This document shows positions 1 to 64,000 of a stretch of 64,000 bases of DNA, piece by piece. Under the pieces are notes generated by a model. The model saw nothing but the letters and a program-made list of their open reading frames with translations. It was not told the origin of the DNA and made no database searches. Numbering within the stretch: position 1 is the first letter of the stretch; each line of letters begins with the position of its first letter. The stretch comes from Pseudothermotoga thermarum DSM 5069 (GTDB taxonomy: Bacteria; Thermotogota; Thermotogae; Thermotogales; DSM-5069), in contig NC_015707.1 in NCBI RefSeq assembly GCF_000217815.1, forward strand, positions 1,600,014-1,664,013, read 5' to 3'. Position numbers and translations under genes: made by a program.

Positions 1-1174
1 AAAAATACTTTCTTCTAAGCCACCAATAAGCTGATTTGACAAATTTTTCAGTCGGCTCAAAATCAGGTATTTTGTCCAAAGGATAAAGTTCCACGTCTTG
101 AGGTATCTTTTCTTCTTGAACTTTTTCTTGCTTTGGCACAAGCAGTTGCTGTCGAACTTTTAAGATGTACAGCACGATCAAAACGGTCATGAAAGCAAGG
201 ATTATCAAGGTTAAGAAATCTAAGAACAAAGCGAGATTGTAGTGCGTTTTTTCGGAAACTTTTTCAACGCTTTCATGTCTTTCAACAACCTTTCTTTCGA
301 CAATTTGTTCACCCTCAAGACTGATCGAATACGCTTGACCAAGCGGTGGCAAATCAAACTTTGGCTTTACAGATCGTAAAACCATCGAAGTTACCGCAAC
401 AAAGGCTGTAAATAGCAGAGCACCAAGTAGTAGCATTTTAAAAGTCCCTTTGATCCCAAAATTTGTTATCGAAAAAGTGAAGAGAAAGATCGCCGAAAGA
501 AGCAAGATCAAAGGTATCCATATTTTCTCAATGATTTTGTTCAACCAAGTTTGCTTCGTCTCAACTGGTTGTTGTGAAATTGATTCACCACCAAAAGATG
601 TTTCTTTTTCAACCTGCAACCTTTGTTCTTTTGCCTGCTTGCTTGAAGTTAAACTGCTCAAAAAAGTTCTAAATGGATAAAGGTTCACGTCCGAGGCGAG
701 GATTATCACTAGTGTTGAGGCGATCAAGATCCAAAGTAAGGTCTTAACGTTTAATCGCTTCACTTTGATTAAATACCAACTTAAAACAAGTAATGTGAAG
801 ATCAAAGCATCAACAATGGGAGAATGCGAACTTGCAAAGGTCAGATACAATCCCAAACCTATCATGGCCAAAACGGAAACAAACCTTTCTGCGTTGTAGA
901 CAAGCAAAATTAAAATCGCTGAAAAACACATCAACAAAGCCGTTGTGAAATCGTATTTCAATATACCAACCGTAAAGATAACGCTAGCCATTACGAACGG
1001 TATAGCAAAAACCGTTGAGCAACCGCTGTTTTCCCAATTTACCACAGTCACAAAAGAGGCCGTCAGCGCCACCACCAGCGAAGCCCAGATCGGAAACAGA
1101 TTGGTCGCAAAGTAAAACGTAAACAAACCAACCAAAAAACCTTTTGACACCTGCTCAAAAACCTTCGATCTCAT
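1..1174 (-). CDS. Membrane protein, DUF4129-like C-terminus, partial
   Basis: The reading frame opens with ATG at 1174, overlaps the DUF58 stop by 20 bases and stays open for 391 codons until it leaves the window, so the C-terminus is missing. The protein has a block of hydrophobic helices near the N-terminus (roughly residues 10-130), a soluble loop, two further membrane segments (around 210-260 and 315-340) and then a charged stretch ending in AYWWLRRKYF, which resembles the start of a DUF4129-type tail. In many bacteria MoxR and DUF58 genes are followed by membrane proteins of the transglutaminase/DUF4129 group, and the order here fits. The family assignment is inference; the open frame and the operon position are seen directly. 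Function unknown, probably envelope-associated and working with the MoxR ATPase. Confidence 0.7.
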   Translation of the reverse strand, partial: MRSKVFEQVSKGFLVGLFTFYFATNLFPIWASLVVALTASFVTVVNWENSGCSTVFAIPFVMASVIFTVGILKYDFTTALLMCFSAILILLVYNAERFVSVLAMIGLGLYLTFASSHSPIVDALIFTLLVLSWYLIKVKRLNVKTLLWILIASTLVIILASDVNLYPFRTFLSSLTSSKQAKEQRLQVEKETSFGGESISQQPVETKQTWLNKIIEKIWIPLILLLSAIFLFTFSITNFGIKGTFKMLLLGALLFTAFVAVTSMVLRSVKPKFDLPPLGQAYSISLEGEQIVERKVVERHESVEKVSEKTHYNLALFLDFLTLIILAFMTVLIVLYILKVRQQLLVPKQEKVQEEKIPQDVELYPLDKIPDFEPTEKFVKSAYWWLRRKYF

Positions 1175-2435
1175 CGAAAACCTCCTGAACAGTTTGATTT
1201 GGTCTAACAATCCTAACTATTATTTGCTCCTTTTGAAGAATCTTGGCTTTTTCAAAAAGTCTTTGCATATCAAGTGGATACATCTCGTATGTTCTAGCAG
1301 GTTTGTACCTTGGATCTCTAAAACCGTATGGGATCAGAAAAACCATAACCCTTGCACACTTTGCCTTTGCCTTGATCAAAAGTGGCAGTACAGAATCTGT
1401 AAGATACATGGAAATGATCGTCAAAGTTGTTGAAGGATTCAACCTTTCCAAATCCTTTTCCAGTTCATCTGCAAGTTGTGGTCCATTTTCATCTCCTTTT
1501 GCCATTGCCAAAAGTTCCACTGCGCTTACCCAGTCGGACGTTGGTTTGTAATCGCGCTTTAAAACCTCTTTTCCAACGACTATCAAATCCACTAGGTTTC
1601 CTGTTTTTGTGAGTAGATACAAAATCGAAGAAGCAACCAAAACAGCATCCTCTTCGTAGTGGACTCTTATTTGAGCCCAAACGTTTTTTGCAAAAATTTC
1701 TTTGGACAAATTCAAATCGACGTATATCAAATTCCTGCTGATGGCAGTATAGTCCAGTTCCTTTGCGTACAATTTTCCAAATTTTGCGGAAACTTTCCAG
1801 TGAATTCTGTTGATCGGTTCTTTTGAATATTCCCTAACTCCTCTGATTTGCGTTGGATCTTCCAAAAGCTTGAAATCACATACTCTTCCAGGAATAAGCT
1901 CTCTCAAACGCGAAGGGAAGCTTTCAAGGTGCATTATTTTTGGGAGAACAAGCACTTCCTGCTGTGCTTCGTAAAAAGCCCAAATTTTGAAAAATAAAAG
2001 CGGATGTTCATAAACTACGAACAAATCAGCCAGTTGTTTTTTACCACGCGTTGCAAAAGAGATTTTTGAAACCACCTCGATTGGCTCGTCTTTCTTTAAG
2101 TGAATCTCCCTTTCAAGAACGGTGTGAGTCAAAAAATCCGCCACCTTCACTTGTGAGTTAACAGTTATTTGAACGTTTGCAAACGGAGAAACAAAAATGT
2201 GCTTTATCAAAAGATCTTCGTTGGTGAAAAGCCTGGCCTTCGATGGATAACGTTCTATGATGAGCAAACTGAGAATTCTTTTGGCGTTGAAATATTCAAG
2301 CCAAAGAAACCCACAAAAAACAAGACCGAGCAGCGAAAATACGTTAAGGGTAAATACGTTCCAAACAGCACACAAAACAGTTATTCCGACAAGCGGTTCC
2401 AAAGAACTGCTGATTCGCTTTAGCTCAAGCTTCAC
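1155..2435 (-). CDS. DUF58 domain protein
   Basis: A 426-residue protein with two N-terminal hydrophobic segments (about residues 12-50), followed by a soluble part carrying the DUF58 signature: RGVREYSKEPINRIHW near residues 200-215, then KVSAKFGKLYAKELDY. After the signature comes a degenerate von Willebrand A-like fold (IYVDLNLS...). DUF58 proteins are nearly always encoded next to a MoxR AAA ATPase and are thought to present targets to it or to chelate metal. Here the gene overlaps the MoxR gene upstream by 11 bases and the next membrane-protein gene by 20 bases, so the three are translationally coupled. The exact role is not known. Confidence 0.9.
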   Translation of the reverse strand: MKLELKRISSSLEPLVGITVLCAVWNVFTLNVFSLLGLVFCGFLWLEYFNAKRILSLLIIERYPSKARLFTNEDLLIKHIFVSPFANVQITVNSQVKVADFLTHTVLEREIHLKKDEPIEVVSKISFATRGKKQLADLFVVYEHPLLFFKIWAFYEAQQEVLVLPKIMHLESFPSRLRELIPGRVCDFKLLEDPTQIRGVREYSKEPINRIHWKVSAKFGKLYAKELDYTAISRNLIYVDLNLSKEIFAKNVWAQIRVHYEEDAVLVASSILYLLTKTGNLVDLIVVGKEVLKRDYKPTSDWVSAVELLAMAKGDENGPQLADELEKDLERLNPSTTLTIISMYLTDSVLPLLIKAKAKCARVMVFLIPYGFRDPRYKPARTYEMYPLDMQRLFEKAKILQKEQIIVRIVRPNQTVQEVFDEIEGF

Positions 2436-3372
2436 CTTTCACAGGAGCCTCCTCCGTTTGAAGAATCTCATTTAAAACATCTTGCTTGGTTTTTCTCATC
2501 AACCTTGCTTCGGGTTTTAGTATTATCCTGTGTGCAAGAACATCAATCGCTATACTCTTCACATCATCGGGTAAAACGTAATTTCTTCCGTTCATCGCTG
2601 CTATAGCCCTTGAAAGCTGCATCAAAGCTATCGCGCCGCGAGGACTAGCTCCAAGGGCTAAATCTTCGTGGTTTCGGGTACGTTTGACAATCCTTATTAT
2701 GTAATCCAAGATCGATTCGTCCACGTAGACATTTTTAACCTCTTCTTTCGCTTGCTGAAGTTCTTGAACATCGCAAACAGGACCAATCGTTTCTATAGGA
2801 TGGACTTTTTTCAACCTTTTTAACATCTCTATTTCTTGGTCCTTTTCTGGATAGCCTACGGACAAACAGATGGCAAACCTGTCAAGTTGGGCTTCCGGTA
2901 ATGGAAAAGTACCTTCAAACTCGATTGGGTTTTGCGTTGCTATCACGAAAAAGTGCGGTGAAAGATGATAGGTTACACCATCGACCGTAACCTGTTTTTC
3001 AGCCATCGCTTGAAGCAAAGCCGACTGTGTCCTTGGAGTTGCGCGGTTTATCTCGTCCACCAAAATAATATCTGTGAAAATCGGCCCTTTTTTGAAAACA
3101 AATTCGTTTTGCTTTGTATCCAAGATGTTTAAACCTGTCACATCGCTTGGCAAAAGATCAGGTGTACATTGAATTCTGTTGAACGACAAGTTAATTGAGG
3201 CAGCCAAAGACCTTGCAAGCATGGTTTTACCTACACCAGGCACATCGTTCAACAGTACATGCCCATCGCTCAACATCGCCGCAAGAATTTTTTTAATCAC
3301 GTCTTCTTTTCCAACGATGACTTTCGACACGTTTTCTATTATCTTTCGCGCGAATTTTTCCAAAGTTGCCAT
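2425..3372 (-). CDS. MoxR family AAA+ ATPase
   Basis: A 315-residue AAA+ ATPase of the MoxR group, usual length. Walker A is LNDVPGVGKT at residues 41-50, Walker B IILVDEIN lies near 101-108 and the sensor motif ATQNP follows; the C-terminal lid carries GASPRGAIAL, typical of the family. MoxR proteins act as chaperone-like ATPases that help assemble or activate partner complexes, usually DUF58/VWA proteins encoded next door, as is the case here. The ATG at 3372 has GGGAGG eight bases upstream and lies inside the 3' end of the DUF6062-like gene, so it is co-transcribed with it and sits downstream of the fluoride riboswitch at 3990-4038. Confidence 0.95.
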   Translation of the reverse strand: MATLEKFARKIIENVSKVIVGKEDVIKKILAAMLSDGHVLLNDVPGVGKTMLARSLAASINLSFNRIQCTPDLLPSDVTGLNILDTKQNEFVFKKGPIFTDIILVDEINRATPRTQSALLQAMAEKQVTVDGVTYHLSPHFFVIATQNPIEFEGTFPLPEAQLDRFAICLSVGYPEKDQEIEMLKRLKKVHPIETIGPVCDVQELQQAKEEVKNVYVDESILDYIIRIVKRTRNHEDLALGASPRGAIALMQLSRAIAAMNGRNYVLPDDVKSIAIDVLAHRIILKPEARLMRKTKQDVLNEILQTEEAPVKGEA

Positions 3373-3951
3373 GTTTTCATCCTCCCAAACGACGTATTCA
3401 AGTTTGCTATCAATTTTGCAACATATCTATAGGCTTTTGCTTCCAACCCAATGGATTCTTTGTTTTTGTAATCGTGTTTTCTAATGACTTCCGTTAGTTG
3501 TTCTTTCAGGTTTTGAAGTTTCCCAAGCTGTATAGTTTTTAATTTGTCTGCGTTGTGAGTAGGCAAAGTTTTTTGAACCGCAAGGAAATGATCCAAACAA
3601 AAAACAGTTTTACTTTCTTCGTATTGGCAAAAGAAACATTTTTTTGGCAATGGTTGATCCGTTCTAAGTTGATCAATTCTTGTCGAGAGCAAATCTTCGT
3701 AGATTATCGATATACCAAGTATACCGTGTTCTGGGTGCTTGGACAAAAAAATCAACAAACAAGTCCGCATGCCTTTGACAAATTCCTTCTCTAAGTTGTG
3801 CTCTAACAACAGGATCGTTGACCAGTTCATACAAAATGGAATTGAACAAACCTTCAATTGCGTTGTTCACCATTCCACACACAGGGCACTCTGGTTCTTT
3901 GTTTTCCAACCACTCTAAAGCCTTTGATTCGGCTATACTTCTTGCTTGCAT
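3339..3951 (-). pseudogene. DUF6062-like Cys/His protein, frameshifted
   Basis: Two overlapping minus-strand frames make one protein if a single T is removed from a run of seven T (plus-strand A run 3745-3751). Frame one starts at ATG 3951 behind AGAGGA and reads CPVCG ... GICQRH ... LFVDF. Frame two continues LSKHPEHGILGIS ... CFFCQ ... FCLDHF and ends at 3339. The repeated CxxC plus CxxH pattern suggests two zinc sites and resembles DUF6062 proteins, whose function is unknown. The restored protein would be about 203 residues. The frame break may be a real mutation, a sequencing error in a homopolymer, or transcriptional slippage on T7. It is the first gene after the fluoride riboswitch and overlaps moxR by 34 bases. 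The family name is moderately supported. Confidence 0.7.
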
Positions 3952-3964
3952 TTTTCCTCTTTTA

Positions 3965-3999
3965 AGAAAAAAACTCCTACCGAAAAATTGGGTAGGAGT
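3965..3999 (-). terminator. Intrinsic terminator of the fluoride riboswitch
   Basis: On the minus strand ACTCCTACC pairs with GGTAGGAGT across a nine-base loop, followed directly by seven T. The 5' arm of this stem is the 3' end of the riboswitch aptamer, so aptamer folding and terminator folding exclude each other. This is the standard arrangement of a transcriptional ON switch. Confidence 0.85.
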
Positions 4000-4038
4000 C
4001 ATCAGCCTTACGGCATTTTACGGCGGACTCCATCGCCG
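3990..4038 (-). ncRNA. Fluoride riboswitch (crcB motif)
   Basis: The minus strand reads GGCGATGGAGTCCGCC, a short linker, then GCCGTAAGGCTGATGACTCC and TACC. It aligns almost base for base with my recollection of the fluoride aptamer of Thermotoga petrophila (GGGCGAUGAGGCCCGCC ... GGGCUGAUGGCCUCUAC). Conserved parts are the 5' GGCGATG, the GGAGTC/GACTCC helix, the GCC/GGC hairpin, the CTGATG segment and the terminal CUAC. The aptamer overlaps the 5' arm of a terminator, so fluoride should allow read-through. It lies about 40 bases upstream of the DUF6062-like gene and the MoxR operon. No crcB/Fluc, eriC-F or other known fluoride gene follows inside the window. An AT-rich TAATAT in the leader upstream could be its -10. 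Confidence 0.9.
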
Positions 4039-4183
4039 ATAAAACTTGGTCTGAACATATATTAGCACATTTTTTGTTACAGATCAGTATAAAACCTTTT
4101 CATCGATATAAACAAGAAAGTACTGCAAACTTTATGTGATTTTGAAGTAAAATAACCTTACGTGACGCAGCTTGTGACATGGG

Positions 4184-5152
4184 GTGATGACCTTGGCAAT
4201 ACTTTACCTTTTACCCGCCATTTTCTTCGGTTGGTCACTTGGAGCAAGTGCTCCAGCGGCAAGCTTTGGTCCATCCATTGGAAGCGGTATGATAAGCTAC
4301 CGCAAAGCGGTAGTTGTTGGTTCTATATTCATCGTCATTGGAGCAGTTGTTGGTGGTGCACCTGGCTTGAAGAACATAGGTACGCTTGCAAATTTTTCCA
4401 CACTGGACGCTGCTTGTGCGTTGTTTGCTGGCGCAGTTGTCGTCACCACAATGACTTGGCTTAAGCTTCCTGCATCAGTTTCGCAAGCTATTCTTGGTGG
4501 GATAATTGGTATTAGTGTTAAAAATCAAGGTTTTTTGAGTTTCAACTGGTTTTCTTTGATAAAATTCTTTGCCGCTTGGATATTAACACCCCTTGCTGCT
4601 ATGTTGGTCGCTTATTTAATCTACGTTTTTCTTTCTGAAATCTTTAGAAAAATCAAAAAAGTCCAGTATCAAGATTTAACTATAAGAATTTTGACTTGGG
4701 TTGCAGGTATATACGGTGTTTATTCGCTTGGGGCGAACAACGTTGCAAACGTGACAGGTGTTTTCGTTGGGAATTTGCTCACCATTCCACAAGCTGCTTT
4801 GCTAGGAGGTTTGAGTATAGCTTTTGGATTTTTAACTTTCAGCAAAAGGGTTATGATGACTGTGGGAAAGGGTATAATAGAGTTGGACCACTTTTCATCA
4901 ATGATTGCCATTCTAGGTCAAGCTTTTACCGTTTGGATTTTTAGCTTGGTTGGTATACCAATCTCTGCCACTCAGGCCATAGTTGGAAGTGTGATCGGCG
5001 CAGGGTATGCAAAAGGCGAAAGATTAAGCAACCCAAAACTTGTGTACAAAATCGTTGCCGGTTGGACTCAAGTACCCGCCGCAGCAGGATTGATTGCATA
5101 CACTTTGAAAAGCGTTATTGAAGCAATTTTTCAGCTGACTCAAACACTGTGA
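4184..5152 (+). CDS. PiT family anion permease
   Basis: A 322-residue integral membrane protein of the PHO4/PiT family with about ten hydrophobic segments and a charged central loop (SEIFRKIKKVQYQD, near residue 150). PiT proteins import phosphate, or sulfate in some members, with sodium or protons, and carry two inverted GANDxAN signatures. The second copy is well kept (YSLGANNVANVTG, near residue 183) but the first reads GASAPAASFGPS (near residue 20), having lost the usual Asn and Asp. The length is short for the family and no PhoU-like gene is adjacent. The start is GTG 4184 or the next codon ATG 4187, with only a GGGG stretch upstream. The alkaline phosphatase at 6126 suggests a phosphate role; the substrate is not proven. 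Confidence 0.8.
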   Translation: MMTLAILYLLPAIFFGWSLGASAPAASFGPSIGSGMISYRKAVVVGSIFIVIGAVVGGAPGLKNIGTLANFSTLDAACALFAGAVVVTTMTWLKLPASVSQAILGGIIGISVKNQGFLSFNWFSLIKFFAAWILTPLAAMLVAYLIYVFLSEIFRKIKKVQYQDLTIRILTWVAGIYGVYSLGANNVANVTGVFVGNLLTIPQAALLGGLSIAFGFLTFSKRVMMTVGKGIIELDHFSSMIAILGQAFTVWIFSLVGIPISATQAIVGSVIGAGYAKGERLSNPKLVYKIVAGWTQVPAAAGLIAYTLKSVIEAIFQLTQTL

Positions 5153-5279
5153 TAATTCGAATTCTAAAATCCTTTGAAAAAAATTGTAAAACAAGCTTTG
5201 CCAGTTTACAAGCTGATTTAAAACCGTCTATTCTATAATTGGAGGTGTCAACTTAAGCTGGGGAATAAGATAAAATAAA

Positions 5280-5314
5280 CGGGAACCAACCTTCTCACCG
5301 AAAGGAGGTTCCCG
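5280..5314 (+). promoter_or_regulatory. Hairpin burying the transposase ribosome-binding site
   Basis: CGGGAACC (5280-5287) pairs with GGTTCCCG (5307-5314), with an inner CCTT/AAGG pairing. The right arm contains AAAGGAGG, the SD of the transposase ATG at 5320. Read-through transcripts entering the element would therefore hide the site, as in the foldback inhibition of IS10/IS50. The same hairpin is present at 59788-59823. Confidence 0.7.
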
Positions 5315-5319
5315 TAAAG

Positions 5320-6081
5320 ATGAAAGTTACAACAACATATATCACCGAGTACCTATACCAAATTATACCAAACCTTTTTCAAAGACAAAGAGTTCCACAT
5401 GAGGCGAAAGTATGAACTTGCATTAAGGAAGGCAGCAGCCATAATTGGAGTCAGTCATGAAGCCTTGAGGAAATGGTGGACAAGGATGAAAGAAGAGATA
5501 TTTGCTGAGAAGATAGAAGGCAATGCAGTAGTAGCTATAGACGAGATGAAGGTGAACATAAATGAGGTTAAGAGGAAGAAAGTGATCTATGCGTTGGTCA
5601 GCAAAACGCGAGAGAAGGACAAAGCGAGCTTGGTGATGAGACTTAGGGTGAATTTTGTGTCTGGACAAAATACCTCAGTTGAAACATCTGGTTCAGCTCA
5701 TACATACATCCCTTTACCCTCATTATCCCGTTCCTCCATTTTGTCTCCCTCAGGTTCTTCCTGTGCAAATATACGCTTAACTCCAATAGCTCAACACTCC
5801 CAAAATATCCCCCACTTTTTATCCTTACTCGCTCTATCTTGCTGTTTATGCTCTCCACAGGGCCATGGTACTGGGAAGCGAGAAAAAAGAATATGGGATA
5901 TTGGGAACACGAGCATGAGAGGTTTGGGGAAAGAAGTCTTGTTGAGAGCGTGATAGGGATAACGAGGTACAGGCTGAGGCGTTTTAACATAAGCAGGTTA
6001 TGGTACAAGAGGAGGGATGAGGACATAGTGAAGTGGCTATTTCCATTTCTTCTATTAGTACAGTTTTCCTTCTTAAGTTGA
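5320..6081 (+). pseudogene. Element A transposase, broken
   Basis: The 5' part encodes a helix-turn-helix region (IIGVSHEALRKWW) followed by VVAIDEMKVN, which holds a probable first catalytic Asp. The 3' part, after the IS256 insert, reads GPWYWEARKK ... HERFGERSLVESVIG, where the Glu in LVES fits the third catalytic residue of IS6-like DDE enzymes. An additional frameshift near 5360-5375 separates the first 20 codons (MKVTTTYITEYLY) from the HTH part (KDKEFHMRRKYEL), and copy 2 shares it. The gene is therefore disrupted by a frameshift, an insertion and a deletion. The assignment to the IS6 type is moderate. Confidence 0.75.
5643..5858 (-). pseudogene. IS256-type transposase, C-terminal fragment
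   Basis: The minus strand encodes VESINSKIERVRIKSGGYF through to FVQTQNSP and a stop, identical to the last 70 or so residues of the intact transposase at 60152-61396. The element's terminal repeat AATTTTGTGTCTGG lies at 5651-5664. The fragment contains the catalytic Glu (VES) but lacks everything upstream; the break is at 5858 where element A sequence resumes. Confidence 0.85.
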
Positions 6082-6125
6082 CAGGTCCTAATTTCAGTGA
6101 ATCCAAATGTAAGGAGGTGGGTACT

Positions 6126-7415
6126 GTGAGGAAGTTTTTGGCGGTTCTTTTGCTGGTTAGTCTGTGCTTCAGTGTCTTCGCACTCAACGTTATCTACATG
6201 ATTGGCGATGGGATGGCGGCAAACCAAATTCTTCTGGCAAGTATCCTTGAAGGCAAAATTCTCAACATCATGAAGATGCCGTACACCGGTCTAACTACAA
6301 CCTATTCGTACGATTCTTGGGTCACCGATTCAGCTCCAGCTGGTACGGCACTTGCAAGTGGTTTTAAAACTTTAAACAGAGCCATAGGAGTCCTTCCAAA
6401 TGGAGAACCAGTTCCAAGCATGATTGAACTTGCGGCAGAACGTGGTTTTAAAACTGGTATTGTTGTAACCTGCAGGGTCACTCACGCAACCCCAGCTGCA
6501 TTCTATGGTCATGTTACAAACAGAGATGATGAATTCACATTGGCAGAACAACTTGCAAATTCAAAGGTTGACGTCATAATGGGTGGGGGATACGCTTGGT
6601 TCTTACCAACCGATGCAGGTGGAAGAAGAACGGATGGAAAGAATTTGATCGAGCAGATGAAAGCAAGAGGGTACACCTATGTGACCAAAAAGTCTGAACT
6701 TCAATCAGTCAAATCCGACAAGCTTTTGGCGTTGTTTGCACCAAGTCATTTGGATGCAGTGCCAGTTAGATCGGGCGAACAGCCAACTTTGGACGAAATG
6801 GTTGCAAAAGCTTTGGAAATTCTTTCTTCCAGTGGTGAACCATTCATCTTGATGGTTGAAGGCTCTCAAATCGATTGGGCTTGCCACGCAAACGACGTTT
6901 TCTGGACATGGAAAGAAATGATCGAATTTGACAACGCTGTAAAAGTTGCGCTCGATTTTGCTGCAAGGAACGGCAACACATTGGTTGTTGTCACTGGTGA
7001 TCATGAAACTGGAGGACTTTCTCTCTCAAACGGTGGATATACTATTGAGGTTGAAAAAGCAAGAAAAGTTAAAGGAACAGCTGATTATTTCCTGAGCAAG
7101 GTGAAGCTCGACGACTACGAAACATTTAAGGGGCAAGCTATGGAATTCTTCGGTGTTGAGATATCTCAGGACGAATTCAACTACGTCAAGAATGCTTCTA
7201 ACAAGTCTTATGCGCTAAGCGAAGTCGTCAGCAAGAAATTGAGAATCGGTTGGACAACACACGATCACACTGCTGCGCCTGTGCCTGTTTTTGCCTTTGG
7301 ACCTGGTGCAGAACAATTTGTTGGCTTTATGGACAACACCGACGTTGCCAAAACTATCATGAAACTTCTTGGATTGCATACACTAAGTTTTCCAAAACCA
7401 GTTGCAGCAAAATAG
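6126..7415 (+). CDS. phoA: Alkaline phosphatase, PhoA family, secreted
   Basis: A 429-residue phosphomonoesterase. The GTG at 6126 is chosen because AAGGAGGTGG lies just upstream and a signal peptide (RKFLAVLLLVSLCFSVFA) follows at once; the longer open frame upstream reads into insertion-sequence DNA. Family motifs in order: MIGDGMAANQ with a metal Asp near residue 26, TDSAPAGTALASG with the nucleophile Ser near 70, CRVTHATPAAFYGH, MVEGSQIDWACHAND, VTGDHETGG and THDHTAAPVPVFAFG with metal-binding His residues. It releases phosphate from organic esters in the periplasm, consistent with the phosphate-type permease upstream. The normal promoter region has been replaced by the end of element A, so its expression may be altered. 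Confidence 0.93.
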   Translation: MRKFLAVLLLVSLCFSVFALNVIYMIGDGMAANQILLASILEGKILNIMKMPYTGLTTTYSYDSWVTDSAPAGTALASGFKTLNRAIGVLPNGEPVPSMIELAAERGFKTGIVVTCRVTHATPAAFYGHVTNRDDEFTLAEQLANSKVDVIMGGGYAWFLPTDAGGRRTDGKNLIEQMKARGYTYVTKKSELQSVKSDKLLALFAPSHLDAVPVRSGEQPTLDEMVAKALEILSSSGEPFILMVEGSQIDWACHANDVFWTWKEMIEFDNAVKVALDFAARNGNTLVVVTGDHETGGLSLSNGGYTIEVEKARKVKGTADYFLSKVKLDDYETFKGQAMEFFGVEISQDEFNYVKNASNKSYALSEVVSKKLRIGWTTHDHTAAPVPVFAFGPGAEQFVGFMDNTDVAKTIMKLLGLHTLSFPKPVAAK

Positions 7416-7437
7416 GTCCTTTTAAAAATGCATTTAC

Positions 7438-7466
7438 AGCCGGTGCTTTAAGCACCGGCTTTTTTG
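7438..7466 (+). terminator. Terminator after the alkaline phosphatase gene
   Basis: GCCGGTGC and GCACCGGC form a stem with a TTTAA loop, followed by six or seven T. It stands 25 bases after the alkaline phosphatase stop. Confidence 0.95.
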
Positions 7467-7529
7467 TAACCGATGTTACAGAAAGTCATTCGAACAGATT
7501 CTATCATTGAATTGAAAGGAGGTAAGAAT

Positions 7530-8867
7530 ATGAGTGAGTTTCTGCAAAACAGCGAATACAAAAAGAAGATGATTAAAGAATTTTTGAAGCGCCTTCATGC
7601 TGGAGAAGATCTGGAAGCGGTCAAAAAGGAGTTTGAAAACTTCCTTTCAAGTATTTCCCCACTTGAAATTCCGCTCATCGAACAAGAATTACTTAAAGAA
7701 GGAATCACGGTGAAAGAAATTGCAAAAATGTGCGACGTACACGTTGAGCTTTTCAGAAAAGCTGTTTCACATGCCAGCAAACAATTTGAAGCGTTGCCAG
7801 ATGGTCATCCAGTGAAAACGCTTTATCTGGAAAACTTAGAGATAGTTAAGGATGCCGAAGTTTTCAATATGCTGGCAGTCGCTTATTCATCCACGCAAGA
7901 TTCTACACAAAGATCAATGCTTTACGATCAACTTGTTAAACAATTAAAACAACTTGAGCAAATAGGTAAAACTCATTACACGCGCGAGGAAATGATAATT
8001 TTTCCACACATCGAACGACGTGGGATCACAGCGGTACCAACGGTGCTTTGGACGAAACACGACGAAATCAGAGCTTCGATAAAACTGTTTGCTGAATTTC
8101 TTCACAAAAACGTTGAAAATCCATCTGAAAGCTTCTTTGATCTTTTAAAGCAAAAGGCCTATCAGCTTTCCTCGGCTATAGTCGACATGGTCTTCAGAGA
8201 AAACAACATTTTCTATCCAACGCTTTTAGCTTTGCTTGAAGAAGGAGAATGGGTTGCAATAAAACTTCAGGAAAAGGACATAGGATATTACAAGATCTTA
8301 CCAAAGGATGAATGGAAATCAGATGCAAAACCAATTTATCCATATCAAGTGGAACCCAAGTTGACCGAGAAGCAACTTGCCAACTTACCACCACAGGTTC
8401 AAGCCGCTTTATCCTCAGCTGGCTTATCATTACAACAAGAACCCTTTAAAGTAAGCGAAAATGATCTGCCTTTGGAAGTTGGATACCTATCGCTCGAAGA
8501 ATTAAAAGCTCTTTTAAACACTCTCCCGTTCGACATAACTTTCATTGATAAAAACGACAGAGTTAAATTCTTCACAGCTCGGCACAGGATCTTTGGTAGA
8601 AATCCTTCCATAATTGGTCGAGCGGTTCAGCAATGCCATCCACCAAAAAGTGTTCATATCGTCAACAAGATACTTGAAGCCTTCAAGATGGGAGAGAAAA
8701 ACGTTGCGGAATTTTGGATACAGATGAACGGAAGATTTATACACATAAGATATTTCCCGGTCAAAGATGCTCATGGAAAATACCTTGGAACAGTAGAGGT
8801 TGTCCAAGACGTAACAGAAATTAGAAAACTTGAAGGTGAAAAAAGACTTCTTGATTGGAAAGAATGA
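7530..8867 (+). CDS. DUF438-hemerythrin-PAS protein
   Basis: A 445-residue cytosolic protein. The ATG at 7530 follows AAAGGAGGTAAGAAT, a near-perfect SD; the frame extends upstream only into the terminator region. Domains in order: DUF438 (residues 1-75), a hemerythrin-like HHE bundle (about 90-240, with THYTREEMIIFPHIERR and TKHDEIRA) and a PAS domain (about 330-440, FIDKNDRVKFFT ... QCHPPKSVH). Hemerythrin bundles bind a di-iron centre and sense oxygen or nitric oxide; PAS domains with a CHPP-type motif have been linked to heme binding. The combination suggests an oxygen, NO or redox sensor in an anaerobe. No output domain is present, so the partner is unknown. Confidence 0.9.
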   Translation: MSEFLQNSEYKKKMIKEFLKRLHAGEDLEAVKKEFENFLSSISPLEIPLIEQELLKEGITVKEIAKMCDVHVELFRKAVSHASKQFEALPDGHPVKTLYLENLEIVKDAEVFNMLAVAYSSTQDSTQRSMLYDQLVKQLKQLEQIGKTHYTREEMIIFPHIERRGITAVPTVLWTKHDEIRASIKLFAEFLHKNVENPSESFFDLLKQKAYQLSSAIVDMVFRENNIFYPTLLALLEEGEWVAIKLQEKDIGYYKILPKDEWKSDAKPIYPYQVEPKLTEKQLANLPPQVQAALSSAGLSLQQEPFKVSENDLPLEVGYLSLEELKALLNTLPFDITFIDKNDRVKFFTARHRIFGRNPSIIGRAVQQCHPPKSVHIVNKILEAFKMGEKNVAEFWIQMNGRFIHIRYFPVKDAHGKYLGTVEVVQDVTEIRKLEGEKRLLDWKE

Positions 8868-8874
8868 ATCTACC

Positions 8875-9654
8875 TCAACTGTTTGCCACGAAAATATTGT
8901 ACTGTTGTTTTAACCAAGCTATGTTCAACAAACTTGAAGAATCTGCATCCAAGAACAAATGGCAGTTTTGATGAGTTCGCAATATCGATGCCGGACAGTC
9001 TGGAGAAATAGGCCCTTCAAGAGCTTTTTTTACAGCCAGAGCCTTTCTCTTTTCTGGAACAACGGCTATTATAGCGCTTGCTGTTAGAATTTGCTTTATC
9101 GACATGGTTATGGCTTTTCTTGGAACATCATCTAAAGATTTGAACCAGCCTTCTTTAACCTGTTGAAGCCTGCAAGTTTGATCAAGTTCTACAACTATGT
9201 ACGGTTGACTTGTTTCAAAATCTGCAGGTGGATCGTTAAAGGCTAAGTGACCATTTTCCCCAATTCCTACAAAAGCCACATCTATGTGATATTTTGAGAT
9301 AATCTCGCTTAGCCTTTGACACTCACCAGCTGGATTTATAGAATCTCCCTGAATCCAATGAACTTCCCCTGGATGAACTTTTTCAACCAAGTTTTTGCGC
9401 AGATAGTACCTAAAACTTGCAGGATGTGTTTCATCTATTCCAATGTACTCATCCAAGTGAAACATCACCGTTTTTGACCAATCGATTCCTTTCTGATGGC
9501 ACAAGCAATCAAGGAAAACAAGCTGGGAAGCACCGGTTGCTGCTACAAATACAGCTTTGCCATTTTCTTTGATACGCCTCTTCAAAAGTTCAGCCGCCAT
9601 TTGTGCCGCAGCTTTCGAAGTTTCCTCAAGCGTGGGGAAAATGTATATCTTCAT
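8875..9654 (-). CDS. nagB: Glucosamine-6-phosphate deaminase
   Basis: A 259-residue enzyme that converts glucosamine-6-phosphate to fructose-6-phosphate and ammonia, linking amino-sugar breakdown to glycolysis. Diagnostic motifs are FHLDEYIGIDETHPASFRYY (near residue 70) and GIGENGHLAFNDPPADF (near 135), which hold the catalytic Asp, His and Glu. The ATG at 9654 is preferred over the GTG at 9663 because AAAGGTGA then sits five bases upstream. It is convergent with the DUF438 gene with only seven bases between the stops, and stands alone without nagA or a NagC-type regulator in view. Confidence 0.95.
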   Translation of the reverse strand: MKIYIFPTLEETSKAAAQMAAELLKRRIKENGKAVFVAATGASQLVFLDCLCHQKGIDWSKTVMFHLDEYIGIDETHPASFRYYLRKNLVEKVHPGEVHWIQGDSINPAGECQRLSEIISKYHIDVAFVGIGENGHLAFNDPPADFETSQPYIVVELDQTCRLQQVKEGWFKSLDDVPRKAITMSIKQILTASAIIAVVPEKRKALAVKKALEGPISPDCPASILRTHQNCHLFLDADSSSLLNIAWLKQQYNIFVANS

Positions 9655-9851
9655 TTCGGTCACCTTTCTACGCCAAACTATCGGTCAATTCTTCTTCATC
9701 AAAAGTTTTCTAAGCAACGTAATAGTCCTTTAAAGCTTTTATCAACCATCTTCTAACTGTTTCAGATATCACAAAACTATCTCTTCTTTTGCTGCTTCAA
9801 GAATATAGATTAAAGATTGGCAAGGACAAACCGTGAAAAATCTATCCAGTT
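9655..9851. other. Intergenic region without a clear gene
   Basis: About 200 bases between nagB and the HepT/MntA pair. The minus strand contains ISETVRRWLIKALKDYYVA before an in-frame stop, which looks like decayed coding sequence, but no start or family can be assigned. Confidence 0.4.
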
Positions 9852-10208
9852 TTATGAATTATTTTGGCTTCTTAGCTGTTCTAAAACTCTTTCAAAAAGA
9901 GGTTTTAACTGAGGTATTCTTTGTTTAACGGTATTCCATACAATCTTGATATTCACCCCAAAATACGCGTGAATCAATTTGTCTCTCATTCCAGCTATGT
10001 CTTTCCATGGGATTTCAGGATAGGTGTTTCTAACATCTTCAGGAATATGCTTGACCGCTTCGCCAATAATCTCAAGTGCTCTTACCACAGCGAAAATGGT
10101 CTTATCGTCGCTTTTGAATTCTTCAAAGGTCACATTTTCGACAAACATTAAGGCTTTGTCCATATGCAAGATGATATCTTCGATGTAATCTAACACAGTT
10201 CTTCTCAT
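9852..10208 (-). CDS. hepT: HEPN toxin of HepT/MntA pair (DUF86)
   Basis: A 118-residue all-helical HEPN protein. It has DYIEDIILHMDKA at the start, FAVVRALEIIGEAVKHI in the middle and the HEPN active-site motif RDKLIHAYFGV near residue 80 (R-x4-H with the following Tyr). HepT proteins are RNases acting as toxins in type VII toxin-antitoxin systems; the partner MntA modifies the Tyr after the R-x4-H motif by oligo-AMPylation. The gene follows mntA with a four-base overlap, so the two are co-translated in the order antitoxin then toxin. Both genes appear intact, unlike the three other MNT/HEPN remnants in the window. Confidence 0.92.
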   Translation of the reverse strand: MRRTVLDYIEDIILHMDKALMFVENVTFEEFKSDDKTIFAVVRALEIIGEAVKHIPEDVRNTYPEIPWKDIAGMRDKLIHAYFGVNIKIVWNTVKQRIPQLKPLFERVLEQLRSQNNS

Positions 10209-10504
10209 AGCATAATTACTTCCTTCAATATTCGCTCACCTATCCGCGGTTTAAGCGACGACTTTTCAACCAAATCAACCTTTAGTCCGAGAAGTTCGCT
10301 TAAGTAGTTTTCCATGTTCACGAATTTTATTAAATCGATATTTGCATCATCCTCAAATTCTACAAGTATATCGACGTCGCTTCCTATTGATGCCTCATTT
10401 CTCACATACGACCCAAAGATACCGATCTCTTTGACACCATACTTTTCCTTCAACTCTTGTTTATGTGATGCAAGGATGCTTTTTATTTCTTCAACAGTCT
10501 TCAT
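10205..10504 (-). CDS. mntA: MntA antitoxin, minimal nucleotidyltransferase
   Basis: A 99-residue nucleotidyltransferase. The core motif GIFGSYVRNEASIGSDVDIL lies near residues 35-54 and carries the GS and DxD residues of the polymerase-beta fold. MntA antitoxins transfer AMP to the paired HepT. ATG 10504 is chosen because AAAAGGAG lies eight bases upstream; longer starts at 10528 or 10510 place the site inside or too near the start. It is the first gene of a two-gene unit. Confidence 0.92.
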   Translation of the reverse strand: MKTVEEIKSILASHKQELKEKYGVKEIGIFGSYVRNEASIGSDVDILVEFEDDANIDLIKFVNMENYLSELLGLKVDLVEKSSLKPRIGERILKEVIML

Positions 10505-10639
10505 ATTCATCACTCCTTTTGATGCCACAATCGATTGTTGCTTTTTTCGTTTCTTGTTTTGAATGATTAACCGATGAGAAACATTCCACTCACATTATAC
10601 ATCACTGGTTTTGTCAGATCAAGAAAAAGATAAAGACTT

Positions 10640-10757
10640 CCACTGGGATACGCAGCAGAGGTTTGGAGTACAACAGTTCAAGAAAACACTACGAGCAGCA
10701 ACGTTGAAGGAAAACGTATGAAAACCTGCTTGTGAATTCAGGGAATGTTACAAAACG
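10640..10757 (+). mobile_element. Element C (IS3-like) right-end relic
   Basis: A piece reading CTGGGATACGCAGCAGAGG (translating to LGYAAEV, compare LGYKSPREYY in the better copy near 61970) is followed by AAACCTGCTTGTGAATTC and GGGAATGTTACAAAA. The same end sequence occurs at 19290-19330 and 62010-62045. Only the last codons and the 3' end of an IS3-type element remain. Confidence 0.55.
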
Positions 10758-10782
10758 ACATAATCTTTGTGCGAATGGCAAT

Positions 10783-10815
10783 CGAACCTGTCAACTTAAG
10801 AAGGAAAACTGCACC
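10783..10815 (-). mobile_element. Element A solo right end
   Basis: GAACCTGTCAACTTAAG followed by AAGGAAAACTGCACC is the right terminal repeat and subterminal sequence of element A in reverse orientation. Nothing else of the element is recognisable. It lies directly downstream of the truncated methyltransferase gene, suggesting that the insertion cut that gene. Confidence 0.8.
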
Positions 10816-10833
10816 AGTTAAAGAAAGACCAAA

Positions 10834-11187
10834 TCATTTCTTCTTTTGAAGATCAATCACGCACAGTGAAAAGATACCACCAAAGACAAGCTTTCCATTT
10901 GCAACTGATTTTGCTATTTTCACAGCCGAGCCGATATGTTTATTTCTTTCTTCATATCCGTGTGCTCTTAGTTTCAATCTGTTCGCACTGAAGGCGTTTA
11001 TAAGGAGTATATCCGCACCTGCTAAGATATATTCTTTCTGGATTTTTGCAACTGCAGAAGGCTCTTTGATATTCAAAAATTCAATCAAATCTATTTTGTA
11101 TTCACTTTTGAAAAACTCAGTTCCATAAGCACCGTCTAAAAAGAGAACTCTTTCTTGAAGAAGATTTTTGAATTCAGATCTTTTCAC
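10834..11187 (-). pseudogene. Homocysteine S-methyltransferase domain, truncated
   Basis: A 117-codon frame encodes the beginning of a homocysteine S-methyltransferase (MetH N-terminal) barrel: LFLDGAYGTEFF near residue 16 and ILAGADILLINAFSANRLKL near residues 53-72. Complete domains have about 300 residues and carry the zinc-binding Cys residues further on; these are missing. The frame runs into element A end sequence at 10783-10830 and stops in LQKKK. In Thermotogae MetH lacks its activation domain, which is encoded by a separate gene; a broken copy of that partner lies at 18371-18739. A piece of this gene (around 11007-11070) is also found at 17931-17993. Confidence 0.75.
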
Positions 11188-11278
11188 CGAAATCCCTTTT
11201 GCAAAATAAATTGTTGTTAGAATAATTCTATCATATGTTCCGCTTTTGTCGTAAAATTATTTAACAGGTGGTGAGAAG

Positions 11279-11465
11279 ATGAGTAGAAAAGTTGTAACAC
11301 CCTTGTCTTTAGAAGAAACTCTAACAATTTTGAGAAAAGAGAAATCGTATTTAATTGAAACTTTTGGTGTATCTGAGATAGGAGTTTAAGGTCGATCTTG
11401 TCACAAAATCCGCTCTAAAACCAAGAATGCGTGATGTCGTATTGAATAAAGTGATTTATGTCTAA
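11279..11465 (+). pseudogene. MNT nucleotidyltransferase, internally deleted
   Basis: The ATG at 11279 begins MSRKVVTPLSLEE and reaches SEIGV, where a stop follows. The GSF...SDID core is deleted and the sequence resumes with KVDLVTKSALKPRMRD-like codons in another frame. The fuller second copy at 18048-18358 shows what is missing. Both copies have closely similar upstream DNA. Nonfunctional. Confidence 0.8.
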
Positions 11466-11597
11466 AAAAAGACATTGCGAATTTGTACTACTTGATATAC
11501 TCGACGAAATAGAGAGAATAAGAAAGTTTATTACCATATCAAAAAATTTGAGGAAAATGAGCTAATCCTTTATGCCGTTCAAAACTATAATATAAAT
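11458..11597 (+). pseudogene. HEPN toxin fragment
   Basis: After the MNT relic the plus strand reads MSKK, then LLDILDEIERIRKFITISK, then in a shifted frame ENELILYAVQNYNI. This matches the first 40 or so residues of DUF86 HEPN proteins. It is cut by a frameshift and by loss of the 3' half, including the R-x4-H motif. It is the partner of the MNT relic just upstream. Confidence 0.7.
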
Positions 11598-11602
11598 CAA
11601 AA

Positions 11603-11622
11603 GCCCGGTTTAGACCGGGCTC
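11603..11622 (-). terminator. Terminator of the GH4 gene
   Basis: AGCCCGGT and ACCGGGCT form a perfect stem with a four-base loop, followed on the minus strand by TTTTGATTTATAT. It lies 15 bases after the GH4 stop. Confidence 0.85.
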
Positions 11623-11636
11623 AACCTTATCTTCCT

Positions 11637-13034
11637 TCATTCCCACTTGTAATGTTCCTTCATCTTTTTGTTGAATGGAAGGTTCATTATCTCGTCCAGA
11701 ACTGCTTTGACTTGTTCGTATGACTTTGTTCTAGGATCTCTAATCAAAAATTCTTCAAGAACCTTCTTGTCCCCAGTCAAGAACGCTTCAACAGCCATTT
11801 CCATTCTCATTATTCTTGGCATGAGGAAATACTTGATTATCCTTGAAGTCAAAGGTGGATCGATTTTTTCTGGATGTATCCCGCTTGCATCGATGATACA
11901 CGGAACTTCAACCACCACATCGTTTGGTAACTCTGGAATGATACCGTTGTTGAGAATGTTTAAAAACAATCTTGCCGGTTTGTTGTTCACCAAAGCGTTT
12001 ATAAATGGAATCTGTTGTTCCCCACTTAATTTGTCAAGTCTAAATTCTTCCGGAAAGACTTGCGACAATTTAACAGTTTTGTCCTGTGCAAGTGCCAACA
12101 ACTTTTTTCGTAAAGCTCTCAATTCCTCGTAAAATTTCGGTCTTTCAACTTCGTTGTCTATCCCACCGAACTTTCCGTACCACTTTTTCTTGGTCTCCAA
12201 ATTGTAATGGTATTTCCAACTTCCGTTTCTCACCGTGTCTCCTATCGGCAGCATTCCATAAAATTTGTACATATCGATGGCTGCAGGACTTAGTTGAACA
12301 TCCCAAGGGCTTTTTGGCTCCCACTGGCTGGATTTTTCTTCAATCCATTTGTCAAATAGTTTATATGCATCCTCACCATTGTAGCGAAATCTGTTCAACC
12401 ATATTCCGTGGTTGATACCAGCAACCTGCCAGTCGACTTTTTCAAACTCCAACCCAAGTGCTTCAAAAACATCCTTAACATGCGCAAAACCATGACAGAA
12501 ACCAATGATCTTTGTTTTCGTACTTCTAAGCACAATTTGAGTTATTTCCATAACAGGATTTGCAGTTTGCATCAAATAAGCATTCGGGCAAATCCTTTCA
12601 ACTGCTTTGGCTATTTCAAGTGAGGTATTCAACTGGTTGAAATTCGTGATTGTGTAGTAATCAGACACCATGTTGAATTCTTGGCTATCAATTCCACGGT
12701 AATAACCATGTTTTTCACCAACTTGCCGCATAATCTCGTATTGTGTGTATCCATCCTCTTCTCCTTCACCTTTTGCAAGAACTGTGTTGACTATGAAGTC
12801 GGCTCCCTCAAGGGCTTTTTCCAAACTCGTTGTGCTTTCGATTCTCAAATCTGCTCCAATCTCGTTCATTGCTCTTTCAGCCAAGTTGTGCACGGCTGCG
12901 AGTTTTTCAGAATCAATGTCCATGAGACACACATAACTTTCCCAAAGTTCTTTGGTTTTGCAGATGTCTAAAAACAGTTGCAATGTGTACCGTACACTTC
13001 CTGCGCCGAGGAAGACTATTTTCACGCTGGACAA
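11637..13034 (-). CDS. GH4 alpha-glucuronidase/galacturonidase
   Basis: A 465-residue NAD- and manganese-dependent GH4 glycosidase. The N-terminal Rossmann motif is VKIVFLGAGSVRYT; MDID follows as the NAD ribose-binding acid region; the metal and substrate motifs are FCHGFAH (Cys near residue 181) and GINHGIWLNRF (His near 208). The CHG signature and the strings GYYRGIDSQEFNMVSDYY and QLSPAAIDMYKFYG match what I recall of T. maritima TM0752, an enzyme acting on alpha-glucuronides. TTG 13034 is chosen because CTGGGGGGA lies a few bases upstream and it brings the start to the usual position; the GTG at 13064 has no such site. It probably removes uronic acid side groups from xylan fragments, fitting the xylanases at 51450-56098. 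Confidence 0.88.
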   Translation of the reverse strand: MSSVKIVFLGAGSVRYTLQLFLDICKTKELWESYVCLMDIDSEKLAAVHNLAERAMNEIGADLRIESTTSLEKALEGADFIVNTVLAKGEGEEDGYTQYEIMRQVGEKHGYYRGIDSQEFNMVSDYYTITNFNQLNTSLEIAKAVERICPNAYLMQTANPVMEITQIVLRSTKTKIIGFCHGFAHVKDVFEALGLEFEKVDWQVAGINHGIWLNRFRYNGEDAYKLFDKWIEEKSSQWEPKSPWDVQLSPAAIDMYKFYGMLPIGDTVRNGSWKYHYNLETKKKWYGKFGGIDNEVERPKFYEELRALRKKLLALAQDKTVKLSQVFPEEFRLDKLSGEQQIPFINALVNNKPARLFLNILNNGIIPELPNDVVVEVPCIIDASGIHPEKIDPPLTSRIIKYFLMPRIMRMEMAVEAFLTGDKKVLEEFLIRDPRTKSYEQVKAVLDEIMNLPFNKKMKEHYKWE

Positions 13035-13071
13035 ATTAATCCCCCCAGTTTGTTTTAATGACACAAATATT

Positions 13072-14436
13072 TTAACTCACTCTATATTGCTTCCACTTAC
13101 CCTTCGAGAAAACAAAATAAGCATACAGCAACTCGGCGATTTCGGCGATTATGAAAGAATACCAGATGTAATTGCTTGGCAGTTTAAGAACAAGCGCAAC
13201 TAAAACAAGATATGGCAGTTGAGCAAACCATCTTCCAACAACACTTGCAAACATCGCCGGTAAGGTGTTACCAGAACCAAAGAATGCGCTCATCATCGAG
13301 ATGGCAAACGAGGCAAAGAGCATTGACCAAGAACCAATCCTCACAGCCGCAATCCCTTCAGTAATAGCTTCAGATTCATGCAAAAACAAACCTATGATAG
13401 TTTTCGGAGAAATGTTAGCGAGCACGATAAAACCTAGAACAAAGAGTGAACCATAAACTGCGGCAAGCCAGACGGTTTTCTCTGCCCTTTCGACTTTGTT
13501 GGCACCAAGGTTTTGCCCTACAATCGCACTTGCGCCCATCGAAAAACCCATCAAGGGAATAAAGGAAAGACCAACTAATCTGCTCACAACTCCTGCCGCT
13601 GCCAGTGTGTTTGCACCGTAGAATCCAAGGATTTTTACCAAAACAGCATTTGAAGCACTTCTAAGTAGCATCTCAAAACCACTTGGTAGTCCTATGGTAA
13701 TAAGCTTGACGTCGATTTCTCTATCAAGTTTGAACAATCCTTTGATGGATATCTTCACAGGTCCGATTCCCTTCAAAAGCACCAAAAATCCCCATACAAA
13801 GGCAACGACGGTGCACAAAACAGTTGCCACGGCTGCTCCAGCTACTCCCATTCCGAAACCACTGATACCAAGAAACGGTACATCGTCAAAGATGAAAATC
13901 GGATCAAGAAAAACGTTCAAAATCGCACTTGTTCCCATTATTATCGTCGGTAAACGAGACTCTCCCGTCTGCCGCATGGCTGTGTAGGTAGAATAGGTCA
14001 TAAAGAAGATCGGCATAAAAAAGCTTCGCCAATAACCATATTGAAGCCCATAGTTGACAACTTCTTGATCCTTGCTGAAAAACCTCATCAAAGGTGGGAG
14101 AAAGACTATCAACAAACCGGAAGCAATCAGCGCAACGAAAGCTTTGAAAACCAATGTTTGTTCAACGATTCTGTTTGTTCTTTCATAGTTCTTTGCACCG
14201 TAGTTTTGTGAGATCAGCGATACAGAACTTACACCTATTATTTCGTTCAAAACTTCAATTAACCAGAAAACCGACGAAAAAACTGCCACGCCAGCAATCG
14301 CTTTTGCAGATACTTGTCCGATCCAAAACATGTCCACAATATCGTACAAAGCCTGAAGTGCAAAACCTCCCATCGTGGGAAAAGCCATGTAGAAAAGATT
14401 TCTTGTCAAACTGCCTTGTGTTAGATCTCTACTCAA
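13072..14436 (-). CDS. MATE family multidrug/solute exporter
   Basis: A 454-residue protein with about twelve membrane helices in two similar halves, as in MATE proteins. It begins SRDLTQGSLTRNLFYMAFPTM and contains DMFWIGQVSAKAIAGVAVF in the first half and GFSMGASAIVGQNLGA at the start of the second. MATE proteins expel cationic compounds using sodium or proton gradients. TTG 14436 is chosen because AAGGGAG lies eight bases upstream; the frame extends upstream to 14499 without a good site. It is followed by the GH4 gene 37 bases downstream on the same strand, so the two may share a transcript. The substrate is unknown. Confidence 0.9.
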   Translation of the reverse strand: MSRDLTQGSLTRNLFYMAFPTMGGFALQALYDIVDMFWIGQVSAKAIAGVAVFSSVFWLIEVLNEIIGVSSVSLISQNYGAKNYERTNRIVEQTLVFKAFVALIASGLLIVFLPPLMRFFSKDQEVVNYGLQYGYWRSFFMPIFFMTYSTYTAMRQTGESRLPTIIMGTSAILNVFLDPIFIFDDVPFLGISGFGMGVAGAAVATVLCTVVAFVWGFLVLLKGIGPVKISIKGLFKLDREIDVKLITIGLPSGFEMLLRSASNAVLVKILGFYGANTLAAAGVVSRLVGLSFIPLMGFSMGASAIVGQNLGANKVERAEKTVWLAAVYGSLFVLGFIVLANISPKTIIGLFLHESEAITEGIAAVRIGSWSMLFASFAISMMSAFFGSGNTLPAMFASVVGRWFAQLPYLVLVALVLKLPSNYIWYSFIIAEIAELLYAYFVFSKGKWKQYRVS

Positions 14437-14507
14437 ATTCGTACACTCCCTTGTAACAGCCAAAAAGATTTTAACATATGCAGATTTTCGTTTAGTCATG
14501 CAATCGA

Positions 14508-14516
14508 TGCTATAAT
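14508..14516 (+). promoter_or_regulatory. Extended -10 promoter for the HD-GYP gene
   Basis: TGCTATAAT (TATAAT at 14511-14516) has the TGn extension of extended -10 promoters. The upstream -35 region is weak. It lies about 70 bases before the HD-GYP start. Confidence 0.6.
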
Positions 14517-14584
14517 GGAATTGTCAAAATTCATTCCTAAAGCATTCAAACACCGCTGTTGCAGACTTAATGTGGGGAGAGCGT

Positions 14585-16450
14585 ATGAAAAGAACAACTG
14601 TCATTCTTATGTTGCTGGCTATCAATTGTTTTGTTCTTTCCATACATGTTAAAGTGGGGATCTACAGCAATCCTCCGCAAGTTGATTTGGTCGATGGTAA
14701 ACCAATGGGTTTGTACGTTGAGGCTATCGAAAAGATGGCGCAAAAGTACGACTGGAACGTAGAATATGTGTACGACAGTTTTGCAAACTTACTCGACAAA
14801 CTCTTGAAAAAAGAAATAGACATAATGACTTCAATAGCATATACCGAAGAAAGAGCAAAACTTTACGCGTTCAACAATCATGCTTTGTTGCTGAACTGGG
14901 GAGTTGTTTGTTCACGCCAGGTTGTGACCAGCTTGTTTCAGCTCGATAAGAAAAGAATTGCTGTGGTACCTCGAGATGTGTACGCTACCGCTTTGCGAAA
15001 AATGCTTACTGAATTCAATCTTACGGCGGAATATATCGAAGTCTTAGATTATGGACACGGTCTTAAGTTGGTCAAAGAAGGCAACGCCGATGTAACGGTT
15101 GTAAGTAGGATCTTTGCTGTTCTCAATGCTTCAAAGTACGATCTTCAAATAGGAACTGTTGTTTTCTCGCCTGTCGAGCTTCGGTTTGCTTTCCCAAAAG
15201 ACTCCGAAAAAACACCAACTTTGATTCAACAAATAGACGAATACCTTGCAGAACTGAAAAGCGATGAGAAAGCCTACAATGAACTACTTGGAAGATACCT
15301 TGGCACCGTCGTTGAAAAAAGGTTTATCCCAAAGTGGTTGGTATGGCTTTTGATTGGTCTTGGTGCAGCTGGTTTTTTGCTTTGGTTGTGGAACAGAACT
15401 CTTGAATCAGCCGTGAGGAAAAGGACGAAAGAGCTGAACGAAGCGTTGAAAGAGTTAGAAGCAAGTTCTGAAGAGATAAGAGCGATGAACCAGCAACTGA
15501 CAGCGACAAACGAAGAACTTGAAGCGCAATCTGAAGAGTTGAAGGCTGTGAACGAAGAGTTGGAAAAGGTACTTGGTCAACTGGAAAAGTCGCTGGAAAG
15601 GTTTACAGATTCTTTGGACAAAATTTCAAACGTCATAATTTGTGAAGATGAAGAGCTGGAAGATCAAATAAAATCGTTGATAAAGATAGCGCTTGATCGA
15701 GAAGATGTGGAAATAGTCAAGGCTGCTAAGAACGATGAAAATTCTTTGCGCTTTAAGTTGGGAAAAGATTTCTCACTGGTTGTGAACAGGTCAGAAAATT
15801 TAACTATCCCCCAGATTGAAGCACTCAACACACTGGCAAAGCTGTTGAGAATACTTCTTGAGGTAAGAGAGTATTTGAAAGAAAAAGAAGAGTTCAGCAA
15901 GAAGGTTATAAATGTTTTGCTGGAAACTTTGAGGTTGCACGAATCACACACAGCAGAACATGCCAAGAGGTTGGCGGAGTTTTCAAAACAACTGGCTTTA
16001 AAGCTTGGTTTGGACAGAGAAAAAGCAGAGCTGGTTGGTTGGGCTGCATTGGTGCATGACATAGGTAAGCTTGCCGTTGACAAAGACATATTGAACAAAC
16101 CAGGGACGTTGACGAAGGAAGAGTACGAAAAGGTGAAAGTTCATCCAGTGATAGGGGCAGAGTTGTTGAAGATGGGAGGACTTGAAGAGATAGCAAGGAT
16201 AGTGAAGTATCATCATGAAAGGTATGATGGAAATGGATATCCAGAAGGTTTGAAGGGAGAAGAGATACCGATAGAATCAAGGATCTTGTGCGTGATAGAT
16301 GCTTTTGATGCGATGACATCGGATAGGCCGTACAGGAAGGCAATGACGGTTGAACAAGCAGTTGAAGAGCTTAAGAAAAACAGCGGAACACAGTTTGATC
16401 CGAAAGTTGTAGAAGCATTTTTGGAATTGATAAAACAGAATACCCAGTAA
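14585..16450 (+). CDS. HD-GYP phosphodiesterase with periplasmic solute sensor
   Basis: A 621-residue membrane receptor. A signal sequence (KRTTVILMLLAINCFVLS) precedes a periplasmic family-3 solute-binding domain (about 20-240, MGLYVEAIEKMA, MTSIAYTEERA). A single membrane helix (WLVWLLIGLGAAGFLLWLW, near 248) and a long coiled coil (275-350, repeating EELEAQSEELKAVNEELE) lead to an HD-GYP domain (440-615). The metal motif LVHDIGKLA is near 488, HHERYDGNGYPEGL near 545 and FDAMTSDRPYR near 580, so the phosphodiesterase centre for cyclic-di-GMP looks complete. ATG 14585 has GGGGAG upstream. It probably lowers c-di-GMP when an amino acid or similar solute binds. It is a monocistronic gene divergent from the MATE gene. 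Confidence 0.93.
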   Translation: MKRTTVILMLLAINCFVLSIHVKVGIYSNPPQVDLVDGKPMGLYVEAIEKMAQKYDWNVEYVYDSFANLLDKLLKKEIDIMTSIAYTEERAKLYAFNNHALLLNWGVVCSRQVVTSLFQLDKKRIAVVPRDVYATALRKMLTEFNLTAEYIEVLDYGHGLKLVKEGNADVTVVSRIFAVLNASKYDLQIGTVVFSPVELRFAFPKDSEKTPTLIQQIDEYLAELKSDEKAYNELLGRYLGTVVEKRFIPKWLVWLLIGLGAAGFLLWLWNRTLESAVRKRTKELNEALKELEASSEEIRAMNQQLTATNEELEAQSEELKAVNEELEKVLGQLEKSLERFTDSLDKISNVIICEDEELEDQIKSLIKIALDREDVEIVKAAKNDENSLRFKLGKDFSLVVNRSENLTIPQIEALNTLAKLLRILLEVREYLKEKEEFSKKVINVLLETLRLHESHTAEHAKRLAEFSKQLALKLGLDREKAELVGWAALVHDIGKLAVDKDILNKPGTLTKEEYEKVKVHPVIGAELLKMGGLEEIARIVKYHHERYDGNGYPEGLKGEEIPIESRILCVIDAFDAMTSDRPYRKAMTVEQAVEELKKNSGTQFDPKVVEAFLELIKQNTQ

Positions 16451-16676
16451 TTCAAATTGTCTTTACAAGCGCCGCAAGGTTATCTTGGATGTTATTATCT
16501 TTCTTTATTTTTCACAAAAATTGAAGCACTTGAATAGCTGCACCAAAACTTCATCAGTATACTATATATTGGACGCGTTTTTTCTAAAACCCTCCTTGAA
16601 AAAAGCCGGCTTTGATTGTTAAGGATTTTTTGAGTTAACGTACCAACATTTTTCTTCCACCAAATGACTCTTTACT
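16451..16676. other. Intergenic region, nothing recognised
   Basis: About 225 AT-rich bases after the HD-GYP gene. A short palindrome AAAGCCGGCTTT lies near 16604 but lacks a loop and T tract. No gene is seen. Confidence 0.4.
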
Positions 16677-16704
16677 TTGTTCATATACATATGTATACTA
16701 TATT
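16677..16704 (+). promoter_or_regulatory. Promoter with palindromic spacer
   Basis: TTGTTC (16677-16682) and TATATT (16699-16704) are spaced by 16 bases. The spacer contains a perfect 14-base palindrome TATACATATGTATA (16684-16697), and a second perfect palindrome ACGGCGCCGT lies just downstream near 16711-16720. Such placement suggests operator sites for a dimeric regulator, though the palindromes could be chance in AT-rich DNA. Confidence 0.55.
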
Positions 16705-16746
16705 TATGGACGGCGCCGTTCGAAAAACCAAAAGGAGGGGAAACTG

Positions 16747-16989
16747 GTGACAACTCTTGAAACTTTGAGTTTCGTGGGGAAATTGGTGTACCTTGGGATC
16801 TTTCTCGTTGAAAGGCCAAAGGATGGGGAGAACAAGAAAAAGGAAGTCAAGGAAATGGTTCATTCAATCGTTAAAACTTATGGTATCAAACTTCCGGTGC
16901 CTGAGCCAATCTTTGAATTCATGCTGGACTTTGCAATCGACAGAATAGTGGACAGCTTGAACAAAACGATTTGGAGGAAAGCGCAATGA
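16747..16989 (+). CDS. Small protein of unknown function, possibly phage-derived
   Basis: An 80-residue protein starting at GTG 16747 behind AAAAGGAGGGGAAACTG, a strong SD. It has a short hydrophobic N-terminal stretch (LSFVGKLVYLGIFLV, residues 7-21), a charged middle (ERPKDGENKKKEVKEMV) and a C-terminal helix (FEFMLDFAIDRIVDSLNK). Its layout recalls small phage structural or holin-like proteins with a KK...LPxP...LN pattern, but I cannot name the family. Its stop overlaps the start of the sigma-like gene in an ATGA arrangement, so the two are translated together and probably function together. Confidence 0.65.
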   Translation: MTTLETLSFVGKLVYLGIFLVERPKDGENKKKEVKEMVHSIVKTYGIKLPVPEPIFEFMLDFAIDRIVDSLNKTIWRKAQ

Positions 16990-17345
16990 CGTACGAAAAA
17001 CCACAAACTTTAGAAGAAGCTTTCGAAAAGTTCTCCCCATTCTTGTTCAAACTTGCAAAAACCACTTGGCAAAAACACAGGCACAGAATAACATCTTACG
17101 ACGATCTAATTCAATCGATTCGTTATCTTTTCATCTACGCTTACAAGATGCACGATCCAGCTAAAGGACCTTTCAAAGCCTATATGAAAACTATTGTTAC
17201 ACAAAAGCTCAAACACATGCTTGCTGGAGGAAATCCTCCATGGTGCAAAGAAAGTCCCTTCACCTTCTTAAAACAAAGAAAAATCGATTGCATTTATCTT
17301 GAAGACGAAGATGTGCTAGACAGCCTCTGTCAAAAGCAAATGTAA
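16986..17345 (+). CDS. Sigma-70 region 2-like protein
   Basis: A 119-residue protein beginning at ATG 16986 (overlapping the previous stop) after AGGAAAGCGCA. The first 80 residues look like sigma-factor region 2: LEEAFEKFSPFLFKLAKTTW, SYDDLIQSIRYLFIYAY (the core-binding helix with its DLIQ motif) and MHDPAKGPFKAYMKTIVTQKLKH. The remaining 40 residues are charged and do not resemble a complete region 4 helix-turn-helix. Stand-alone region 2 proteins are known, for example RsoA, which works with a separate partner in Bacillus; small group V sigma factors control toxin or phage genes. A relic of the 3' end of a second copy lies at 19343-19449. Transcriptional regulation of its own cassette is plausible but unproven. 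Confidence 0.7.
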   Translation: MTYEKPQTLEEAFEKFSPFLFKLAKTTWQKHRHRITSYDDLIQSIRYLFIYAYKMHDPAKGPFKAYMKTIVTQKLKHMLAGGNPPWCKESPFTFLKQRKIDCIYLEDEDVLDSLCQKQM

Positions 17346-17349
17346 AATC

Positions 17350-17376
17350 ACCCCCGCGCGAGGCGGGGGGTTTTTT
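17350..17376 (+). terminator. Terminator after the sigma-like gene
   Basis: CCCCCGC, a GCGA-type loop and GGCGGGGG are followed by six T, a few bases after the stop codon. Confidence 0.93.
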
Positions 17377-17484
17377 CAATGTAGTTTGTTCCTTATTGCG
17401 ACAACCTCTTCAGGTAAGACCAAACCGTTCTTCCTGCAGTACTCACGGTAGACCTTTTTGAAATTTTCAGCACAAAATTCACCC
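17376..17484 (-). pseudogene. Unidentified C-terminal gene fragment
   Basis: A minus-strand frame encodes EFCAENFKKVYREYCRKNGL and then VLPEEVVAIRNKLH before a stop; upstream it is broken by a stop. The codon use looks genuine but no family is recognised. It overlaps the terminator of the sigma-like gene. Confidence 0.4.
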
Positions 17485-17583
17485 TAATTTCTCATACTCC
17501 CAAATGCTCATCCAAGTCCCCAATTTTCTCTATGACAAATATACTCTTACCTATCTTCATCAACGTATCTTTGTTTACTTTGT

Positions 17584-17769
17584 TCAATTTTTTATGTATT
17601 CTTCAAGTATTTCTCCAAATTTTTCTTCTAACAACTCAATTACCATTGTTTTGATGCCTTTTTCTACACCCTTTTGAATGCCTATTTTCTTTCGTTTCTT
17701 CATTGCTTCCATTATCGGCTTTTCAAAGTTTGTTATCATCTCATTCACCACCTTGCTATCCTCTATCAC
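17584..17769 (-). pseudogene. Rpn/PD-(D/E)XK nuclease, C-terminal remnant
   Basis: A 61-codon frame reads MIEDSKVVNEMITNFEKP, then KKRKKIGIQKGVEKGIKTMV and IELLEEKFGEILEEY. Repeated G-x-x-KG helices near the C-terminus are typical of Rpn-type recombination-promoting nucleases. The nuclease domain is missing; an element A end lies at 17784 just upstream. Nonfunctional as it stands. Confidence 0.55.
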
Positions 17770-17783
17770 CTTCTGACTACACC

Positions 17784-17915
17784 GGAAATGTTAACTTAAG
17801 CTGGGAAATACGATAAAATAAACGAGAACCAAACCTTTTTCAACGACAAAAAAATACCACGGGAAAAAAGAATTTGCTTACGAGTCAATTATGAAGCTTT
17901 GAGAAAATAGAAGAC
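17784..17915 (+). mobile_element. Element A left-end relic
   Basis: GAAATGTTAACTTAAGCTGG, then GATAAAATAAACGAGAACCA and AACCTTTTTCAACGACAAAA match the left end and transposase start of element A, followed by AATTATGAAGCTTTGAGAAA. Several deletions and substitutions are present; the right end is lost. Confidence 0.75.
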
Positions 17916-17930
17916 AAGCTGAGGTCGTCT

Positions 17931-17993
17931 GCAAGGAGTATATCCGCATCTGTTAAGATATAGCCTTTCTAGATTTTTGTAGCTGCAGAAATA
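17931..17993 (-). pseudogene. Duplicate scrap of methyltransferase gene
   Basis: AAGGAGTATATCCGCATCTG, TTAAGATATA and the following GATTTTTGTAGCTGCAGAA match 11007-11070 within the truncated homocysteine methyltransferase gene. Thereafter the copy jumps directly to the DNA that precedes the MNT relic. Confidence 0.65.
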
Positions 17994-18047
17994 ATTCTAT
18001 CATACGTTCCACTTTTTTGGTAAAATTGTTTAGAAGATGGTGAGAAG

Positions 18048-18358
18048 ATGAGTAGAAAAGTTGTAACACCTTTGTCTTTAGAAGAAATTCTAACGGAAAA
18101 GAGAAAGCGTATTTAATTGAAAGTTTTGGTGTATCTGAGATAGGAGTTTTCGGTTCTTTCGCAAGAAAGGCGAACAATCGTAACAGCGATATAGATATCT
18201 TAGTTGACTTTCAAATTGGTATGAAAACATTCGACAATTTTATGAATCTAAAATTCTACCTTGAAGACCTTTTTGGCAGAAAGGTTGATCTTGTCACAAA
18301 ATCTGCTCTAAAACCAAGAATGCGCGATGTCGTATTGAAGGAAGTGATTTATGCCTAA
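18048..18358 (+). pseudogene. MNT nucleotidyltransferase, frameshifted
   Basis: It starts MSRKVVTPLSLEEILT at ATG 18048 and a small deletion then shifts the frame. In the next frame ESFGVSEIGVFGSFARKANN, then RNSDIDILVDF gives an intact MNT core, ending KSALKPRMRDVVLKEVIYA. About 105 residues when restored. It is nearly the same gene as the deleted copy at 11279. The start of a HEPN partner (MPKKDI at 18351) follows for only a few codons. Confidence 0.85.
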
Positions 18359-18370
18359 AAAGGACATTAC

Positions 18371-18739
18371 CAAAGGGTTTTTTCACAAAATACTTGCTTG
18401 GCCTCACATCGATATCCCCATACCCTGGCGAAAATCTCATCGTACCTTTTCCAAATTGTTTTCGAAGCTTTTTGTCGAAAATTTCGTTCAGTTTTTCGAC
18501 AGCTTCTGAACCCCAAGCATCAAAATGTAGGATTCAAAGACATCTACCTTTGAACGTTCTTCTATCACTTCATATAGCCTTTTCCCAGGCGTTGAAACAA
18601 AGACAGTTACCCCCTTAGCACTTTCAAGAACAGACGGAACAGCTTCTTTTCTTAGATGCGAAATATCAAACACATCGTACCAAAACTTTGGTTATACATA
18701 CTTTAAGGCTTCCAAAAAAAGCGAGTTTACTTTCTTCAA
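18371..18739 (-). pseudogene. Methionine synthase activation-domain gene, decayed
   Basis: The minus strand opens at TTG 18739 behind AGGAGG and reads KKVNSLFLEALKYV before a stop. It then gives WYDVFDISHLRKEAVPSVLE, KGVTVFVSTPGKRLYEVIEE and, after a one-base frameshift near 18530, FDAWGSEAVEKLNEIFDKKL ... MRFSPGYGDIDV. The last string is the SAM-binding RxxPGY motif of the cobalamin-dependent methionine synthase activation domain. In Thermotogae this domain is a separate protein that reactivates oxidised MetH. The present copy has a stop, a frameshift and a lost 3' end. Confidence 0.75.
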
Positions 18740-18922
18740 AAAACCTCCTATCCCTTTCATAACAAGTAATATCAAACGATGTTTAATAAAACTCAATCGC
18801 CCAAAAAGAAAAAGCAAGCGTAGCTATGTGCCGCGCTTGAATTGTTTTACTTGACTTAATCTCTGATGCACCCTTTAGATTGGGCACAACTTTTCTGTAA
18901 CTCCCGAATAAGATGTTCTCTC
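18740..18922. other. Intergenic region, nothing recognised
   Basis: About 180 AT-rich bases between the metH-type relic and an element A derivative. No gene, hairpin with T tract or repeat could be recognised. Confidence 0.4.
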
Positions 18923-19153
18923 GAACCTGTCAACTTAAGAAGGGAAAACTGCACCGATCAAAGAGGAAACCATAACCTGCTTATGTTAAAACGTCGCAAC
19001 CTGTACGTCGTTATCCCTATCACGCTCTCAACAAGACTATTCTCCACAAACTCTCGTGCTCGTGTTCCCAATACTAATCGGGAACCTTCTTTCCGTGTGA
19101 AGAGTTGGTTCCCGTTTATTTTATCGTATTTCCCGACTTAAGTTGGCAGCTCC
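18923..19153 (-). mobile_element. Element A deletion derivative, 231 bp
   Basis: Both ends of element A are present (GAACCTGTCAACTTAAG at the left, CGACTTAAGTTGGCAGCTCC at the right), with the hairpin region of the 5' end and the 3' end of the transposase (LVESVIGIT) joined directly. It resembles a MITE: ends retained, coding capacity lost. Confidence 0.85.
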
Positions 19154-19239
19154 CTATTGTCGTTTCTTGAATGATTAATCACTGAGCAACATTCTATTTA
19201 TATTCTACATCACCAAGTGTCTCAGTCCAAAAAGAAGGA

Positions 19240-19330
19240 TCTTACCAGCCCAGAGAGTACTATGAGTGGTATGTGTTGAGGTAAAGCGCATGAAAAACTG
19301 CCTAAAATTTCAAGAAACATTACAACTGAC
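19240..19330 (+). mobile_element. Element C (IS3-like) right-end relic
   Basis: CAGCCCAGAGAGTACTATG encodes QPREYYEWYVLR, as in the SPREYYE end of the IS3-like transposase near 61970. The following AAAACTGCCTAAAATTTC and AACATTACA match the element's 3' end at 62010-62045. Confidence 0.65.
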
Positions 19331-19342
19331 TGGTTCCAATCC

Positions 19343-19449
19343 ACCTTGATGTAAAGAAGCACCGTTTACGTTTTTGATCAACAGAAAAATTGAATACACC
19401 CTTTGTGAGGACGACGAGATTTTGGATTATCTCTATCAAAACCAATAAT
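19343..19449 (+). pseudogene. Sigma-region-2-like gene, 3' relic
   Basis: RKIEYTLCEDDEILDYLYQN followed by Q and two stops corresponds to the C-terminus of the gene at 16986-17345 (RKIDCIYLEDEDVLDSLCQK). Only about 25 codons are recognisable. The same kind of GC-rich terminator follows. Confidence 0.65.
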
Positions 19450-19460
19450 AGACCAAAACT

Positions 19461-19485
19461 ACCCCCGCGCTGCGGGGGTTTTGCC
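19461..19485 (+). terminator. Terminator after the sigma-like relic
   Basis: CCCCCGC, GCT and GCGGGGG are followed by TTTTG. It is the counterpart of the terminator at 17350-17376. Confidence 0.8.
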
Positions 19486-19694
19486 ATACATCATAAAAAG
19501 CTTAAAGATCTTCTTGCTGTGGGATAATTGAAATATCATAAAGGTTGATTATCCTTAAAATGGCTAAAAGCTTTTGCTTAAAATAGCTCAAACATCAACA
19601 AAATTGGCAACTTTAACCACCAAATTGGCAAAAACTTTGGCAAGCATGAAAATTTTTTGCGATATCGTCGTTTGCTTTGAAAAGTGTGAGGTTT

Positions 19695-21155
19695 TTATTG
19701 GTTTATCATTTCTTTCAACCTCGAAAGCAGATATTTCTTTAACTTTCTGACATCACGTAGGAGCATTGAAAATACATCTTTGTAGATAAGTACCACCAAA
19801 CCTAAACCAATTAACCCAGAAGTTACTCCAGAGAAAGTGTTAAAGAAAGTGTTCACGAAAGCAACAAAGACTAAGATAGAAATTGAAAGATACGCTCTTT
19901 TAAAGTCATATCCAACAGGATAAAACTTGTTGGATGCCCAGCCTTCTATTGCAAAAACTATTATCATTGACAGACCTGTTGAAATTGCTGCGCCTTTGGC
20001 ACCAAAGAGTGGTATAAGTGCTAAATTTCCAAAAACGTTTGCAATCAAAGCAGAGAAGTCAGATACAATGAACCAATGTGTTTTTTTTGCAAATTCAATA
20101 CCTCGCGCAACTGTAAATGCCATCATGATAAGTGTCGGATAAAGAAGAAGAAAAGGAGAAATTTGTGCGGCAGTTCTGTAAGTTGAACCTAATAGTAGAA
20201 AGACTATATCCTTTGCAGAAATAAAGACTATTGACACAGTTATCATTCCAAATGCGACAAAGTTAAACATTTTTCTGAAGATCTGTTTATTATTTTCAGC
20301 GTTCTCGTGGTACAACCTAAGGGCATATGGGCCCCAAAAATTTGAATATCCAGCAGTTATAAGTGTTGTAAGTGAAACTAATTTATAACTTGCTGAATAG
20401 AAACCAACTTCTTCAAAGGTGGTAAAGAGTCTTAACATAAATCTATCCGTAAATATTAAAGCTTGATATGAAAGGGATGCAAATACCAATGGGGCAGAAT
20501 ATTTCACTATGTTAACAAATTCTTTAGAATCAAACTTTGGCTTAAGCCAATATTTTGCTTTGAATGGTAAGCCAATTAAAAGTCCCATGAACACGGAACC
20601 TAATGTTGCCAATATCAGCGTCTCGTACGTTCGTAAACCAAGAAATGTTAAAACGATTATTATCAAAAAGTTGCTAAGACTTTTGGAAATTTGCACAAGT
20701 GAATAGTATTTTCCTTTGTTTTCGAGCCTTAAAAGAGTTTCGTTGTATAGCTGAAATACTGAGAGAAATAAAGCTATTCCAAGTAAAGCCGGAACCTTTC
20801 CCTGGGAATTTCCAGCTACAAAACTATTTACTTTTTTCTCTAAGACTATCAAAAATATCCAGGTGACTGATACCAAAGCCAGCGGCAGAGAAATCGATGT
20901 CCAAAGAAGTGTGCTTTTTTCATTTTCATCTTTTGCGTAATAATGCCGTATGAAAGCATTATGCGTGGAGAACAAACAAAGTGGAAAGAGAAATCCTAAC
21001 AACATTTGAAAAGTGGTGCTTTTTCCGAATTCTTCTGGGGAAATTATTCTTGTCACAGTGGGAACCTGAATGAATGATAAGAAAAAACTTACCCATGTTC
21101 CCGCTGAAAATGCAAAATAACTTTTTATAAAATTTTTTTTATAATCAAATCCCAC
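19695..21155 (-). CDS. Polysaccharide flippase, Wzx-like
   Basis: A 486-residue protein with about fourteen membrane helices and short charged loops, of the MVF/polysaccharide transporter superfamily. N-terminal features include SYFAFSAGTWVSFFLSFIQV and RIISPEEFGKSTTFQMLLG, typical of Wzx/RfbX proteins that flip lipid-linked repeat units across the inner membrane. The GTG at 21155 is the only upstream start and has AAAGGA at a rather long distance. It is the last gene of the minus-strand exopolysaccharide locus, separated from the glycosyltransferases by an 850-base gap with a decayed insertion sequence, so it may need its own promoter. Confidence 0.88.
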   Translation of the reverse strand: MGFDYKKNFIKSYFAFSAGTWVSFFLSFIQVPTVTRIISPEEFGKSTTFQMLLGFLFPLCLFSTHNAFIRHYYAKDENEKSTLLWTSISLPLALVSVTWIFLIVLEKKVNSFVAGNSQGKVPALLGIALFLSVFQLYNETLLRLENKGKYYSLVQISKSLSNFLIIIVLTFLGLRTYETLILATLGSVFMGLLIGLPFKAKYWLKPKFDSKEFVNIVKYSAPLVFASLSYQALIFTDRFMLRLFTTFEEVGFYSASYKLVSLTTLITAGYSNFWGPYALRLYHENAENNKQIFRKMFNFVAFGMITVSIVFISAKDIVFLLLGSTYRTAAQISPFLLLYPTLIMMAFTVARGIEFAKKTHWFIVSDFSALIANVFGNLALIPLFGAKGAAISTGLSMIIVFAIEGWASNKFYPVGYDFKRAYLSISILVFVAFVNTFFNTFSGVTSGLIGLGLVVLIYKDVFSMLLRDVRKLKKYLLSRLKEMINQ

Positions 21156-21242
21156 TTTTGAATCATTCCTTTGGTTTGCATATTATTAATTTTTAAGAAC
21201 TATGTGAAGTTAGAATATTTCTACACTATTCACCTCACAGTG

Positions 21243-21572
21243 GGCCTGTCAACTTAAAAAAACCACGCAAGTAATATAAAGAAAAGAAAAACTAGCTTCT
21301 GTATCCTCTCATATCTATGTTACAAAGTATCCTCTTGCTTTCCAATAATAAAGGCCTTTGTCTGTTCTCAGCCTACCTGTTATTCTTTTTACGCATCTTG
21401 CTCATCAATAATAAATATACCAACTGGAATCATTTATGTTTATCTTCATCTTTACAAAGCTTCATGGCTTGTCTCAAATCTTAAGTGCTGCCTTTCTCAG
21501 TATAAATCCATTAAATCACAAAGTTTTGGTTTTTCATTAATCTTATCGCATTCTGCAGTTTAAGTCACCTAA
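21243..21572 (-). mobile_element. Element A, heavily decayed copy
   Basis: The right end GGCCTGTCAACTTAA is at 21243. Reading the minus strand, CTGAGAAAGGCAGCACTTAA and GACAAGCCATGAAG align with the transposase HTH region, and AGATGAAGATAAACATAAAT with the EMKVNIN codons. A degenerate left end CAGTTTAAGTCACCT lies at 21556-21570. Many indels; old insertion. Confidence 0.7.
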
Positions 21573-22000
21573 CTTGATTTCTTATTTCTTAAGGGATGAG
21601 ATATGTTTCTCAAAAATACTTCCTCGAACACAAAAATCTCACTTATTGGATTTGACATTGAACTAATGAATAACATTAATATTGTTTTCTTGGACGTTTC
21701 CTCTATTGTTTCAAGGATATCGTCTGCAAACCTATCATTAGCAATAAACTATAATACTTTATAAAGTCATATTAATTGACTCATATTTGAATCATTTTTT
21801 AAGCAAATTATTTGTTTATCTTTTAAAAAAGGTATTTTTTCTTCTGTGTTGCTTATTGAAGCATTGTTAATCAAATTTTGGTATTTTATTTATTTTCTAT
21901 ATATGCTCTCGAGCATTTTAGTTATGAAATGGGCCATTGTAACTTGAAGTTAGAATGCCAATTTTATTGATGGTTTCCCATCTTAATTAATGAACAAAAT
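21573..22000. other. AT-rich intergenic region
   Basis: About 430 bases of very AT-rich DNA between the decayed insertion sequence and the glycosyltransferase. No open frame, hairpin or repeat could be supported. Confidence 0.4.
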
Positions 22001-23149
22001 CTATATAACAGAAGAATATACCTCGAGTAGTTTAGCTACATAGACTTCAGAACTATGATTTTTCAGCACATATTTGCGAGCGTTAGATCGCACATGGAAA
22101 AGCGTTTCGTAGTTTTCTTTACAATATATTATTGCATCAATGATATCTTTCGAACTTTTTTGCGAGATAACCACACCTGTATCCAGGTGCTTTACAATTT
22201 CTTTCAATCCCCCAACATTTGTTGCGACAACAATTTTTTCGCAAGCCATACCTTCCAATGCAGATAATGATGTTGCTTCTTCAACGTCTGTCGAGGTGAT
22301 TGATGGAACTAATATTACATCAGATAATTGGTATAGCTCTTGGACTTTTCCATACCCAACATTTTCAATAATTGCATAATTGTCGTTTTCTCGCATTATT
22401 TTGAGTATCTCTTTTTTTAGCGCTCCTCTTCCGGCAAATATGAAGAAAAAGGAATTATCCTTTATTTTTGCAAATGCTTCAGCAGCATATATGACACCAT
22501 TTTTTGGCACAAATCTTCTGGGTACAAGCACGACAAACGCATCCTTAGGTATTTTATATTTTTTCCTTAAAGCTTCTTTCTCTTGATAATTTACAGGCTT
22601 AAATAAGTTCTCGTCTATAAAGTTATACATTACTACTACTTTTTCCTTTGGGACTTTGAATTTTTCAATAATATAATTTGCTATTCGTGTATCAACTGCT
22701 ATTATCTTTTTAGCTTTAGTATATCCTCTTTGTTCAATTTCAGTCAACCAATTGTATAAGTCCTTATACTTTGATTTATCTAATCTTGCGTAATCAAAAA
22801 ACTCATTGGCAAGGTATCCGTGAACCGTCAAAATGATATTATTACTATCAACAAATGTTGAAGTTACATCGTGACAGTGAGTAATTTCCCCTGAACATAT
22901 TTGTTTACTGAAGAATTTTATTTGGTTGTTTATTATATGTTTTCCATATTTTGTGTAATTAAAAAATGCTCGAATGAGTCTTGAAATTACGCGTTCCAAA
23001 AATGTGTTATGATAATATATTCTATTTATGGAAATCCCTATTTGACCAAGTCTATTTTCCAAAATTTTTATATGTGCATGCTTTCCTCCTATTATTGGTT
23101 CAACCGGCGCATCTGCAGAAACAAGGTCAATTCTTCTTATCTTATCCAT
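22001..23149 (-). CDS. Glycosyltransferase, GT4-like
   Basis: A 382-residue GT-B glycosyltransferase. It starts at ATG 23149 behind AAAAGGAGG. The N-terminal half has an acceptor-side Gly-rich opening (EPIIGGKHAHIKILEN) and LTVHGYLANEF. The C-terminal half contains VLVPRRFVPKNGVIYAAEAF and the nucleotide-sugar motif SLSALEGMACEKIVVATNVG with the family's E-x7-E-type acid pattern. GT4 enzymes are retaining transferases; donor and acceptor cannot be read from the sequence. It is separated from the next upstream gene by 16 bases in the exopolysaccharide operon. Confidence 0.87.
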   Translation of the reverse strand: MDKIRRIDLVSADAPVEPIIGGKHAHIKILENRLGQIGISINRIYYHNTFLERVISRLIRAFFNYTKYGKHIINNQIKFFSKQICSGEITHCHDVTSTFVDSNNIILTVHGYLANEFFDYARLDKSKYKDLYNWLTEIEQRGYTKAKKIIAVDTRIANYIIEKFKVPKEKVVVMYNFIDENLFKPVNYQEKEALRKKYKIPKDAFVVLVPRRFVPKNGVIYAAEAFAKIKDNSFFFIFAGRGALKKEILKIMRENDNYAIIENVGYGKVQELYQLSDVILVPSITSTDVEEATSLSALEGMACEKIVVATNVGGLKEIVKHLDTGVVISQKSSKDIIDAIIYCKENYETLFHVRSNARKYVLKNHSSEVYVAKLLEVYSSVI

Positions 23150-23165
23150 ATTTATTTGCCTCCTT

Positions 23166-24377
23166 TTAATTTAATTCACTTCGATTATTCTGAACCGTTC
23201 TTTCACAAACCTGGTACTCCATTTCTACTATTTTTTTCCACGTGTAATTTTGCGCATGATCAATGAGCCTTGATATATTATATCCATTTTTCAAAATTTC
23301 CACAACCTTTTCAGCAAATCTTTTTTCAAAATTTTCCCCCTCAGGAACAACTAAATCCTCAAAACCTATCGCTTCAGGGATTCCCCCCACCTTACTTCCA
23401 ATTGTTATAACACCGCACGCTTGTGCTTCAATCAAAACGGCTCCAAATCCCTCATTTCTACTTGGCAATATCATCACATCCATTGTATTCATCCATTTTG
23501 CAACTTCTTCGTGTGGAACTATTCCGGTGATTATATAATCTAGTCCTTTCATTTCTTTCTCTATCTTTTTCCTAAGTGGCCCATCTCCCACAATGATAAA
23601 CTTTACGTTTTTTCCTTCATTAGCAATGTATCTGAAAATCTCAGGAAGTTTATCTGCCCTCTTTACTAAACTAAGGCTGCCAACAAAGCCCACGTATTTT
23701 GCCTCAGAGTTGTATATTCCAAATTCCCGCCTTAACTGATTTTTATCCATTGGTTTAAAAACATTTGGATCATATCCGTTTCCAGTCACAACAGCGTTTT
23801 TTCCTGAATATCCCATGGATTTTGCTTTTTCAAGAAGTTTATTGCTAACGAAAACGCACTTTGAGGCATTTTCCAAAACTTGCAAGTATAAGTTGATATT
23901 TTTTGGCATACAATAATTTATATCGCTACCATGCAGATGAACAACATATGGTTTTCGAATTTTTTTGCTCAACCTCATGGCAATTATTCCGGCAGGTAAT
24001 CCTTCGTACATCCCATGAGCATAAATTAAGTCATATGATCGAAGATTTATACGAGACAATAAAAATTCCTCTAAGACACTAATTTGTTTTTCGTAATTTC
24101 TTCCAATTCGCCTTTTAATAACTTCAATTAACCCTTCTGTGTAATCGCATACAATTGGTGTCTTACCAGCAATATCTGTAGGTACCAATGTATGTTTTCT
24201 CAAGATTTTTCGCAACATGTTGACTGTCCAAGAGCTTTTAAACCATGTAATAACAACATCATAATCTACTCCAAATGTTTGCTTGTAAACAATCAGTCTT
24301 TTTTCTATAAAGCTTGCACCAAACGTTGAATGCTTCCTTTTCATTGGAAATAAATTTGTTATGAACAAAATTTTCAT
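23166..24377 (-). CDS. Glycosyltransferase family 4
   Basis: A 403-residue GT4 enzyme. ATG 24377 (MKILFITNLFPMKRK) is preferred to the upstream start because AAAAGGGGAAGG lies just before it and the Rossmann beta-strand then begins the protein. Motifs: YAHGMYEGLPAGIIAMRLS, VVHLHGSDINY, then VGFVGSLSLVKRADKLPEIF, and near the C-terminus LPSRNEGFGAVLIEAQACGV with the expected Glu pair. It probably adds one sugar to the lipid-linked repeat unit on the cytoplasmic face. The UDP-GlcNAc 2-epimerase gene lies 36 bases upstream, so ManNAc-type donors are possible. Confidence 0.9.
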   Translation of the reverse strand: MKILFITNLFPMKRKHSTFGASFIEKRLIVYKQTFGVDYDVVITWFKSSWTVNMLRKILRKHTLVPTDIAGKTPIVCDYTEGLIEVIKRRIGRNYEKQISVLEEFLLSRINLRSYDLIYAHGMYEGLPAGIIAMRLSKKIRKPYVVHLHGSDINYCMPKNINLYLQVLENASKCVFVSNKLLEKAKSMGYSGKNAVVTGNGYDPNVFKPMDKNQLRREFGIYNSEAKYVGFVGSLSLVKRADKLPEIFRYIANEGKNVKFIIVGDGPLRKKIEKEMKGLDYIITGIVPHEEVAKWMNTMDVMILPSRNEGFGAVLIEAQACGVITIGSKVGGIPEAIGFEDLVVPEGENFEKRFAEKVVEILKNGYNISRLIDHAQNYTWKKIVEMEYQVCERTVQNNRSELN

Positions 24378-24413
24378 TTGCCTTCCCCTTTTTTCCAAGT
24401 CAAGCCACAAAAC

Positions 24414-25478
24414 TCACATCTTTAGCAAGATTTCAACAATTCTTTTTGCCGATTCTCCATTTCCATAGACATCTGAAAAATGTTCAATTTTCTTTGTTAG
24501 AATGCTTAGAAAAACCTTATAGATATCACCACAACTTGAAAGCCTATTCCACCCAATTTCCACAAGCTCTCTCCAACCTGTGTCTGGCATCACAACTATT
24601 GCACGCTTGCCACAAAAATACGCCTCTTTCTGCAACCCACCACTGTCTGTTATCACCAAACTGCTCTTCTCCACCAACCCCATCATCTTCAAATAATCCA
24701 ACGGCTCTAACAACAAAACTCCTTTTTCTATCCTACCCATAAGCCCAAACTTTTCAAGCATCTTCTTCGTCCTTGGATGTACCGGAAATACAATCTGCAT
24801 CTGCTTCGATATCTTGTTCAAATTCTCAACTATAGCCTCGAGATTCTCTCTGTTGTCTGTGTTGAAATCCCTGTGAATTGTGCAAACTATGTATTCATTT
24901 TCTTTTAAACCGTATTCTCCTAAGACTGAATAATCAAAAAACGGTTTCATCTTCAAAAATAAATCGTACATCACATCTCCAACAAAGTAAACTCCTTCAG
25001 TTATTCCTTCTTTCTCAAGATTTTTCACAGCAAGCTGTGATGGACAGAATAACAATTTACTAACATGGTCTGTGACAACTCTGTTTATCTCCTCTGGCAT
25101 ATCCTTTGGTTTTTGCCTTATACCTGCTTCAACATGCGCAACAGGAATCTTTAGTTTTGCCCCAACAAGCGCACCTGCAAGTGTTGTGTTTGTATCTCCA
25201 TAGACAAGAATTACATCAGGTTTTTCTTTAAGAACAACTTTTTCAAATTCGATCATTATTTTCCCCGTAACTTCTCCATGCAGTCCTGAACCAACGTTGA
25301 GATTGTAATCTGGTTCTTTCATCCTTAGTACTTCGAAAAACACATCTGACATGTTGTAGTCGTAATGCTGTCCTGAGTGAACCAAGATCTCTTGAATACC
25401 AGCTTTTTGCAATTCTTCTTGAACAACGGCTTCTTTGATGAATTGTGGGCGCGCACCAACTAAGGAAAGAACTCTCAT
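24414..25478 (-). CDS. wecB: UDP-N-acetylglucosamine 2-epimerase
   Basis: A 354-residue enzyme that interconverts UDP-GlcNAc and UDP-ManNAc, supplying ManNAc for surface polysaccharides. Family motifs: GARPQFIKEAVV at residue 7, SGQHYDYNMSDVFF near 36, VYGDTNTTLAGALVGAKLKI, AHVEAGIR, EEINRVVTDHVS near 130, and ITDSGGLQKEAYFCGKRAIV near 275. All main active-site residues seem present. The start ATG follows AAAGGGGAAAAC. The codon use in the 3' third on the minus strand is richer in G than in neighbouring glycosyltransferase genes, perhaps a sign of different origin. Confidence 0.95.
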   Translation of the reverse strand: MRVLSLVGARPQFIKEAVVQEELQKAGIQEILVHSGQHYDYNMSDVFFEVLRMKEPDYNLNVGSGLHGEVTGKIMIEFEKVVLKEKPDVILVYGDTNTTLAGALVGAKLKIPVAHVEAGIRQKPKDMPEEINRVVTDHVSKLLFCPSQLAVKNLEKEGITEGVYFVGDVMYDLFLKMKPFFDYSVLGEYGLKENEYIVCTIHRDFNTDNRENLEAIVENLNKISKQMQIVFPVHPRTKKMLEKFGLMGRIEKGVLLLEPLDYLKMMGLVEKSSLVITDSGGLQKEAYFCGKRAIVVMPDTGWRELVEIGWNRLSSCGDIYKVFLSILTKKIEHFSDVYGNGESAKRIVEILLKM

Positions 25479-25503
25479 TTTTGTTTTCCCCTTTGCTTAT
25501 CAA

Positions 25504-26679
25504 CTAATGCTGTCTTTGCGTCTCTATACGCGCTTTCATAACATTTTTTACCCAAGTTTCTATCGAAAAGTTTTCCTTTACTGTATTATAAGCATTTTCA
25601 GATATTTTTTCAGCAAGATCCGAAGGCAAAGTCAAAACTTGAAAGATTTTTCTGGCTAGTTCTTCAACATTTCCGTATTCAAATGTGAAGCCATTGTAAT
25701 TTTCCAAAATTACTTTCTCATATCCCTCCCCTTTTGAAATTATCGGAATCATCCCATAAGACATTGCCTCTAAAAGCGCGTAATTCAGAAAAACAATCTC
25801 GCTTATGAGGACGAATATCTTACTGTTTCTATAGAATTCATGAGGATTATCTGTAAATGGTAATACCTCAATTTTTGTCGAAAACTTCTTATTATGTTCT
25901 TCTACAGCTTTTAGAACCTCATATTCATACTCAGGATCCATTGAAGGTGTCCGGTTTAACACATTAAATCCCACAATTTTTACTCTAACGTTCGGTTTGT
26001 TTCCGTAGACGTGCTGATACTGTTCTTCGAAGAAACCAATAGCTGTAACCAAATCCTTTGCTTTCTTTACTCTATGTATTCGATTTAACCAAAGAATGTG
26101 AATTTCTCTCTCAGAAATACGCTTTATAGTTTCCCATTCCGGTAATGGTATACAGTTTGGTTGGAAAATAGTTTTGTTTTCTAATTTTTTCTGTTTCAGT
26201 ATTATTTGTAAACTGTGAAACTCTTTTACAATGATTAAATCAACAAAATGTAACGCTTTCCAAGTTAACAATCTTTTTAGGTTATCCTTTAAACGTTGAA
26301 TCAAATTCTTTCTTCTATTAGCAAATGGATCGTTTCGATAAAGTTCCCAACCTATTATAACAATTGAAGTGTTTATTCCAAGAATCTTTGAAAAAATAAT
26401 TATTGGGAAAGTTAGAACAGAATAATCATATATTTCTAAGTAGTCCGGTTTTTCTTTCAGCAAGCTCCAAAAAACCTTTAGAGTCTTAAAGAATGGATTC
26501 TTTGGAAGACCAATTATTTTAGCATTATATCTTTCGTTTACTTTTTTATTGGTTCCATACAAATCAGAAGCCAGTACGACTACCTCATAGCCTAATTTTT
26601 CGTACGCTTTTACAAGATAACCATATTTGTCTAGGAAAAATGGCAGAATTCCAATCATTATTTTTCTTGCCTTTTCCAT
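25504..26679 (-). CDS. Glycosyltransferase, GT-B fold
   Basis: A 391-residue protein. ATG 26679 (MEKARKIMIG) follows AAGGAGAG by eight bases and is preferred to ATG 26697, which lacks a site. The N-terminal half has ILPFFLDKYGYLVKAYEKLG and EVVVLASDLYG. The C-terminal half reads HILWLNRIHRVKKAKDLVTA and SEIVFLNYALLEAMSYGMIP, the latter being a form of the GT4 donor-binding motif. Sequence identity to a named family cannot be judged. It lies 25 bases upstream of wecB and 14 bases downstream of the next transferase, within one operon. Confidence 0.83.
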   Translation of the reverse strand: MEKARKIMIGILPFFLDKYGYLVKAYEKLGYEVVVLASDLYGTNKKVNERYNAKIIGLPKNPFFKTLKVFWSLLKEKPDYLEIYDYSVLTFPIIIFSKILGINTSIVIIGWELYRNDPFANRRKNLIQRLKDNLKRLLTWKALHFVDLIIVKEFHSLQIILKQKKLENKTIFQPNCIPLPEWETIKRISEREIHILWLNRIHRVKKAKDLVTAIGFFEEQYQHVYGNKPNVRVKIVGFNVLNRTPSMDPEYEYEVLKAVEEHNKKFSTKIEVLPFTDNPHEFYRNSKIFVLISEIVFLNYALLEAMSYGMIPIISKGEGYEKVILENYNGFTFEYGNVEELARKIFQVLTLPSDLAEKISENAYNTVKENFSIETWVKNVMKARIETQRQH

Positions 26680-26693
26680 GGGAAATCTCTCCT

Positions 26694-27848
26694 TCATTTA
26701 CAGTATAGATCTTCAAGAATTTTTTTCAATCTAATTTCCATCAGCTTCCACGAGTATTTTTCTTCATAAAGTTTTCTAGCATTTCGGGAAAATTCAGTCA
26801 GTAATTGCCTGTTGCTTTTCAGAATTAAAATGGCTTGTTTAAAGGAATCTGCATCGTAGTTTACAATTAAACCTATTTTTTCTTTTTCTACAATATGCTG
26901 TAGTCCCATATCTTTCCCGACTATTATTGGTTTGCCAAGCATCATTGCTTCGTAAAGTTTGTTAGGAGAAGCGCGTCTGTTATTCGGAATTTTCGGATCA
27001 TAGATTGCAACCAAAAGATCACAAGCTTTACTGTATTTCAACACTTGCTCATAAGAAAGCTTTCCATAAAAGACTACCCGCTCACATTTTTTTGATGCAT
27101 TTAGAACAAATTCTTCCAAGACTCCGAAGCCACCTATATGAAGCTCAAGATCCTCATCTTGCATCACTACTTCGACGATTTGTTTTATAAATCTGTCTTC
27201 AGAAAGTAATCCAAAATAAGCTATTTTGAGCCTCTCTGATTTATTAAAATTGCTTTCTGGTGTTACTGTTTCATTGGCGAAGATATCTTCAGGCGTATTG
27301 TAGATGATCTCAACTTTATGCCTAAATTGTTTTGGTATTTCCTCAATTCTTTTATCATCGACTACGATTATCTTTGTGGCTCTCTTCATAATAAGAATAT
27401 CCATAAAATCAAAAATCGGTTTGAGGATTCTCGGAACTTTGTATGCTGATGTGAATTTGTCTGCTATGTGATAGACGTATTTATATTTTTGACTATAAAC
27501 ACAGGAAAATAAGAAAGCAACAAATGTCATAAGAAAATCTATTGAATATATAATCTGAATCTCGTTTCTTACGGACCTTAGCACATTGTACGCTTTGAAT
27601 ACGTAAGAAAATATTCCCCAAAAATTTTGCAGTCCTAAACCATGCTTTATTCTTGATGATATTTCAAAATAAGTTACATTATCTAGTGGAACTTCTTTAC
27701 GAATTACGCCGCTTGTGGCAGACTCCGAAACCCCCACCACGTATACCTTATAGCCCATTTGCGAAAATGTTTTTGTAAGTTTGAACATTAACGAATTTGA
27801 TAAAAGCTCGTTTTGATACATAATTGCTATTCCTTTTTTCATGTTCAT
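26694..27848 (-). CDS. Glycosyltransferase family 4
   Basis: A 384-residue GT4-like enzyme. ATG 27848 is chosen because AGGGGTGA stands six bases upstream. Motifs: ELLSNSLMFKLTKTFSQMGY at the N-terminus, IYSIDFLMTFVAFLFS, KIAYFGLLSEDRFIKQIVEV after the linker, and RASPNKLYEAMMLGKPIIVG with the family Glu near residue 315. It is the first gene of a glycosyltransferase group that follows an element A derivative, whose terminal repeat forms a plausible promoter at 28114-28142. Confidence 0.87.
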   Translation of the reverse strand: MNMKKGIAIMYQNELLSNSLMFKLTKTFSQMGYKVYVVGVSESATSGVIRKEVPLDNVTYFEISSRIKHGLGLQNFWGIFSYVFKAYNVLRSVRNEIQIIYSIDFLMTFVAFLFSCVYSQKYKYVYHIADKFTSAYKVPRILKPIFDFMDILIMKRATKIIVVDDKRIEEIPKQFRHKVEIIYNTPEDIFANETVTPESNFNKSERLKIAYFGLLSEDRFIKQIVEVVMQDEDLELHIGGFGVLEEFVLNASKKCERVVFYGKLSYEQVLKYSKACDLLVAIYDPKIPNNRRASPNKLYEAMMLGKPIIVGKDMGLQHIVEKEKIGLIVNYDADSFKQAILILKSNRQLLTEFSRNARKLYEEKYSWKLMEIRLKKILEDLYCK

Positions 27849-27917
27849 AATATTCACCCCTAATAGTTTTGCATTTCTTAACACAACTTCTCCCATCAGA
27901 GTCTTTAAATTCTGCAT

Positions 27918-28131
27918 GTTCTATTTCAACATACGAAACTACTGATTATATGCAAATTGCTTCATACCTTCAGATTGTTTATAAAAGCAGGAAATATATA
28001 CATTAGGAGCTGTTATAAATATTTTTTACTCCCACCGAAATACTCTTCGTGTATTGTAAGCGTCGAGTAAAAGCAATCCTTGAAATGAATTTTAATAGCG
28101 TGTAAAGTATCAGATATAATAAAAACGAACC
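27918..28131. other. Leader region of glycosyltransferase operon
   Basis: About 210 AT-rich bases with no gene. The only signal is the -10 of the hybrid promoter at 28114-28119. Confidence 0.4.
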
Positions 28132-28142
28132 GGACCTGTCAA
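28114..28142 (-). promoter_or_regulatory. Hybrid promoter using an insertion-sequence end
   Basis: On the minus strand TTGACA (28137-28142), which is part of the terminal repeat of element A, is followed after exactly 17 bases by TTATAT (28114-28119) in the flanking DNA. It points toward the glycosyltransferase at 27848. A matching outward pair, TTGACA-17-TAATTT, exists at the other end of the same element on the plus strand. Confidence 0.6.
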
Positions 28143-28438
28143 CATAAGAAGGAAAACTGCACTAATAAGAAATGGAAACAGCCTTTCACTATGTCACCAA
28201 CCTGTAACTTGCTATCCCTATCACATTCTCAACAACACTTTCCCCCAAACCTCTCAGCAAATATCTTTTCCTCAGAGCTTCATGCCTAATTCCAATTATG
28301 GCTGCTGCCTTCCTTAATGCAAGTCCATAAAAGCACAAAACCATGCAGATACTTCCATCCTTACGGGAACTTCCTTTCGGTGAGAAGAGTTGGTTTTTGT
28401 TTATTTTATCGTATTTCCCAGCTTAAGTTGACACCTCC
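28132..28438 (-). mobile_element. Element A deletion derivative, 307 bp
   Basis: Complete ends are GGACCTGTCAACATAAG and GCTTAAGTTGACACCTCC. Read on the minus strand it holds the SD hairpin region, a piece of the transposase N-terminus (LRKAAAIIGIRHEALRK), then directly the C-terminal VVENVIGIASYRL part. The catalytic middle is deleted, so it can move only with help. Confidence 0.88.
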
Positions 28439-28488
28439 TTGATGTAATACTAATTTTTACTCATTTTTATCAATTCCAAAGTTTCAGA

Positions 28489-29733
28489 TCAGATTGAAAG
28501 AAATATTGCCGGAATAGTTAGAAACAAAAGCGTTAGAGCATATACAGATATCAAATTTGATGATTTAAAGTTCGAATTGATTACTCTCTCAGAAGGAATT
28601 AATAATGAAATAGATGTTAAAACATAGATGACTCCCCTAAAGCGAAGTTCGGTTGAACCGTAATAAAAATATACGTAAATAACGACAAAAAGAGCTAATA
28701 TAAGAAGAGAAAAAATTCTACTTGGAAATCTACCGGTAATCTTTGGGATACTTTTTAAGTTGATTACGTAGATGGGCAAAGTAAAATACCATAACAATGA
28801 GCCAATCGATGAACACACGTTCCCAATGTAAGTATAAAATTGAAAATACCTTTGTGAGCCAAACATCGATCTTATAGGGCCTGGACCAAGAATCAACCTG
28901 AAGACTCCTAGAAAATATCCCAAAACTCCCAGTTTCTTGTATTCACTGTATCCTTTCTCTAGAAGATTTTCTCTAGCCTCAAGCCAAATGATAATATTTT
29001 TGAGATATAGAGAAATAAAAACATAGATTAGGATCAATAGAAGCACTACGAGTGCAAGTTTCATTCCTAAGCGTTGAACACTAATCAACCTGAAAAAATG
29101 TACGAACAAAACTAAGAAAGGTATTATAAATCCCCAGGGCCTTACGCTAACTAAGGAAGTAATAAAGAATATCAAGTATAATGTGAAGAAGACAACTTGA
29201 GAAGGTAAGGATCTTCTTCGTTTAAAATAAATGAAGTAAATGTAAACAGATAAAATTGTTAAGAACAAAAACAAGACATCCTTGAGATTTCTTAGAAGTG
29301 AATATATTACTAAGGGATTTAAAATTGTAGTAAGGTATACGTAAGTTGGTACTTTTTTTCCAAGGAATTCATCTCTTAAAATCTCAAGACCTATTACAAA
29401 ACTCAGGTCAAGAATAAGTAAATTGGACAAGTTGTTCCAAAATACACTTTTAAATGGGGAAGTCATTTGTATCAAAGCACCATAAAGAATGTATCCAAAA
29501 TTATTAAATCCTCCCATATTTCCATCAAGTAACTGAAGGATTCCGTTCCAGTAATACTCGGCATCGCTCCAGTATACTTGTCTATTCCATATTGAGGTTA
29601 GTTCTACTCTATATAAAGTAAGAATCACAGCTTGAAGAAGAAGGGAAATAAATAGCAATAAGTTTCTATGTATGAATCGTTGTTTCTTAAGAAAAAAGAA
29701 CAAAATCAAAATTTCGGCAAATATGATTAACAT
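28489..29733 (-). CDS. Membrane protein, Wzy-like polysaccharide polymerase
   Basis: A 414-residue integral membrane protein with about ten helices and a larger loop (SRPWG-type region: FITSLVSVRPWGFIIPFLV). ATG 29733 follows GTGGAGGAATTAGC. Wzy polymerases vary so much that sequence alone rarely identifies them; the assignment rests on topology, length and position among transferases, flippase and chain-length genes. The alternative is a GT-C type membrane transferase: residues DAEYYWNGILQLLDG near 75 carry an Asp in the first outer loop as GT-C enzymes do. Confidence 0.65.
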   Translation of the reverse strand: MLIIFAEILILFFFLKKQRFIHRNLLLFISLLLQAVILTLYRVELTSIWNRQVYWSDAEYYWNGILQLLDGNMGGFNNFGYILYGALIQMTSPFKSVFWNNLSNLLILDLSFVIGLEILRDEFLGKKVPTYVYLTTILNPLVIYSLLRNLKDVLFLFLTILSVYIYFIYFKRRRSLPSQVVFFTLYLIFFITSLVSVRPWGFIIPFLVLFVHFFRLISVQRLGMKLALVVLLLILIYVFISLYLKNIIIWLEARENLLEKGYSEYKKLGVLGYFLGVFRLILGPGPIRSMFGSQRYFQFYTYIGNVCSSIGSLLWYFTLPIYVINLKSIPKITGRFPSRIFSLLILALFVVIYVYFYYGSTELRFRGVIYVLTSISLLIPSERVINSNFKSSNLISVYALTLLFLTIPAIFLSI

Positions 29734-29821
29734 AGCTAATTCCTCCACAAATTTCTAATAATCGTACTAAACATTATACAACTTAACCATTTCCATAAGC
29801 AAGATCAAAGTCAATTGAAAA

Positions 29822-30064
29822 TTAGGTATTTTTTATAACTAATCCTAGAACGCTCAATACAAATCTAGTCACGTTGTCAATATGATCGCACCGATATCCA
29901 TTCTTCCAGTAATTTATAAAATTACTCTGACACCCGCTCCTTGTAACAATCGCTGCAACACTTGATGCATAACTGCAAGAAAAACTAACGAAAATCATTC
30001 GTTGTTGAATGTCAACAGAATTAATACATATACAATTACGTACGGTGCCATTTTCTTCCTCCAA
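29822..30064 (-). pseudogene. Glycosyltransferase C-terminal relic
   Basis: An 80-codon frame contains AAIVTRSGCQSNFINYWKNG and YRCDHIDNVTRFVLSVL, clearly a decayed copy of PIVTKNGCQSDIIKHGENGY in the transferase just upstream (30067-31200). The donor-binding motif and everything before it are missing. It is presumably a leftover of a tandem duplication and unlikely to be functional. Confidence 0.65.
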
Positions 30065-30066
30065 AA

Positions 30067-31200
30067 TTATGATTCATATTGGATACGATAGTTATCAACA
30101 AATCTTCTGACAGAGTAAGCACTTGTCGTTTGTTTTACTTTTTCGCGCACATCTGGATTCTTAGCAAAATCTTCGAGCAGATTTAAGATTTGTCCAACTG
30201 CCTCCTCCTCTTTCTCGTACAAATACCCGTTCTCCCCATGTTTTATAATATCGCTCTGACAACCGTTTTTTGTGACAATTGGTACTACACCATGGTGCAT
30301 TGCTTCAAGCAATACCAACGGAAAACCTTCGCTGTCAGATGTAAGTAAAAATATATCAAAATCAGCCATAAGCTCTGGAGCATCTTTTCTAAATCCAAGG
30401 AAAAACAGTTTTCCCTCAAATTCTGGATGAGCTTTTAAATAATTTTGTACATACTTACTATATTCATCTTCCACAACATTTCCGCCTATCCAAACAAAAA
30501 CGACATCATTTCGTTGCTTTAAAACTTTTTCGGCTATATTTAAAAATCTTATTGGGTTTTTTTGTCTGTCCAATCTTGCAACGTTTCCTATGATTTTAAC
30601 GTTTTCAGGCAAATTAAGTTCTTTTCTTAACTTGCCTTTTTCAACTTTTTCAGGCGGAATTATGGTATTTGGGATTATTACGTATTGTTTTTCTTTACCA
30701 ATCTTCCACTTTTTTGCCTTGTTCAAATCGTTTGTACAAAGTAAAACTATTTTGTCGCAAAGTTTTGAAGCAAATCTTTCTGCTAAAATAAGTATTTTTC
30801 GCTTTAAGCCAGAGTATTGCTCTATTCCCCACCAGCCGTGGACTGTGTAGATTATCTTTTTTACACCACAGCATTTGGCGGCAAGCCTTCCAATGATCCC
30901 AGCTTTTGAAGAATGCAGATGAACTATATCGTATCCACCAGATTTTATAATCCTTCGAAGTTCAAAAAATGCTTTAATATCCTTCAGCAAAGATATTTCT
31001 CTGACAAGATTTTTCACAACGTGCACTTTGACCCCAATCTTTTCAAGTTCTGGTATTAACATTCCATTCTCAGGTCCACAAGCAACTTCTATTTCAAATT
31101 CATTGGGATAATATTTCTTTAATCCATAAACCAATGTGTAAAGAACTTTTTGCCCACCAGCCCAGTCCGAGCGCGTGATAACTTGTAAGACTTTTTTCAT
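30067..31200 (-). CDS. Glycosyltransferase family 4
   Basis: A 377-residue GT4 enzyme. ATG 31200 overlaps the stop of the upstream transferase gene by one base, with AAAGGTG as SD. Motifs: VITRSDWAGGQKVLYTLVYG at the N-terminus, VHLHSSKAGIIGRLAAK and VHGWWG in the acceptor domain, IIGNVARLDRQKNPIRFLNI opening the donor domain, and LTSDSEGFPLVLLEAMHHGV with the conserved Glu pair. It probably adds the second sugar after the initiating phosphosugar transferase, with which it is translationally coupled. Confidence 0.92.
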   Translation of the reverse strand: MKKVLQVITRSDWAGGQKVLYTLVYGLKKYYPNEFEIEVACGPENGMLIPELEKIGVKVHVVKNLVREISLLKDIKAFFELRRIIKSGGYDIVHLHSSKAGIIGRLAAKCCGVKKIIYTVHGWWGIEQYSGLKRKILILAERFASKLCDKIVLLCTNDLNKAKKWKIGKEKQYVIIPNTIIPPEKVEKGKLRKELNLPENVKIIGNVARLDRQKNPIRFLNIAEKVLKQRNDVVFVWIGGNVVEDEYSKYVQNYLKAHPEFEGKLFFLGFRKDAPELMADFDIFLLTSDSEGFPLVLLEAMHHGVVPIVTKNGCQSDIIKHGENGYLYEKEEEAVGQILNLLEDFAKNPDVREKVKQTTSAYSVRRFVDNYRIQYES

Positions 31201-32378
31201 CACTTTGCACCTTTCTTAAAGATTATTGTTTCAAGTGTTTGAAGCATTACTTTTATATCGATCCAGCTGTTGCCATTTTTGATATACCACAGATCATACT
31301 CGAGTTTCTTTTTGTATTCTTCTTTGTTCGAAGCATATTGATAGTTCACCTGCGCCCAACCAGTAATACCTGGCTTACAACGAAGTCTTAGATCAAAAAG
31401 AGGTATCTGTCTTGATAATTCCCGATGAAAGCTTATCTGCTCAGGTCTTGGTCCAACGATGCTCATATCACCTTTCAATACGTTTATAAACTGTGGTATC
31501 TCGTCAAAACGAAGTTTTCGAATTATCCTACCTACCTTTGTTATTCTATCTTGTTCTTGGTCTGCGAACTTTGGTGTTATCGTCGCAACGTTGCGCATGC
31601 TTCGAAATTTGTAAATTATGAATTTCTTGCCATCTTTTCCAATTCGTTCTTGCTTGAATATTATTGGCTTGCCATCTTCAAAGTATATCGCAAGTGCAAC
31701 CGCAAGCATAACTGGGGAAAGCACCACCAACGCCAATATGGCTACAGCTATGTCTAAAATCCTTTTTGTCAACGTGTCGTGGTTTTTGTCAAAGGCAGTT
31801 TTGTAGTAGTTTGGATATGCCTCTACAAGTTCAAGCGGGATTCTTTTAAGATGCTTTTCCACAAGCTTAGGCAGCAACAATTGGTAAGATCCTTTTCCAT
31901 CAAGCAGTTTCAATGTTGCTTCTGAAGCGAACAGTATATTTGATTTTCCCTGTGGAACGGTTGAAACTTTTTCTATTTCTATTGAACCTTCTTGCTCCAG
32001 CTCGTTGATAAAACCGTTCATCAACGGCTCACTACAAACAAGATAGTATTTTCTCTTTCTTGAAAAAATCATTTTCAAAAATCCTATTCTCAAAGGAACG
32101 AGTATGACAAAACAAAATAGCACATCAGACAAAAGAAGATTCCACAAAATGGTGTAGCGAAAGATCAGTTTGAAAAGCAAATAAGCTATCATCGATAAAA
32201 AAACCGCTACCGCGGTTCGAGAAAGTTGTTTTGAAATTTTTAACTGCTCTTTTTCATACACTCGCATTGAATACAAAAATAAACTTATCAACCCGGCAAG
32301 CCAAATATCTTGCCATATATTCCCATTATGGAAGATATTCCAAGCTGCTATTAAGGTTAAGTCTAAAAAAGAAAGCAT
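31200..32378 (-). CDS. Undecaprenyl-phosphate sugar-1-phosphate transferase
   Basis: A 392-residue WbaP/CpsE-type polyprenyl-phosphate transferase that attaches the first sugar phosphate to the lipid carrier and so starts repeat-unit synthesis. The N-terminal part has about four membrane helices (residues 1-115) and a short variable domain. The catalytic C-terminal half begins TKRILDIAVAILALVVLSPV and contains FKQERIGKDGKKFIIYKFRS, LRFDEIPQFINVLKGDMSIV, GPRPEQ and CKPGITGWAQVNYQ. The DE in RFDE is the catalytic Asp-Glu pair. The donor sugar cannot be told. It starts at ATG 32378 after GGGGG. Confidence 0.95.
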   Translation of the reverse strand: MLSFLDLTLIAAWNIFHNGNIWQDIWLAGLISLFLYSMRVYEKEQLKISKQLSRTAVAVFLSMIAYLLFKLIFRYTILWNLLLSDVLFCFVILVPLRIGFLKMIFSRKRKYYLVCSEPLMNGFINELEQEGSIEIEKVSTVPQGKSNILFASEATLKLLDGKGSYQLLLPKLVEKHLKRIPLELVEAYPNYYKTAFDKNHDTLTKRILDIAVAILALVVLSPVMLAVALAIYFEDGKPIIFKQERIGKDGKKFIIYKFRSMRNVATITPKFADQEQDRITKVGRIIRKLRFDEIPQFINVLKGDMSIVGPRPEQISFHRELSRQIPLFDLRLRCKPGITGWAQVNYQYASNKEEYKKKLEYDLWYIKNGNSWIDIKVMLQTLETIIFKKGAK

Positions 32379-32397
32379 TTGAAATACCCCCGGCCTT

Positions 32398-34191
32398 TCA
32401 AACCAATATTATTGCGGAAATTTCGCAAAGTTCATTTGTCAACTCGACGAATTTTCTTAAGCTTTCCTTCGTGACTTTCCCTTTTTCTAAAACTAAATAT
32501 ACCACCGAACCTGACAATTTTTCAACTTCAACGGCGCTGTCCAAGAAATTGGGAACTTTGATCAAAACAGGTTGGGAAGTATCAAATGAAACAGTTGTAT
32601 CTTCGTCTACAACTTTAATTTTTCCGTTTAAAAGCGTAGGTATTCTTTTTGCAAGAATGTCAACATCATAGTCATTCAAGGATGCTAAGATTAATTTCTT
32701 TTTACCTGCTGCAATGTTCTTTCCAACAAGAATTGCCAGTTCGCTTGGTTTTGACGCATCCAAAATCGGAACGGTGTAATTTCTCAGGTCAAGTTCGTCT
32801 CGGATGTATTTGTCGCTGATATCTCTCAAAAGCCCGGCGACGATTCCCAAGAAAAGTCCTGCAACACCTGCAAGTGCAAGGATTATTTTCTTTCCAAGTC
32901 CTGCAGGTTTAACTGGTATTCTTGGCTCATCCACCACAACTGGAACAAAGGTGCTGTAACCAGCAAGGGTTAGGTTGACTTCAGCTAGTTTTTGTTTGAG
33001 CATAGCATAAGTTGCTTGTTTGATTTGGTATTCCAGTCTGAGTCTTGCAAGACGTTGTTCAAAGTCTGGAAGTTGAGATAACCTTTGCTCCAGGTTTTGT
33101 TTTCGCGTCAAAAGCGCGTTGTAGTTTATTCGAAGGGTTTCAAGTTCAGCTGTGGCGTTGATTAACCTTTGAAGCATAGAATCATAAAGTGGGTTTCCAG
33201 TTGTCACACGTGCAGAAAGCGTTTTTGTTATTTCTTCTTTCAATTTGCTTTCAAGTTCTCTAACGCGAGCTTCTTGCATTTTTACTTCGTATGAGTTTTC
33301 ACTGTATTTTTCTTTGAGAACTTGCAGCTCAACTTGAGCAGATGCAAGCTGGCTTTTGAGTTGATCGATGACCGGACTTGATATATTCTCTGGAAGGTTG
33401 ATTTTGACGTTCATTTCTTTGAGTTTTTGGTTTGTGAAGTTGATCGTTGCTTTGGCAGCTTCGATGGAAGTTTGTACTTCAGCTATTCTCTGTTCCAAGT
33501 TAAAGTAGGTGTTGACAAGCATTTTCGCCTCTTCGGAAGGATTGTAACTTGTTTCTTTTACAAAACTACTTAGTTGTAACTCAAGTTGTGTAAGTTCTCT
33601 CTCAATGGTTGGTAAAACAGTTTCTATGTACTCTTTGGTCGCAACGTTTTGATCTTTTGTTAGCTCTTCAACTGTTCGAATAAAGTTCTTCACAAGTTTT
33701 GATAGAAAAGTATGTGCAAGCTCGGGTGATTCGTGAGCAAAGGAGATTTTCATTACGTTAGAACTTTTCTCCAGCATTTCGATTTTCATTTCTTTTAGCA
33801 CAGAACTAACCAACAAGTCAGGAGTGAAGCGTTTCTTATCTTCTTCTTTTTCTATGCGATTCAGATAGTATTCGTACAAACCAGATTCCTTTATAGTTGG
33901 TTCAAGTACACGACGACTTTTGAGCAAGGCTATTTGATCTGCAGTACTAGAACCTGTTTCAGGTAGCCCAACCAAAGCACCAAGCTCAGAAGGAAGGCTG
34001 ATCGAGCTTCTGGAAGGAGCGGGAATTCTTATCGTCGCATAGGCTTCGTATTTTGGTTTGTAGAAAACCAATAAATAGACCAAGGTGGCAAAAAACACAA
34101 GCAGAAAGATCGATATAACCGTTTTCTTTCTTTTCCAAAGTATTTTGAATATTTCAGATAAACTGATTTCATCGATGTATTCTTGGTTCAT
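32398..34191 (-). CDS. Wzz/Wzc-like chain-length protein with kinase-like tail
   Basis: A 597-residue inner-membrane protein of the GumC/Wzc group. It has an N-terminal cytoplasmic stretch (SEIFKILWKRKK) and membrane helix (TVISIFLLVFFATLVYLLVF, near 30-48). A long periplasmic coiled-coil domain runs to about 435 (ELTQLELQLSSFVKETS, LESKLKEEITKT), then a Pro-rich second helix (RIPVKPAGLGKKIILALAGV). The last 150 residues (PILDASKPSELAILVGKNIA ... KLILASLNDYDVDILAKRIP ... VVYLVLEKGKVTKESLRKF) have the strand order of a BY-kinase domain but no Walker A lysine motif, no Walker B DxxP and no tyrosine-rich tail. It should control chain length or export but not phosphorylate. Confidence 0.88.
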   Translation of the reverse strand: MNQEYIDEISLSEIFKILWKRKKTVISIFLLVFFATLVYLLVFYKPKYEAYATIRIPAPSRSSISLPSELGALVGLPETGSSTADQIALLKSRRVLEPTIKESGLYEYYLNRIEKEEDKKRFTPDLLVSSVLKEMKIEMLEKSSNVMKISFAHESPELAHTFLSKLVKNFIRTVEELTKDQNVATKEYIETVLPTIERELTQLELQLSSFVKETSYNPSEEAKMLVNTYFNLEQRIAEVQTSIEAAKATINFTNQKLKEMNVKINLPENISSPVIDQLKSQLASAQVELQVLKEKYSENSYEVKMQEARVRELESKLKEEITKTLSARVTTGNPLYDSMLQRLINATAELETLRINYNALLTRKQNLEQRLSQLPDFEQRLARLRLEYQIKQATYAMLKQKLAEVNLTLAGYSTFVPVVVDEPRIPVKPAGLGKKIILALAGVAGLFLGIVAGLLRDISDKYIRDELDLRNYTVPILDASKPSELAILVGKNIAAGKKKLILASLNDYDVDILAKRIPTLLNGKIKVVDEDTTVSFDTSQPVLIKVPNFLDSAVEVEKLSGSVVYLVLEKGKVTKESLRKFVELTNELCEISAIILV

Positions 34192-34210
34192 GTTCTAACC
34201 TCCTGATTGG

Positions 34211-36994
34211 TTATCGAATTACTGTGCGGACGGTGATTATGGTGTTTAATATCGCGTTCACGACTGGTAATATATCCAGTGCTGTGACAAAAGGATTGTC
34301 CGGCACGAAGATGACATCGCCAGGGCTGAGGATTGGATCAACTGCAACTTGTCTTCCCCTTGCAAGCCCAGTCAAATCGAGTTTCTGTGGATTTGGATCG
34401 GAAAGTCCTCCTTTGAATAGATACACGTTGTTCGGTGCTGCTTTTGCAGTGAATCCTCCTTTGCTGATCAAAGCTTGTACAACAGTCATTTTCTCTGTGA
34501 GAGGCACAACACCTGGCGAATTCACCTCACCAAGCACGTAAGCAAGGTTTTGTGGAACGCCAACCACTTTGACAACATCGCCGGGTCTTACCACAAATCC
34601 ACGGGTTTTTTCAAAATCGGTTATATCGATCTCATGAGTTTGCAGGTCACGTATGAGTTGAACCGTTCTGTATGCCCTATCAACGTTCAATTTTGTCAGA
34701 ATTTCATAAAGAGTCATTGTTCCACGCTGAGGGTCGATGTATATCAAACTTGGTGAACCATTTTGATCGATGACGTAAACAAAGCTTTCCGTATCTTGCT
34801 CAAAGATCAAAGTTGTTCCGTTTTGAAGTTGAAAGTTCGTGTCCTCTGACCATTCGATTGTTGTGAATTTTTCACCATTAAACATTTGAATTTTTCTGCT
34901 CACGCCAGAAGGTATTCCACCAAGTTTTGCTACAAGATTTTTCAAATCGAAAGGCTCAACGTGCGTGAATCTGAACAAACCGTTTGGAACACCCCTTCCA
35001 AAGACATAAACGTGGTTGGGCTCTTTGAAGGTAACGTAGACAAAATCACCGTCTTGAAGTTGATAGTTAGCCTTTGCCTCTGCAAGGTCAAATGCATCAA
35101 AGCTTTCCACAACTTTCCCATTTCTTATAACCAAAACCTTGTCGGAGATGTAATATTGAGTTGGATCGATGATCAACCCACCGATTTTTCCAAAAAGGTT
35201 TATCAGATCGGCTTTTTCATAGTATTCAAACTGAACACGACCTGTGTTTGGAACAAAGCCAGAAACCACCACGTAGATTGGTTTTTTCAAGGTTATCTTA
35301 ACAAGGCTAGCCTTTGGTACAGCCACGTCGGACCAAGGATCTAACTTTTCACCGTTGATCTGGACTTCTTCTATTCTGCGGTAATCGTTTAAACCTATCT
35401 TTGAGAAAATCCTCTGCAAAGTTATCTCTTCGTTGTATCCAAAGGTTACGTAGGATGCATAGTCTCCAACAACGTATACAGCGTTGGCAAGGCTTGAGTG
35501 AACTATCAATGTATCGTCGCGGTTTAAATCAACGTCGTTTTCTTTGAAGATGAGTTGATCCGGTGTTCTTTCGGCAAAGATTTTTCCGTCTCTTAAAAGT
35601 ACTATCTTCTCTATGGTTTTCGGTTCGGATATTCCAAGGGATTTGAATAAGTATGAAAGTGTTCTTGGTTCTTTGTAGCTGAGCGTTTTAAGACCACTTC
35701 CAACAGGTCCTACGATAGATACTCTGAAAGGTTCATAAAACACATGTACGCTGTCTGCGATGTTCAATGGGATGTCTTTGTTTCCAAAAAGTACGTCTTT
35801 CACGTTGACAGATTCTTTGTTGTTTATAAACACTGTTCCTTCGTTTTCAACTTCTTCATTGGTCAGTCCAATTTTCAAAAGAAGTGTTCGAAGGGTTTTT
35901 GGTTCGTCGGCAAGTAGGAAAATTTTTCCGGTCTGCTTGGCAAAGCCTTGAACGTAAACGTAGAATTCCTCGTATCTTTTGATCTCCACAATTGATCCTA
36001 TTTCTATTGCTACATCGCTTGCTCTGTCCAAAATCGAACGATCAAAGACCTTCTTTTCACCGTTTGGAAGAGTTATAACAACCGATTCGACGGATTTTTT
36101 ATCGTCGTTTGCTATTCCCTGAGCTTTGGCAAGCAAGGTGGAAAGGTTCATCGGTTCATCAGGTAGAAAAGTTTTTTGACCTGGATTTGTAACGTATCCA
36201 ACTATGTAGGCATATCTGTCTTCGCGTTGGGGAATATAAAGATGTGAACCAGGTGAAAGTTTATAGTCTTCTAAACCAGCTATTACCTTTTCCAAGTCGA
36301 TCGTTAACACTTTTCCATCGATGTAAAGCCTAGCTGATTCAACCACCGCAGTGTTTTTGTTGAGCGTTCCAAGTTTCGCAAGCAAAGCTCTTAAAGTAAG
36401 ATCGGGAGTGTAGCGCTCAATCAAACTGTAAGCACCTGTGACTTGCACAAGCTGAGGATAAACCAAAGGAGGCAAATGAATCGCATCGCCTTCTTGAAGG
36501 ATTATGTCTTGTTCAAGTTTGCCTTCGTAAAAAAGTGGAAGAAGGTTGAAATTCATCACTTTTCCATTTCTGATGACTTTCACATTGGAAAAATCAACAG
36601 GGTCGTCTTTTGAAAGCTGCAAGCGCAGAATTAGTTCTGAAAGAGTTACCTGAGGTTTGAAGGATATGTCAAAAGGTCGGTTCAAAGCGCCCTGAATAAA
36701 AACATACATTGGTGCGTATTCAATTACGTAAACTGTCATTGAAAAATCACGTAGGTATTTTCTCACATGTGCTTCAAGGTCTGTTTTTATTTGTTCAACA
36801 GTTTTCCCAGCGGCAGGATAATTTCCAAGGTATGGATAAGGTATTGTTCCGTCCCAAAGAACTTTCACAGTTCGTGTGAAGGTTTGGTTCTCTGGGTAAA
36901 TTTCGATCCTCAATGTGTCGCCAACTCGAACGGTGTAAGCCAAACCGAGTAAAGATACCGTCAGCAGGAACAATACGATCAACTTCTTGTGCAC
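34211..36994 (-). CDS. Polysaccharide export protein with ten SLBB repeats
   Basis: A 927-residue secreted protein. GTG 36994 is selected because GGGGTGA lies just upstream and a signal peptide (HKKLIVLFLLTVSLLGLAYT) follows; the open frame continues upstream to 37117. After the signal comes a poly-export domain (VRVGDTLRIEIYPE ... WDGTIPYPYLG), then about ten repeats of some 85 residues, each opening like YVYVQG-x-G and followed by TLRxLLxKxGL; for example YAYIVGYVTNPGQKTFLPDE and LAYVLGEVNSPGVVPLTEKM. Wza-type exporters usually have two or three SLBB repeats. No lipoprotein Cys is seen. It probably bridges a wide periplasm under the toga. Confidence 0.9.
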   Translation of the reverse strand: MHKKLIVLFLLTVSLLGLAYTVRVGDTLRIEIYPENQTFTRTVKVLWDGTIPYPYLGNYPAAGKTVEQIKTDLEAHVRKYLRDFSMTVYVIEYAPMYVFIQGALNRPFDISFKPQVTLSELILRLQLSKDDPVDFSNVKVIRNGKVMNFNLLPLFYEGKLEQDIILQEGDAIHLPPLVYPQLVQVTGAYSLIERYTPDLTLRALLAKLGTLNKNTAVVESARLYIDGKVLTIDLEKVIAGLEDYKLSPGSHLYIPQREDRYAYIVGYVTNPGQKTFLPDEPMNLSTLLAKAQGIANDDKKSVESVVITLPNGEKKVFDRSILDRASDVAIEIGSIVEIKRYEEFYVYVQGFAKQTGKIFLLADEPKTLRTLLLKIGLTNEEVENEGTVFINNKESVNVKDVLFGNKDIPLNIADSVHVFYEPFRVSIVGPVGSGLKTLSYKEPRTLSYLFKSLGISEPKTIEKIVLLRDGKIFAERTPDQLIFKENDVDLNRDDTLIVHSSLANAVYVVGDYASYVTFGYNEEITLQRIFSKIGLNDYRRIEEVQINGEKLDPWSDVAVPKASLVKITLKKPIYVVVSGFVPNTGRVQFEYYEKADLINLFGKIGGLIIDPTQYYISDKVLVIRNGKVVESFDAFDLAEAKANYQLQDGDFVYVTFKEPNHVYVFGRGVPNGLFRFTHVEPFDLKNLVAKLGGIPSGVSRKIQMFNGEKFTTIEWSEDTNFQLQNGTTLIFEQDTESFVYVIDQNGSPSLIYIDPQRGTMTLYEILTKLNVDRAYRTVQLIRDLQTHEIDITDFEKTRGFVVRPGDVVKVVGVPQNLAYVLGEVNSPGVVPLTEKMTVVQALISKGGFTAKAAPNNVYLFKGGLSDPNPQKLDLTGLARGRQVAVDPILSPGDVIFVPDNPFVTALDILPVVNAILNTIITVRTVIR

Positions 36995-37218
36995 TCTGTT
37001 CACCCCAATCAGCTTTAACTTATTCACACAGCACGCAACCATCTCGCCGTGAGAAAGAGTATGATTATTGTCAGCACCAGCAAAAGCAATATTAGTCGTC
37101 GTTTTCGCATTGCACACACCTTTTATGTATGATTCATTTATCCGACCATGACTATTTTACCAAGTGATTGGGAAAAAGCAACGGCGTTTTGAGATACAAT
37201 TTCTGTTGGGTGAAAGTG

Positions 37219-38679
37219 ATGAGTAGATCGATTTCGGTGGTATGTCTTATGTATATGCTCTTGATGTTTTACGTGGTTGTGGTTGATGCAGCTTTGGTAT
37301 TTGATTTGAACCACCAGATGGTTTTTGATCATCTTAAAAACCAAGTGGCTTTACCAGGTATGTTACCTGTGGTTGAACAACGAGAACAGACTAACAGTTT
37401 AATGCTGCGATTCAATCCTTCCTTTCAAGTTTTCGAAAAGGCAGAACCAATTAAAACCGGCTGGTTTGTGATCTCAACACCACCGTGGGAGAATTTTTAC
37501 GTTTTTGAAAAGACACCGTATTTGGCTGAATTTAGGTTGGATTTAAACTTTGGAAGTTTTTATACTTTAATCAGCCTTCAAATGAAAAACAACTATGCAT
37601 TTTTTCATTTGATTTCCCCAACTAATTTACCAATCTATGAAAATCCATTTGTAGCTTTGGATACGAATTTTCCTTACAAAGGATACGGCGTTTATCTCAA
37701 AGATGAGTTTTTCATACTGTTTGGTAGAACAAAACTTCGTTGGTCAAGTTCCGATTTTCCAGTTGCCCTTTCAGATGTTAGCCCTTACTTTGACAATTTC
37801 ACACTGTCTTTGGGTGAAAAACCTGTTAGATATGTTTTCAGCGTTGTTTCGATAAACCCTGTTTTGACAAAGGAGGAATGGGAAAGACAAACAAGTTTTA
37901 TCCCCGTGAACGCCGATCCAATCTCGCCATACTTTGAAAAAGTTAAAACTTTGATCGCACACAGGTTGGATTTCCCTTTGAAGGATAATCTTAGATTTGG
38001 CATCGGCGAGCTTACGATAGTTGGTGGGAAATATCCAGATTTGTTTGTTTTAAGTCCATTTGCAATTTGGCACAACAACTTCAACGAAGGTTATACTAAC
38101 ACAATGGGGAGTTTGGATTTTTCTTGGGTGCTCATAAAAGGTTTTGAAATTCACGGAGAATTTGCATTGGATGAGTTTGTATTTGAAGCTACTGAAGATG
38201 AAAGCAAACCAACCGCGTACGGTTACAATTTTGGGGCAAGAAAGGCTTTTGAAACAGGTTTTGGAAAATTTTTGCTAAGTGTTGAATATGCAAAAACAAC
38301 TCCACTGATGTACAACTCCTTTTTGCCGTACTTGAAGTTTTACAACAGGGTCGTGTATCTTTGCAACTACCCTCCTTCTAGGATCATCGTGGACTATCCA
38401 ATTGGTTTTGCCTTTGGACCAGATGCGCAGATTTTGAATTTCTCTGTATCGTTTTTCAACGATCAACTTTTCTTGAGTGGAAACATCTTTTGGCTTAGAA
38501 AAGGTCCAAACGATTTTTATACTGAATATCCCCATGTGGATGAATCAAAGGCAAAAGACATTCTTGGATTTAGTATAGAGGGAAAATACAAGTTTTTCAA
38601 CTTTTTTGCAATGGTTGCCGGTGAAAAGTTTTCCATCGGCGGTGGAATAAGCGTTGAGATTCCACTGAAAATCTTTTAA
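37219..38679 (+). CDS. Wzi-like outer-membrane barrel protein
   Basis: A 486-residue exported protein. ATG 37219 follows GGGTGAAAGTG and begins a signal peptide (SRSISVVCLMYMLLMFYVVV). Many alternating beta segments end with a typical outer-membrane C-terminus (GGGISVEIPLKIF). Strings such as FILFGRTKLRWSSSDFPVAL, LIAHRLDFPLKDNLRFGIGE and IVGGKYPDLFVLSPFAIWHN match the layout of capsule assembly protein Wzi, which binds exopolysaccharide at the cell surface. It is divergent from the export protein gene with 224 bases between the starts, so both are likely co-regulated parts of one export system. Confidence 0.82.
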   Translation: MSRSISVVCLMYMLLMFYVVVVDAALVFDLNHQMVFDHLKNQVALPGMLPVVEQREQTNSLMLRFNPSFQVFEKAEPIKTGWFVISTPPWENFYVFEKTPYLAEFRLDLNFGSFYTLISLQMKNNYAFFHLISPTNLPIYENPFVALDTNFPYKGYGVYLKDEFFILFGRTKLRWSSSDFPVALSDVSPYFDNFTLSLGEKPVRYVFSVVSINPVLTKEEWERQTSFIPVNADPISPYFEKVKTLIAHRLDFPLKDNLRFGIGELTIVGGKYPDLFVLSPFAIWHNNFNEGYTNTMGSLDFSWVLIKGFEIHGEFALDEFVFEATEDESKPTAYGYNFGARKAFETGFGKFLLSVEYAKTTPLMYNSFLPYLKFYNRVVYLCNYPPSRIIVDYPIGFAFGPDAQILNFSVSFFNDQLFLSGNIFWLRKGPNDFYTEYPHVDESKAKDILGFSIEGKYKFFNFFAMVAGEKFSIGGGISVEIPLKIF

Positions 38680-38978
38680 AGTTCACCGTAAAGGATTTTA
38701 CCTGTTTCGATCACTTCAAGAATGAATGGATTCTGCCGGTCTCGCATTTCTTGAAATTCTTCAGGTGTGTATCCCAAAGGCTCGACGGGTATTCCTATAC
38801 CATCGTTCAAATCCAAAAGAAGTTTAACCCTGTCCAAAAAGTTTTCTTTAAAATCGGCAATCACAATTATATCCACATCTGAGCCCTCGTTGACATCCCC
38901 GCGCGCAAAGGAACCAAACAAAATTACACAACGAGGTTTAAGGGTCTCGACAACCCTTTGAGTGTATTGACTCGGCAT
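38676..38978 (-). CDS. Solo minimal nucleotidyltransferase (MNT)
   Basis: A 100-residue nucleotidyltransferase with VILFGSFARGDVNEGSDVDI near residues 18-37 (GSF and DxD intact) and an SD of AAAGGTG before ATG 38978. Its C-terminus (EEFQEMRDRQNPFILEVIET) is characteristic of MNT proteins that often pair with a HEPN protein. No HEPN gene is adjacent: a 98-base gap and a methyltransferase lie upstream, and the Wzi gene end overlaps it by four bases on the other strand. It may be an orphan antitoxin. Confidence 0.88.
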   Translation of the reverse strand: MPSQYTQRVVETLKPRCVILFGSFARGDVNEGSDVDIIVIADFKENFLDRVKLLLDLNDGIGIPVEPLGYTPEEFQEMRDRQNPFILEVIETGKILYGEL

Positions 38979-39076
38979 ATCTTATGCACCTTTGAGCAAC
39001 CTCCTTCGTATAAAATTGATACGGTGCTCCCGAAGGGTAGAAGTAGTACAACTTTTGACTGGCAGTCTCTCTGCGA

Positions 39077-39757
39077 TCAGCATTTTCTTCCTGCCGATAC
39101 GAGTAATGCGCCGAAGGGTTTTAGATATTTTCTTCCAAAATTTTCAAACTTGTGCGCATTTTTTAAGATGAACTTTGGTGCAAACGGTCCAAAGAATACA
39201 GAGGAATTTGTCGATACATCGCAGAGATATTTTTTCATCAATCTGTTGAGTTCCCAATACGTGTAAAAATGCATTTCTCTGAACAAATCATCTTTGTTAA
39301 ACAAACCCTTGATCTTTCTCACGATACCGTAAAGGGAGAAGAGATTTAACACCGCGACAACTACCTTTCCATTTGGCTTTGTTACCCTGACCATCTCTTG
39401 CAGAAACTTCTCGGGAGACTTAGAATTTTCCATTGAGGTCATGGAAAGAGTTATATCAAAGCTGTTGTCGGGATAGGGAATTTGCTCGCCGTAGCCAAAT
39501 TTTACTTCAAAGCCTCTTGATCTTGCTATTTCAAGCATCTTTTCGGCTGGATCTATACCATAGACTTTGGCGCCAAGCTTTCTAAACTCCATCGCAAAAA
39601 GCCCCGTACCTATGCCCACTTCAAGCAAAGTTTTTCCTTGCAAATCTCCCAAAATTTCAAGAAGAGCTTTTAGTTCAAGCTCTTTTACAACTTTTCCTTG
39701 TTCTGTTTCAAACCATTGATCGTATTGATCTGCGATTTGGTTGAATTGTTCTTCCAC
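39077..39757 (-). CDS. Class I SAM-dependent methyltransferase
   Basis: A 226-residue methyltransferase of the UbiE/Methyltransf_11 type. The SAM-binding motif LLEVGIGTGLFAMEFRKLGA is near residues 50-69, with YGIDPAEKMLEIARSRG, then FDITLSMTSMENSKSPEKFL and MVRVTKPNGKVVVAVLN. GTG 39757 is favoured over ATG 39772, since GGGTGA lies seven bases before it and the predicted transcript from the promoter at 39779-39807 starts close to 39772. The substrate is unknown; the C-terminal part has several hydrophobic residues but no helix across a membrane. Confidence 0.85.
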   Translation of the reverse strand: MEEQFNQIADQYDQWFETEQGKVVKELELKALLEILGDLQGKTLLEVGIGTGLFAMEFRKLGAKVYGIDPAEKMLEIARSRGFEVKFGYGEQIPYPDNSFDITLSMTSMENSKSPEKFLQEMVRVTKPNGKVVVAVLNLFSLYGIVRKIKGLFNKDDLFREMHFYTYWELNRLMKKYLCDVSTNSSVFFGPFAPKFILKNAHKFENFGRKYLKPFGALLVSAGRKC

Positions 39758-39778
39758 GGACTGTTCACCCATCTATTT

Positions 39779-39807
39779 AGTATAAGGTACGCGTAAATCA
39801 CTGTGAA
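39779..39807 (-). promoter_or_regulatory. Promoter of the methyltransferase gene
   Basis: On the minus strand TTCACA (39802-39807), 17 bases, then TATACT (39779-39784). Close to consensus and immediately upstream of the gene. Confidence 0.75.
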
Positions 39808-39920
39808 TTTCACCTTTTTGTTGACGGATTAATCTCGGATTCAGGTTGTGATGAGATTTCTTGACACGATTGATGAAAACTGCGTAATGAATAAATCTTT
39901 TAAGCTTTCGTTGCCATATC

Positions 39921-39949
39921 TTGACATGAAAAAAATTTTATAGTAATAT
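39921..39949 (+). promoter_or_regulatory. Strong promoter of the sugar ABC operon
   Basis: TTGACA (39921-39926), a 17-base A/T-rich spacer and TAATAT (39944-39949). This is nearly a consensus housekeeping promoter, 49 bases before the start of the binding-protein gene. Confidence 0.88.
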
Positions 39950-39997
39950 CAATAACAAGAAAAACATTTTCACCATATACTATGGGGAGGTGTTTGT

Positions 39998-41239
39998 ATG
40001 AAGAGGTTATTGGTAATGCTTTTGCTGGTTGCGACTGTACTCTATGCCTTTGGAAAAGTCACCTTCGGTTCGACGCAGCTGACACCCGCAGCAGAAAGAG
40101 AATTCATGATCAGAACACTTGCTGAATTCTCGAAGACCTCTGGAATAGCTGTGGAGTTTTTGAACTTCGAGTATGCCGATCTTCTCTCGAGGGTTGAGGC
40201 TGAAGATAGGGCAGGAAAAGTCTCGCTGAACCTGGTTGGAGATCTGCAAAGTGGTTTGGTGAACTTGGCTGCTCAGGGTTTGCTGATGGACCTTTCGAAC
40301 GTGGAATTTGTTGGCAGAACCTTCCTTAAGAGTTTGGAAGATTACAGTTACTACAACAATCAGAAGATTTTCATCCCGTGGATGCAGGCGACATATGTGT
40401 TTGCCATCAACAAGAAGGCTTTTGATTATCTACCATCAGGATTAACTAAGGAAGATGTTCTCAACGGCACGGAGAAATGGACCTATGAAGCGCTGCTCGA
40501 ATGGGCAAAGAACTTGCAGACTGCGACAAGAATGCCACAACTTGGTTTTCCTTTAGGTCCAAGGGGTCTTTGGCACAGGTTCCTGCACGGTTACATCTAT
40601 CCATCTTATACGGGATATCAGGTGAAGGAATTCGATTCACAGAAAGCTTTACCTATGTGGAGCTTTATGAAGGAACTTTTCAACTATGTGCATCCAGCAG
40701 CCACAACCTGGGATAGCATGGATCAACCGCTTCTTAGAAACGAGGTCATGATAGCCTGGGATCACACCGCAAGACTCAAATCTGCAATCGTTGAAAGACC
40801 TAATGATTTTGTCATAGCTCCTTCTCCAAGAGGTCCGGCTGGCAGAGGATACATCGTTGTTTTGGCAGGACTTGCAATACCCAGAAAGGCTGATCCAGAG
40901 CTTCCAATCAAAGTCATCGAATTTCTGACAAGCCCACAAACCCAGCTTGCCGTTCTTGAAAACGTTGGTTTCTTCCCAGTTGTGAAGGAAGCAGAAGGGG
41001 TTATTCCAGAGGGAGCACTCAGAATTCTTGCAGAAGGTGTTATAAAACAAGCCGATGCCCCAGATTCAATAGTTGCCTTTATCCCAAGTCTTGGAGCCAA
41101 GGGTGGAGAATTCAACGAGACGTACAGAGACGCTTTCACAAGAATTGTATTCAACAAGGAAGATCCTTCAAGAGTTATCAAAGAACTCGGGACAAAGTTG
41201 AAGAAGATATTCGCCGATTTGAACATCGAGCTTCCGTAA
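39998..41239 (+). CDS. Sugar ABC transporter substrate-binding protein
   Basis: A 413-residue periplasmic binding protein of the family-1 (maltose-type) group. Signal peptide KRLLVMLLLVATVLYAFG, then FGSTQLTPAAEREFMIRTLA, TSGIAVEFLNFEYADLLSRV and, near residue 105, LSNVEFVGRTFLKSLEDYSY. The middle holds MQATYVFAINKKAFDYLPSG and the C-terminal lobe AGLAIPRKADPELPIKVIEF. ATG 39998 follows GGGGAGGTG. It delivers a sugar or sugar-derived solute to the two permeases downstream. A hairpin after the stop probably reduces transcription of the permease genes relative to this one. The ligand is unknown; the downstream glycosyltransferases hint at a glycosylglycerate. Confidence 0.93.
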   Translation: MKRLLVMLLLVATVLYAFGKVTFGSTQLTPAAEREFMIRTLAEFSKTSGIAVEFLNFEYADLLSRVEAEDRAGKVSLNLVGDLQSGLVNLAAQGLLMDLSNVEFVGRTFLKSLEDYSYYNNQKIFIPWMQATYVFAINKKAFDYLPSGLTKEDVLNGTEKWTYEALLEWAKNLQTATRMPQLGFPLGPRGLWHRFLHGYIYPSYTGYQVKEFDSQKALPMWSFMKELFNYVHPAATTWDSMDQPLLRNEVMIAWDHTARLKSAIVERPNDFVIAPSPRGPAGRGYIVVLAGLAIPRKADPELPIKVIEFLTSPQTQLAVLENVGFFPVVKEAEGVIPEGALRILAEGVIKQADAPDSIVAFIPSLGAKGGEFNETYRDAFTRIVFNKEDPSRVIKELGTKLKKIFADLNIELP

Positions 41240-41250
41240 GAAATCGTCTA

Positions 41251-41283
41251 CCCCAGGTGGTGTTGAACACCTGGGGTTTTTCC
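41251..41283 (+). terminator. Hairpin between binding-protein and permease genes
   Basis: CCCCAGGTG and CACCTGGGG form a strong stem with an eight-base loop, followed by five T. Since the operon clearly continues, it is likely a partial terminator or mRNA-stabilising structure that raises the level of the binding protein. Confidence 0.8.
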
Positions 41284-41304
41284 AAGGTAAAAGGCGGTGA
41301 AATT

Positions 41305-42159
41305 GTGAAGAAGGAGAATATCATTCCATTTCTTTTGATCCTTCCAGCTCTTGTGTATCTTTTGGTATTCATAGGTCTTCCAATTGTGGAGGCTTTCAAA
41401 CTCGCCTTTTCAAATGAGAAGGGAATTTTCGAGAACTTCAGGCTGGTTTTCTCTTCGAAAGCTTTTTGGGACGCTTTGAAGAACACGATTTTGCTTGCGG
41501 CAGTGGTTATTCCGATTCAGTTTGTAATCGCTCTTTTTCTTGCGTTGCTTGTGAACAAGAAATTGAAAGGTTACACCACCCTGCTTTACATAATAGCGGC
41601 TCCCTTAGCATTGAGCGACGTTACGGCAGGTCTGATAAGTTATTCGATTTTTGCTCCCAATGGGTATCTGAACAGAATACTGCTTGGGATGAATTTAATA
41701 GATAGACCAATTTACTTTTTTGGTTGGCTTTTCAGAAGCAGGGAATTCTTCGTGATTGTAATGACAGAGGTTTGGCGTGCGACTCCTTTGGTTTTTGTGA
41801 TACTCCTTGCCGGTTTGCAATCGATAAATCAAGAGTACATTGAAGCTGGCCAGGTCTTTGGATTTTCTGCATGGCAGAGGTTGAGCAAGATTACTCTACC
41901 TCTTTTGAAACCAGCTATTCTCTCGGCACTGTTGATAAGAACGTTGTTTGCCTTCCAGATTTTCGGCGTTGTGTGGTTGTTGTCTGGGAGGAACATACCG
42001 GTGCTTGCCGGGGAAACTTACTATTGGTGGCTGTTGAGAAACGATAGAAATATATCGAGTGTTTATGCTTTGATCATAGCCTTTGTAACTTTCCTTGTAG
42101 GTTATTTCTATGTGATGACGATTAAATCGAAACATATCGAAGAGGGGGGCAAAACATGA
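41305..42159 (+). CDS. Sugar ABC transporter permease, MalF type
   Basis: A 284-residue inner-membrane permease with six helices. GTG 41305 (KKENIIPFLLILPALVYLLV) follows AAAGGCGGTGAAA; the longer frame upstream would begin inside the intercistronic hairpin. The EAA loop that docks to the ATPase reads EAGQVFGFSAWQRLSKITLP near residue 195. It pairs with the permease encoded next, with which it overlaps by four bases (ATGA). The family is the binding-protein-dependent carbohydrate uptake group CUT1. Confidence 0.93.
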   Translation: MKKENIIPFLLILPALVYLLVFIGLPIVEAFKLAFSNEKGIFENFRLVFSSKAFWDALKNTILLAAVVIPIQFVIALFLALLVNKKLKGYTTLLYIIAAPLALSDVTAGLISYSIFAPNGYLNRILLGMNLIDRPIYFFGWLFRSREFFVIVMTEVWRATPLVFVILLAGLQSINQEYIEAGQVFGFSAWQRLSKITLPLLKPAILSALLIRTLFAFQIFGVVWLLSGRNIPVLAGETYYWWLLRNDRNISSVYALIIAFVTFLVGYFYVMTIKSKHIEEGGKT

Positions 42160-42950
42160 AAGCCCTTCTGTATGCACTGGTGTTCGTGGTAGTTTCTCTG
42201 TGGTTTCTCGGACCGATGTTCATAACCTTTGTGGGGTCCATGACACCTGCTTCGGAACTGTATTCTTTTGACAGAATATTCCCGTCAAAGTTGACATTTG
42301 ATCATATTTACAAACTACTTGTTAACCTTGGTGGATGGCGTGCGACATTGATAAGTTTCCAAGTTGCTTTCACAGCTATAGCTATATCTTTTGCGATCGG
42401 TATACCAGCAGGATATGCTTTGGCAAGGTATCGTTTCAAAGGCAAGAATTTCATAATACTTACCATGCTTTTCACAAGATCTATACCTTTGATAGTGATA
42501 GCTATACCGCTTGTTGTGTTGTATTTGAGGATGGGTTTGGTTGACAGTCCATTTGGAGTTGCGTTGGCACATGCTGCGATGATGCTTCCTTTTGTCATTC
42601 TAATAACCTCAAGTGTTTTCTCCGGTGTTTTTGTGGAATACGAAGAGGCAGGGATGATCTTCGGCTTGACGAGGTTTGGTGCATTCTTGAGGATAACAAT
42701 GCCTTTGGCGCTGCCTGGTTTGGCGGCTTCTGCAATATACGCCTTCATCATGTCATGGAACGAGATATTTGCCGCATCCGTTCTTTCACTGCAGAACAGA
42801 ACGCTGCCGGCACACATACTCGCCACTGCCATGGCTTCACCGGATTATTTCAAATATGCAGCCGGAACAATAATGGCTGTGCCAGCTTTGCTGTTCATTT
42901 TCTTCATAAGGAAATACCTGATAACCCTTTGGGGCATATCTTTGAAATAG
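42156..42950 (+). CDS. Sugar ABC transporter permease, MalG type
   Basis: A 264-residue permease with six helices. It overlaps the preceding stop by four bases. The EAA motif is EEAGMIFGLTRFGAFLRITM near residue 165, followed by LPGLAASAIYAFIMSWNEIF. Together with the MalF-type subunit it forms the channel of a CUT1 importer. Its stop is 11 bases before the ATPase start. Confidence 0.93.
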   Translation: MKALLYALVFVVVSLWFLGPMFITFVGSMTPASELYSFDRIFPSKLTFDHIYKLLVNLGGWRATLISFQVAFTAIAISFAIGIPAGYALARYRFKGKNFIILTMLFTRSIPLIVIAIPLVVLYLRMGLVDSPFGVALAHAAMMLPFVILITSSVFSGVFVEYEEAGMIFGLTRFGAFLRITMPLALPGLAASAIYAFIMSWNEIFAASVLSLQNRTLPAHILATAMASPDYFKYAAGTIMAVPALLFIFFIRKYLITLWGISLK

Positions 42951-42961
42951 GAGGGATCAAC

Positions 42962-44023
42962 TTGGCAAAGGTTGTAGTTGAGAATTTGAGCAAGTATTTC
43001 GATAGAGTGAAAGCTTTGGACGGTGTTGACATAACGATTGAAGATGGGGCTTTTGTGGTCTTGCTTGGGCCTTCTGGTTGCGGTAAAACGACTTTGCTTC
43101 GCTGCATAGCTGGACTTGAGAAAGTAACATCAGGGAGAATTTTCTTTGACGATGTTGAAGTTACAACACTTCAACCCAAAGACAGGAATGTTTCGATGGT
43201 CTTTCAGAGTTACGCACTTTGGCCACATATGAAGGTCAAAGATAACATAACCTATCCAATGAAGTTGAAAAAAATATCGAAAAAAGAGATAGAAAAGCGG
43301 TTGAACTGGGTTGCCTCGTTGCTGGATATATCACAACTGCTGAATCGTTATCCTGCGCAATTGTCAGGTGGGCAACGACAGAGAATTGCAGTTGCAAGAG
43401 CCATTGTCTTAACACCAAAAGTCTTGCTGATGGACGAACCACTTTCGAATTTGGATGCTTTGCTGAGGGTGAAGATGAGAAGTGAGTTGAAGAAGCTCCA
43501 TGAAGAAGTCAAGGTTACCACGATATACGTTACACATGATCAGACTGAAGCCATGACGATGGGAGACAAAATTGCCGTGATGAACGCTGGAAAGATTGTG
43601 CAGTACGGCACACCGGATGAAATATATCTAAAACCAAAAACACTTTTCGTCGCCGGGTTTGTCGGCTCTCCCCAGATGAATTTTCTCAAAATGAGAGTGG
43701 AGAATGGCAAGTTGTCAGGTTATGGAATTGAGATAGTTTTGCAGAAGAATCTTGCGTTAAAGGAAATAATCCTTGGAATCAGGCCGGAACACATAACTTT
43801 GGAGAAAACAAAACATGGTCTTCCTGTTAAGGGAACTGTCTACTTTGTGGAAAAACTCATGTCAGAAACGATTCTTCATCTTTCAATAGGCGACAATAAA
43901 CACGTTGTGGTGAAAATTCCGTACAACATTTCTCCGAAAGAGGGTGAAGAGCTCACGGTGTATTTTGATGCAACGAAATTCCATTTCTTCGATCCGCTAA
44001 CCGAGGAGAGGGTCGAATTATGA
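42962..44023 (+). CDS. Sugar ABC transporter ATPase, UgpC/MsmK type
   Basis: A 353-residue ATPase. TTG 42962 is chosen because AGGAGGGATCAAC lies directly before it; the frame reads upstream into the permease gene without a site. Motifs: Walker A LLGPSGCGKTTLLR near residue 36, signature QLSGGQRQRIAVARA near 130, Walker B VLLMDEPLSNLDALL, and the switch THDQTEAM. The C-terminal 110 residues form the TOBE/MOP regulatory domain (LGIRPEHITLE ... YFVEKLMSETILHLS). Having the ATPase inside the operon suggests that it is dedicated to this importer. Confidence 0.95.
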   Translation: MAKVVVENLSKYFDRVKALDGVDITIEDGAFVVLLGPSGCGKTTLLRCIAGLEKVTSGRIFFDDVEVTTLQPKDRNVSMVFQSYALWPHMKVKDNITYPMKLKKISKKEIEKRLNWVASLLDISQLLNRYPAQLSGGQRQRIAVARAIVLTPKVLLMDEPLSNLDALLRVKMRSELKKLHEEVKVTTIYVTHDQTEAMTMGDKIAVMNAGKIVQYGTPDEIYLKPKTLFVAGFVGSPQMNFLKMRVENGKLSGYGIEIVLQKNLALKEIILGIRPEHITLEKTKHGLPVKGTVYFVEKLMSETILHLSIGDNKHVVVKIPYNISPKEGEELTVYFDATKFHFFDPLTEERVEL

Positions 44024-44109
44024 AAAAGCGCTTTTTTAATTGCTACTTCGACTTGAATTGAAAAACAAAAATATGAGCTGCTGAACTCTTATATGAAGGA
44101 GGGAATAGC

Positions 44110-45276
44110 GTGAAATACTACAACGATCTTCCTGAAATTGAAAACTGCGATATCGTAGTGGGTATCCCAAGTTTCAACAATGCCGAGACGATAGCGTACG
44201 TTGCAGAACAAGCGGCAAGGGGAATAACTGAGCTTGGCTTAAAAGGTACAGTTGTCAACTCTGATGGAGGCTCGAACGATGGTACAAGAGAAGCTTTCAT
44301 GAAGGCAAATACATTGAATATTCCAAAGCATTCTTTGGTTTACAAAGGAATACCGGGTAAAGGAAGTGCGATCAGAGCGCTGTTTGAATTTGCTCACAAA
44401 GCCAACGCAAAAGTTTTCGTGATGCTGGATTCGGATTTGAGAAGTGTTAAACCCTGGTGGATTGAGAGGTTGGCAAATCCTATCCTTAGTGGAAAAACGA
44501 GTTATGTTACTCCACTTTATGTGAGGCATAAATACGATGGGACGATCACAAACAACATTTGCTATCCTTTGATATCAGTTCTCTTTGGCAAAAAGATTAG
44601 ACAGCCAATAGGAGGGGATTTTGGAGTTGGAAAAGAACTGATAGATGTTTATCTATCCAAGAACGTCTGGGAAACGGATGTTGCAAAGTTTGGTATCGAT
44701 ATATGGATGAGTGTTACGGCAGTCGTTGAGTCGTCGAAGAAACCTGTTCAGGCAGCTCTCGGTGCGAAGGTTCACGATGTGAAAGATCCTGGGAAGCACC
44801 TTGTTGGAATGTTTTTGCAAGTGGTTCGAACTCTGTTCGATTTGGTTGCCTTGCATTTGGACAAACTGGATAAATTCAACGAAATTGAGCAAACTGACGT
44901 TTACGGAAGTCAGGTTCAAGAAAAGGTTGAAGAGATCGTCATAGATCTGGAAAATTTGAAGAACAGAGCAAAACAAAATTTGGCGGAAAGACTACACTCT
45001 TTGGACTACATTCCAAAGGCAATTACAGGTAAGATATTATCGACGGGTAAATTAACAGCAGAAGAATGGGCAGAGGTTGTCTTTGAGTCGCTTGTTTTGT
45101 ACAGAAAAAACAAAGACGAGGATATAGTTATGAATTTGCTGCCGTTTTACTTTGCAAGGGTGGCTGGATTTGTGGAAGAGACGTTCGATCTGACAAGCGA
45201 ACAAGCAGAGAAAGTAATCGAGGCTCAGCTTGAGGTGTTCAAGACAAAGAAAACTGAATATGCCAAGAGGTGGTAA
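44110..45276 (+). CDS. Glycosyltransferase, GT78/GT81-like (glycosylglycerate type)
   Basis: A 388-residue GT-A glycosyltransferase starting at GTG 44110 behind AAGGAGGG. The N-terminal nucleotide-binding fold has CDIVVGIPSFNNAETIAYVA, VVNSDGGSNDGTREAF and KGIPGKGSAIRALFEFAH. The metal site is KVFVMLDSDLRSVKPWWIER near residue 115. QPIGGDFGVGKELI, then FGIDIWMSVTAVVESSK recalls QPLGGELLMRREV...SDWGID of mannosylglycerate synthase. Such enzymes join glucose or mannose from a nucleotide sugar to glycerate or phosphoglycerate, giving compatible solutes. The C-terminal 140 residues are helical. The position behind an ABC importer and before a GT4 gene supports a solute role but does not prove it. 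Confidence 0.7.
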   Translation: MKYYNDLPEIENCDIVVGIPSFNNAETIAYVAEQAARGITELGLKGTVVNSDGGSNDGTREAFMKANTLNIPKHSLVYKGIPGKGSAIRALFEFAHKANAKVFVMLDSDLRSVKPWWIERLANPILSGKTSYVTPLYVRHKYDGTITNNICYPLISVLFGKKIRQPIGGDFGVGKELIDVYLSKNVWETDVAKFGIDIWMSVTAVVESSKKPVQAALGAKVHDVKDPGKHLVGMFLQVVRTLFDLVALHLDKLDKFNEIEQTDVYGSQVQEKVEEIVIDLENLKNRAKQNLAERLHSLDYIPKAITGKILSTGKLTAEEWAEVVFESLVLYRKNKDEDIVMNLLPFYFARVAGFVEETFDLTSEQAEKVIEAQLEVFKTKKTEYAKRW

Positions 45277-45278
45277 GG

Positions 45279-46109
45279 TTGATACTCGATCAAATACTTG
45301 GTATCTACGATAGGTTGAGTGAAACGGAGAAAAAAGTTGCAAGCTATGTTCTTGAGAAGCCCGATGATGTTATCCACTATTCCATCACGGAATTTTCGAA
45401 AATAGTACAAGTCAGCGAGACGTCGATCTTCAGATTTGTGAGAAAACTGGGATTTGATGGATATCAGGATTTCAAGATCGAGCTAACGAAGCAGATAAGC
45501 GGTATGAGGGCATCAGAGGAGTATTCAGAATCGGAGACTTTGAACGAATATATTGCGGAAATAAAGTCGCTTGTGGAAAGGCTTGGAAGGACTCTTGATG
45601 AAAAGGCATTGGACAAAGTCAGCGATTTGATTATATCAAGCAGAAAAGTCATTTTCTTCGGTGTGGGTCTGTCTTCTGTCGCAGCGGAGTATGGAAGTTT
45701 GTTGCTTTCAGTTCTGGGAATTCCAGCTTTTTGCTACAACGATCCACACATGCAGGTTACCGTAGCCACAGGATTGAATGAACACGATCTGGTCATTTCG
45801 GTTAGCCATAGCGGAAATATCAGAGATACCGTGAAATCAACGCAGGTTGCAAGAGATGTGGGAGCAAAGACTGTTGCCATTACAGCGGGGATAAATTCAC
45901 CGCTCTCGAAAGTGGCGGAGATCACTTTGTACAGTCCAGTGGCAAGGTTTGAGAAATACGAGTTTTTGAGAGGAAATCTTGGAGAAATAGCCGTGGTGGA
46001 GATCGTGTTTCGGATGGTTCTGAACAAGATTTTTGCCTCTAAGAAAAAGCATCTTGAGGAACTATCGCAGGTTCTGAAGCCCAAAAAATACGAAGGTGGA
46101 GAAGAATGA
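45279..46109 (+). CDS. RpiR/MurR family regulator (HTH-SIS)
   Basis: A 276-residue regulator. An N-terminal helix-turn-helix domain (residues 1-75, LSETEKKVASYVLEKPDDVI, QVSETSIFRFVRKLGFDGYQ) is followed by a SIS sugar-phosphate-binding domain (about 110-250, IFFGVGLSSVAAEYGSLLLS, VISVSHSGNIRDTVKSTQVA). TTG 45279 is preferred, with GAGGTGG just upstream; it lies three bases after the preceding stop. RpiR proteins sense phosphosugars and control nearby sugar genes, so this protein probably regulates the transporter and transferase operon it is part of. Confidence 0.92.
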   Translation: MILDQILGIYDRLSETEKKVASYVLEKPDDVIHYSITEFSKIVQVSETSIFRFVRKLGFDGYQDFKIELTKQISGMRASEEYSESETLNEYIAEIKSLVERLGRTLDEKALDKVSDLIISSRKVIFFGVGLSSVAAEYGSLLLSVLGIPAFCYNDPHMQVTVATGLNEHDLVISVSHSGNIRDTVKSTQVARDVGAKTVAITAGINSPLSKVAEITLYSPVARFEKYEFLRGNLGEIAVVEIVFRMVLNKIFASKKKHLEELSQVLKPKKYEGGEE

Positions 46110-47413
46110 AAATCGGTCTGTGTCATTTTAGAGCGGGTTTCACCGATGGAGTTTCTCTTGAGATGGAAAAATTCAAAAAAGTTTTGGAGAAGATGGGACA
46201 TACTGTTTTCTATATCGCAGGTGATTTTGGAAATGTAGAAGGCTTTCGGGTTGAGTCGCTGAGTATGAAAAATGAGAGAAATCTTTGGATTCACAGAAAT
46301 GCTTTTGAAAAACTTCAAGTCTCAGAGCAAGTATTCGTTGAGTATTTCAACGATTATGTAGCCCAAATAGAAAGAGAGCTTGAGGAAAAGATTCCTCAGT
46401 TGGATTTGATCTTTGTCAACAACATCTTTTCGCTTGGATTCAATTTAGCTGGTGCTGTGGCTGTTTTCAATTTCACAAGAAAAAATGGTATAAAAACAGT
46501 TTCTCACAACCATGACTTCTACTGGGAAAGACCAAGGTATTCGACGCCGACCTTTGGCTTTGTTGTGAAAATACTCGAGAAATACTTTCCCCCGAAAGAG
46601 ATAGAGCTGAATTTGACGATAAACAAAATCGCTCAAGAAGAACTTTTCAAAAGAAAGGGTATCAATTCTATTGTCGTTCCAAATGTCTTTGATTTTGACC
46701 AAGATCCATGGGTTTTGGATGAATACAACAACGATCTCAGAGATGTTCTTGGAATAGATAAAGATAGTCTGTTTGTTCTTCATGCCACCAGAATCGTTCC
46801 AAGAAAAGCTATCGAGATAGCAATGGATTTTGCCAAAGAGTTACAGCAGATTTCGCAAAAGCAAGTGAATTTTGTCATTGCGAATTTCTACGAAGATGAA
46901 TCAATTGATTACTACAAAAGATTGGCAGAAAAAGCAGAATCGATGCCCTTTAAAACCCACTTTGCCTTTGATCTGGTTAGAACAGAAAGATTTACCAATG
47001 GAAGAAAGTATTACTCACTGTGGGACATGTATGCAAATGCAGATTTGGTCACCTACACGTCTGTGGCAGAAGGGTGGGGGAACCAGTTGATCGAAGCTGT
47101 CTTTGCGAAGAAACCATTGGTCGTTTTTGAGTATCCTGTTTACATAACGGATATAAAACCACTCGGTTTTGAGTTTTTCTCCTTGGGTGATTATGCCTCG
47201 CTTGATCATGAAGGCTTTTGGACGGTGCCAAAGGAAAGATTACGCAAGACCGCACAAGAGGTGACTGATGTTCTTTCGAACAAAGTAGAACTAAGTAGAA
47301 TCGTGGAGAAGAATTTTGAGATTGGGAAGAGAAATCTGTCGCTTACAAATCTGGCTGAGTATCTGAACATGATTCTTGAGAAATTGAATTTGCCATGCGA
47401 CGAAGGTTTTTAA
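46106..47413 (+). CDS. Glycosyltransferase family 4, possible glycosylglycerate-extending enzyme
   Basis: A 435-residue GT4-like enzyme whose start overlaps the RpiR gene by four bases. N-terminal fold: KIGLCHFRAGFTDGVSLEME, MGHTVFYIAGDFG and DLIFVNNIFSLGFNLAGAV, with TVSHNHDFYWERPRY in the acceptor part. Donor domain: LFVLHATRIVPRKAIEIAMD and YTSVAEGWGNQLIEAVFAKK, the conserved E-x7-E segment. It may add a second sugar (as in mannosylglucosylglycerate synthesis known in Petrotoga) to the product of the GT78/GT81-like enzyme in the same operon; this is inference. The C-terminus abuts a truncated HEPN gene and its last few residues may derive from the junction. Confidence 0.72.
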   Translation: MKIGLCHFRAGFTDGVSLEMEKFKKVLEKMGHTVFYIAGDFGNVEGFRVESLSMKNERNLWIHRNAFEKLQVSEQVFVEYFNDYVAQIERELEEKIPQLDLIFVNNIFSLGFNLAGAVAVFNFTRKNGIKTVSHNHDFYWERPRYSTPTFGFVVKILEKYFPPKEIELNLTINKIAQEELFKRKGINSIVVPNVFDFDQDPWVLDEYNNDLRDVLGIDKDSLFVLHATRIVPRKAIEIAMDFAKELQQISQKQVNFVIANFYEDESIDYYKRLAEKAESMPFKTHFAFDLVRTERFTNGRKYYSLWDMYANADLVTYTSVAEGWGNQLIEAVFAKKPLVVFEYPVYITDIKPLGFEFFSLGDYASLDHEGFWTVPKERLRKTAQEVTDVLSNKVELSRIVEKNFEIGKRNLSLTNLAEYLNMILEKLNLPCDEGF

Positions 47414-47521
47414 CATTTCGTCCCTCGTGAACTCTGAGTAGCCTATTTCTCTTGTAGAATTCTCAATTTTTTCCATTGCTTCCAAGATATCCCTCAGAAA
47501 CAACTTAAAATGCCTTTTCAC
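47396..47521 (-). pseudogene. HEPN toxin, truncated
   Basis: GTG 47521 starts KRHFKLFLRDILEAMEKIEN, then TREIGYSEFTRDEMLKTFVA, the first third of a DUF86 HEPN toxin. The frame then continues as the complement of the GT4 gene, so the R-x4-H catalytic part is lost. It follows the broken MNT gene with a three-base overlap. Confidence 0.8.
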
Positions 47522-47765
47522 AGATATATCACTTCCCTGAGAATTCCTTCTATCAGTTCTTTTCTAATCCCTTCTTTCCTTACAACTTCTACCTCCCTAA
47601 AGGTGATCTCAGATACATTTCCAAGGATATTACTTCCAGCAGATTTGGGACTTCTTCAAATTCAACGAGCAAGTCGACATCGCTTCTGTTCTTTCGTTCC
47701 CCTCTTGCAAAAGAACCAAAGATGCCTATTTTAGCCACTTTATATTTGTTTGTTTTTAGTCGACA
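47520..47765 (-). pseudogene. MNT antitoxin, frameshifted
   Basis: KVAKIGIFGSFARGERKNRS and DVDLLVEFEEVPNLLEVISL form the intact MNT core. A frameshift near 47610 separates them from REVEVVRKEGIRKELIEGIL and REVIYL, the normal C-terminus. The N-terminus is also incomplete. Third broken MNT copy in the window. Confidence 0.8.
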
Positions 47766-47935
47766 CACTTTATCACCTGAACCTGCAAACTTTCACTTTT
47801 ATGTAGCAGTCCTGCAGTTCAGGACAAAAAGTAAAATAACATTTTTTCGTCTTTTCGATGACCGCAACTCTTCACGAAAATGCTTCAGCTTGGATTATAC
47901 CAAATCCTCGTGATACTAACCGAGACCGCTCCTCA
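47766..47935. other. Intergenic region, nothing recognised
   Basis: About 170 bases between the MNT relic and the end of the VanZ-like gene; no feature could be supported. Confidence 0.4.
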
Positions 47936-48502
47936 TCAACGAAACGATGACAGATCGTCCTCATTAGTTGAAACTTCCAGCCGACGTTTTCTCAGTTTAA
48001 CACTTTTGATGATCACAAAGATTGAATAAACAATCAACGACAACAGCACCCCAAACGCAGCACCGGTCATATCGATTATCACATCGTCCAAAGAAGAGCC
48101 GCGGTGGTAGAATTTTTGATTGTACTCGTCAAAGACGGCTATTATCGTTGGTAAGCCGATGCCGTAAGCTATCGCGGAAAGAATCTTTTTGTTGTACAAA
48201 AGTCCAAAGAAAAAGCAAGCAATGCCAAGTACAAAATAAAGTCCAAAATGGGCTGTTTTTCGAACAAGATCACTTGTTTTTGGCACTTTGTTTGGAAACC
48301 AAGCTTTTTCCAAAAAACTTCGAAGCCTAACGTAAAGGTTTGTTTTTGTGAAATCCAAAGTTTCATCGAGCTTTTGCAAAAATCTGTAGAAGTTGGTTGC
48401 CTGTTTTTCTGAATTCACAGGAGACTGAGATGAAAAGTAAAAGATGAATCCAACCCACAGAAAGATAGACAAGGTTAAAAGAATAAGCAATGTTTTTTTC
48501 AT
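47936..48502 (-). CDS. VanZ-like membrane protein
   Basis: A 188-residue membrane protein with four or five helices. ATG 48502 has GGAGGGACAG just upstream; the reading frame extends much further (to 49021), but that extension is the complement of a riboswitch and of a thiamine-binding gene and is not real. The VanZ core is visible as KTAHFGLYFVLGIACFFFGL, then VFDEYNQKFYHRGSSLDDVI and DMTGAAFGVLLSLIVYSIF. VanZ-like proteins occur widely, with no established activity outside teicoplanin resistance. It is divergent from the thiamine operon. Confidence 0.9.
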   Translation of the reverse strand: MKKTLLILLTLSIFLWVGFIFYFSSQSPVNSEKQATNFYRFLQKLDETLDFTKTNLYVRLRSFLEKAWFPNKVPKTSDLVRKTAHFGLYFVLGIACFFFGLLYNKKILSAIAYGIGLPTIIAVFDEYNQKFYHRGSSLDDVIIDMTGAAFGVLLSLIVYSIFVIIKSVKLRKRRLEVSTNEDDLSSFR

Positions 48503-48533
48503 TTCTGTCCCTCCATTTATGACATCGAGAATA

Positions 48534-48542
48534 TGATATAAT
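48534..48542 (+). promoter_or_regulatory. Extended -10 promoter of the thiamine operon
   Basis: TGATATAAT with TATAAT at 48537-48542 and the TGn extension. It lies about 25 bases upstream of the TPP riboswitch, a suitable distance for the start of its RNA. Confidence 0.65.
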
Positions 48543-48568
48543 ATCGATGGAAAAAAGTGAATATCAAC

Positions 48569-48663
48569 AAGCGGGGGAGCTCCTAGTCCGGGGCTGAGAG
48601 GAGGGCGGAAGCCCTCGACCCTTTGAACCTGATCCGGGTAATGCCGGCGCAGGGAAGCTTGAA
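48569..48663 (+). ncRNA. TPP riboswitch (THI box)
   Basis: All THI-box elements are present: GGGGGAGCTC at the 5' side, GGGGCTGAGAGG, GACCCTTTGAACCTGATCCG and GGTAATGCCGGCGCAGGGAA. A terminator follows directly at 48671-48701, so thiamine pyrophosphate should stop transcription before the thiamine-precursor transporter operon. Confidence 0.97.
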
Positions 48664-48670
48664 ACACAGT

Positions 48671-48701
48671 AACCTGCCGGCATGGCAGGTTTTCTTTTTT
48701 T
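48671..48701 (+). terminator. Terminator of the TPP riboswitch
   Basis: AACCTGCC and GGCAGGTT form a stem around a short loop, followed by TTCTTTTTTT, just before the SD of the first gene. Confidence 0.9.
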
Positions 48702-48715
48702 GGGAGGGATAAAAG

Positions 48716-49006
48716 GTGGCGAAGATCACTTGTTCGATCAAGTTTTTGCCGCTTGTAGCAAGCGACACTGCAACGGTTTATGCCCTTGTGGACGAAGCGA
48801 TAAACATCATCAAAAACTCTGGATTGAAGTATTTGGTTGGACCAAGTGAAACCACGGTGGAAGGAGAGTTTGAGGAAATCGTCGAGTTGATTAAAAAGAT
48901 TGGACTTGAGATGCAGGATGATTGTGAAAGGTTTGTTCTTCAAGCCTCCTTCGATATGAAGAGAGAAGGTGTAACTATCGATGAAAAAATCAGGAATTAT
49001 CGTTGA
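48716..49006 (+). CDS. Thiamine-binding protein, YqgV/DUF77 type
   Basis: A 96-residue ferredoxin-like protein of the Thiamine_BP (MTH1187/YkoF-related) family, starting at GTG 48716 with GGGAGGG upstream. Recognisable strings are KITCSIKFLPLVASDTATVY, the KYLVGPSETTVEGEFEEIVE segment and CERFVLQASFDMKREGVTI. These small cytosolic proteins bind thiamine or related compounds and are commonly encoded under TPP riboswitches. The gene overlaps the permease gene by 26 bases, so it is translated together with the transporter. Confidence 0.9.
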   Translation: MAKITCSIKFLPLVASDTATVYALVDEAINIIKNSGLKYLVGPSETTVEGEFEEIVELIKKIGLEMQDDCERFVLQASFDMKREGVTIDEKIRNYR

Positions 49007-49736
49007 AATAATTTTTGCCATAGCTTTAGTTTTACTTTGGCAGTATGCGCCTGTTCCAAGTTACATTCTCCCAAAGCCAACAAGGATATTGAGCGAACTT
49101 TTAGCGCAAAGAAGCGTTATTTTGAACCACCTCAAGATAACACTTTACGAAGCTGTTAGCGGGCTTTTCATAGCGCTTTGTGTTGGGGTTTTTTCGGCGA
49201 TTTTGATGTACTTGGTCAAGATCGTAGCTAAAATTTTACTGCCTCTGATTGTCATAACTCAGACTATACCGATTACCGTTATCGCACCGCTTATAGTGAT
49301 CTGGTTTGGATTTGGAATATCCGCAAAAATTGGAACTGTGGCTTTTCTTTGCTTTTTCCCAATAGCGATCAACACCTACGAAGCTTTAAAAACTGTTGAT
49401 CCACAAAAACTTGAACTTTTGAAGGCTTATAAAGCAAAATGGTATCAAAGATTGAGGTTTTTGTATATCCCGCATACTTTGCCACACATTTTTTCCGGTT
49501 TGAAAATAGCTGTAACTTACGCTTTTACGGCCGCAATTTTGGCTGAATGGATGGGAGCCCAAGCTGGTCTTGGTGTTTATACAATAAGAGCTTTGAACAG
49601 TTTTAGGGTTGATCGGGTTTTCGTTGTTGTCACTTTGACGATAATCATCACCCTAGTTTTGTTCTTCATAATCGATAGGATTTCAAGAAAAATAGCCCCA
49701 TGGGCATACAGAGGTGAAGGAGGTATGAGAGGATGA
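48981..49736 (+). CDS. thiX: Thiamine-precursor ABC transporter permease
   Basis: A 251-residue permease with about six helices, of the SsuC/TauC/ThiX group. The EAA loop is LLKAYKAKWYQRLRFLYIPH near residue 150, followed by TLPHIFSGLKIAVTYAFTAA. The position behind a TPP riboswitch and next to an NMT1/THI5-type binding protein indicates import of a hydroxymethylpyrimidine-type precursor. It overlaps both neighbours (26 and 4 bases). Confidence 0.9.
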   Translation: MKKSGIIVEIIFAIALVLLWQYAPVPSYILPKPTRILSELLAQRSVILNHLKITLYEAVSGLFIALCVGVFSAILMYLVKIVAKILLPLIVITQTIPITVIAPLIVIWFGFGISAKIGTVAFLCFFPIAINTYEALKTVDPQKLELLKAYKAKWYQRLRFLYIPHTLPHIFSGLKIAVTYAFTAAILAEWMGAQAGLGVYTIRALNSFRVDRVFVVVTLTIIITLVLFFIIDRISRKIAPWAYRGEGGMRG

Positions 49737-50674
49737 AAAAATTTTTGGCAATTTCGATGTTGATTTTTTCACTTTTAATTTTTGGTCAGAAGGTGACGGT
49801 GATACTAGATTGGTATCCCAACACAAACCACACTGGACTTTATGTTGCACTTGAAAAGGGATATTTCAAAGAGGAAAACTTGGAAGTTTCAATAGTTCAA
49901 CCTCTTAAACTAAGCACCGAGCAACTAGTTGCAGCCGGAAATGGTGAATTTGGAATAAGTTTTCAAGAGTTTGTCACCTATGCAAGAGCTGAGGGACTTC
50001 CAATTGTTTCAATCGCTGCGATAATTCAACACAACACCAGCGGTTTTGCATGGTTAAAAGGTACGATGAGCTCTCCAAAAGATTGGGAAGGAAAAACTTA
50101 CGGTGGATGGGGAACAGAGCTTGAAGTGGCAATTCTGAAAACCATTGCAAAAAAATATGGTATTGATCCAAACAAGATAAAGATACAAGATGTTGGTCAG
50201 CTTGATTTTGTCACTGGCTTGAGACAAAGGGTTTTCGATTTCCAATGGGTCTATTATGGTTGGGAAGTTATAGGTGCGAAAGTTCAAGGAGTGGAAGTTG
50301 ATTTCGTGTTTTTGAAGGATATTGACGAGGTTTTTGACTACTACACCCCGGTGATAATAACCAGCGAGAAAATCGTTCAAGAATCTCCTGAACTTGTGAG
50401 AAAATTTCTGAGGGCTGTTCAAAAAGGTTACCTTTACGCTGTTGAAAATCCTGTTGAATCTGCAAAAATATTGCTGAAATATGCTCCAGAATTGGATGAA
50501 AAACTTGTGATAGAATCGCAAAAATTCCTTTCAACCAAGTACATCGAAGATGCTCCCAGGTGGGGTTATCAAGATCCAAAGGTTTGGAGGAGGCTTTATC
50601 AGTGGATGAAAGAGAATGGATTGGTTGGAGAACTGGATATAGACAAAGCTTACACGAACGAGTTCTTGCCCTGA
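49733..50674 (+). CDS. thiY: Thiamine-precursor binding protein, NMT1/THI5-like
   Basis: A 313-residue secreted binding protein. The signal peptide KKFLAISMLIFSLLIFG is followed by VTVILDWYPNTNHTGLYVAL, the characteristic ThiY opening with the pyrimidine-contacting WYPN. Then come EKGYFKEENLEVSIVQP, TSGFAWLKGTMSSPKDWEGK, FQWVYYGWEVIGAKVQG and YTPVIITSEKIVQESPELVR. It most likely binds formylaminopyrimidine or HMP in the periplasm and hands it to the permease. It overlaps the permease by four bases and its stop overlaps the apparent ATPase start. Confidence 0.92.
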   Translation: MKKFLAISMLIFSLLIFGQKVTVILDWYPNTNHTGLYVALEKGYFKEENLEVSIVQPLKLSTEQLVAAGNGEFGISFQEFVTYARAEGLPIVSIAAIIQHNTSGFAWLKGTMSSPKDWEGKTYGGWGTELEVAILKTIAKKYGIDPNKIKIQDVGQLDFVTGLRQRVFDFQWVYYGWEVIGAKVQGVEVDFVFLKDIDEVFDYYTPVIITSEKIVQESPELVRKFLRAVQKGYLYAVENPVESAKILLKYAPELDEKLVIESQKFLSTKYIEDAPRWGYQDPKVWRRLYQWMKENGLVGELDIDKAYTNEFLP

Positions 50675-51384
50675 AAGTAGAACATTTATCGGTAAGTTAC
50701 GATGGGTTTTTGGCAGTTGAAAGAGTTGACCTTGAAGTTGAAAAAGGCGAAATTGTTGCAATAGTCGGACCATCTGGATGCGGTAAAACAAGTTTTTTGA
50801 AAGCGATATTAGGGCTTGTTCCTTACACTGGAAAGATACAAGTTGAAGAAAAAGATATAGGTTACATGCCACAGACAGATTCTCTTTTCGATTGGTTGAA
50901 CTGTCTTGATAACGTTGCGCTACCTTTGTTTTTAAAGGGTATACCGAAAAAGGAAGCAAGAAAAATTGCCATGGAATACCTTGAAAAAGTTGGGTTGAAG
51001 GAGTGGGCTTTTAAAAACGTTTATCAGCTTTCAGGAGGAATGAGACAAAGATTATCCTTGGCAAGAGCACTTGTGAGTGGTTCAAAACTTTTGCTTGCAG
51101 ATGAACCATTTATTTCTTTGGATGCGCAAAACAGAAGAAAACTGCAGATTTACTTTTCGCAATTTTTGGAAAAAGAAAAAATCACAACTATTTTTGTGAC
51201 TCACAGTGTCGAAGAAGCGGTGTTCCTTGCAGACAGAGTGGTTCTATTTTCAAACAGACCAGCAAAGATTGTGCAAATTTTTCACGTTCAGCTTCCAAAA
51301 CCAAGGGATGTTGACATTTTATCTAATCCAGCTTACCAAAAGTTAGTTGGAATGATATACGAAAAAGTTTTTCAGCAAGGATGA
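50671..51384 (+). CDS. thiZ: Thiamine-precursor ABC transporter ATPase
   Basis: A 237-residue ATPase if it starts at CTG 50671, which overlaps the thiY stop as CTGA. No ATG, GTG or TTG lies near in frame; the nearest alternatives are GTG 50602 and ATG 50560 deep inside thiY. The conserved beginning (KVEHLSVSYDGFLAVERVDL) requires a start at about 50671. Walker A is IVGPSGCGKTSFLKA near residue 32, the signature QLSGGMRQRLSLARAL near 125, Walker B LLLADEPFISLDAQN, and the switch His is in FVTHSVEEAVFLADRV. It completes the thiXYZ transporter. Re-initiation after thiY is likely. Confidence 0.88.
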   Translation: MKVEHLSVSYDGFLAVERVDLEVEKGEIVAIVGPSGCGKTSFLKAILGLVPYTGKIQVEEKDIGYMPQTDSLFDWLNCLDNVALPLFLKGIPKKEARKIAMEYLEKVGLKEWAFKNVYQLSGGMRQRLSLARALVSGSKLLLADEPFISLDAQNRRKLQIYFSQFLEKEKITTIFVTHSVEEAVFLADRVVLFSNRPAKIVQIFHVQLPKPRDVDILSNPAYQKLVGMIYEKVFQQG

Positions 51385-51401
51385 TTTTAGCTTGTTGTGA
51401 A

Positions 51402-51433
51402 GAAAAGAGCGGGCTTTGCGCCCGCTCTTTTTG
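51402..51433 (+). terminator. Bidirectional terminator between thiZ and xylanase
   Basis: AAAGAGCGGGC and GCCCGCTCTTT form a long stem with a short loop and T tracts on both strands. It serves the thiamine operon and, in reverse, the xylanase operon that ends at 51450. Confidence 0.93.
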
Positions 51434-51449
51434 GATTTGTGATCAAATC

Positions 51450-54400
51450 TTATTTTGTTAGGATCAAATTGCCAACCTTTGACATGTTCTGCCATGTGTT
51501 GTCCGTTGGATCACACCATTTCAAGATTCCAACTCTTCTTCCTTGGGCATTTGCGTCGTTCACCTGGAAGTCAAAGCCTATGGTCATGCCAGCTTGTGGT
51601 TTTATAACGCTCCATTTTACTGCAGCTTCAACTAGGTAGCCACCTTCGACTATCTTGGTTGCCGTTTTGAATCTTGCGGCACTTGCTCCTGTTCCGAAGG
51701 ATTGCTGGTTGGTAAAGTTCACTCTGAACTGTCCATCACCATCACGGTACGGTGGTGTCTTGTGGTTGGTTTCACTGATGAATATCTCAATGGAATCCTG
51801 TTCCCAAGCGTTGGAGTTGTCTTTGTTCAAAACAGGATCTTTTACAATTGCAAGTACGTACAGATATTCTTCATCCCACAATACTCTAAACTTTGCAGAG
51901 GCATTTTGCAACGAACCCATCACGACGACGTCTGTTTCAAGTTCCTCGGCTTTGTTCCAGATATCGTCTATTTCTCCATCTATCACCGGTGTGCCGTACA
52001 TGGCTTTACCCGTTTTGATACCCTCCAGTTTCAACGTACCGTAAGCGAGTGTGGAGAACTTTTGCTGATTCGTCGTATCAGACCAGCTGTACCATTTTCC
52101 ATCGTCGATGACGGCTATGTCAAAGCCTATCAATTGGTCGCGGGAGAATTTCACACCAGGCATTGAGATGGCCGCTTCAACAGAATATCTTCTGTAAGCT
52201 GGTCCAAGGAATCTTTCTACTTCGACGTTTTCACTTTTTTCAATTTCCCTGTTGTACCAAAAGATCACGTAAGCTGCTTGATCGTGGAGGAAAGGAGCTT
52301 TGAAGTTTTTGGGGTCAACGAAGATTGCAACACCATCTTTGTCGGGATTTCGAGTTGCGTCGTACACATCGGCGTAGATGTACAGTTTATCTTCGCCCCA
52401 TATTACTCGTGCAATCAATTTATCGTTACCATCGACAACTATTTTGATTGGAGGCGATTGCAAGAATGAATCATCCATTGTTCCAGCTATTATCGCTTCA
52501 CCAGGGACTATAGATCCTTCCTTTGAAGATGCGGGAATCAATTCTGGTTTAACAAGCGCCCAGTAAGCAAGCTTTGCATTGTAATTTTCGTCAAAAAGCA
52601 ATGGCCAGTTGTTTCTTCTAACAGGATATCCTCTGAGCCAAGAGTAATCGTCTTTCAATCCCCAGAAAGTAACGTTGTTTATGACATCACTGTACTTTTT
52701 GTATACTTCAAAGAGCCTGCGATAAAAGTTGGCTTGCTGGATCAAAAGATCGATTGGTGGGATTTCATACTTTGTGGCATTGTCTCTGTAAATGTTGACG
52801 TCAAGTTCAGTTATCTCAATCACAATGCCAGGTATAGTGGCATATAACGCAATCGCTTGCTCTATTTGTTCAATGCTTGTTCCGATGTTGATGTGCTGCT
52901 GCATACCTATACCATGAATGGGTATTCCTTTTTCTTTCATGTTCTTCACCATGTTGTAAATGACATCTCTTTTCTTTTGATGGTATTCGTTGTAATCGTT
53001 GTAGAAGAGCAAGGCATCTGGATCTGCTTCGTGAGCAAATTTGAAGGCAAGCTCTATGTAATCCGGCCCTATAACCTGATACCACAAACTCCTCCTCAAA
53101 CCATCAGGCTGATTCTCATCCACCGCCTCGTTCACCACATCCCACGCATACACCTTGCCTCTATACCTGCCTACAACTGTGTGTATGTACTCCCGCATCC
53201 TCTCTATCATCGCTTCCCTGCTCAATAAATTGCCCTTCTCATCCTTGAAAAACCACTCCGGCGTCTGACTGTGCCAAACAAGTGTATGACCCCTAACAAC
53301 CATCCCATGTTTCTGCGCAAACTCTATGTACCTGTCTGCAACCGTAAAATCATAGTAAATCTTCCCACTCGCATCCCTTCTCAATATACTCTCTGGTTTC
53401 ATCTCGTTCTCAGCCGTCATACTGTTAAAGTGCTTCGTAATTAACTCCACATCCATCGAATTGCTGAAAACTCTAACTGGTAGAGCGACACCAATTTTGA
53501 AGTGTTCTGCAAACAGTTCTTTCAAAGCAACAGGTCCAAAATCAGGTGGGATTTTGACTTGAGCAGCTTTTTGTCGACCAAGGACTTGGAAGTTATCGAT
53601 GTAAAAGTTATAGTCCACAGCATTTGGTGAGACTATTAGAATAGCTACTTTTTCATAGTCGTCAGCTTTTAGATTGAAGTATCCAACAGCGGTTGACCAA
53701 GTTTTTGGCATGGCGATTTTGTAGCCTATGTACGAATAATTTTCAGCTTTTTTGGTTTTGGTGTAAAGTAAAAATGCGAACGGTTTTGGTTCATCACAGT
53801 CGTGGTATACGTTAGCTATGACCATCATGTTGGAATCTACCAAGTCTTTTGCGAATTTCGTCATATCGACAATACAACCGTCATACAGTAAAGCCCTGCC
53901 TGAAATTTTCAGCGAGTATTTTCCTTCGCTTGCAACCACATCTGTTCTGGAAAGTTCTGCCCTTCCAAAGGGCGCAAAGCCGTTGAGATTGTCCTCAAAT
54001 TTTGCTACAAATTCAAATTGAGCAGCTGCCTCTCCAACAGGAGCTGATAGATCGATTATCATCACATCGTCTACATAGAAATCCAATGTGGCATTGTCGG
54101 ATTCGAAGTAAAAGACAAGTTCTTCCGCTGGTGCTCTAACGGTGTAGACTCCCTCGATTTTCACCCATTTTCCGCTTGGCGCTGTGACAGTTGCAATTCT
54201 GTCCCAACCTCTGGATTCACCAGCGTAAACTCTTTGCATGGTTATAATTATTGGTTGATCTGAGCCAGAGTTCTGATAGACCCATCCTTCGAATTTGTAT
54301 TGGCGAGTGGGTTTCAAAATATCAGTCAAGACAAGTTGGGCACCATGCCATCCGCTGGTTCTACCGGAAATATAGAGCGATTTCGATCCACTGTGGGCAA

Positions 54401-54983
54401 CTGCACTGCTCAGTTCAATTTTCGCAGCACCACGATTTTGCCAGTTGCCAAGATCTTTTTCAAAGTCAAAGATCATCGCACCCGTTAGATCAACGATCAA
54501 AACGTCGTCAATGTAGAAATCAAGCGTTGCATTTTCCGATTCAAAGTAGAACAACAGCTCATCAGCTGAAGCTCTCACCGTGTAAGTTCCTTCGATTTTC
54601 GTCCACTTACCGCTTGGCGCGACAACTTGCGCAATTCTGTCCCATCCTCTAGATTCACCAGAGTAAGTTCTTTGCATAGTAATTATCATAACTTGATCTG
54701 ATCCAGAATTTTGATAAACCCATCCCTCAAATTTGTACTGACGAGTTGGCTTTAAAACTGCCGTCAAATCAAGTGAAGCCCCGTGCCAACCTGCCGTTCT
54801 ACCGGAGACGTACAAGGATTTCGATCCGCCATGTGCGACAGCATCACTTAAGGCTATGCTTGCAGCACCTCGCCCACGCCAATCTCCATAAGTTGTCTCA
54901 AAATCGTAATTTGCTACAACGGCAGCAAGAACCACGTTGGAGATGATCAACAGTACTGTAACAAGCTTTAATACCCTTTGCAT
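51450..54983 (-). CDS. xynA: Multidomain secreted endo-1,4-beta-xylanase (CBM22-GH10-CBM9)
   Basis: A 1177-residue xylanase. After a signal peptide come two closely similar CBM22 modules (about 22-165 and 168-315; both contain GWHGA, KFEGWVYQNSGSDQ and ATLDFY-DDV). A third, divergent CBM22/CBM4-like module follows (325-478, FEDNLNGFAPFGRAELSR), then the GH10 barrel (488-808) and two CBM9 modules (825-990 and 990-1177). The GH10 acid/base Glu is in WDVVNEAV near 619 and the nucleophile in VIEITELDVN near 724. CBM22 modules add thermostability and xylan binding; CBM9 binds sugar chain ends. T. maritima XynA (1059 residues) lacks the third N-terminal module. Residues of about 501-655 come from a tract identical to that in the next gene. 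Confidence 0.95.
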   Translation of the reverse strand: MQRVLKLVTVLLIISNVVLAAVVANYDFETTYGDWRGRGAASIALSDAVAHGGSKSLYVSGRTAGWHGASLDLTAVLKPTRQYKFEGWVYQNSGSDQVMIITMQRTYSGESRGWDRIAQVVAPSGKWTKIEGTYTVRASADELLFYFESENATLDFYIDDVLIVDLTGAMIFDFEKDLGNWQNRGAAKIELSSAVAHSGSKSLYISGRTSGWHGAQLVLTDILKPTRQYKFEGWVYQNSGSDQPIIITMQRVYAGESRGWDRIATVTAPSGKWVKIEGVYTVRAPAEELVFYFESDNATLDFYVDDVMIIDLSAPVGEAAAQFEFVAKFEDNLNGFAPFGRAELSRTDVVASEGKYSLKISGRALLYDGCIVDMTKFAKDLVDSNMMVIANVYHDCDEPKPFAFLLYTKTKKAENYSYIGYKIAMPKTWSTAVGYFNLKADDYEKVAILIVSPNAVDYNFYIDNFQVLGRQKAAQVKIPPDFGPVALKELFAEHFKIGVALPVRVFSNSMDVELITKHFNSMTAENEMKPESILRRDASGKIYYDFTVADRYIEFAQKHGMVVRGHTLVWHSQTPEWFFKDEKGNLLSREAMIERMREYIHTVVGRYRGKVYAWDVVNEAVDENQPDGLRRSLWYQVIGPDYIELAFKFAHEADPDALLFYNDYNEYHQKKRDVIYNMVKNMKEKGIPIHGIGMQQHINIGTSIEQIEQAIALYATIPGIVIEITELDVNIYRDNATKYEIPPIDLLIQQANFYRRLFEVYKKYSDVINNVTFWGLKDDYSWLRGYPVRRNNWPLLFDENYNAKLAYWALVKPELIPASSKEGSIVPGEAIIAGTMDDSFLQSPPIKIVVDGNDKLIARVIWGEDKLYIYADVYDATRNPDKDGVAIFVDPKNFKAPFLHDQAAYVIFWYNREIEKSENVEVERFLGPAYRRYSVEAAISMPGVKFSRDQLIGFDIAVIDDGKWYSWSDTTNQQKFSTLAYGTLKLEGIKTGKAMYGTPVIDGEIDDIWNKAEELETDVVVMGSLQNASAKFRVLWDEEYLYVLAIVKDPVLNKDNSNAWEQDSIEIFISETNHKTPPYRDGDGQFRVNFTNQQSFGTGASAARFKTATKIVEGGYLVEAAVKWSVIKPQAGMTIGFDFQVNDANAQGRRVGILKWCDPTDNTWQNMSKVGNLILTK
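53017..53482. repeat. 466-bp xylanase identity tract, copy 1
   Basis: This segment reads identically by eye to 55494-55959, while both flanks diverge quickly. Its base composition is also richer in G/C than its surroundings. See the partner entry. Confidence 0.88.
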
Positions 54984-55003
54984 CTGCTAACCCCCCTCCC
55001 TAT

Positions 55004-56098
55004 TTACTTGGAAACTGATTCTATTACACTCCAAAAAGCTGGTTTGGGTTGATAATTTTCGTCAAATAAAAGCGGCCAATCGTTTCTACGACCAAAGAAA
55101 AACCTTAGCCACGAATAGTCATCTTTCAAACCCCAGAAGGTAACGTTGGTTATGACGTCAGTGTGTTTCCTATAGATTTCGAACAACTTGCGGTAAAATT
55201 CCGCTTGCTCCTTGAGCACCTCCAAGGGTGGCGTTTGATAGATAATAGATGGACTGCGTGATTTGTAAACACTAACATCAAGCTCAGTTATGTGAATTTG
55301 TATACCTGAAATGGTCTTGAATTTTTGAATAGCAATATCAATCCAACCTACGTTATCTGCAAGAGTTAAATGTTGCTGCATGCCAATACCATGAATCGGT
55401 ACACCCTTTTCTCTCATTTCTTTTACCAATTTGAAGATGATGTCTCGCTTTTTGGGGAAAAATTCGTTGTAATCGTTGTAGAAGAGTAAGGCGTCTGGAT
55501 CTGCTTCGTGAGCAAATTTGAAGGCAAGCTCTATGTAATCCGGCCCTATAACCTGATACCACAAACTCCTCCTCAAACCATCAGGCTGATTCTCATCCAC
55601 CGCCTCGTTCACCACATCCCACGCATACACCTTGCCTCTATACCTGCCTACAACTGTGTGTATGTACTCCCGCATCCTCTCTATCATCGCTTCCCTGCTC
55701 AATAAATTGCCCTTCTCATCCTTGAAAAACCACTCCGGCGTCTGACTGTGCCAAACAAGTGTATGACCCCTAACAACCATCCCATGTTTCTGCGCAAACT
55801 CTATGTACCTGTCTGCAACCGTAAAATCATAGTAAATCTTCCCACTCGCATCCCTTCTCAATATACTCTCTGGTTTCATCTCGTTCTCAGCCGTCATACT
55901 GTTAAAGTGCTTCGTAATTAACTCCACATCCATCGAATTGCTGAAAACTCTAACTGGTAAAGCTACTCCTATTTTGAAATCCTGCAAAAAAACATCCTTA
56001 AGGGATGGTATCTGTGACGACATGGGCTGTGGTCCTCCTTTGATTATCACAGTAAAGACTATAAGCAACAATGTGATGGCGAAAATCAGCTTTTTCAT
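55004..56098 (-). CDS. xynB: Secreted GH10 endo-1,4-beta-xylanase, single domain
   Basis: A 364-residue xylanase made of a signal or anchor helix (KKLIFAITLLLIVFTVIIKG) and one GH10 barrel. The acid/base is in WDVVNEAV near residue 163, the nucleophile in IQIHITELDVSVY near 271, and WGLKDDYSWL near 320 forms part of the substrate cleft. The whole chain from VALPVRVFSNS to LLFYNDYNE is identical to the same part of XynA, although the regions before and after are clearly different. It probably cleaves soluble xylan fragments made by XynA. It lies 20 bases upstream of xynA in one operon, behind the promoter at 56149-56177. Confidence 0.95.
   Translation of the reverse strand: MKKLIFAITLLLIVFTVIIKGGPQPMSSQIPSLKDVFLQDFKIGVALPVRVFSNSMDVELITKHFNSMTAENEMKPESILRRDASGKIYYDFTVADRYIEFAQKHGMVVRGHTLVWHSQTPEWFFKDEKGNLLSREAMIERMREYIHTVVGRYRGKVYAWDVVNEAVDENQPDGLRRSLWYQVIGPDYIELAFKFAHEADPDALLFYNDYNEFFPKKRDIIFKLVKEMREKGVPIHGIGMQQHLTLADNVGWIDIAIQKFKTISGIQIHITELDVSVYKSRSPSIIYQTPPLEVLKEQAEFYRKLFEIYRKHTDVITNVTFWGLKDDYSWLRFFFGRRNDWPLLFDENYQPKPAFWSVIESVSK
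55494..55959. repeat. 466-bp xylanase identity tract, copy 2
   Basis: Same sequence as 53017-53482, direct orientation, 2477 bases apart. It covers the first third of the GH10 barrel, including the acid/base Glu. This arrangement is typical of gene conversion between tandem paralogues. Confidence 0.88.
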
Positions 56099-56148
56099 CT
56101 AAGCACCCCCACGGGTAAAAGGCAGCAAATTGTCAATCCTATTAAAGA

Positions 56149-56177
56149 ATGATAAAGGATTAATTTTTTCTAGTCAA
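56149..56177 (-). promoter_or_regulatory. Promoter of the xylanase operon
   Basis: Minus strand TTGACT (56172-56177), 17 bases, TATCAT (56149-56154), about 50 bases upstream of xynB. The rest of the 280-base gap up to the beta-galactosidase stop holds no other gene. Confidence 0.75.
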
Positions 56178-56383
56178 GAAAGAATTATAACGATTATACA
56201 CAAAATACCAAAATTATTTGCCTTATTCTTTTAAATACGGCTTTTTTCTCATGATTGCTCGTTTTTTCTTAGTTTTTCGCCAAATATTTTGAATGCAACG
56301 GCCTTAAGCTGATTTTTTTCAGCCTCATCTTGTTGATAACTTTGCGGTCAAAAATAAGGCCAAATTATGCTAGTAATTTAAGT

Positions 56384-59662
<3,279 letters not shown>

Positions 59663-59787
59663 TCATTCCCCCTCCTCTTTCGAGAATATATACGGACATT
59701 GATTTTTTATCTAATACGTTGCATCAAATTACTCTTCCTCATTGACATGGAGGTGTCAACTTAAGCCGGGGAATACGATAAAATAAA

Positions 59788-59823
59788 CGGGAACCAACTC
59801 TTCTCACCGAAAGGAGGTTCCCG
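59788..59823 (+). promoter_or_regulatory. SD-sequestering hairpin, copy 2
   Basis: CGGGAACC pairs with GGTTCCCG as at 5280-5314, with one extra loop base. The AAAGGAGG serving ATG 59829 lies in the right arm. Confidence 0.65.
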
Positions 59824-59828
59824 TAAAG

Positions 59829-60159
59829 ATGAAAGTTACAACAACAAATATCACCGAGTACCTATACCAAATTATACCAAACCTTTTTCAAAGACAAAGA
59901 GTTCCACATGAGGCGAAAGTATGAACTTGCATTAAGGAAGGCAGCAGCCATAATTGGAGTCAGTCATGAAGCCTTGAGGAAATGGTGGACAAGGATGAAA
60001 GAAGAGATATTTGCTGAGAAGATAGAAGGCAATGCAGTAGTAGCTATAGACGAGATGAAGGTGAACATAAATGAGGTTAAGAGGAAGAAAGTGATCTATG
60101 CGTTGGTCAGCAAAACGCGAGAGAAGGACAAAGCGAGCTTGGTGATGAGACTTAGGGTG
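59829..60159 (+). pseudogene. Element A transposase, 5' fragment
   Basis: The frame starts MKVTTTNITEYLYQ, shifts frame near 59880 as in copy 1, and continues KDKEFHMRRKYELALRKAAA, then IIGVSHEALRKWWTRMKEEI to KDKASLVMRLR, where the IS256 element begins. The second and third catalytic residues are missing. Confidence 0.8.
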
Positions 60160-61396
60160 AATTTTGTGTCTGGACAAAATACCTCAGTTGAAACATCTGG
60201 TTCAGCTCATACATACATCCCTTTACCCTCATTATCCCGTTCCTCCATTTTGTCTCCCTCAGGTTCTTCCTGTGCAAATATACGCTTAACTCCAATAGCT
60301 CAACACTCCCAAAATATCCCCCACTTTTAATCCTTACTCGCTCTATCTTGCTGTTTATGCTCTCCACCGCATTCGTCGTGTATATGTATCCCCTCAATTC
60401 CTCAGGATATTTCGTATATGCCACGTATTTCTCTTTCTTACCCTCCAAATATCTCACAAAACTCGGATACTCCTCTTTGTACTTCTCAAGCAACTTACCC
60501 ATCTTCCCTAATGCCTCTTCATAGCTGAGTTTCTTCAATTCGTCCAACCCTTCCTTGAACCCCTTCGCATCCTCTCGCTTCATTTGCCTATCCGCATTCC
60601 TCTTCAAATGCTTCACACAAAGCTGGTGATCCGCTAATGGATATACCATCCTTATTATCTCCCCTAAGCCACTTAAATCGTCGCTTACTACTACCATCAC
60701 CCTCTTCAAGCCACGTCTCACCAAATCCTCAAATACCTTCCCCCATTCCACCCTGCTCTCCTTACCCAAATACGTGTACAAACCGTATATGTCCTTCTTC
60801 CCCTCCATGTCTATCCCCAATACTATGTAGCATACCCCATACCTTACTTTCCCTTCTTCCCTTATCTCACTGTGGTAACCATCTATTATTAGCGCAAATG
60901 CCTCACTCGGTAGCTCCCTCTCCTTGAACCATCTCAATTCTTCCTTCAACCCTTCCTTTATCCTCTCAAGCTCCTTCTCCGAGTATGGTAAGCCTAACCT
61001 CTTCAAAACACTCATTATCTCAGACTCCGAAAACCCACTCGCTATCATCGATTCCAATAACTTAACATACGATTCGTCCAGCCTCTTGTACTTTTCCTTC
61101 AATAAATGTGGCCTAAAACCGCCTTTCCTCGTCCTCGGTACTTCAAGTTCCAAAATTCCATACGTGCTGTAAAGATCCCTTTCATACTTCCCGTTCCCTT
61201 TGTCCCCTTCCTCAGTCTCAAGATATATCTTTCTCTCTGAAAGCATTATCGCGTTCAAAAGCCTTTCAAACAAATCTGCAAGTGTTTCCCTTTGCTTTTG
61301 ATCAGAATCATCCGCATATTCCTTAAGCAACATCTCTAAAGACCTTTTCTTGACTTGTTCAAAGTATTCCCTGTCTTCCAGAAATTTGTTCGACAT
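60152..61396 (-). CDS. IS256-family (mutator-type) transposase
   Basis: A 414-residue transposase, the usual length. ATG 61396 follows AAGGAGGTGTCGGGC; the frame extends upstream through the terminal repeat without a site. Catalytic residues: Asp in FALIIDGYHSEIREE near residue 185, Asp in VVVSDDLSGLGEI near 240, and Glu in YTTNAVESINSKIERVR near 345, with HLCVKH-type ADHQLCVKHLKRN between. The stop codon lies a few bases outside the left terminal repeat, inside element A. It appears intact, so this copy may still move itself and related ends. Confidence 0.95.
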   Translation of the reverse strand: MSNKFLEDREYFEQVKKRSLEMLLKEYADDSDQKQRETLADLFERLLNAIMLSERKIYLETEEGDKGNGKYERDLYSTYGILELEVPRTRKGGFRPHLLKEKYKRLDESYVKLLESMIASGFSESEIMSVLKRLGLPYSEKELERIKEGLKEELRWFKERELPSEAFALIIDGYHSEIREEGKVRYGVCYIVLGIDMEGKKDIYGLYTYLGKESRVEWGKVFEDLVRRGLKRVMVVVSDDLSGLGEIIRMVYPLADHQLCVKHLKRNADRQMKREDAKGFKEGLDELKKLSYEEALGKMGKLLEKYKEEYPSFVRYLEGKKEKYVAYTKYPEELRGYIYTTNAVESINSKIERVRIKSGGYFGSVELLELSVYLHRKNLRETKWRNGIMRVKGCMYELNQMFQLRYFVQTQNSP

Positions 61397-61445
61397 GCCC
61401 GACACCTCCTTATTGTACAATAATCTTACCACCAGACACAAAATT
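60160..61445 (-). mobile_element. IS256-family element, complete
   Basis: A 1286-bp element bounded by perfect 14-base inverted repeats AATTTTGTGTCTGG (60160-60173) and its complement (61432-61445), with one transposase gene. The flanks do not show a target duplication, because the left side is element A and the right side an IS3-like relic; a deletion after insertion explains this. Confidence 0.88.
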
Positions 61446-62045
61446 ATTCGAACTCCCAAGGAAAGCAAGGAGGGGTGAGACGGAACTAATAAAGCCGAGC
61501 AAACCGAGGGAAGTATTAGGGATAGACATGACGAAGGTACTGACGGTGGATATGGGATGGGTGAGTTACATAGCGGTAGTGGACTGGTACACGAGGGAAG
61601 TATTAGGTTCAGTGGTAGGGGTACGAGGTAGGAGAGAGGAAGGAAGCATTGGACAAGGCAGTAAACAAAGGTTACAAAGCAGGAGTAAAGGGAGGAGTGG
61701 TGGTGTTGGTAAGCGACAATGGTAGTCAGCCTACGAGCAGGGGATTCATGGAGGAGTGCGGGGTTTTAGGGATAAAGCAGGTATTTACGAGGTACAACAA
61801 TCTGAAGGGGAGTGCACTAACGGAGCGGTATTTTAGGACGTACAAGGAGGAGGTGGTATGGGCAGAGGGGGAGATGAGTTATATGGAATTGGTGAAGAAG
61901 ACGGAGGAGTTTGAAGGATTTTACAACGGGAGTTATCCACACAGCAGTTTGGGATACAAGAGTCCGAGGGAGTATTATGAGAGCTATGAGTTTAGCGAAA
62001 GTGCGTAGAAGACTGTCTAAAAATTCGGGGAGCATTACAGTTACA
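61446..62045 (+). pseudogene. IS3-like transposase (element C), truncated and frameshifted
   Basis: Reading RKARRGETELIKPSKPREVL, then GIDMTKVLTVDMGWVSYIAV and VDWYTREVLGS gives the start of a retroviral-integrase-type domain (Asp in GIDMT). After a frameshift near 61640 comes ALDKAVNKGYKAGVKGGVVV, then LVSDNGSQPTSRGFMEE (second Asp), LKGSALTERYFRTYKEEVVW (Glu) and SSLGYKSPREYYESYEFSES. The N-terminal domain and left end are missing, removed at the IS256 boundary. The 3' end ACTGTCTAAAAATTCGGG recurs at two relics. Confidence 0.85.
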
Positions 62046-62514
<469 letters not shown>

Positions 62515-62532
62515 AAATTGAATATTTTTTAA

Positions 62533-62672
62533 GCGTCTTCAGGGCAGGGTGGAATTCCCGACCGGCGGTGATGGACAAGTTCTTGTCCTAAGCCCGCGAG
62601 CCCTTCGAAAGAAGGGTTGATCTGGTGAAAATCCAGAGCCGACGGTTAAAGTCCGGATGGGAGAAGACGGAA
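62533..62672 (+). ncRNA. FMN riboswitch (RFN element)
   Basis: The RFN core is clear: GTCTTCAGGGCAGGGTGGAA, TTCCCGACCGGCGGTGATGG, then AGCCCGCGAGC, GATCTGGTGAAAATCCAGAG and CCGACGGTTAAAGTCCGGAT, closed by GGGAGAAGAC pairing with GTCTTC. It is followed by a terminator and then ribD, so FMN should end transcription early. Confidence 0.97.
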
Positions 62673-62689
62673 AATTGTAGATAATTTCT

Positions 62690-62727
62690 ACCTCCCTGAA
62701 GACTTTTTCAGGTAGGTATTTTTTTAC
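62690..62727 (+). terminator. Terminator of the FMN riboswitch
   Basis: CTACCTCCCTGAA and TTCAGGTAG form a stem with a small bulge, followed by a run of seven T, 14 bases before ribD. Confidence 0.88.
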
Positions 62728-62740
62728 AAAGGCTTTTTCT

Positions 62741-63844
62741 ATGAACGAATTTAAGTATATGTCCTTAGCTTTGAAACTTGCAAAGAAAGGTAAATACACA
62801 ACTTCACCAAACCCGATGGTTGGAGCTGTGATAGTAAAGGACGGAAAAATCTTAGCAACAGGGTATCACAAAAAAGCTGGACAACCTCACGCAGAAATCA
62901 ACGCACTTTCAAAACTAAACTTTCAAGCACAAAACTGCGAGATGTACGTAACTTTAGAACCTTGCTCTCACTATGGCAGAACCCCACCTTGTGCCGATGC
63001 GATTATACGTTCTGGGATAAGAAAGGTCGTTATCGCAACTTTAGATCCTAATCCTTTGGTTAACGGGAAGGGTGTCGAAAAACTCAAAAACGCAGGAATA
63101 GAAGTGGTCTGTGGGGTTTTGGAAGAAAAAGCAAAGAAACTCAACGAAAAGTTTTTTAAATACATAACTACAAAAATTCCGTTCGTTGCTCTTAAAATCG
63201 CACAGACGCTTGATGGAAAAATCGCACTCAAAAATGGTGAGTCTAAGTGGATAACTTCAGAAAAATCTCGAGAATACGTCCACAAACTTAGAATGGAATA
63301 CGATGCCGTTCTCACTGGTATTGGAACTATTCTCAAAGACGACCCACAATTGAACGTTCGACTTAAGAAAGTGTACAAACAGCCTCTCAGAATTATCCTT
63401 GACTCAAAACTCAAAATTCCACTTTCAGCAAAAGTTTTAGAAGATCCAAGTAAAGTTATCATTTTAACAACGGCTTTAGCTGACAAAGAAAAGTTAGAAG
63501 AACTTCGCTCAAAAGGTGTAGAAGTAATCATTACCAATGAAAAGAATGGAATAGTCGATTTAGAATCTGCTCTCAAAATCTTAGGTGAAAAAAAGATAAC
63601 GAGCGTTATGGTCGAAGCTGGACCGACTTTGCTCACTTCTTTTCTTAAAGAATCGCTCTTTGACAAAATTTACCTGTTTATCGCTCCAAAAATTTTTGGT
63701 GCTGATTCAAAAAGTGTTTTTTCTGAACTTGGGCTGGAAGATATTTCTAAGTCACAGAAATTTAGTCTTGAGTCAGTGAAAAAAATAGGGGAAGATTTAT
63801 TACTTGAACTCTATCCAAAACAACTTAAAAAATTGGAGGAATAG
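62741..63844 (+). CDS. ribD: Riboflavin deaminase/reductase RibD
   Basis: A 367-residue bifunctional enzyme for the second and third steps of riboflavin synthesis. The N-terminal zinc deaminase (residues 1-145) holds HAEINALSKL near 49 (His zinc ligand and catalytic Glu) and EPCSHYGRTPPCADAIIRSG near 74-93 (Cys ligands). The C-terminal NADPH reductase (150-365) has PFVALKIAQTLDGKIA, SKWITSEKSREYVHKLRMEY and DAVLTGIGTILKDDP, then VMVEAGPTLLTSFLKESLFD. ATG 62741 follows AAAGG. First gene of the rib operon under the FMN riboswitch; ribE starts two bases after its stop. Confidence 0.96.
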   Translation: MNEFKYMSLALKLAKKGKYTTSPNPMVGAVIVKDGKILATGYHKKAGQPHAEINALSKLNFQAQNCEMYVTLEPCSHYGRTPPCADAIIRSGIRKVVIATLDPNPLVNGKGVEKLKNAGIEVVCGVLEEKAKKLNEKFFKYITTKIPFVALKIAQTLDGKIALKNGESKWITSEKSREYVHKLRMEYDAVLTGIGTILKDDPQLNVRLKKVYKQPLRIILDSKLKIPLSAKVLEDPSKVIILTTALADKEKLEELRSKGVEVIITNEKNGIVDLESALKILGEKKITSVMVEAGPTLLTSFLKESLFDKIYLFIAPKIFGADSKSVFSELGLEDISKSQKFSLESVKKIGEDLLLELYPKQLKKLEE

Positions 63845-63846
63845 AA

Positions 63847-64000
63847 ATGTTTACAGGAATAATAGAAGAAGTTGGAAAGATAGTAAGCTTAACAAGAAGC
63901 GGTGAAAACTGGAAAATAGTTATTAAATGCTCAACAGTTTTGGAAGAAACAAGAATAGGTCAAAGCATTGCGGTAAATGGAGTATGTCTCACCGTAACTG
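63847..64000 (+). CDS. ribE: Riboflavin synthase alpha chain, partial
   Basis: The frame starts at ATG 63847 behind TTGGAGGAA and continues to the window end (51 codons visible). MFTGIIEEVGKIVSLTRSGE is the classical start of riboflavin synthase, and GQSIAVNGVCLTVT is the conserved end of its first beta-barrel half. The enzyme dismutates two molecules of dimethylribityllumazine into riboflavin. The remaining three quarters are outside the window. Confidence 0.95.
   Translation, partial: MFTGIIEEVGKIVSLTRSGENWKIVIKCSTVLEETRIGQSIAVNGVCLTVT

Follow-up and report, generated by a model that had tools for sequence, protein, structure and literature searches.

Probable recent gene conversion between two tandem GH10 xylanase genes of Pseudothermotoga thermarum, enclosing an older segment of atypical codon usage

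Gene conversion between paralogues is known in bacteria, for example in release-factor genes (PMC4530459), and 26 prokaryotic gene families show long-lasting concerted evolution (PMC6053082). Two tandem xylanase genes of P. thermarum, referred to here as A and B, resemble these known conversions in that the homogenisation of the paralogues affects part of the gene or its whole length and extends to synonymous sites. They differ from them in being a single, apparently recently converted pair that encodes polysaccharide-degrading enzymes, and in that the shared tract holds an older segment of alien codons. No paper linking gene conversion with Thermotoga xylanases was found in the literature searched.

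A parallel occurs in a Thermotoga genome of 1,884,562 bp (G036), taken here to be that of T. neapolitana, in which two long GH10 genes share the following tract:

L104 1732-3557 and L098: near-identical GH10 tract of G036, 1,826 bp with 8 differences

This tract starts abruptly within conserved GH10 codons, and it is an independent GH10 conversion, which brings the number of such events in Thermotogales to at least two. Like A and B, the Thermotoga genes are GH10 paralogues with a near-identical, sharply edged tract; unlike A and B, they lie 630 kb apart, their tract is longer, contains differences and reaches near the gene end, and they have no compositional anomaly, the converted pair showing no shift relative to an unconverted orthologue. 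The L104 copy reads TERNNMKP where all relatives read TAENEMK, and the activity of the enzyme predicted from it may be impaired.

The P. thermarum genome (strain LA3/DSM 5069) is closed, in a single contig of 2,039,943 bp. Unless a contig is named, coordinates refer to positions in the window, the 64,000-nt stretch of this genome that was analyzed.

51450-54983, minus strand: gene A, Xyn10A (xynA, Theth_1635), long secreted xylanase of 1,177 aa (ORF, Pfam, PMC3598563)
55004-56098, minus strand: gene B, Xyn11 (xynB), short secreted xylanase of 364 aa consisting of GH10 alone (ORF, Pfam, PMC12454871)

The two genes are arranged in tandem in the same orientation, with 20 bp between them. According to Pfam, gene A encodes three CBM4_9 domains, a GH10 domain and two CBM9 domains, the same CBM-GH10-CBM9 architecture as the long XynA-type enzymes of Thermotoga. 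Two tandem carbohydrate-binding modules of A (54048-54347 and 54486-54785) share 74% DNA identity over 300 bp and are an ordinary internal duplication. Gene B belongs to the XynA clade as one of its short members; the short XynB of Thermotoga, about 40% identical to B, is not its orthologue. Residues 22-364 of B are identical to PDB 7NL2. The GH10 domain scores 355 bits in A and 355 bits in B, and both catalytic glutamates are present. Xyn10A has been named and assayed, with an optimum at pH 7 and 95 °C (PMC3598563), while the optimum of Xyn11 is pH 10.5 and 90 °C (PMC9654485). Shi et al. gave the similarity of the two catalytic domains as 78% (PMC3598563); this figure is an average over one identical and one diverged half, which went unremarked in that study.

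The features of the shared region are as follows:

53017-53482, minus strand: putative conversion tract, A copy, 466 bp, codons 501-656 of A (exact comparison, permutation test, codon positions)
55494-55959, minus strand: putative conversion tract, B copy, 466 bp, codons 47-202 of B (exact comparison, codon positions)
52985-53016, minus strand: 32 bp by which the tract may extend further in A, corresponding to 55462-55493 in B (exact comparison)
53127-53129, minus strand: acid/base codon (Glu619) of A, covered by the tract (in B, 55604-55606, Glu165); E144 in PDB 7NL2 numbering
52806-52808, minus strand: nucleophile codon (Glu726) of A, not covered by the tract (in B, 55283-55285, Glu272); E251 in PDB 7NL2 numbering

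An earlier note on this DNA had described a 466-bp stretch that looked identical in xynA and xynB, contained the catalytic acid/base and was bordered by strongly differing sequences, and all three observations hold. In an exact comparison the two copies, offset by 2,477 bp, agree at 466 of 466 positions, with no scattered differences along the tract, while the GH10 3' flanks of A and B have 61% DNA identity and 56% protein identity, and the match outside the tract is about 60% in DNA overall. By motif, the tract presumably spans from just past beta1 to about beta5 and thereby covers the greater part of the TIM barrel's first half. It makes 155 residues identical between A and B, including the acid/base; the positions of the two catalytic residues agree with those published for Xyn11, E144 and E251 (PMC12454871). 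Past 53482, four differences between A and B occur within 11 bp. The 32-bp extension at the other end contains two mismatches, both synonymous (53010 and 53016), and it is ambiguous as part of the tract, the FYNDYNE block being conserved across all relatives.

The longest identical run in 20,000 codon shuffles was 93, compared with the 466 observed, and when only the 521 sites variable in the family were considered, the observed run was 229 compared with at most 38. Third positions are equal in all 134 codons of the inner segment described below, compared with 39 of the 84 codons for shared residues in the 3' flank. Since the tract is identical at every synonymous site, the identity cannot be the result of purifying selection on the protein. 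RNA structure gave no signal under the tract (z = -0.12), and its antisense strand contains ORFs of 123 and 57 aa only.

P. thermarum has only two GH10 genes, and the tract occurs twice in its genome; a third copy, from which the tract had been suggested to have spread, is absent from the closed genome. Maximum-likelihood (ML) trees and comparisons made use of the single-domain GH10 genes of two Pseudothermotoga MAGs (L003 and L095). In the 3' flank, protein identity to L003 and L095 is 75% and 73% for A, and 66% and 62% for B; in the flank ML trees, A groups with the two MAG genes and B falls outside. The tract groups with L003 and L095 at the same relative DNA depth as A's flank, so that the tract and flank phylogenies conflict in the recipient. 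Because the ancestry of the tract follows the flank of A and not that of B, B was most likely overwritten, which makes A the likely donor and B the likely recipient. A donor test, in which the flank tree was pruned to A or B and then scaled onto the tract, presumes equal relative rates in tract and flank, B having the longer flank branch; it favours A over B by 15.95 +/- 4.79 lnL for protein and 18.0 +/- 6.8 lnL for DNA, and under 0.5% of the bootstrap replicates over sites reverse this preference. Were the inner segment of foreign origin, the tree of the tract would partly show the kinship of a foreign donor instead of that of A.

Copying in the opposite direction, from the short gene B into A, would fit the short genes of the two MAGs, which have the architecture of B and resemble the tract. 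Outside the tract, however, the same genes are nearer to A than to B in the protein comparison above, and the scaled-tree test favours A by 16-18 lnL; a B donor is thus unlikely. The identical synonymous sites, the sharp boundaries, the conflicting phylogenies and the presence of two copies in a closed genome speak strongly for the gene conversion proposed by the earlier note, and the sequences very probably record a recent intragenomic conversion from A to B, with an older segment of alien codons already present in the donor. A RecA-type event would have copied about 0.5 kb from xynA into xynB by non-reciprocal homologous recombination. The part of B's (beta/alpha)8 barrel exchanged in this way would be the bulk of its first half, beginning directly behind beta1 and ending near beta5, while B would have retained its own 5' end, beta6-beta8 and the nucleophile.

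The tract had also been described as more G/C-rich than its surroundings. Its GC (46.3%) and GC3 (55.2%) are indeed raised, placing the tract among the highest 1-2% of windows sampled from the genome, but only third-position G rises and C falls: third positions of the tract are 41.6% G, 13.6% C, 15.6% A and 29.2% T, compared with genome means of 19.7% G, 18.9% C and 31.5% A. The third-position G+T share exceeds that of all 690 background windows, the background being stretches that cover about one third of the genome (528 genes). Segmentation by third base confines the anomaly to an inner part of the tract:

53061-53462, minus strand: inner segment of alien composition in A, codons 508-641, 134 codons with 47% G, 13% A, 11% C and 29% T (segmentation)
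55538-55939, minus strand: inner segment in B (2,477-bp offset)

The segmentation score for A is 35.7, compared with a maximum of 21.0 among 130 other genes, and B segmented by itself yields nearly the same segment (codons 55-186). Both edges lie within the tract: the segment begins seven codons past the tract start and ends about 15 codons short of the tract end, and those 15 codons contain a single third-position G (P = 0.001). Forcing the segment edges onto the tract edges costs 8.9 lnL. This nesting of the edges within the conversion tract indicates that the anomalous composition probably predates the copying between A and B.

Corrected for amino acids, third-position G reaches z > 6 only in transposases, the two xylanases and a wecB-like gene among the 528 background genes. 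The codon score of the segment toward transposase usage, with the Mutator/IS256, IS240-type and DDE_Tnp_1 families as reference, is +0.24 per codon, compared with a genome mean of -0.21 (sd 0.075), and in the one-third genome sample only transposases match transposase codon usage better than the segment does. At third positions where L003 and L095 agree, the tract shows 18 A>G changes and 2 G>A, and 12 C>T and 3 T>C; the same comparison in A's flank gives 4 A>G and 4 G>A, and 7 C>T and 4 T>C. First and second positions show no comparable excess of changes toward or away from G and C. A single burst of hypermutation is therefore unlikely as the source of the segment, which instead appears to have evolved for long under a different regime while its protein was kept by selection.

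The wecB-like gene encodes a UDP-GlcNAc 2-epimerase (24417-25478, minus strand) and has a G-rich segment at codons 218-312, with 51% G and 5% C. This segment has no second copy in the genome, and the gene is a second candidate mosaic gene. Among the resident transposons, an IS256/Mutator transposase at 60155-61396 (minus strand) has 44% G and 11% C at third positions; it is present in six full-length genome copies of 99-100% identity as well as fragments, and no close relative was found within the phylum. A 620-bp repeat with 99% identity (5240-5858 and 59748-60367) is a partial copy of the IS256/Mutator insertion-sequence region, and its copy at 59748-60367 lies about 4 kb from gene B. Elsewhere, on L110, two identical DDE transposase ORFs of 145 aa (684-1118 and 3309-3743), about 2.6 kb apart, have 50% third-position G. 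Conversion itself was rejected as the cause of the composition: the Thermotoga pair is unshifted, and a comparable segment is present in single copy in the wecB-like gene.

The codon usage shared with resident transposases and the position of the edges inside the conversion tract make a foreign origin of the inner segment plausible, as the earlier note had surmised. The closer donor implied by that view was not found among 103 Thermotogota genomes, plasmids, phages and viral contigs. The best DNA match in the phylum (77%) is in another genus of the family, and G-rich, C-poor third positions are absent in all 20 sampled relatives. The phylogeny of the segment is Pseudothermotoga-like, with the same placement as A's flank and no conflict. 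The sharp edges suggest that the segment arrived by recombination from a relative or an element whose codons are rich in G, and that its copying, together with native-like margins, came afterwards; it most likely would have come from a pool of DNA with G-rich codons that also supplied the resident transposons. The order of events, segment first and conversion second, is better supported than the origin of the segment.

The abundance of third-position G in the xylanase segment, the wecB-like segment and three unrelated transposase families might instead reflect one strand-specific process, with A>G and C>T changes on the coding strand, that acts on moving or recombining DNA and involves no import; this account is decidedly unlikely. 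Similarly improbable is a separate import of G-rich foreign xylanase DNA into both genes, with neither copy native and no copying between A and B. It would account for the transposase-like codon usage alien to this genome and for the segment edges inside the tract. Against it, the closest match in the phylum reaches just 77% DNA identity, no sampled relative shares the third-position usage, the plasmid, phage and viral collections hold no close match and the protein still groups with Pseudothermotoga; moreover, two imports with identical native-like margins are less economical than an import followed by conversion.

Conversion from A to B is inferred from one strain, and the perfect identity rests on a single 2011 assembly, whose finished version combines 454 and Illumina data, including 10-kb pairs (PMC4148951). 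The published Xyn10A and Xyn11 enzymes were made from synthetic genes and so provide no independent confirmation of the sequence (PMC3598563, PMC12454871). The earlier note had raised the alternative of an assembly collapse, in which reads of both paralogues were merged so that A and B received a common consensus sequence; the 466 bp exceed Illumina reads and are near 454 read length, and 454 depth was just 6.8x (PMC4148951). Such a collapse requires near-identical starting copies, however, whereas copies with the 30-40% divergence of the flanks would assemble separately. In addition, the displaced sequence is absent from the closed genome, 10-kb paired ends and repeat resolution went into finishing the assembly (PMC4148951), and a similar tract exists in the separately sequenced Thermotoga genome. 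The most that a collapse could do is to remove a few differences among near-identical copies; it cannot make one sequence out of copies that are about 60-70% alike, which renders it highly improbable as the source of the tract. GC-biased gene conversion, which would explain identity and composition together and fits the tract exceeding the remainder of both genes in GC and GC3, has next to no chance of being correct: third-position C drops to 14% as G climbs to 42%, the 18 A>G and 2 G>A against 12 C>T and 3 T>C changes show no bias to both G and C, and the converted Thermotoga pair is unshifted relative to its unconverted orthologue.

The process at work in A and B is a known one, and what is unusual is the layered structure, a recent conversion tract around an older core of alien codons. 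The two genes provide a clean natural exchange of half a barrel between two characterised hyperthermophilic xylanases. Because 155 residues, including the acid/base, are identical and yet the optima differ, the differences in pH and temperature must stem from the remainder of the enzymes. Trees or designs that take the GH10 domains of A and B as single units would be misled. The Thermotoga parallel suggests that conversion recurs among GH10 xylanases, and the nested segment of alien codons is a layered record of recombination that might be followed in hot-spring populations.
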